Source: an uncultured Prevotella sp. (GTDB lineage: Bacteria; Bacteroidota; Bacteroidia; Bacteroidales; Bacteroidaceae). Taken from it: DNA of 23,041 bases. A model generated the notes under the pieces. That model saw only the letters and a program-made list of their open reading frames with translations. It did no database searches and was not told the DNA's origin. Positions 1 through 23,041 of this stretch are shown here, piece by piece; position 1 is the stretch's first letter, and each line of letters opens with the position of its first letter. The position numbers and the translations under genes were made by a program. The stretch lies in NCBI GenBank assembly GCA_934202525.1, contig CAKPYB010000044.1, positions 1 to 23,041 on the forward strand, in the 5' to 3' direction.

Positions 1-1202
1 ACAGAACCCAGACTGCGCTTCTTGTCAGAATGATCGCAAGATACGGTGGCAAGACTCTCGGTCAGACCATAACCCACCACCATATCGATACCGATGGCAT
101 GTACAAACTCCTCTACTTCCGGACTTACATAAGCACCCGCTGTAGGGAAGATATTCGGATTATCCAAGCCTAACTGCTTACGAACCATACTCAGAATGGT
201 CTTGTTGATAATTCTATATTCCAACTCCAAGGTCAGAGGAGGGCGCTTGCAGTTTGCCAGATATTCTATATTCCGTTTCTTTCCTACTGCCAAGGCATGA
301 TAAAAGAGTTTCTTCTGAAGAGGACCGGCATCATCCATCTTTGCCTTTACGGCGATATACACCTTCTCCCAGAAACGTGGCACACTACACATACAGGTAG
401 GATGCACCTCTCTCATACTCTCCTGAATTTCATGAGGATAAGTATTGATGATGAGTTCGGCACCTTCGCTCAAGCAGAGGTAAGACCAGGCACGTTCAAA
501 GATATGGGTAAATGGAAGGAAGTCGATGACACGGTCCTTGTCGGTAACAGGCACGCATTCGTCGTTTGCCTTCAAAGCAGCATAATACTGGCTATAAGTC
601 AGCATCACGCCCTTACTGTCGCCCGTTGTTCCACTGGTATAGAGGATATCAGCCAAGTCATCCATACTTGCCTGCTTGTAGAGTTCCTCCACTTCTGTCT
701 GACGAGGAAGATTCTCACCCAACTTCAGGAAGTCCTTGAAATAGAGGGCAGCAGGATCGTGTGTACTGATGCGTACGCTGGAATCGAAGATGATGATACG
801 CTCCAGAGAAGGACAGAGGGCAAAGATACGGTGAGCCTTGTCATACTGCTCCTGTTCGCCTACAAAAAGGAAGCGAATCTGCGCATCATTAATCATATAT
901 TGAATCTGCTGCTCGCTGCTGTTGGCATAGAAAGGCACAGAAGTTACTCTGATGCCGTATGCACCGAAGTCGGTGTACAGATAATGCACACAGTTCTGCG
1001 AGAAGACAGCAATTTTATCAAGAGGTTTAGCCCCAAGATTCAGGAGGGCATTGCTCACTTGTTTCACTCTTAAGGAAAAGAGGTTGAATGAAACCGATTG
1101 CCACTGGTCGCTGCCAAACTTTCTGAAAGTTAAAGCAGTTTTCTCTCCCCATTTCTTGGCGAGATCATGTACCAGTACCGAAAGATGACTATTAATCTGC
1201 AT
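1..1202 (-). CDS. Long-chain fatty acid--CoA ligase (AMP-forming), 3' end cut by window
   Basis: I translated this from the minus strand; it is open from an ATG at 1202 to the window edge (400 codons) with no stop. It belongs to the ANL adenylate-forming family, which activates fatty acids with ATP to acyl-AMP and then to acyl-CoA in the cytoplasm. The phosphate-binding signature YTSGTTGDSKG lies at residues 188-198, and the second adenylation motif GYGLTE at about 377-382. Full-length family members have roughly 550-600 residues, so the C-terminal lid domain is missing here only because the window ends. The N-terminus (MQINSHLSVLVHDLAKKWG) fits the usual Bacteroidales ligase start, and a good promoter lies just upstream. 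Chain-length preference cannot be read from the sequence. The gene is divergent from the deacetylase gene to its right. Confidence 0.9.
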   Translation of the reverse strand, partial: MQINSHLSVLVHDLAKKWGEKTALTFRKFGSDQWQSVSFNLFSLRVKQVSNALLNLGAKPLDKIAVFSQNCVHYLYTDFGAYGIRVTSVPFYANSSEQQIQYMINDAQIRFLFVGEQEQYDKAHRIFALCPSLERIIIFDSSVRISTHDPAALYFKDFLKLGENLPRQTEVEELYKQASMDDLADILYTSGTTGDSKGVMLTYSQYYAALKANDECVPVTDKDRVIDFLPFTHIFERAWSYLCLSEGAELIINTYPHEIQESMREVHPTCMCSVPRFWEKVYIAVKAKMDDAGPLQKKLFYHALAVGKKRNIEYLANCKRPPLTLELEYRIINKTILSMVRKQLGLDNPNIFPTAGAYVSPEVEEFVHAIGIDMVVGYGLTESLATVSCDHSDKKRSLGS

Positions 1203-1225
1203 AAGCTTATATTTATATTCTGATG

Positions 1226-1256
1226 CAAAGATAATAGAATTTGTTAAGAACACAAA
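1226..1256 (-). promoter_or_regulatory. Bacteroidetes-type promoter for the acyl-CoA ligase gene
   Basis: Read on the minus strand, a TTTG box (CAAA at 1253-1256 on the plus strand) is followed after 19 bp by TATCTTTG (1226-1233). This matches the Bacteroidetes -33/-7 consensus TTTG-N19-TAnnTTTG. The -7 box is 23 bp before the ATG at 1202, implying a short leader. Confidence 0.75.
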
Positions 1257-1297
1257 ATAAAAAGATATTTTTTCCACTTTATCTGCTCTTTTTTTCG

Positions 1298-1305
1298 TAT
1301 CTTTG
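1298..1305 (+). promoter_or_regulatory. Probable -7 box (TATCTTTG) for the M20 deacetylase gene
   Basis: TATCTTTG matches TAnnTTTG and lies 26 bp before the ATG at 1332. No clear TTTG -33 element stands at the right distance upstream; the region is T-rich. A GGGAG sequence at 1324-1328 could serve as a ribosome binding site. Confidence 0.55.
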
Positions 1306-1331
1306 CCCCCAAAACAATAAAAAGGGAGATT

Positions 1332-2396
1332 ATGATGACACAAGAAGAATATGTAAGCGATGCCGTGGATTTGCTGAAAAAGCTCATCGCCACCCCATCT
1401 GTAAGCAGAAACGAGAAGGAGGCTGCCGACATCATGGAGCAGACCATCCGCAAATATGGTTTCGAACCTCATCGTGAGGCGAACAACATCTGGATTATCG
1501 ACCCTCATTACGATGAGAGCCGACCTACCCTGCTGCTCAACGCTCACATCGATACCGTGAAGCCTGTGGCTTCATGGACACGCAACCCGTTTTCACCGGA
1601 TGTTGAAGAAGGTGTACTTTACGGTTTGGGCAGCAACGATTGCGGCGGCGGACTCTGTTCGCTCCTCCAGATATTCCGAATGCTGACCGTAAAGCCTCAG
1701 CAGTATAATCTCATCTATCTGGCATCCGCCGAAGAAGAGGTGTCGGGAAAGGATGGCATCAGCCGTGCCTTGCCATTACTTCCTCATATTGACCTTGCCA
1801 TCGTAGGTGAACCTACCGGCATGAACCCTGCTGTTGCAGAAAAGGGACTGATGGTACTGGATGTGATTGCTCATGGCAAGAGCGGTCATGCTGCCCGCAA
1901 CGAGGGAGTGAATGCCATCTACGAAGCACTGGATGATATGCGATGGATTCGTGACTATAAGTTTGAGAAGGTGAGCGAGTTCCTGGGACCTACCAAGATG
2001 ACGCTCACCGTAGTGAATGCCGGAACCCAGCATAATGTGATTCCGGATAAGTGTACGATGCTTGTAGATATCCGCACCAACGAGTTCTATGACAACGAGG
2101 AGGTTTACAAGTTTATCTGCCAACATCTGAAAAGCGAGGTCAAGGCTCACAGTTTCCGTCTGAAGTCATCCCGCATTGACCCAGCGCACCCTCTTATCAG
2201 GAAATGTGTAGCCATGGGCATGAAGCCATTCGGCAGTCCTACCCTCAGCGACCAGGCTCTGATGCACTTCCCTTCGTTCAAACTGGGTCCTGGCGAATCT
2301 TCCCGCTCCCATTCAGCTGATGAATTCATCAAAATAAGCGAGATAGCTGATGCTATCGCCAAATACAAAGAGCTCTTAGATGGCGCTGCCATCTAA
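1332..2396 (+). CDS. argE: M20 family metallo-hydrolase, ArgE-type (N-acetylcitrulline/ornithine deacetylase)
   Basis: This is a 354-residue dinuclear-zinc amidohydrolase of the M20 (ArgE/DapE/CPG2) family. The metal-binding motifs appear in order: NAHIDTV, GLGSNDCGGG (bridging Asp), ASAEEEVSGKDG (catalytic Glu plus ligand Glu), GEPTG and, near the C-terminus, GPGESSRSHSADEF with the last His ligand. The length fits the short Bacteroidetes ArgE-like enzymes. In Bacteroides these act on N-succinylated or N-acetylated arginine precursors, so the substrate is probably acetylcitrulline, succinylcitrulline or the ornithine analogue. It cannot be fixed from sequence, and no other arg gene is in the window. 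ATG occurs twice in a row (1332 and 1335); either may be used, with GGGAG just upstream. The stop codon lies inside a long hairpin. Confidence 0.85.
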   Translation: MMTQEEYVSDAVDLLKKLIATPSVSRNEKEAADIMEQTIRKYGFEPHREANNIWIIDPHYDESRPTLLLNAHIDTVKPVASWTRNPFSPDVEEGVLYGLGSNDCGGGLCSLLQIFRMLTVKPQQYNLIYLASAEEEVSGKDGISRALPLLPHIDLAIVGEPTGMNPAVAEKGLMVLDVIAHGKSGHAARNEGVNAIYEALDDMRWIRDYKFEKVSEFLGPTKMTLTVVNAGTQHNVIPDKCTMLVDIRTNEFYDNEEVYKFICQHLKSEVKAHSFRLKSSRIDPAHPLIRKCVAMGMKPFGSPTLSDQALMHFPSFKLGPGESSRSHSADEFIKISEIADAIAKYKELLDGAAI

Positions 2397-2403
2397 GAGC
2401 TCT
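2369..2403. terminator. 16-bp perfect hairpin between convergent genes, overlapping the argE stop
   Basis: AGAGCTCTTAGATGGC (2369-2384), a 3-nt loop GCT, and the exact reverse complement (2388-2403) form an uninterrupted 16-bp stem. The argE stop TAA (2394-2396) sits in the right arm. There is no U-tract on the plus side. On the minus side the stem is followed by TTGTATTT, so it may work better for the amylase operon that ends at 2444. It probably acts as a bidirectional terminator or RNA 3' end. Confidence 0.7.
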
Positions 2404-2443
2404 GCTCAATTCATCTATATTATATATATGTTTACCTGCAGAA

Positions 2444-4645
2444 TTACTTCACTACCTGTTTAGTAGAGGCATTCTTGCCATTAATAGGAGTACCGGCAGT
2501 ACCATCGTTGATAAAGAACTTAGCCTTGAGATATGCCGTAGGAATCTGAACCTTATACCAACCAGTCTTACCATTATGAGAAGCAGAAGCATCGTAAGTC
2601 ATCTTTACACCTGGCCATACAGAAGAAGATGTTTTACCATTATAGAAGTAGCAATAAACATTCTTCCAGTTGGAAGCGTTATCGAAGTAAACATACTCTG
2701 GATCAACGATCTCATCTTCATGTACCTTGGTAACAGTAGTGCTGTATGCTCCGTCAACATAGTAGCCGTGGTTGACAAACTCCACGTCAGCAGTTATCTT
2801 ATTTCCATTACCATCCAAGAAAATGATTTGAGTAGGAGCACTTGTCTCGGTGCCATCATAAGTCCACTTGAAGACATTCTTTCCAGAAACACTCTTACCT
2901 ACAAGAGGCAACTTTTTATTGATAGCATCATTCCATGCACCAGCATGCTGAATTACTGGACTAACCTTGTCATTCCATACATATACGGCTGCTGCCGTAT
3001 TGGATGTCTCCAAGAAACAGGAGATTTCGTCAGCCTTGCCCAAGGCTGGAACGTAAGCCTTCACTTTCTTGTAAGTTACCGAACCTGTTTCTGTCTTGCC
3101 TTCCTTGTCAGTTGCACCCCAAGTGATAGTGACATTCTTACCATAGGCAACATCAGCACCTACAGTAAACTGCTTGGCAGCAGTAAAATCCTGCTTAGCA
3201 CCATCATTCACCTGAATCCAGGCAGAAACAGCATTCAAAGGAGTAGCAGTCACAGTGAGAGACTCATCAGAGAAGGCTGTACCATCAGCTGGATTGAAAA
3301 CAACCTCAGGAGTCAACACAATAGGACCAGCATTATAGATGACAGCAATACCTGACTCGCCAACATGACCAGAGATAGTAGAAGCATTTACGGTGAAAGC
3401 ACCACCGCTTACCATATCCTTATAAGTACCAGACTTGAGCCACTTGCCGTCGCCAGCACCATTGGCTACAGTCACGTCACGGTCGGAACCACTACCCAAT
3501 ACGATAATAGCGCCACTCTTGCGAACTTGAGCACAAACGCCATTGCCTTTTACATAATAGTTAGGCTCACCGGCACAAACATTGTGCATGTGGTTTACCT
3601 GAGCCACTTCGGCATCTTTGAAGTGAACACTTCCCTTATCACCAAATCTGATATCATTCTTTGCCTTCTGAGCAGGACGGGAGAAATAAAGAGCGGTAGC
3701 TCCATTGTTACCAGCTACAACAGCATACGCACGGTCGATAACATTCTGGCTCTTTTCCTTTGACTCACCACCATCGTTGGCATAAGTATCATGGCTTTCA
3801 CCCCAATAAACCAACTTTTCTGTCTTTGCATTTCTCCGATTGAAATTGCCAACAGATTCGTTGATAGAACCACCGGCAAAGGAATTGGCAAATCCGTTAC
3901 CATAACCATTATCGGTAATGCTCATGTAGGTCTGATACTCAGGGAAAAGGACATTATCATCACCACCAGTACTGTCAAGGATCTCACCATAGTTGTACAT
4001 CTCCTGATCCACCACATTCTGCATAAAAGAGTCACCCTCAGAAGGCAAACCAATGTGCTTGATAGCATCCCAACGTACACCATCCACACCACAGGCCTTC
4101 AAATCCTGGATGTATTGTTTGATGATGGCTTGCACAGTAGGATTGTTGGTATCGAGGTCCCACATTCCAATCATACCAAATGTCACCTGATGACGGTCGT
4201 GCCAGTTACCCACACCAAATCGTTCATGATAAAGACTCTCATCCAGTAAGCGTGAAGCCACGTTACCATAGTCGGTATGATTGGCTACCACATCCACAAT
4301 CACCTTAACACCATACTCATGAGCCTTAGCACAGAGAGCCTTCAGGTCAGCTTCAGTACCAAGGCCATTACCTATTTTAAAGTCGTATGGACGATAAACA
4401 TCATACCATACAGAGCCTTTACCTGCTCTTTCATGAACTGGAGAAGTCTGAACGGCAGTAAAGCCTGCCTTGGCGATATTAGGAATTTCTTCCTGGATAT
4501 CTGCCAACGTCCAGTCGAAACAATGAAGGATGACACCATCCTGAATATTGTCTTTAAGACCATATTTGTTGTCTGCGAAGATGTTGGATGCCATGCTGAA
4601 GAGCATCACCAACATCAGGAGACCATAGTTTATTGTTTTTTTCAT
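2444..4645 (-). CDS. Secreted GH13 alpha-amylase with C-terminal starch-binding modules
   Basis: This 733-residue protein is an endo-acting starch hydrolase of glycoside hydrolase family 13. A Sec signal peptide (about residues 1-24, ending SNIFADN) has no lipobox, so it should be released to the periplasm or beyond rather than lipid-anchored like SusG. The four GH13 regions are present: DVVANH (118-123), GVRWDAIKH with nucleophile D193, GEILD with acid/base E221, and WGESHD with D286. A beta domain follows, then a chitobiase/FN3-like domain (about 444-528), a binding module (about 538-635) and a CBM26-like module (about 650-733) with VYCYFYNG and WPGVKM. It is the second gene of a two-gene operon: 9 bp separate it from the binding protein encoded upstream. 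No SusC/SusD genes are nearby in the window. Confidence 0.93.
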   Translation of the reverse strand: MKKTINYGLLMLVMLFSMASNIFADNKYGLKDNIQDGVILHCFDWTLADIQEEIPNIAKAGFTAVQTSPVHERAGKGSVWYDVYRPYDFKIGNGLGTEADLKALCAKAHEYGVKVIVDVVANHTDYGNVASRLLDESLYHERFGVGNWHDRHQVTFGMIGMWDLDTNNPTVQAIIKQYIQDLKACGVDGVRWDAIKHIGLPSEGDSFMQNVVDQEMYNYGEILDSTGGDDNVLFPEYQTYMSITDNGYGNGFANSFAGGSINESVGNFNRRNAKTEKLVYWGESHDTYANDGGESKEKSQNVIDRAYAVVAGNNGATALYFSRPAQKAKNDIRFGDKGSVHFKDAEVAQVNHMHNVCAGEPNYYVKGNGVCAQVRKSGAIIVLGSGSDRDVTVANGAGDGKWLKSGTYKDMVSGGAFTVNASTISGHVGESGIAVIYNAGPIVLTPEVVFNPADGTAFSDESLTVTATPLNAVSAWIQVNDGAKQDFTAAKQFTVGADVAYGKNVTITWGATDKEGKTETGSVTYKKVKAYVPALGKADEISCFLETSNTAAAVYVWNDKVSPVIQHAGAWNDAINKKLPLVGKSVSGKNVFKWTYDGTETSAPTQIIFLDGNGNKITADVEFVNHGYYVDGAYSTTVTKVHEDEIVDPEYVYFDNASNWKNVYCYFYNGKTSSSVWPGVKMTYDASASHNGKTGWYKVQIPTAYLKAKFFINDGTAGTPINGKNASTKQVVK

Positions 4646-4654
4646 AATCTGCTA

Positions 4655-5470
4655 TTATTTTCTGATGATTACTTTCTTACCATTATGAATATAGAGTCCT
4701 GGCTGAGCAGGTTTGCTGATACGGACACCTGTGATAGAATACCATGCATCATCGGTTGTCTTCTTTACATCTGCGATGGTAGCATTCTCTATGGCTGTTA
4801 CAACCTTACCGTTTACATAAACCGTTTCTCCCTGAAGAACTGAACCTGCTTCGCCATTATTGATGACGAAACAACCTGTAAGGAAAGCAGCAGGAACCTC
4901 CAAAGAATAATAGCCTTTCTTGCCGTTATACTCAGTCTCTTCGTCGAGCTGCATCTTCACGCCAGGCCATTCTACAGAAGCCTCAGTTCCGTTATAAATA
5001 TAGCAATATACATTCTTCAGGTTCTCTATTGTATTATCAAAGAACACCTTTACCTTGCCGGCAGGAGCAGTCTCAATGGTCTTGGTATATTTACCTTCTA
5101 CGTAATAACCATGATTCTTGAATTCCTGATTACCGCCATTCAGTTTCTGCTCACCATCATGAGTAAAGATAACACCTGTAGGGATTTCAGTACCAGCTGT
5201 ATATGTCCATTTAAAGACATTCTTGCCATCTTTAGTTCCCATCAAGGTCATGGCATCTCCAGGCCACTTAGCAGTAGTAAACTGAGCCACCTTGTCATTC
5301 CAGGCCCAAATCTTGGCATTGTCATAACTTGTCTCCAAGAACACGGAGATTTCGTTTTCCGTTACCACTGGTGTATAGTCTGCAGCAAATGCTGGAGCTG
5401 GAGCCATGAAGGTCATGCTCAGCAGCAATACCAGTGTACAAATCAACGTATAAAATTTCTGCATAAACAA
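4655..5470 (-). CDS. Secreted stand-alone starch-binding protein (two CBM26-like modules)
   Basis: This 271-residue protein has no catalytic domain. It carries a Sec signal peptide (to about residue 30, ending APAFAAD), a first module at about 38-130 and a CBM26-like module at about 138-222 with KNVYCYIYNG and EWPGVKM. The module pair is plainly homologous, in the same order, to the last 200 residues of the amylase downstream. For example, EISVFLETS, WNDK, GKNVFKWTY and NHGYYV recur in both. The final 30 residues (SITGVR... GLYIHNGKKVIIRK) resemble the type IX secretion C-terminal domain common in Bacteroidetes, suggesting surface delivery. The start could be the ATG at 5470 or the in-frame ATG at 5464 (MQKFYTL), which gives a tidier signal peptide. 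It likely captures starch for the co-transcribed amylase; the ligand is inferred from module family. Confidence 0.85.
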   Translation of the reverse strand: MFMQKFYTLICTLVLLLSMTFMAPAPAFAADYTPVVTENEISVFLETSYDNAKIWAWNDKVAQFTTAKWPGDAMTLMGTKDGKNVFKWTYTAGTEIPTGVIFTHDGEQKLNGGNQEFKNHGYYVEGKYTKTIETAPAGKVKVFFDNTIENLKNVYCYIYNGTEASVEWPGVKMQLDEETEYNGKKGYYSLEVPAAFLTGCFVINNGEAGSVLQGETVYVNGKVVTAIENATIADVKKTTDDAWYSITGVRISKPAQPGLYIHNGKKVIIRK

Positions 5471-5504
5471 AATGTATTAAGTTTGAATTATAAGATTTCG
5501 TCGG

Positions 5505-5512
5505 CAAAAATA
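5505..5512 (-). promoter_or_regulatory. Probable -7 box (TATTTTTG) for the starch operon
   Basis: On the minus strand TATTTTTG fits TAnnTTTG and lies 34 bp before the first ATG of the binding-protein gene. A convincing TTTG at the standard distance was not found, so this rests on the -7 element alone. Confidence 0.5.
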
Positions 5513-5560
5513 AGAATACTTTTTGAAAAGCAGATGAAGAAAAGTTGAATAATTGGCATT

Positions 5561-5598
5561 AAAAAAAGACAATCGTTTGCACAATTTGCAAGCGATTG
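5561..5598 (-). terminator. Intrinsic terminator of the fimbrillin operon
   Basis: Read on the minus strand, CAATCGCTTGCA (5598-5587) pairs across a 5-nt loop with TGCAAACGATTG (5581-5570), with one G-U pair, and is followed by a run of seven T (5567-5561). This is a standard rho-independent terminator. It stands 72 bp after the fimbrillin stop and just before the starch-operon promoter, insulating the two units. Confidence 0.88.
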
Positions 5599-5669
5599 CC
5601 TTCTATTTTCTGACTTAATAATATTTATATTATTAGCGCTGCGTCCTAGCGCATTCAGGTCATTTTTTG

Positions 5670-6782
5670 CTATTCCGGAATACTACTGACAGACATAGTT
5701 ACAGAAAAGTCCTCAGAAGCGCTTGAGCGAGATCTGGTATAGTTAAGCGGAAGTTTTAAATGAAGGATACATGTCCTATTCCTTTCAAACCTAAAAGGAT
5801 GACTAACATCAAACAGATTTTTCTTTACCGTTATCGTTTGCTGGGAAGTTCCCCGCTGTACCGTATAAGTAATCTGCAGATAAAATGGGTCATCATCCCA
5901 TTTTCCATCATTATCATTACCTTTACCCTTACCCTTTTGCTGAGGAATCACACAGAGATAAGAATTGGGATCACTTTCTATTTTTGTACATGTATGGTCT
6001 AACTGAGAAGCAGTTAACTTTAAGTCGCCTCCATCTTCTGTGTCGGGAGGAGTCCAAGTATAAACCACTCTAGTACTTTTATCTTTGACAACAGACCACC
6101 CTTCGAACACAGAAACGTTAAGTTTTGTAAGATCCAGGTAGCCCTTGACATCTAAAGCACCTTCGTCTTCAGAGACACCATACAGTTTCACCTCCTTAAC
6201 TTTAATCACAGCACCATTTTCCTCTAATTGCGGATTGACTGTGATATCGAATGTCAAACGAGCCAAAGCATGCCAAAAATCAAATTTCACTTTACTGGCA
6301 GAAGACGGAGTTGTTGGTACTTTTATACTTTTTTGGAATCCCAACACCAAATCTACAGGATTATCAGAAGAATTAAGCTCTATATAAGTTGGATTAGCTT
6401 TGTTTTCCCCGGGGGCATTAACCAGTTTTACTCCTTCAATATAAGGAGCATAGGCATAGAAATCCACAGAACCCTCATCTGGCCAATATTGGGTATTTGT
6501 ATATCCCCAACTATTTCCATTCCAGGTTACGTGTTCATTATCCATCATATCTGAAATTGTCCCATCAGCATGGGTGTGTCTTGCAAAGACACTAAATCCG
6601 GCCGTTCCCTTGAGAGAAGCAAGATTGGTTTCTCCAGCACGGGTTGATTCATTCGTACCAAGATAAGCATCAAAGTTGATTTCAGAAGATGAAGGTGAAG
6701 TTTCTTCCACGCCTTCACCAGCACAACCAGATAATACCAGCTGTGCTATCAAAACATAAAAGGCTAAACGAAGAAACTTCAT
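5670..6782 (-). CDS. Fimbrillin family lipoprotein (Mfa-like), distal gene of fimbrial operon
   Basis: This is a 370-residue lipoprotein with signal peptide and lipobox VLSGC (Cys20). It shows the hallmarks of the Bacteroidetes fimbrillin-like family: an early INFDAYLG segment, then TNTQYWPDEGSVDFYAYAPY (about 95-115), FDFWHALARLTFDI (about 167-180) and a late LYGV beta strand. These proteins are exported as lipoproteins, processed at the surface and assembled by donor-strand exchange into type V pili, or act as tip or adaptor subunits. A GKGKGNDNDGK loop near residue 278 is unusually hydrophilic. It follows the second fimbrillin gene by 40 bp in the same orientation and is closed by a strong terminator. 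Whether it is a stalk or tip subunit cannot be told; its greater length and extra loops suggest accessory. Confidence 0.85.
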   Translation of the reverse strand: MKFLRLAFYVLIAQLVLSGCAGEGVEETSPSSSEINFDAYLGTNESTRAGETNLASLKGTAGFSVFARHTHADGTISDMMDNEHVTWNGNSWGYTNTQYWPDEGSVDFYAYAPYIEGVKLVNAPGENKANPTYIELNSSDNPVDLVLGFQKSIKVPTTPSSASKVKFDFWHALARLTFDITVNPQLEENGAVIKVKEVKLYGVSEDEGALDVKGYLDLTKLNVSVFEGWSVVKDKSTRVVYTWTPPDTEDGGDLKLTASQLDHTCTKIESDPNSYLCVIPQQKGKGKGNDNDGKWDDDPFYLQITYTVQRGTSQQTITVKKNLFDVSHPFRFERNRTCILHLKLPLNYTRSRSSASEDFSVTMSVSSIPE

Positions 6783-6822
6783 CTTATTATATCTATTAAT
6801 TCTTTATTTTTACCCGATACGA

Positions 6823-7869
6823 TTAATTCCAATAGACATCTTTCTGCTCGGTATCTTTCCAAGTAGTAACATCTGCATCGAATTCGATAGGAGTCAGGCC
6901 AAAAGTCAAGTTGATTGAATAAGCCTTACCCTGCTCGAAGTTCTGTTTAAGCTGACTAGAAACCGTATATGTCACAGGTTTTTCATCTCCATATTTAATG
7001 GTATACTCTACGATGACAAAAAGCGCATCTGCATTTTCTGTTGTTTTAGAGAAATCCTGTGGAATAACAAACAAATATTCTGTGTCAGAATTTTTAGTAT
7101 CAGAATCTAACGTCTTGTCAGTAGAAAGCCAATCAAAATTCTGCTTAGTATCTGTATCAGAAGTTTTCCAAAGACCTGTAGAAGAAGTCTTAGACAAATC
7201 TATGGTACCTTTTGTATAGAAAGCAGTTTTTGTTTCATCAGCAGAGCCTGCCAATGTAATTTTCTTCAATGTAATGGTTGTACTTGCATCGGTTAAACTA
7301 GTTTTGACAGTATAACCAAGTCTTGACAAAGCATGAGCAAATTGAAATTTCACATATTTTTTTGTACCAGAGTTATTTGCCATTGTCTGATTTGCAGCAT
7401 TAGCCCACAACAAATCTTTTTGGTCAGCAGCATTATCTGCTACAGTAAACTCAATAGAAGAACCATTTAACGTTGTTCCATCAACACGTGGAGCATACGC
7501 CAAGAAATCAATATGGCCTTGAGGTGACCAATACTTAACAGGAGTATACTCCCATTTTTCATTTGTGCTAGAATAAGTAACCTTCTGATTGTCGAACAAA
7601 TTAGAACCAAAAGCCTCTCCGTCTGTAGAGCTATAGTTACCAAACACGCCAAAGCCTTCAGTTGAGCTCTTAAGATCATCTATCTCCAGCACACTACCAC
7701 GTGAACCATTTACTGAAACGGCACTTCTTCCCAAATAGCTATCAAAGCTGATAGCCTCGTTCTTAGAAGGGGTATCAGAAAGACTATTCAAGTCATCGCT
7801 TGAACAGCTTACTAAGGTTAAGGCTGCCATTGCGGCAATACCCATAAAAAAATTCTTAAACATAACCAT
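6823..7869 (-). CDS. Fimbrillin family lipoprotein (Mfa-like), candidate major subunit
   Basis: This 348-residue lipoprotein has the lipobox TLVSC (Cys22) followed by SSDD. The family signature is clear: AISFDSYLG near 39-47, WEYTPVKYWSPQGHIDFLAY at about 105-125, KFQFAHALSRLGYTV at about 173-187, and a C-terminal GLTPIEFDADVTTWKD strand typical of fimbrillins. It is probably a pilus structural subunit exported and lipid-anchored before assembly. Two in-frame ATGs lie at 7869 and 7863; the second (MFKNFFMG) gives a more ordinary signal peptide. It is 62 bp downstream of the DUF5119 gene and 40 bp upstream of the other fimbrillin, so all three are likely one transcript. Its Ser/Thr/Asp-rich, lower-complexity sequence would fit a stalk subunit, but that is inference. 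Confidence 0.87.
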   Translation of the reverse strand: MVMFKNFFMGIAAMAALTLVSCSSDDLNSLSDTPSKNEAISFDSYLGRSAVSVNGSRGSVLEIDDLKSSTEGFGVFGNYSSTDGEAFGSNLFDNQKVTYSSTNEKWEYTPVKYWSPQGHIDFLAYAPRVDGTTLNGSSIEFTVADNAADQKDLLWANAANQTMANNSGTKKYVKFQFAHALSRLGYTVKTSLTDASTTITLKKITLAGSADETKTAFYTKGTIDLSKTSSTGLWKTSDTDTKQNFDWLSTDKTLDSDTKNSDTEYLFVIPQDFSKTTENADALFVIVEYTIKYGDEKPVTYTVSSQLKQNFEQGKAYSINLTFGLTPIEFDADVTTWKDTEQKDVYWN

Positions 7870-7931
7870 TGTAATTTTTAAATTAAACTAAACTATTATA
7901 ACTTTATATGATTCTTATCATTTTACTATTT

Positions 7932-8915
7932 CTACAGTTCGATATCAATATCCTCAGGTTTGTCCCAATCCTGGATTGTGACATCAAAACCGCCAGAACT
8001 GCCCTCCGAAGGCTTCACCTCAGGCAAAGGTTGCGGCATCTGAACATCTACATGGAGAGAAACCGTATAACCCAACTCCGAAGAGTTTTCATCTTTCTTA
8101 AACTTGTCTCCAACCGCAAACTGATGATCAACCTGCGTCTTGTTGTCTATCAACAAAGCAGAAAGAGACAATTGATTGTTCTCTGCATCAGGACTGACGG
8201 TTTCAGGTAGGCCAAAACATTTAACCGATGCCTTCAACGTACCTAGTGTCGCCTCATTCTCATCAACCGATTTCGTCCAGGATTCCAGAAGATAAGTCAC
8301 CTTGCTCAGGAGTGGCTTACCCTGCCCCAACAGAAAGCCTTCTGAAATGCCAGTTAATGATCCACGCACATAACGCAGATTTTTAATACCTGGTACTTTC
8401 ACGCTGACATGAATTTGCGAAAGCACATTCTTAGGAGTTAAAGTTACCTCAGAAAAGTCTCCAGAAACCTCGAATTCATCGAGTTTATCAGAGGCAAGCC
8501 ACTCGGGCTCAACCCCTATCTGTTCATCATCTCCACGAGAGTACCAACGCGATGTTGTATGCTGTACCACAGCCCGTGCTGTCTCGTAAGAGTCCATTCC
8601 TAGAAAGTCGAGTGTTCCAAACTCGGTCGTACTTTGGTTGAATACAAGAATACTATATTTTCCAGGTTCTAAGGAAAAGTCGGCATGAGTTATCTCATTA
8701 GTCAAGACAGTTTGCGGAGCACCACCTGACCAGGGAAACATCATGACCGTCATACCAGTAGGCACCTCTTTATCAAACAAATGCCAATCCACATTAATCC
8801 GCACCATTTTACGGTTGTCGTTTTGCGGGCAACCAGAATAGTCTTCATAAATGCAAGAAGTAAACAAAATGATAAGGAGCCAATAGAACATGAATAGCCC
8901 TATACATTTTTTCAT
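7932..8915 (-). CDS. DUF5119-type lipoprotein at head of fimbrial operon (Mfa2/FimB-like anchor candidate)
   Basis: This 327-residue protein has a hydrophobic signal peptide and a lipobox-like LFTSC (Cys21), then CIYEDYSGC. The first domain (about 35-130) reads MVRINVDWHLFD, PTGMTVMMFPWSGG and EPGKYSILVFNQST. That is the pattern of DUF5119 and of FimB/Mfa2 anchor proteins: a Greek-key beta sandwich beginning with a DWxxxD-like strand and a GxY(S/R)hLhaN segment. In Bacteroidetes such genes sit next to fimbrillins and encode the cell-surface anchor or length regulator. Here it is the first gene of the cluster, with a promoter box upstream. The family assignment is from memory of the sequence pattern; the anchor role is inferred from context. 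Confidence 0.72.
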   Translation of the reverse strand: MKKCIGLFMFYWLLIILFTSCIYEDYSGCPQNDNRKMVRINVDWHLFDKEVPTGMTVMMFPWSGGAPQTVLTNEITHADFSLEPGKYSILVFNQSTTEFGTLDFLGMDSYETARAVVQHTTSRWYSRGDDEQIGVEPEWLASDKLDEFEVSGDFSEVTLTPKNVLSQIHVSVKVPGIKNLRYVRGSLTGISEGFLLGQGKPLLSKVTYLLESWTKSVDENEATLGTLKASVKCFGLPETVSPDAENNQLSLSALLIDNKTQVDHQFAVGDKFKKDENSSELGYTVSLHVDVQMPQPLPEVKPSEGSSGGFDVTIQDWDKPEDIDIEL

Positions 8916-8977
8916 GAATGCTTCATCTTTATAAAACCTTATTTCAAGTTATTAATTCTTTTCAAAAATTTCCGCTG

Positions 8978-8985
8978 CAAAATTA
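8978..8985 (-). promoter_or_regulatory. Probable -7 box (TAATTTTG) for the fimbrial operon
   Basis: On the minus strand TAATTTTG fits TAnnTTTG and lies 62 bp before the ATG at 8915. A TTTG is present further upstream (plus-strand CAAA at 9009-9012), but the spacer is 23 bp, longer than the usual 19-21. No inverted repeats typical of an invertible, phase-variable promoter were seen around it. Confidence 0.5.
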
Positions 8986-9104
8986 CTACATAAAATTGAT
9001 TTAACCCTCAAATAATGTTTAAAAGATACTAAAAAACACATGGGAGAAAAGTTTTTGTTACGTCATCAGATAAATTGCAAGTAACCATCTCTTTTACAAG
9101 CAAT

Positions 9105-9140
9105 AAAAAACCTCCAATCAAACCAATTGATTGGAGGTTT
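9105..9140 (-). terminator. Intrinsic terminator of the dut-envC cluster
   Basis: AAACCTCCAATCAA (9108-9121) and TTGATTGGAGGTTT (9127-9140) form a perfect 14-bp stem with a 5-nt loop. Read on the minus strand it is followed by an uninterrupted T run (complement of 9105-9110) and then ATTG. It lies 62 bp past the stop of the EnvC-like gene. Confidence 0.9.
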
Positions 9141-9201
9141 CATTTCTATCATTTATAGCAACCAGGCAGTAAAAGCACTACCGGCTGCACCATTTCATAC
9201 A

Positions 9202-10983
9202 TTATCGGCTCAGCCAAGCCTCCGGATTGAGTTTGGCAGTCTCCTTGCGAAGCTGGAACTGGAGGATGTTATCAGAGCCCACGGCACCAAGAGCCTGACG
9301 GGTACTTACCTTCTGACCCTTATGAACGCTGACCGATTTCAAATTACAGTAAACAGAGATGTAGGCACCATGACGGACCAGCACGTTCCACATGCCACCA
9401 TAACCGAAGACGGCACTCACCTCACCATCGTAGATGCTGCGAGCCACACAACCCGGCTTGCCCTGAATATTGATACCCTTATTGTCGAGCGTTACGCCCT
9501 TCAAGCCTTCTACATTATACTGACCGAAATGACTCACCACACGGTAACTGCCGCTGATAGGCATCGGCAACCGGCCACGGTTAGCCTCGAATCCACCGCT
9601 CAGCATGCGGTCTACCGAACTCAAGGTAGAAGCCTCCTGTGCCTCCTTCTTGGCAGCGGCAATCTCACGGGTACTGCGTTCCGCATCCATCTTCGCCTTC
9701 AACTCGGCAGCCTGTCTTTCAGCCTCCGCCTTTCTTGCAGCCTGTTCGGCAGCAGCCTCACGGGCAGCCTGCTCTGCAGCGGCACGCTTGGCAGCCTCGG
9801 CAGCAGCACGCGCCCTAGCCTGCGCTTTAGCCTTCGCCTTAGCCTCAGCCTGGGCAGCAGCCTCCTCCTGAGCCTTTCTTGCAGCCTCGGCAGCCTGTCT
9901 TGCCTCTTCAGCCGCCTTTCTGCGGGCAGCTTCGGCAGCAGCCTCACGCGCCTTGGCTTCGGCTATACGGCGGGCATTCTCCCTGGCAGCAGCCTCGGCA
10001 GCAGCTTTCTTGCGAGCCAGTTCCTCGGCACGTTTCTTGGCGGCAGCAGCGGCAGCGGCCTTCTTCTTAGCCTCGGCAGCAGCACGGGCACGAGCCTTGG
10101 CTACTTCCTGAGCAATCAAACGGTCAATCTGAGCGTTGATTGCCGCATCTTTCTGACGCTGGTCGGCGATGACAGCCTGAATGGTCTTCTGCTGTTTCTG
10201 CAGTCCCTGCACCATTTCCTGCTGCTGGGTCTGCTTGCCTTCCAATACCGTCTTCTCCTGCTTACCCTTATATAATAAGGTGTTCTTATGTCCCTTTACA
10301 TGCTGCAACTGCTGGTGCTTCTCGTTCACCTGCTTCTGCTTAGCCTTTACAGCCTCGCCCTGCACCTTCTGATAGGAAGAATACTGGCGGATGAAGGAAA
10401 GGCGGCGATACATCTGTGTCAGATTCTTGGCACTGAAGATGAACATCAGCTTGTCCTGAACCGTATGATGACGGCTCATATAGCGCATGGAACGGATATA
10501 CTTGTTCTTGCGGTCCTGCAACTGTTGCTGAAGCGTTTTCAACTGTGCCTGCAGAATGCCGATATTGCCGTCAATATGATGGATATCCTTCTGGATACCG
10601 TCAATCTTCTTCTGACGCTGGTCTATTTCTCCGTTCAGCGCCATCAGGTCTTCAAGACGTTTCTTCACATCCGCCTTATTTCTCTGCAAAGCCTGCTCCT
10701 GCTCTCTGATCTTCTTCCGGATAGAAGCGCGCTGTCCCTGCAAACCCCGGATAGAGGCATTGCTATAGGTTGCTGCCTTGCGTTCTGCTCTGGTTGGCGC
10801 AGCTGATTTGGATGTTTTTCTGGCCACATGACTTCTGCTGTTCGTCTTTCTGGCAGGAGTAGCAGCCTTCTTTTTCGCAGTTACGGCAGTCTTTCTCACC
10901 GGCTTCTTCTGGGCAGAATGCTTCTGCGCAAAAGGTGCGAGCGAGAAGGTGATTGCCATGATGAATAATAAGATTCGCTTCAT
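9202..10983 (-). CDS. EnvC-like murein hydrolase activator (coiled coil plus degenerate LytM/M23 domain)
   Basis: This 593-residue exported protein has a signal peptide (about 1-19, ending LAPFAQ), a basic Lys/Arg/Ala linker (20-75), a long coiled coil (about 76-290), and a very Ala/Lys/Arg/Glu-rich helix (about 290-450). A LytM-fold domain follows (about 469-593, from RLPMPISG to EAWLS). The zinc ligands of active M23 peptidases are gone: the HxGxD position reads NKGINI, the YxH loop reads YCNL, and the final HxH reads LQFQL. This is the state known for EnvC, which does not cut peptidoglycan but switches on amidases that split daughter cells. An amidase-activating role in the periplasm is therefore likely, though the partner is not in the window. 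It is the last gene of the dut-TPR-DUF4292 cluster, 50 bp behind its neighbour. Confidence 0.88.
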   Translation of the reverse strand: MKRILLFIMAITFSLAPFAQKHSAQKKPVRKTAVTAKKKAATPARKTNSRSHVARKTSKSAAPTRAERKAATYSNASIRGLQGQRASIRKKIREQEQALQRNKADVKKRLEDLMALNGEIDQRQKKIDGIQKDIHHIDGNIGILQAQLKTLQQQLQDRKNKYIRSMRYMSRHHTVQDKLMFIFSAKNLTQMYRRLSFIRQYSSYQKVQGEAVKAKQKQVNEKHQQLQHVKGHKNTLLYKGKQEKTVLEGKQTQQQEMVQGLQKQQKTIQAVIADQRQKDAAINAQIDRLIAQEVAKARARAAAEAKKKAAAAAAAKKRAEELARKKAAAEAAARENARRIAEAKAREAAAEAARRKAAEEARQAAEAARKAQEEAAAQAEAKAKAKAQARARAAAEAAKRAAAEQAAREAAAEQAARKAEAERQAAELKAKMDAERSTREIAAAKKEAQEASTLSSVDRMLSGGFEANRGRLPMPISGSYRVVSHFGQYNVEGLKGVTLDNKGINIQGKPGCVARSIYDGEVSAVFGYGGMWNVLVRHGAYISVYCNLKSVSVHKGQKVSTRQALGAVGSDNILQFQLRKETAKLNPEAWLSR

Positions 10984-11033
10984 TTCTTATATTAAAAACC
11001 CATGTTCTATAATTTCAAACTCTTGATGAGCAT

Positions 11034-11960
11034 CTACATACTCAATATCTTGCTGAGCACATCTGTTGGAGAAATCTGCTTGTATTTGCTGGAAATCTCG
11101 GTCTGAGTACTCCACTTGCTGTCGGTCTTCACCTGATTCAATTCCAGACTGATCTTAGCCTCCTGCTTTTTCCTGGTAGCAGTAGTGGTCATCGCCAGAT
11201 TCAGGGAGGCAGGGAACATCTTGACGCCTACACTCTTGAAGTTGCCGTAGTCGACGTGGAGATTGGAGGTGCCGTTCTGCGCACTCTTATAGACAACATC
11301 TGCAGCTGTGATACGGCCGGTAGTGCGGTTGGCTGTCCAGGCATAGGTCATATTGCCGTTCCTGAAACTAACCGGCACATTGTCTCCTGCCACATCCAAG
11401 GTGGCATCAAACTTCTTCAGGTCTGATTCCTTCACAGTCCTTTCGCCCGGCAGGAGCAGCTGGTTCCAGAAGAGAGCCTGCAGAGAATAGAAGGAGATGC
11501 CCTGCTTCTTGAGGAAGTCTACCTGGGTATAATCTGCCTTGATATATTCCTTGTGCAGACGGTCGATAATAAGTACATGGTCGGGAGTAAACTCCAGACG
11601 GCCCACCTCTGTCCCTAAGATAGGAATAAAGAGCTGGATGCGGATGATTTCATCCTTACGCATGCTCAGTTTGCCCGGCACGGTAATATCCTTATCACCA
11701 GCCTGGAGAGTAAACGACATGTTACCTACAATATTCTTGGTATAAACCTGATTGTCTGAAACCTTCTGCACGAAAGCCAACTTCTTGAGCGCCTCACTCT
11801 GACGGGAGTCTGAACCCTTGGTGGCATTCTCTTTCTGATGACTGGCTGATGAGGAGCCAGAGCCCTGCAAATTCTTGCTGCTTCCGCAAGAACCGAGGAG
11901 CAGGATGCTGCAGGCTGCGGCAAGCAGCATCATCTTATTCTTCTTCATTATATATTTCAT
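11034..11960 (-). CDS. DUF4292 domain-containing lipoprotein
   Basis: This 308-residue lipoprotein has the lipobox LLGSC (Cys25) followed by a Ser/Gly/Asn-rich linker to about residue 60. The rest is mostly beta, with segments such as VGNMSFTLQAGDKDITVPGK, MRKDEIIRIQLFIPILGTEV and EFTPDHVLIIDRLHKEYI that match the DUF4292 family of Bacteroidetes. The pattern recalls LolA/LolB-type lipid-carrier folds, so a role in outer-membrane lipoprotein or lipid handling is possible but unproven. It lies 22 bp after the TPR gene and 50 bp before the EnvC-like gene. This dut-TPR-DUF4292-M23 order is, as I recall, conserved in Bacteroidales, arguing for an envelope or division function. The start may be the ATG at 11960 or the one at 11948 (MKKNKMMLL), which gives a more standard lipoprotein signal. 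Confidence 0.82.
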   Translation of the reverse strand: MKYIMKKNKMMLLAAACSILLLGSCGSSKNLQGSGSSSASHQKENATKGSDSRQSEALKKLAFVQKVSDNQVYTKNIVGNMSFTLQAGDKDITVPGKLSMRKDEIIRIQLFIPILGTEVGRLEFTPDHVLIIDRLHKEYIKADYTQVDFLKKQGISFYSLQALFWNQLLLPGERTVKESDLKKFDATLDVAGDNVPVSFRNGNMTYAWTANRTTGRITAADVVYKSAQNGTSNLHVDYGNFKSVGVKMFPASLNLAMTTTATRKKQEAKISLELNQVKTDSKWSTQTEISSKYKQISPTDVLSKILSM

Positions 11961-11981
11961 CTTTCTTGATTTTTCTACTTT

Positions 11982-13838
11982 TTATTTCTTCTTACCTTTT
12001 CTTACTGACTTCTTCGTAGCGGCAGCATTCTGCTTGGGCGCATTACGCTTTTTCAGTTCTTCTTCGGTAATATATTGTCTGTTCTTAATCTTCCATGCCA
12101 ACACCTCTGTCAGGTTCTCGCCGGTATAGGCTTTTTTCCAGAAATCTACGGATTCATCGGCCATACCATTCATATAATAGATATCTCCGGCATGTTCCAG
12201 AACCGTACTGTTATCTGCGGTGGAATCGCGGTTTTTGAGTGCCTGGTCTATATAAGTCTTGGCATCAGCATAGCGTTCTTCCATAAAGAGAATCCAAGCA
12301 TAGGTATCCAGATAAGTACCGTTGTTCGGCTCTGCCTTGATGGTCTTGTAGCTCATCGACTCTGCCTTATGCAGGTCAGTACCCTTTACGCTCAGATAGT
12401 AGGCATAGTTGTTCAGCGCCATCACGTTGTCATCTTTCCATTGCAGGCAGGAGTCGTAAGCCGCAAAGGCTTCCTGCTCTTCACCTTTCTTATGAAGGAT
12501 GTCGCCGGTTACGGCATAGAGGTCGGATACCAGGTCGGCAGGCGACTGTGCATTCACCTGCGCCAGACCGAGACGGAACTCGCGAAGCGCCTCGTCTTCC
12601 TTATTTTTCTGATAATACGCCATTCCACCGAAGTAATAGAATACCATTTCTTCGGGATTATACTCCTGAGCCGCCTTACATTGCAGGGAAACCAGGTCGT
12701 ACTTCTTCTCGTTCCAGAGCATCTGTACGAGTTGCATTCTGGCATTCACGTTATCCGGAGCTATGGTAAGCACCTTTTCGAAGGCACGGCATACGGAATC
12801 GGCTGGCATCTTCTTCAAACTCATGTAAGCAGCTCTCATCTCTGCCACTTCGGCTGACGGATGAGCCACGTTGAGCGCCTTGTCGAACAGCGCAATCACC
12901 TTGGTAGAATCACCACCTTCGCTCTCGTTCTTCTGAATGAAAGAGCGGAACATCATCACCTTGGTATCCAAATCCGATTTCGGACTCATCAGGATTTTAT
13001 CGAGCATCTGCTCGGCAAGCTGTTCCTGATGGGTGGCATTATAATAGTCGTAAAGCGACATCTGGGCATAGGAATTGTCAGGCTCTTCCTTCAGCACATC
13101 GGTAAAGCACTTGTAGGCTTCCTTCTGGCGGTCGTGTTGTACGAGCCAGTTGCCCAGCATTGTCTTGTACTGCATATCCAGCGGATGCTGGTCTACCAGC
13201 GACTTCAGTTCCTGATAGGCAGCCTTCTTGTCGTTCATCAGTTCATAAACTCTCATTTTAGAGAGGGTGAACTGTTCGCTTTCACCTTCTTCCACCTCAA
13301 GACGCGAAATGGTTTTGAGTACCGATTTATAATCCTTGTTCTGGGAATAAAGCTGAACCAGGATGCGGAGGGCATCGGTATTATCGTGGTTTTTGGCATA
13401 CAGATTCTCATAGGCATCGATGGCAAGATCGTATTTCTGGCTACCTATATAATATCTGCCCAACTGCTCTGCATAGGTCTGGTTTTCGGGATTCAGTTCT
13501 ATTGCCTTCTGCATATAGGCAAGTGCCAGGGAATCCTGCTTGAGCTGAGAATAGAAAAGCGACTCATAGAAATAGGTTTCAGCCGCCTTCGGGTCAATTT
13601 TCCGGGCATGCTCAAAGAGGTCGAAAGCTGCCGAATAATTGCCGGCAGCCTGCTGGCGCGCTCCCTCCAGGAAGAAATAGTTGTAGCGCTGGCGGTCGTT
13701 CGGAGAGAGATGATCTTCCTGAACCGCCGGCTGCTGAACCGGCTGCACCTTCTTTTTACGGGCAAGCGACGGCATGGCTACCATGCCCAGCAAGACCAGC
13801 CCCATTGCCCAACTGATATTTCTAAGATTCATCTTCAC
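11982..13838 (-). CDS. Exported tetratricopeptide (TPR) repeat protein
   Basis: This 618-residue protein has a signal peptide (about 1-27, ending MPSLARKKK) and is otherwise built almost wholly of helical TPR units. Recognisable 34-residue repeats include AAGNYSAAFDLFEHARKIDP, DSLALAYMQKAIELNPEN, QKYDLAIDAYENLYAKNHDN, and late ones ending NNYAYYLSVKG and AYADAKTYIDQAL-type helices. The C-terminus is a basic tail (RNAPKQN... KKSVRKGKKK). TPR superhelices scaffold protein complexes; here it is presumably periplasmic or outer-membrane associated, since the next gene encodes a lipoprotein and the following one an amidase activator. No enzymatic motif was seen. It is 36 bp downstream of dut in the same direction. 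The exact partner is unknown. Confidence 0.85.
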   Translation of the reverse strand: MKMNLRNISWAMGLVLLGMVAMPSLARKKKVQPVQQPAVQEDHLSPNDRQRYNYFFLEGARQQAAGNYSAAFDLFEHARKIDPKAAETYFYESLFYSQLKQDSLALAYMQKAIELNPENQTYAEQLGRYYIGSQKYDLAIDAYENLYAKNHDNTDALRILVQLYSQNKDYKSVLKTISRLEVEEGESEQFTLSKMRVYELMNDKKAAYQELKSLVDQHPLDMQYKTMLGNWLVQHDRQKEAYKCFTDVLKEEPDNSYAQMSLYDYYNATHQEQLAEQMLDKILMSPKSDLDTKVMMFRSFIQKNESEGGDSTKVIALFDKALNVAHPSAEVAEMRAAYMSLKKMPADSVCRAFEKVLTIAPDNVNARMQLVQMLWNEKKYDLVSLQCKAAQEYNPEEMVFYYFGGMAYYQKNKEDEALREFRLGLAQVNAQSPADLVSDLYAVTGDILHKKGEEQEAFAAYDSCLQWKDDNVMALNNYAYYLSVKGTDLHKAESMSYKTIKAEPNNGTYLDTYAWILFMEERYADAKTYIDQALKNRDSTADNSTVLEHAGDIYYMNGMADESVDFWKKAYTGENLTEVLAWKIKNRQYITEEELKKRNAPKQNAAATKKSVRKGKKK

Positions 13839-13874
13839 GATTCTAATCCTTTCTATTCTATCTTTAATAATCTG

Positions 13875-14312
13875 TTATTTTACACCCGTATGACCGTATC
13901 CGCCGGCTCCACGTTCGGTTTCATCGAGCTCATTAACCTCGATGAAATCGCATTGTTCGTGCTTAGCCAGCACCATTTGGGCTATACGCTCGCCATCGTT
14001 GATAACGAAATCCTCTGTAGAGAAATTGATGAGCAGAACCATGATTTCGCCGCGATAATCGGCATCGATGGTTCCCGGCGTATTCAGTACGGTAATGCCA
14101 TGTTTCAAAGCCAGACCGCTGCGAGGACGGATCTGCGCTTCATAACCTGCAGGCAAAGCCATATAAAGACCGGTCGGCACCAGTCGTCGCTCCATAGGAT
14201 GAAGCACGATTGCCTCATCAATATTAGCACGCAAATCCATGCCGGCACTCTGAGGTGTGGCAAACGCAGGTAGAGGCTGATGCCCCTTGTTGATAATCTG
14301 TACTTTTATCAT
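13875..14312 (-). CDS. dut: dUTP diphosphatase
   Basis: This 145-residue trimeric dUTPase hydrolyses dUTP to dUMP and pyrophosphate in the cytoplasm, limiting uracil in DNA and supplying dUMP for thymidylate synthesis. All five family motifs are present: AGMDLRA (23-29), [10 protein letters not shown] (63-72), [11 protein letters not shown] (80-90) with the catalytic Asp83, GERIAQMV (107-114), and the C-terminal glycine-rich [10 protein letters not shown] (134-143) that closes over the nucleotide. The length is normal for the family. It is the first gene of a four-gene minus-strand cluster and divergent from dgt, another dNTP-pool enzyme. A TATTTTTG box lies 41 bp upstream. Confidence 0.97.
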
Positions 14313-14352
14313 GACTTTTTCTATTTTATCTGTGTCTGAGTTTAATAATCTG

Positions 14353-14360
14353 CAAAAATA
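14353..14360 (-). promoter_or_regulatory. Probable -7 box (TATTTTTG) for the dut cluster
   Basis: On the minus strand TATTTTTG lies 41 bp before the dut ATG and matches TAnnTTTG. The upstream -33 element is weak (a TTTA about 16 bp further). Confidence 0.55.
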
Positions 14361-14422
14361 AGCAATTTTGATGGAATAAATGAATTTTTGAGGATAAAAA
14401 CATGTAATTTATCATATTTTAT

Positions 14423-14453
14423 TTTGATTTGTGCTTACTTTAGTGTATTTTTG
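14423..14453 (+). promoter_or_regulatory. Bacteroidetes-type promoter for dgt
   Basis: TTTG at 14423-14426, a spacer of exactly 19 bp, then TATTTTTG at 14446-14453: a full match to TTTG-N19-TAnnTTTG. The dgt ATG is 28 bp downstream. It is back-to-back with the dut promoter in a 168-bp intergenic region. Confidence 0.8.
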
Positions 14454-14480
14454 CGCTACAGAATCAAGTAATACAATAAT

Positions 14481-15818
14481 ATGGAGTGGAAACAACTGAT
14501 ATCCAACAAGCGTTTCGGACAGGAGCATAAGCATGCCGAGCGCCATGATGATCGCTCTGAATTCAAGCGCGATTACGACCGTCTTATCTTTTCATCGGCA
14601 TTCCGCCGTTTGCAGAACAAGACGCAGGTTTTCCCTTTGCCGGGCAGCATCTTCGTTCACAACCGCCTCACCCACAGTCTGGAGGTGGCGAGTGTGGGCA
14701 TGTCGATAGGTAACGACATTTCACGACGTGTCATCCAGAAACGGCCAGAACTGAAGGAGACGCTCGTCGAGGAATTAGGAACCATCGTAAGTGCAGCCTG
14801 TCTGGCACATGATTTGGGCAATCCGCCTTTCGGTCATTCCGGCGAGAAAGCCATCCAGACTTTTTTCTCTGAAGGACCAGGTCAGAAGATAAAATCAATG
14901 GTTTCATCGGAGTTTTGGGATGATATTACGCATTTCGAAGGTAACGCAAATGCCTTCAGAATCCTGACCCACCGGTTCAAGGGGCGCCGTCAGGGAGGCT
15001 TCGTGATGACCTATTCCATGCTTGCTTCCATCGTGAAATACCCGTTTGCGAGCAGTCTTGCCGGGAATCACGGCAAATTCGGCTTCTTTGCTTCCGAAGC
15101 GGAATCTTATAGGAAAATTGCCGATGAATTGGGCATTTTTTGCAAGTCCGCACCAGGTGAGCCTCTCAAATACGCCCGCCATCCACTTGTATATATGGTA
15201 GAAGCTGCCGACGACATCTGCTACGAAATCATGGACATCGAAGACTCCCATAAGCTCAAGATTCTTTCCTTTGCCGAGACCGAGCACCTGCTGCTGAGTT
15301 TCTTTGATGAAGAAATCCAGCAGAAGATACGCCAGCGCATCATCGACGAAGAACTGACTGACGAAAACGAGAAAGTGGTTTACATGAGAGCCAGCGTTAT
15401 CGGCAAACTGGAGAACGAATGTGTGGCAGCCTTCCTGGCGCACGAGGAGGAAATCCTCGCCGGAACTTTCGAGGGCAGTCTCATCGACCATATTTCCGAG
15501 CGTCAGAAAAAGGCATACAAGGAATGTGAGAAGATCTCCTACTCAAAGATTTACCAAAGCAAGCCGGTACTCGACATAGAACTGTCGGGTTATCAAATCA
15601 TGGCAACTCTGATGGAGGTTTTCATCGAGGCAGCCGTCAACCCATCGCGCTTCTACTCCAAGCAGCTCCTGCGCCGGGTAAGCAGCCAGTATGATATAGA
15701 GAACGAGAATCTGGAGGAGCGCATCATGGCGGTAATTGATTATATCAGCGGCATGACCGACATCTATGCGCTCGACATCTATCAGAAGATCAACGGTATC
15801 AGTCTGCCTATTGTTTAA
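14481..15818 (+). CDS. dgt: Deoxyguanosinetriphosphate triphosphohydrolase-like protein (HD domain)
   Basis: This 445-residue HD-superfamily dNTPase cleaves dNTPs (classically dGTP) to the deoxynucleoside and triphosphate. The N-terminus shows the family segment RDYDRLIFSSAFRRLQNKTQ (30-49). Metal ligands follow: H65 in NRLTHSLEV, the H110-D111 pair in CLAHDLGNPPFGHSGEKA with H119, and the late Asp in VEAADDICYEIMD. The length is close to the approximately 440-residue type II Dgt-like proteins and shorter than E. coli Dgt (505), so the substrate may be broader than dGTP. It has its own strong promoter and is divergent from dut, suggesting coordinated dNTP control. It could also contribute to phage defence by nucleotide depletion, as described for some dGTPases; nothing in this sequence points specifically to that. 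Confidence 0.93.
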   Translation: MEWKQLISNKRFGQEHKHAERHDDRSEFKRDYDRLIFSSAFRRLQNKTQVFPLPGSIFVHNRLTHSLEVASVGMSIGNDISRRVIQKRPELKETLVEELGTIVSAACLAHDLGNPPFGHSGEKAIQTFFSEGPGQKIKSMVSSEFWDDITHFEGNANAFRILTHRFKGRRQGGFVMTYSMLASIVKYPFASSLAGNHGKFGFFASEAESYRKIADELGIFCKSAPGEPLKYARHPLVYMVEAADDICYEIMDIEDSHKLKILSFAETEHLLLSFFDEEIQQKIRQRIIDEELTDENEKVVYMRASVIGKLENECVAAFLAHEEEILAGTFEGSLIDHISERQKKAYKECEKISYSKIYQSKPVLDIELSGYQIMATLMEVFIEAAVNPSRFYSKQLLRRVSSQYDIENENLEERIMAVIDYISGMTDIYALDIYQKINGISLPIV

Positions 15819-15855
15819 GGAGTTCAAACATACCAACGCAGCGAAGCTTAGCCCC

Positions 15856-15935
15856 GACTTTTGGATAAAAATAGCCATCAATAGCCTTGACTTTTGGATA
15901 AAATTAACTATTGTTTGCCTTGACTTTTGGATAAA
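15856..15935 (+). repeat. Three direct repeats GACTTTTGGATAAA with exact 33-bp period
   Basis: GACTTTTGGATAAA occurs identically at 15856-15869, 15889-15902 and 15922-15935, start-to-start 33 bp each time; copies two and three also share the preceding CCTT. The last copy ends 5 bp before the -7 box of the ATPase gene, so the array occupies the region where a regulator or RNA polymerase would bind. A 33-bp spacing is about three helical turns, placing all copies on one DNA face. Confidence 0.85.
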
Positions 15936-15940
15936 TGTTG

Positions 15941-15948
15941 TATCTTTG
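15941..15948 (+). promoter_or_regulatory. Probable -7 box (TATCTTTG) for the ATPase gene
   Basis: TATCTTTG matches TAnnTTTG and is 26 bp before the ATG at 15975. A TTTG at 15914-15917 gives a long 23-bp spacer. The third 33-bp repeat sits immediately upstream. Confidence 0.6.
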
Positions 15949-15974
15949 CACTGAAAATCAATAAATTACGCAAA

Positions 15975-17348
15975 ATGACATATTACAAACGAAACATAGA
16001 TAAAAAACTCCTGGAATGGAAGGTTTCTCAAAGAAGGAAACCTTTGCTTATACGTGGAGCCAGACAAGTAGGAAAATCTTCTGCTGTACGTCAGTTAGGC
16101 AAAGAGTTTAAATACTTTGTGGAGATAAATTTAGAGAGCCAACCATCCATAAGAGGACTCTTTTCAAAGGATATTGACGTGCATAGAACGTGTGAAGGCA
16201 TAAGTGCAACTACCGGAATTCCAATAATACCTGGAGATACTCTGCTCTTCATAGACGAGATACAAGTTAGTCAGGAAGCAATCATGTCGCTCCGTTATTT
16301 TAAAGAGGATTATCCGGAACTACATGTCATCGCTGCCGGCTCATTGTTGGAATTTACCTTAGAGGAGCTTCCTTCCTTTGGAGTGGGGAGAATACGTTCA
16401 CTATATATGTACCCTTTTTCCTTTGATGAATTTCTCATGGCACAGGGACTGGATACCACTATAAGCTACAAGCAGCAAGCTTCACCCTCATCTCCGCTTC
16501 CTGATGCCGTTCATAACAAACTGGTAGACCAGTTGAAGACCTTCTATCTGGTGGGTGGTATGCCTGCTGCAGTTACAGAATGGATTGAGACCAAAAGTTA
16601 TTTGGAATGCGCTCATGTCCATAATGATATTCTGGATACCTATCAGGATGATTTTGCCAAGTACAAGTCGCGCATATCTCCAGCTTTATTGAGAAAGGTC
16701 TTGCGTTCCGTTGCTTTGCAGGCTGGCAGTAAGTTTGTTTATAGACAGGTTGCCGATGATGTTCATTCTTCGATCATCAAAGATGCACTTCATCTATTGA
16801 CATTGGCGGGACTCATAAAGCCGGTAACCCATACTGATGGAAATGGAGTTCCACTTGGTGCAGAAGAGAATTGCAGCTATAGGAAATACCTTTTCTTAGA
16901 TTTAGGGCTGATGCAAACCATGTTGGGTACTCCTGCAGCTAATGTCCTTTTGGCTTCGGATGTTGATTTTGTCAATAAAGGGGCGGCTTCAGAAATGTTC
17001 GCAGGCTTGGAACTCGTCAAGAACCACGACTGTTTCCAAAAGGCAGAGATGTACTATTGGCAGAATCTGTCAAAAGGAGCCAATGCAGAAATTGATTATC
17101 TGGAAGCGAAGGATGGTGCGGTTATACCGATAGAAGTGAAAGCTACTACCAGGGGCAGCATGCAAAGTTTATGGCTATTCATGAGGAAGAAAGCACTCCA
17201 TCATGCAGTTCGTACATCCTTAGAGAATTTTGGAGAGTTTGAATACATTGATAAAGAATCTCAAAATGCTTGTCGCCACGTAGATGTAATCCCACTTTAT
17301 GCAATGAGTAATTTATGCAAACTAAGCGTTGTATCGAAAGGGGATTAA
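15975..17348 (+). CDS. AAA_14/DUF4143 family ATPase with PD-(D/E)XK-like C-terminus
   Basis: This 457-residue protein has an N-terminal P-loop ATPase: Walker A GARQVGKS (28-35), Walker B TLLFIDE (89-95), and a sensor-like VIAAGSLLEF (118-127). These are typical of the AAA_14 ATPases that pair with a C-terminal DUF4143. The C-terminal part holds E340, then AEIDYLEAKDGAVIPIEVKA (371-390), where D374 and E387-x-K389 form the core of a PD-(D/E)XK nuclease-like site. Cellular function is unknown for this abundant family; many copies occur per Bacteroidales genome. I chose the ATG at 15975 (MTYYKRNIDKKL) because homologues start like this and the -7 box lies between the upstream in-frame ATG (15927) and this one. 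It is a single-gene unit with repeats upstream and a terminator 125 bp downstream. Confidence 0.88.
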   Translation: MTYYKRNIDKKLLEWKVSQRRKPLLIRGARQVGKSSAVRQLGKEFKYFVEINLESQPSIRGLFSKDIDVHRTCEGISATTGIPIIPGDTLLFIDEIQVSQEAIMSLRYFKEDYPELHVIAAGSLLEFTLEELPSFGVGRIRSLYMYPFSFDEFLMAQGLDTTISYKQQASPSSPLPDAVHNKLVDQLKTFYLVGGMPAAVTEWIETKSYLECAHVHNDILDTYQDDFAKYKSRISPALLRKVLRSVALQAGSKFVYRQVADDVHSSIIKDALHLLTLAGLIKPVTHTDGNGVPLGAEENCSYRKYLFLDLGLMQTMLGTPAANVLLASDVDFVNKGAASEMFAGLELVKNHDCFQKAEMYYWQNLSKGANAEIDYLEAKDGAVIPIEVKATTRGSMQSLWLFMRKKALHHAVRTSLENFGEFEYIDKESQNACRHVDVIPLYAMSNLCKLSVVSKGD

Positions 17349-17473
17349 TAGCAACGTCAGACGTAAGAGGCCAAGGTTAGCAAGGCTTCATTCGGTACAG
17401 TATCTTTACAATTATATCTTCCAAAAGAGTGCAGAAATTTGAATCAAAACAGGCTTAACAAAGGTTACATATT

Positions 17474-17505
17474 GGGGCAGCATAACGAATATGCTGTCCC
17501 TTTTT
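17474..17505 (+). terminator. Intrinsic terminator downstream of the ATPase gene
   Basis: GGGGCAGCATA (17474-17484), loop ACGAA, and TATGCTGTCCC (17490-17500) form an 11-bp stem with one G-U pair, followed at once by TTTTT. It is oriented to stop plus-strand transcription 125 bp past the ATPase stop. Confidence 0.85.
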
Positions 17506-17669
17506 CGTATTATTACCATCACTCAAAACGGACTTTCGGGAGGCTCTGAGAGGCGGAAAAGAGTGACTATCTGGCTACAAATTCAGCTAGAGAAGATAAA
17601 AAGCAGGAATTACTAATTTTTGTAAAATACCAGAGAAAAGGGACATTTTTATCGGGAATAGCCCCTTTC

Positions 17670-17744
17670 AGGTGTCGCATTCCCCCACCAATGCGACACC
17701 TAAATGATAGCAATGCGACACCTAGGCAGGGGAATGCGACACCT
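17670..17744. repeat. Four copies of a 12-bp motif AATGCGACACCT (one inverted, three direct)
   Basis: AATGCGACACCT occurs exactly at 17690-17701, 17712-17723 and 17733-17744 (spacings 22 and 21 bp). Its reverse complement lies at 17670-17681, so the first two copies also form a 12-bp stem around CCCCCACC. The array ends 18 bp before a TATATTTG -7-like box. It looks like a multi-site operator or an RNA structure in front of the GLUG-protein gene. Confidence 0.8.
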
Positions 17745-17762
17745 TTTTCCAAATTATTTTTG

Positions 17763-17770
17763 TATATTTG
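17763..17770 (+). promoter_or_regulatory. Possible -7 box (TATATTTG) ahead of the GLUG-protein gene
   Basis: TATATTTG fits TAnnTTTG; no good -33 TTTG was found at 19-21 bp. If used, the transcript of the gene at 17999 would have a leader of roughly 220 nt. The repeat cluster directly upstream makes regulation here plausible. Confidence 0.4.
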
Positions 17771-17998
17771 CTCCATGATTGCTAGATTGGAGTCATGCCG
17801 GATTGCTGTTCGGCACACCTGTTCATCATGCAGGCAAGCCGCTTATGTTTCCAGGAATGGTTTTCGTTCTGATGATCCAATGGGAATGATGGTGAAGCCT
17901 ATCCCATCATAGAGGAAAGCTCCTGGTCTTTGCGATAAATTGGTAAGCAGATATATAAGACAAAATATTAACATTAATCATTTAACAACAAAACGTGT

Positions 17999-20900
17999 AT
18001 GAAAAAGAAACAATTACACAAATCGAATCGGCTCGTCACGATGCTGCTGCTCGTGATAGCTATCCTTATGCCTTATGGGGGGGCATGGGCACAAACACCT
18101 TCCAGGCCTTCCAGTGGTGATGGCAAAGTAGACAATCCTTTTCTGATATCTACAGCTGCCGAACTGGCGTGGTTCCGCGACTATGTGAATAATGAATCTC
18201 AATATGTTTCAGCCACGCTGACTGAAGATATTGACTTGTCAGAGTTCTGCCATGCGGCTGATGCCGCCACAAATACAGAAGAGCTCAGCTGGGTTCCAAT
18301 CGGTAATGGCAGGATGTATTGTGGAACGTTCGACGGCAACGGGAAGACGATTCGCAATCTATACATCAATAGCACCATTATGTATAAAGGTTTCTTCGGC
18401 TATGCTAATAGTGGCAGTATTAAGAACATCACTTTCGACAATGCGAAGGTGAAGAACACTCATTATAATGGTACAGGAATATTGACAGGAGCTTTTGAGA
18501 AATGTACTATTGAAAACATCAAGACCTTGGCAAACTGTTCGGTAGAAGGAACTTACAATACAGGCGGAATTGCAGGAACAGGAACGGGCAACATCAGCAA
18601 CTGCGAAAACCGTGCAATGGTGAATGGTACAAATAATGTAGGAGGTATTGTAGGCAACTCTTCCGACAATACCATCTCTTCATGCGCTAATTATGGTGCC
18701 GTAACAGGAACGGAACACGCAGTTGGAGGCATGGTCGGATTTTTTATCTCAGGAACCATTCAGAACTGCGCCAACTATGGCGATATATCGGGGGCTGACT
18801 ATGTCGGAAACCAGATAGGATATGCTAGTATATGCAATCTGAACAATGTGCTTGGCATTGGAAATGTTACTGCGACAACTTCTCAATCAGGTCTCCTTGC
18901 TGGAGTAATCTTGGATTCCTCCAGCACCGCCGCTGGCATCTTGGCATACAACAGCAGTGCAAAACTTACGATTAATGGAATTGAGCAGACTGGTGATGCC
19001 GTCAAGGCTATCGGAATAAGTTCATTATCATCTACAAGAAGGATAAAGGCATTTTCTGCAGAACAGTTGAAGAGTGGATTTGTTGCTTTTATACTCCAGG
19101 GAAATGCCTCGGAAAGTGCAAAATGGGGACAAAAACTGAACACCGACGATTATCCTTTACTTAACTCTGCGGATAAGGTGTATTCGGATTGTCCTGTGAC
19201 AATGAAATGCTCAGGCGAGTTGGAAGGCACAGGTACATTTACCAACACAAAGCCAGCACAGGAGGGCACATTCACGATGCAGCATGGCAATAGTATCATA
19301 CATCACGAATCAGTGGATGTTACCTGCACAGTAGATGGCACAATTGAATATTGGGAATGTGATGTTTGCAATGAGACTTACTTAGATGAAAAATTGACAC
19401 AACCAGTAGGTAACATTATCAAGGAGGCTGCCACTGGTCACAACTATGATGAGAACGACAAGTGCACGAAGTGCCAGAAAGAAATTCAGTTCGTTAAATT
19501 GGGCAACAATAACATAACGATCGAAAAGGTATTTGGTACGAAGAAGAAAATCAGCGGTTACAATCTTTATAAATTTACAGCCCCAGAAGAGGGAGCATTG
19601 GTGGTAACGGCAGACAGCCACGGCGAAGACACCTATGGCGCCCTATGGGACAGCCGCACGGCTAAATACTTGATTAAAGAAAATAGTGGTAATGGTGACG
19701 GTGACGACTTCAAAATCACCTACGAAGTAACGAAAGGCACCACTTATTATATCGGTGCCAGAGAGTATGATGGCGATGCCATCGTAGGCGAGGTCACGCT
19801 CAATGTAAAAATGATAGGTAATCAACCACCTGCAGGCGTGACTGGTAATGGAACCGAGGCGGAACCTTTCATACTGAAGACGGCAGATCATCTGGCGTGG
19901 TTCCGTGACTACGTGAATGTAGGTAAGACAAGTGCCTGCGCAAAGATTGCCGATGATGTGGAAGAAATTGATATGAGCACTGTGTGCCATGAGGCTGATG
20001 CCGAAAAGCAGGTAGCAGAGCTCAGTTGGACTCCTATCGGTTCTAAGAAGTATCAAGGAACGTTCGACGGCAACGGGAAGACAATCCGTAATCTTTTCAT
20101 CAGCTCCACCTCTAATGAAATTGGTTTCTTTGGCTGTGCTGCTGATTGCCGCATCAAGAACATCACTTTCGACAATGCGAAGGTGAAGGGCAATGATAAT
20201 TGTAGTACTGGTATTTTGGCAGGATATGCAGGTTCTTGTGTGATTGAAAATATCAAGACCACAGAAAACTGTTCGGTAGAAGGAAAAGAAGAGACTGGCG
20301 GAATAGCAGGAAGAGCTAATGGCAACATCAGCAACTGCGAAAACCATGCAATAGTGAATGGTTCATATTATGTTGGTGGTATTGTAGGTATCTGTTTCGA
20401 TTCAGAAAATTCCATCACTTCATGCGCCAATTATGGTGCGATAACAGGCACGGACCAATTCGTTGGAGGTATAATTGGATATTTTGGTGAAGGAAGCCTC
20501 CAGAACAGTGCCAATTATGGCAATATTACGGGAGATGCTCGCGTCGGAAACTTGATAGGATATGCTAATATATGCAATATTAACAATGTGTTGGGTATTG
20601 GCAATATTACTGCAAACCATGCAAATTGTAATGGTCTCCTTGCTGGAGTAATCTGGGATTCCTCCAGCACCGCTTCTGGCATCTTGGCATACAACAGCAG
20701 TGCTAAGATGACCATCGATGGAACGGAACTGACGGGTGATGCAGTCGTGGCTATCGGAAGTGGCTCATTGACCTATCTTGATGGTAAGAATGAAGCAGAC
20801 GTGGTCAAGGCATTCACCCCTGAGCAGCTGAAGAGCGGTGAAGTGGCTTACCTGCTCAATGGAAGCAAGTCAGAAGGCAAGCTGGCTTGGTATCAGCAAC

Positions 20901-21886
20901 TTGGCTCAGATGCTTATCCTGTACTGAAAGCTGCAGAGGGTAATACAGTATATAATGGTTCATTCCGTTACTGCGACAATACTACTTGCTCATATAGCAA
21001 CAGCACTTCTGAGGATGTGCTGGTTCACCAAATGTCTGCCACTTTAACCAGTCCTGAACATGATGCCGACGAGCATATCTATCACATGGGCTGCCGCAAC
21101 GAGGGCTGTACTCTGCACAAGTATGTAGCCGACAAGGCTGGAAACATCGAGGTGACAAAGGAAGCAAACAACAAGTTTGTAGCGACCGAAGACCTGACAC
21201 TCGTCGACGGCGAGGACTTCAAGGACTATGAGGCATTCACCTCCAAGACCATCTCTTACAGCCGAAATATCCCTGAGGGCGCTGCCTGGGGAACTCTCTG
21301 CTTGCCATTCGCCATTGACCAGAGCAAGGTAACAGAATGTAAGTTCTATAGTCTCACAGGTATTGATGCAGATAAGGAATGCATCACCCTGGAGAGTTAT
21401 GAAGAAGGCATAATCCCTGCCGGCACTCCGGTGCTCTTCAAGATGAAGGAGGGTAAGACATCACTTAGTCTTTCTGCAAGCAATGCAGAAATCATAACTG
21501 CTCCAAAAGCAGGAACAAACACAGATGTCAACCTCGTAGGTTCATTCACCAAGATTGGCGGCAAGGACAACCAGGGGCTTGCAGAAAACGACTACATCAT
21601 TGGTAAGAATAAGTTCTGGCTTGTCTCTGAGTTGGATGGTGACAATCGCGTGGGCATCAAACCGATGCGTGCATACATTCATCCTACCAATGTATCTCAA
21701 GCAAGAGCAACCATGCTGAGCATCGGAAAGGGTGATGGCACTACTGCCATTGACAACCTCAACGCTATCAGCAACGATGCCAATGCAGAATACTATGACG
21801 CGAATGGTCGTCGTACCAATGGTCTGCAGAAGGGTCTGAACATCGTGAAGCGTGGCAGCAAGACTTATAAAATCATGGTTAAGTAA
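17999..21886 (+). CDS. Large secreted GLUG-repeat surface protein with two homologous halves
   Basis: This 1295-residue protein has a signal peptide (about 1-31, ending GGAWAQ). Two homologous blocks, about residues 40-390 and 616-978, each begin with an (A/H)LAWFRDYVN segment and GTFDGNGKTIRNL. Each then carries GLUG-type beta-helix units such as TGGIAG, VGGIVG and NYGAVTG. Between them is a 4-Cys segment (CDVCNETY ... HNYDENDKCTKCQ, about 443-495) and a beta-sandwich domain (about 497-605). A second Cys-containing segment (CDNTTC ... GCRNEGC) lies near 992-1037. A conserved Prevotella-like C-terminal domain (about 1085-1240) follows, then a type IX secretion-like tail (YYDANGRRTNGLQKGLNIVK to the end). 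GLUG proteins are mostly adhesin-like surface proteins; ligand unknown. A small peptide gene follows by 22 bp. Confidence 0.85.
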   Translation: MKKKQLHKSNRLVTMLLLVIAILMPYGGAWAQTPSRPSSGDGKVDNPFLISTAAELAWFRDYVNNESQYVSATLTEDIDLSEFCHAADAATNTEELSWVPIGNGRMYCGTFDGNGKTIRNLYINSTIMYKGFFGYANSGSIKNITFDNAKVKNTHYNGTGILTGAFEKCTIENIKTLANCSVEGTYNTGGIAGTGTGNISNCENRAMVNGTNNVGGIVGNSSDNTISSCANYGAVTGTEHAVGGMVGFFISGTIQNCANYGDISGADYVGNQIGYASICNLNNVLGIGNVTATTSQSGLLAGVILDSSSTAAGILAYNSSAKLTINGIEQTGDAVKAIGISSLSSTRRIKAFSAEQLKSGFVAFILQGNASESAKWGQKLNTDDYPLLNSADKVYSDCPVTMKCSGELEGTGTFTNTKPAQEGTFTMQHGNSIIHHESVDVTCTVDGTIEYWECDVCNETYLDEKLTQPVGNIIKEAATGHNYDENDKCTKCQKEIQFVKLGNNNITIEKVFGTKKKISGYNLYKFTAPEEGALVVTADSHGEDTYGALWDSRTAKYLIKENSGNGDGDDFKITYEVTKGTTYYIGAREYDGDAIVGEVTLNVKMIGNQPPAGVTGNGTEAEPFILKTADHLAWFRDYVNVGKTSACAKIADDVEEIDMSTVCHEADAEKQVAELSWTPIGSKKYQGTFDGNGKTIRNLFISSTSNEIGFFGCAADCRIKNITFDNAKVKGNDNCSTGILAGYAGSCVIENIKTTENCSVEGKEETGGIAGRANGNISNCENHAIVNGSYYVGGIVGICFDSENSITSCANYGAITGTDQFVGGIIGYFGEGSLQNSANYGNITGDARVGNLIGYANICNINNVLGIGNITANHANCNGLLAGVIWDSSSTASGILAYNSSAKMTIDGTELTGDAVVAIGSGSLTYLDGKNEADVVKAFTPEQLKSGEVAYLLNGSKSEGKLAWYQQLGSDAYPVLKAAEGNTVYNGSFRYCDNTTCSYSNSTSEDVLVHQMSATLTSPEHDADEHIYHMGCRNEGCTLHKYVADKAGNIEVTKEANNKFVATEDLTLVDGEDFKDYEAFTSKTISYSRNIPEGAAWGTLCLPFAIDQSKVTECKFYSLTGIDADKECITLESYEEGIIPAGTPVLFKMKEGKTSLSLSASNAEIITAPKAGTNTDVNLVGSFTKIGGKDNQGLAENDYIIGKNKFWLVSELDGDNRVGIKPMRAYIHPTNVSQARATMLSIGKGDGTTAIDNLNAISNDANAEYYDANGRRTNGLQKGLNIVKRGSKTYKIMVK

Positions 21887-21908
21887 AGAATTTTAAAATC
21901 AAAAGGAT

Positions 21909-22058
21909 ATGAAAAAGAAAGAATATAAAAAGCCAGAGATACAGGTGGTAAATATCACCTCTTGCACCCTCCTCGCAGCATCTACCCTATATCAAGGAAG
22001 AGCTGATAGCGGTAGTAGTCCAGCAAAAGATGATGATGACTGGTATTATGGTGAGTAA
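21909..22058 (+). CDS. 49-residue peptide of the MKK-x-Y-xxP / LLAAS type, function unknown
   Basis: An ATG preceded by AAAAGGAT (a good ribosome binding site) opens a 49-codon frame that begins MKKKEYKKPEIQVVNITSC, continues TLLAASTLYQ, and ends in an acidic DDDDWYYGE tail. It is too short for most gene finders. The pattern (basic start, Tyr-xx-Pro-Glu, a hydrophobic stretch, then a small-residue (L/M)LAxS site and a variable hydrophilic tail) matches many short Bacteroidales peptides I have seen annotated as hypothetical; I know no function for them. It has no real transmembrane segment. It starts 22 bp after the GLUG-protein stop in the same direction, so co-transcription is likely, and is followed by a hairpin. 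Confidence 0.65.
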   Translation: MKKKEYKKPEIQVVNITSCTLLAASTLYQGRADSGSSPAKDDDDWYYGE

Positions 22059-22089
22059 CAGTCATTATAACGCCTAACAGCATAATACA

Positions 22090-22128
22090 GAAAGAGGGTG
22101 TGTCATAAATACATGATTACCCTCTTTC
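22090..22128. terminator. Hairpin downstream of the small peptide gene
   Basis: GAAAGAGGGT (22090-22099) and ACCCTCTTTC (22119-22128) form a perfect 10-bp stem around a 19-nt loop that itself has a TCAT/ATGA pairing. No U-tract follows on the plus strand, so it is an atypical terminator. It may instead be a processed RNA 3' end or a remnant of a small inverted-repeat element. Confidence 0.55.
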
Positions 22129-22150
22129 ACCCGCACCTCACGGGAAACGA

Positions 22151-22195
22151 CAAGGGTCTATATGCCACGATGAAAAGGGGGCGTATAGACCCTTG
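22151..22195. repeat. Long inverted repeat (16-bp stem) in non-coding DNA
   Basis: CAAGGGTCTATA (22151-22162) is the exact reverse complement of TATAGACCCTTG (22184-22195). The pairing extends inward with one G-U and three more base pairs (to 22166 and 22180), leaving a 13-nt loop. No T run follows. It stands 23 bp after the preceding hairpin, giving tandem strong structures after the peptide gene. Confidence 0.65.
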
Positions 22196-22290
22196 ATTAT
22201 AGGATGATATTCGTAATCAACATCTCCGCTATTATATTTATTATGAATTGCTCAGATTCTTAATGATTTTCAAAGGGAGCTGTATCACAC

Positions 22291-22620
22291 TTCAGTCAAG
22301 CAACTCAAGTAGTTCAATCAAGCAACTCAAGTAGTTCAATCAAGCAACTCAAGTAGTTCAGTAAGACAATTCAAGTAGTTCAGTAAGACAATTCAAGTAG
22401 TTCAGTAAGCGAGTTCAGACGTCTCAGTTAGCTGATGCAGACGTCTCGATAAGCTTACAGATACGTCTCCGTTAGCTTACGCAGTCATATCAGTAACGCG
22501 ATACAGCCATATTCGTAACCCGATACAGTCATATTCGTAACCCGATGCTGCCATATTCGTAACCCGATGCTGCCATATTCGTAACCCGATGCTGCCATAT
22601 AAGTAACCTAGCGCAGCCCT
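22291..22620. repeat. Tandem array: 15 units of exactly 22 bp, drifting in sequence
   Basis: Units start every 22 bp from 22291 to 22599 with no indels. Units 1-3 share CAAGCAACTCAAGTAG (2 and 3 identical), and units 4-5 are identical (GTAAGACAATTCAAGTAG). Units 6-9 are transitional with ACGTCTC at the boundaries. Units 10-15 belong to an ATTCGTAACCCGAT family, with units 12, 13 and 14 identical. Because 22 is not a multiple of 3 and TAG recurs in the first units, stops fall in all frames and the array is non-coding. There is no alternation of constant repeat and unique spacer, so it is not CRISPR. An isolated ATATTCGTAA at 22207-22216 matches the distal family. Confidence 0.92.
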
Positions 22621-22653
22621 CATATGAACAAATTTTATGTAATTATCTATCAT

Positions 22654-22786
22654 CCATCACGATTTGCACCTCTAACGCCAATTAACATGTTAATATACAG
22701 ATACTTAAATAGCGTGATAGATACTTCAAAAACGGAAAAATCCATCACGCTATCCATCACGATTTGGGGTTATCCCTCACGATTTT
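22654..22786. repeat. CCATCACGATTTG repeat patch with an internal inverted repeat
   Basis: CCATCACGATTTG occurs at 22654-22666 and 22754-22766, with related copies at 22742-22750 (CCATCACGC) and 22774-22786 (CCCTCACGATTTT). TAGCGTGATAGAT (22710-22722) pairs with ATCCATCACGCTA (22740-22752) at 12 of 13 positions around a 17-nt loop, so one copy is inverted. It looks like clustered protein-binding sites or a decayed small repeat element. Confidence 0.7.
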
Positions 22787-22849
22787 CTCACTACACACTC
22801 TATCAGTTACAGATATTTTTGTTGACACTTACGATGGCAATCAGACACG

Positions 22850-22937
22850 GTTTCATGGAATGAAACATTTTGTTTCATACTATGAAACTGTTCGTTTCAA
22901 GCGGAGAAACACTTCGTTTCATCCTGTGAAACGAACC
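22850..22937. repeat. Four-unit palindrome array GTTTCA-N5-TGAAAC, 22-bp period
   Basis: Palindromes start at 22850, 22872, 22894 and 22916, exactly 22 bp apart, each 17 bp long with a 5-bp linker. The second, GTTTCATACTATGAAAC, is a perfect 8-1-8 inverted repeat. The first is 7-3-7, the fourth 6-5-6, and the third keeps only GTTTC/GAAAC. Centres vary while arms are conserved, the pattern expected of a dimeric regulator's operators or of selected RNA stems. The next bases (22938-22947, GATACGTCTC) repeat a 10-mer from the 15-unit array. Confidence 0.88.
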
Positions 22938-23041
22938 GATACGTCTCAAAGCTTTTGCCCTTACAGTGTAGTTTCCTATATTTAGTTTACTACCTAGAGT
23001 CTTATTCCTGGTGAAGGTTGACAATTAATAATCATTATTCC

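Follow-up and report, generated by a model that had tools for sequence, protein, structure and literature searches.

Plasmid iterons are direct repeats of about 22 bp that serve for side-by-side protein binding. Two further repeat systems resemble the element analyzed here. BrickBuilt, from Porphyromonas gingivalis, has been described as a MITE with 23-nt repeats, a leader and a tail, found at 19 loci, and the same account mentions 22-nt direct repeats noted earlier in P. gingivalis W83 (PMC4596501). REP/BIME elements are GTAG- and CGTC-tagged palindromes that, according to the cited paper, favour convergent genes and gene 3′ ends (PMC3733652). For 22-bp arrays in Prevotella or Segatella, the titles and abstracts surveyed contained no description.

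The DNA stretch analyzed here, hereafter the window, comprises 23,041 nucleotides from an uncultured Prevotella sp. As the protein encoded at positions 14481–15818, presumably a dGTPase, shares 98% identity with the corresponding protein of Segatella copri iA622, the window belongs to the S. copri complex; DNA identity to iA622 ranges from 87.5 to 94.3% in four aligned pieces. Neither a tRNA nor, at gathering scores, an Rfam match was found anywhere in the window. Its right end carries an array of 15 units of 22 bp (22291–22620), all in the same orientation and with zero indels, as the initial annotation had reported. Tandem Repeats Finder splits the array into three period-22 rows, and the autocorrelation of positions 22001–23041 has its top value at lag 22 (0.453), followed by lags 44, 66, 88 and 110. 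The local identities already noticed were likewise reproduced (units 2=3, 4=5 and 12=13=14), and so was the scant likeness of the two ends: unit 1 shares 9 of 22 positions with unit 15 and 8 of 22 with unit 12. No ORF of at least 60 aa crosses the array, which agrees with its description as non-coding, and a coding remnant was rejected as its origin. The feature is larger than 330 bp, since a conserved tail (about 22621–22810) and a second, palindromic 22-bp array (22849–22934) follow the 15 units (Table 1). This second array may be part of the element. Its GTTTCATNNNATGAAAC palindrome has no match in the readable part of genome G046; in that genome, the copy at 562k carries a TACGTC-type palindromic array at about the corresponding place.

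Table 1. Coordinates of the element and of the gene remnant on its left, in window positions.
Feature	Positions	Strand	Basis or remark
Last codons left of a PDDEXK_2 nuclease gene that the element truncates	22241–22282	−	Intact relatives continue at other loci
Left junction of the element	22283–22290	+	Beyond 22282, no further homology to other PDDEXK_2 gene ends
A block, units 1–5, CAACTCAAGTAG type	22291–22400	+	Units 2=3 and 4=5 identical
Core, units 6–9	22401–22488	+	Order kept in other copies; hidden two-fold symmetry strongest here
B block, units 10–15, GTAACCCGAT type	22489–22620	+	Symmetry lost
Tail with CATCACGATTT motifs	22621–22810 (right end approximate)	+	Follows the array, conserved, in copies at four other loci
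Second 22-bp array, palindromic GTTTCATNNNATGAAAC plus 5 bases	22849–22934	.	Motif unlike that of the main array

The window array is one copy of an intergenic repeat dispersed in the Segatella copri complex. The initial annotation had named the absence of similar arrays elsewhere as what would speak against it; such arrays were found in G001 (the genome of locus L001), in G002 (the genome of locus L019) and in G046, and in all three the series running from an A-type block through four fixed core units to a B-type block keeps its order unchanged. As the unit order is the same at other loci, the change of sequence family along the array is inherited and was not made at the window locus. Units 6–9, formerly read as local hybrids between the two families, are a fixed core, and their local hybrid origin was discarded. 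The readable part of G046 (2,307,499 bases, 69% of a contig of 3,325,514 bp) holds eight family loci: three strong copies were matched first, and a scan with clustering of 48 arrays gave five more, two of them distant (28k and 2084k). Three members of the 13-array cluster concerned (444012, 1281675 and 1485529) were excluded, their motifs being different. Few genomes of the wider genus carry the array: at least 3 of 200 after the matches had been read, and at least 2 of 398 in a separate scan, with no more than 3 or 2 candidates scored per genome. Two of the five genus matches, L084 and L085, were excluded because on reading they were not the window element; L085, from a genome of the wider genus, bears at about 1500–1600 an unrelated palindromic 22-bp array (GTGTCACGAACGTGGCAGGGCT).

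Between copies, block lengths vary by whole units. A simple similarity rule, which includes some flank as outermost unit, counts 1 to 5 units on the A side and 2 to 8 on the B side. Under the same count, the orthologous copies at G001 322k and G046 1281k have 13 and 10 units, and those at the YitT locus of G002 and at G046 587k have 9 and 15. Such changes by whole steps could be of use in strain typing.

Five copies have the tail in common, namely those of the window, of G046 at 562k, 587k and 2577k, and of contig MT837870, while the copies at G001 322k, G046 1281k and G046 382k end in a common AAACGGAAG-like stretch in its place. A leader of about 40 bp is common to G046 562k and 2577k only, and the left ends are unlike between most loci. 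To the right of the 2577k copy lies a 60-bp REP-like repeat (L101, about 10382–10450) that is matched dozens of times in G001 and G002. In the window, the nuclease gene of which the remnant is left, which we take to be Rpn-like, has intact PDDEXK_2 relatives at other loci that continue past the equivalent point. Genes of the PD-(D/E)XK/AAA type (PF08011/PF09820, PF13635, PF12784) lie within 2 kb of five of the eight G046 family loci, compared with 16.8% of 197 intergenic segments of at least 400 bp and with 13 of 48 when all G046 arrays are taken; as this gene set was picked once the neighbours of 562k, 587k, 2577k and 1281k (the latter via G001) were known, the tie between family loci and such genes is a lead only.

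The left neighbourhood contains two other small structures. Positions 22151–22195, behind the nuclease-gene remnant, form a hairpin with a 16-bp stem (DNA fold z −6.7); the motif is also present at many other loci of G001, G002 and G046, where it follows PDDEXK_2-like genes, and in G046 it adjoins Y1_Tnp genes. Positions 22091–22128 form a GAGGGTGTGTCATAA...CCCTCTT palindrome of a type found at many loci of S. copri genomes; both at the YitT locus and among CAGCTG-family loci, this type flanks arrays as well.

A phage or plasmid origin was rejected. In viral_contigs nothing matches the core pattern exactly, array plus tail match none of 72,556 plasmid records, and the sole match in a phage collection, GenBank record MT837870 (L159 1–257), looks bacterial. 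This record is filed as Bacteriophage sp. and resembles a chromosome of the S. copri complex; we take it for bacterial chromosome because the four ORFs put to Pfam matched a TonB receptor, an MFS protein, a thioredoxin-like protein and an MBOAT protein.

Dispersed copies with a common tail, lengths that change by whole units with locally identical units, and a nuclease gene interrupted by the window copy all speak for an element that is selfish or neutral, harbours a minisatellite and has no host function. It would be spread by a trans-acting transposase or by recombination, and its passenger array would grow by slippage or unequal exchange. BrickBuilt, with its 23-nt repeats, leader and tail at 19 loci, offers a precedent (PMC4596501). 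The ends of the copies fit this explanation less well: left ends differ at most loci, and in the four tailed copies taken for an inverted-repeat test (window, 562k, 587k and 2577k), the ends of which are approximate, the best left/right match was no better than in shuffles (p 0.16 to 0.85). We regard such an element as possible, with rather more doubt than belief.

The initial annotation had suggested that selection acts on spacing. Compared with the window's 132-bp core, ten other copies give uncut local alignments of 104–132 bp with 5–49 substitutions each (254 pairwise substitutions in total) and no gap, which favours the suggestion. When nine cores are compared in all 36 pairs, there are 863 substitutions and 20 single-base gaps, the gaps falling in 6 pairs with a net of 0 in each; trimming these cores to one length favours a net of 0, and they represent few independent changes. 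The five tails, in ten pairs, show 246 substitutions and 19 gaps. On minimum spanning trees there are 110 substitutions and 8 gaps for cores and 77 and 4 for tails, so that net register shifts amount to 0 per 110 substitutions in cores against 4 gaps per 77 in tails (p = 0.03), a contrast that is gone once cancelling gaps are counted (8 per 110 against 4 per 77). As far as the alignments go, there is moderate support for a constraint on the 22-bp step, which is kept while the bases drift; the earlier suggestion holds as regards the gap-free copies, and is only moderately backed by the contrast with the tails. If selection does hold the step and not the sequence, the arrays would constitute a natural experiment on binding-site geometry in an abundant human gut lineage.

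Beneath the unlike units lies a common skeleton. Among 131 units compared, 106 of them distinct, T2 is present in 103 of the distinct ones, T6 in 93, A8 in 89, C10 in 87, A13 in 85, C16 in 87 and A17 in 104; column 19 is unconstrained. The best self-complementary axis falls between columns 9 and 10, with p = 0.02 for all units, 0.001 for core units and 0.08 for A units, in tests that treat related units as independent. No self-complementary axis was found in B units, which make up about 40% of the units counted and have almost no symmetry: the mean number of pairs out of 11 is 5.6 in A units, 5.6 to 6.6 in core units and 3.3 in B units, compared with 2.8 after shuffling. The information profile alone gives no significant symmetry (p = 0.10), and the mixed consensus of the window array is no palindrome (p = 0.997). 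Covariation is no higher at the axis between columns 9 and 10 than at others. Consensus symmetry unaccompanied by covariation is more in keeping with protein sites than with RNA helices. The side-by-side protein binding suggested initially is therefore favoured in part, by the hidden two-fold symmetry of A and core units, and finds no such backing in B units. Slippage alone, as invoked for a selfish element, leaves the common symmetric skeleton across unlike units unexplained.

Arrays with a 22-bp step form a wider class. Intergenic segments from 80 Prevotellaceae loci contain a lag-22 array-like stretch in 20 of 354 cases, one further match having been excluded as a run of N (L002). At other lags, the segments with such a stretch number 21 for lag 7, 11 for lag 21, 13 for lag 44, 7 for lag 66 and 0 to 4 for the rest of lags 15–40. 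Twenty contigs of genomes listed as relatives, with kinship unstated, gave 1 in 95 (p = 0.09 against the 80 loci), and in E. coli K-12 none of 109 intergenic segments has a lag-22 stretch. In G046, lag 22 occurs in 39 of 914 intergenic segments of at least 80 bp and is the maximum over lags 8 to 99, with lags 44 (26), 21 (16) and 23 (12) as runners-up; five dinucleotide shuffles of these segments yielded no lag-22 stretch in any case. Tandem Repeats Finder, applied to noncoding DNA of the window and the 80 loci, gives 23 rows for period 22, fewer than the 28 rows each for periods 10 and 14.

Palindromy of 22-bp arrays is at most the property of a subset. In a strict circular palindrome test on arrays from the 80 loci, part of G046, G001, G002 and the window, 8 of 48 reached p ≤ 0.05 (combined p 0.055). 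Palindromic arrays with variable linkers occur in L072 (TACCAATGCTTGGTA) and L070 (TTGCACAAAGTGTGCAA). Palindromic and non-palindromic 22-bp blocks were read as joined in one run at 6 of 7 loci of the CAGCTG family of G046, the symmetry centres of which are spaced 22 bp and which has many matches in G001 and G002, and at 4 of 5 loci of the AGTCAGCAG family of that genome. A dispersed composite 22-bp family other than that of the window is seen at L134 13905–14062, where a ACAACAGCTGTTGT block adjoins a TTCCAACAACATATCC block; seven of its loci lie in readable G046, and G001 and G002 contain many matches to it. The recurrence of 22 bp in unrelated array families is, again, something that slippage alone leaves unexplained.

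The 22-bp arrays of G046 favour convergent gaps. Taking all such arrays of the genome, not the window family alone, and ORF calls in place of annotated genes, gaps of at least 200 bp are convergent in 16 of 37 cases where they hold an array and in 77 of 501 where they do not (odds ratio 4.2, p = 1e-4); the figures for divergent gaps are 7 of 37 and 141 of 501 (p = 0.26). A smaller count, now superseded, had given 9 arrays in convergent, 12 in tandem and 2 in divergent position, with 3 at edges. Both the array frequency (39 of 914) and the odds ratio make it a testable matter whether the arrays share a role in transcription or in the structure of the chromosome.

The same bias to convergent gaps, together with the strong palindromes of some other 22-bp arrays, might suggest a structured RNA or bidirectional terminator, the array being transcribed and its units forming hairpins that end convergent genes. 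The window array folds in an ordinary manner on both strands, with RNA z-scores of −1.1 and −1.0 and with 11 and 17 of 100 shuffles folding at least as well, and this, along with covariation not beyond other axes and the want of an Rfam match in the window at gathering scores, makes the explanation improbable. A known RNA family was rejected on the last of these grounds, and the repetitive RNA proposed by the initial annotation is not supported. An assembly artefact or chance periodicity, for which it may be said that short-read contigs can break or collapse in arrays and that contig MT837870 begins inside a B block, is already refuted for the element as a whole by the series repeated in G001, G002 and the 3,325,514-bp contig of G046 and by the five shuffles without a lag-22 stretch.

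The explanation that we favour, to which we give nearly even credence, is that of a dispersed BrickBuilt/REP-like repeat whose 22-bp lattice would serve the binding of a dimeric protein. As observed, a copy consists of 22-bp units in one order, with the A block first, the four core units next and the B block last, and in five copies the common tail comes after it. Judging from orthologous and paralogous copies, in the proposed mechanism these would reach new loci as blocks and later gain or lose whole units, so that neighbouring units become alike within a locus. With one skeleton beneath the unlike units, two-fold symmetric in A and core units as observed, each unit would be a putative site for a dimeric DNA-binding protein. 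Dimers would then occupy a single face of the DNA at intervals of two helical turns, building up a nucleoprotein stretch. The order of unlike units and the exact 22-bp step, both retained between loci, suggest, short of proof, a series of docking sites for a DNA-binding protein that acts as a pair. In the weakest step of the proposal, that stretch may separate or stop converging transcription or organize the chromosome, as has been proposed for REP elements; a role at converging genes is considered because the arrays of G046 favour convergent gaps. A broader conjecture, which we deem rather unlikely, is that Prevotellaceae chromosomes carry spacing-strict, sequence-relaxed intergenic arrays of two-fold symmetric sites with a 22-bp step, often adjoining a block that has this step but lacks the symmetry, and with a motif that differs per locus family. 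A dimeric protein present in abundance, or several co-evolving ones, would read geometry first and sequence second and would mark the meeting points of converging genes.

As for the known systems, plasmid iterons differ from the S. copri arrays in that the latter are chromosomal intergenic copies with no match among the 72,556 plasmid records. The element was filed under neither REP/BIME nor BrickBuilt because it lacks a defining feature of each, which is inverted pairs and a neighbouring RAYT-type gene for the former and terminal inverted repeats for the latter. As far as the consulted parts of the REP/BIME accounts go, a palindromic unit has 20–40 bp and units stand in inverted pairs, head-head or tail-tail; the S. 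copri array is a direct tandem lattice with one exact step, its symmetry being degenerate and absent in B units. In REP/BIME a GTAG or CGTC tag stands at one end of the palindrome; in the S. copri units GTAG occupies columns 19–22 in 20 of 131 and CGTC columns 20–1 in 24. A RAYT-type tyrosine transposase flanked by the repeat belongs to the REP/BIME description, and none was seen beside 22-bp arrays: Y1_Tnp matches number two in G046 and three in G002, with one below the cut-off in G001, and no 22-bp array stands in the five of these six loci that were inspected (3.2–3.3 kb; L262, L263, L265, L266 and L267). BrickBuilt, compared here by its published description, has a step of 23 instead of 22, and the unlike units in fixed order set the S. 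copri array apart from it; MITEs of its type are credited with bidirectional promoter activity and have terminal inverted repeats matching IS5-family elements, and no such repeats were found in the four tailed S. copri copies. By the same descriptions, the mosaic joining of blocks and the preference for convergent genes are shared with REP/BIME, whose short intergenic palindromes the A and core units recall, and the intergenic position, several loci per genome, imperfect tandem units without spacers and, in five copies, a flanking tail are shared with BrickBuilt.
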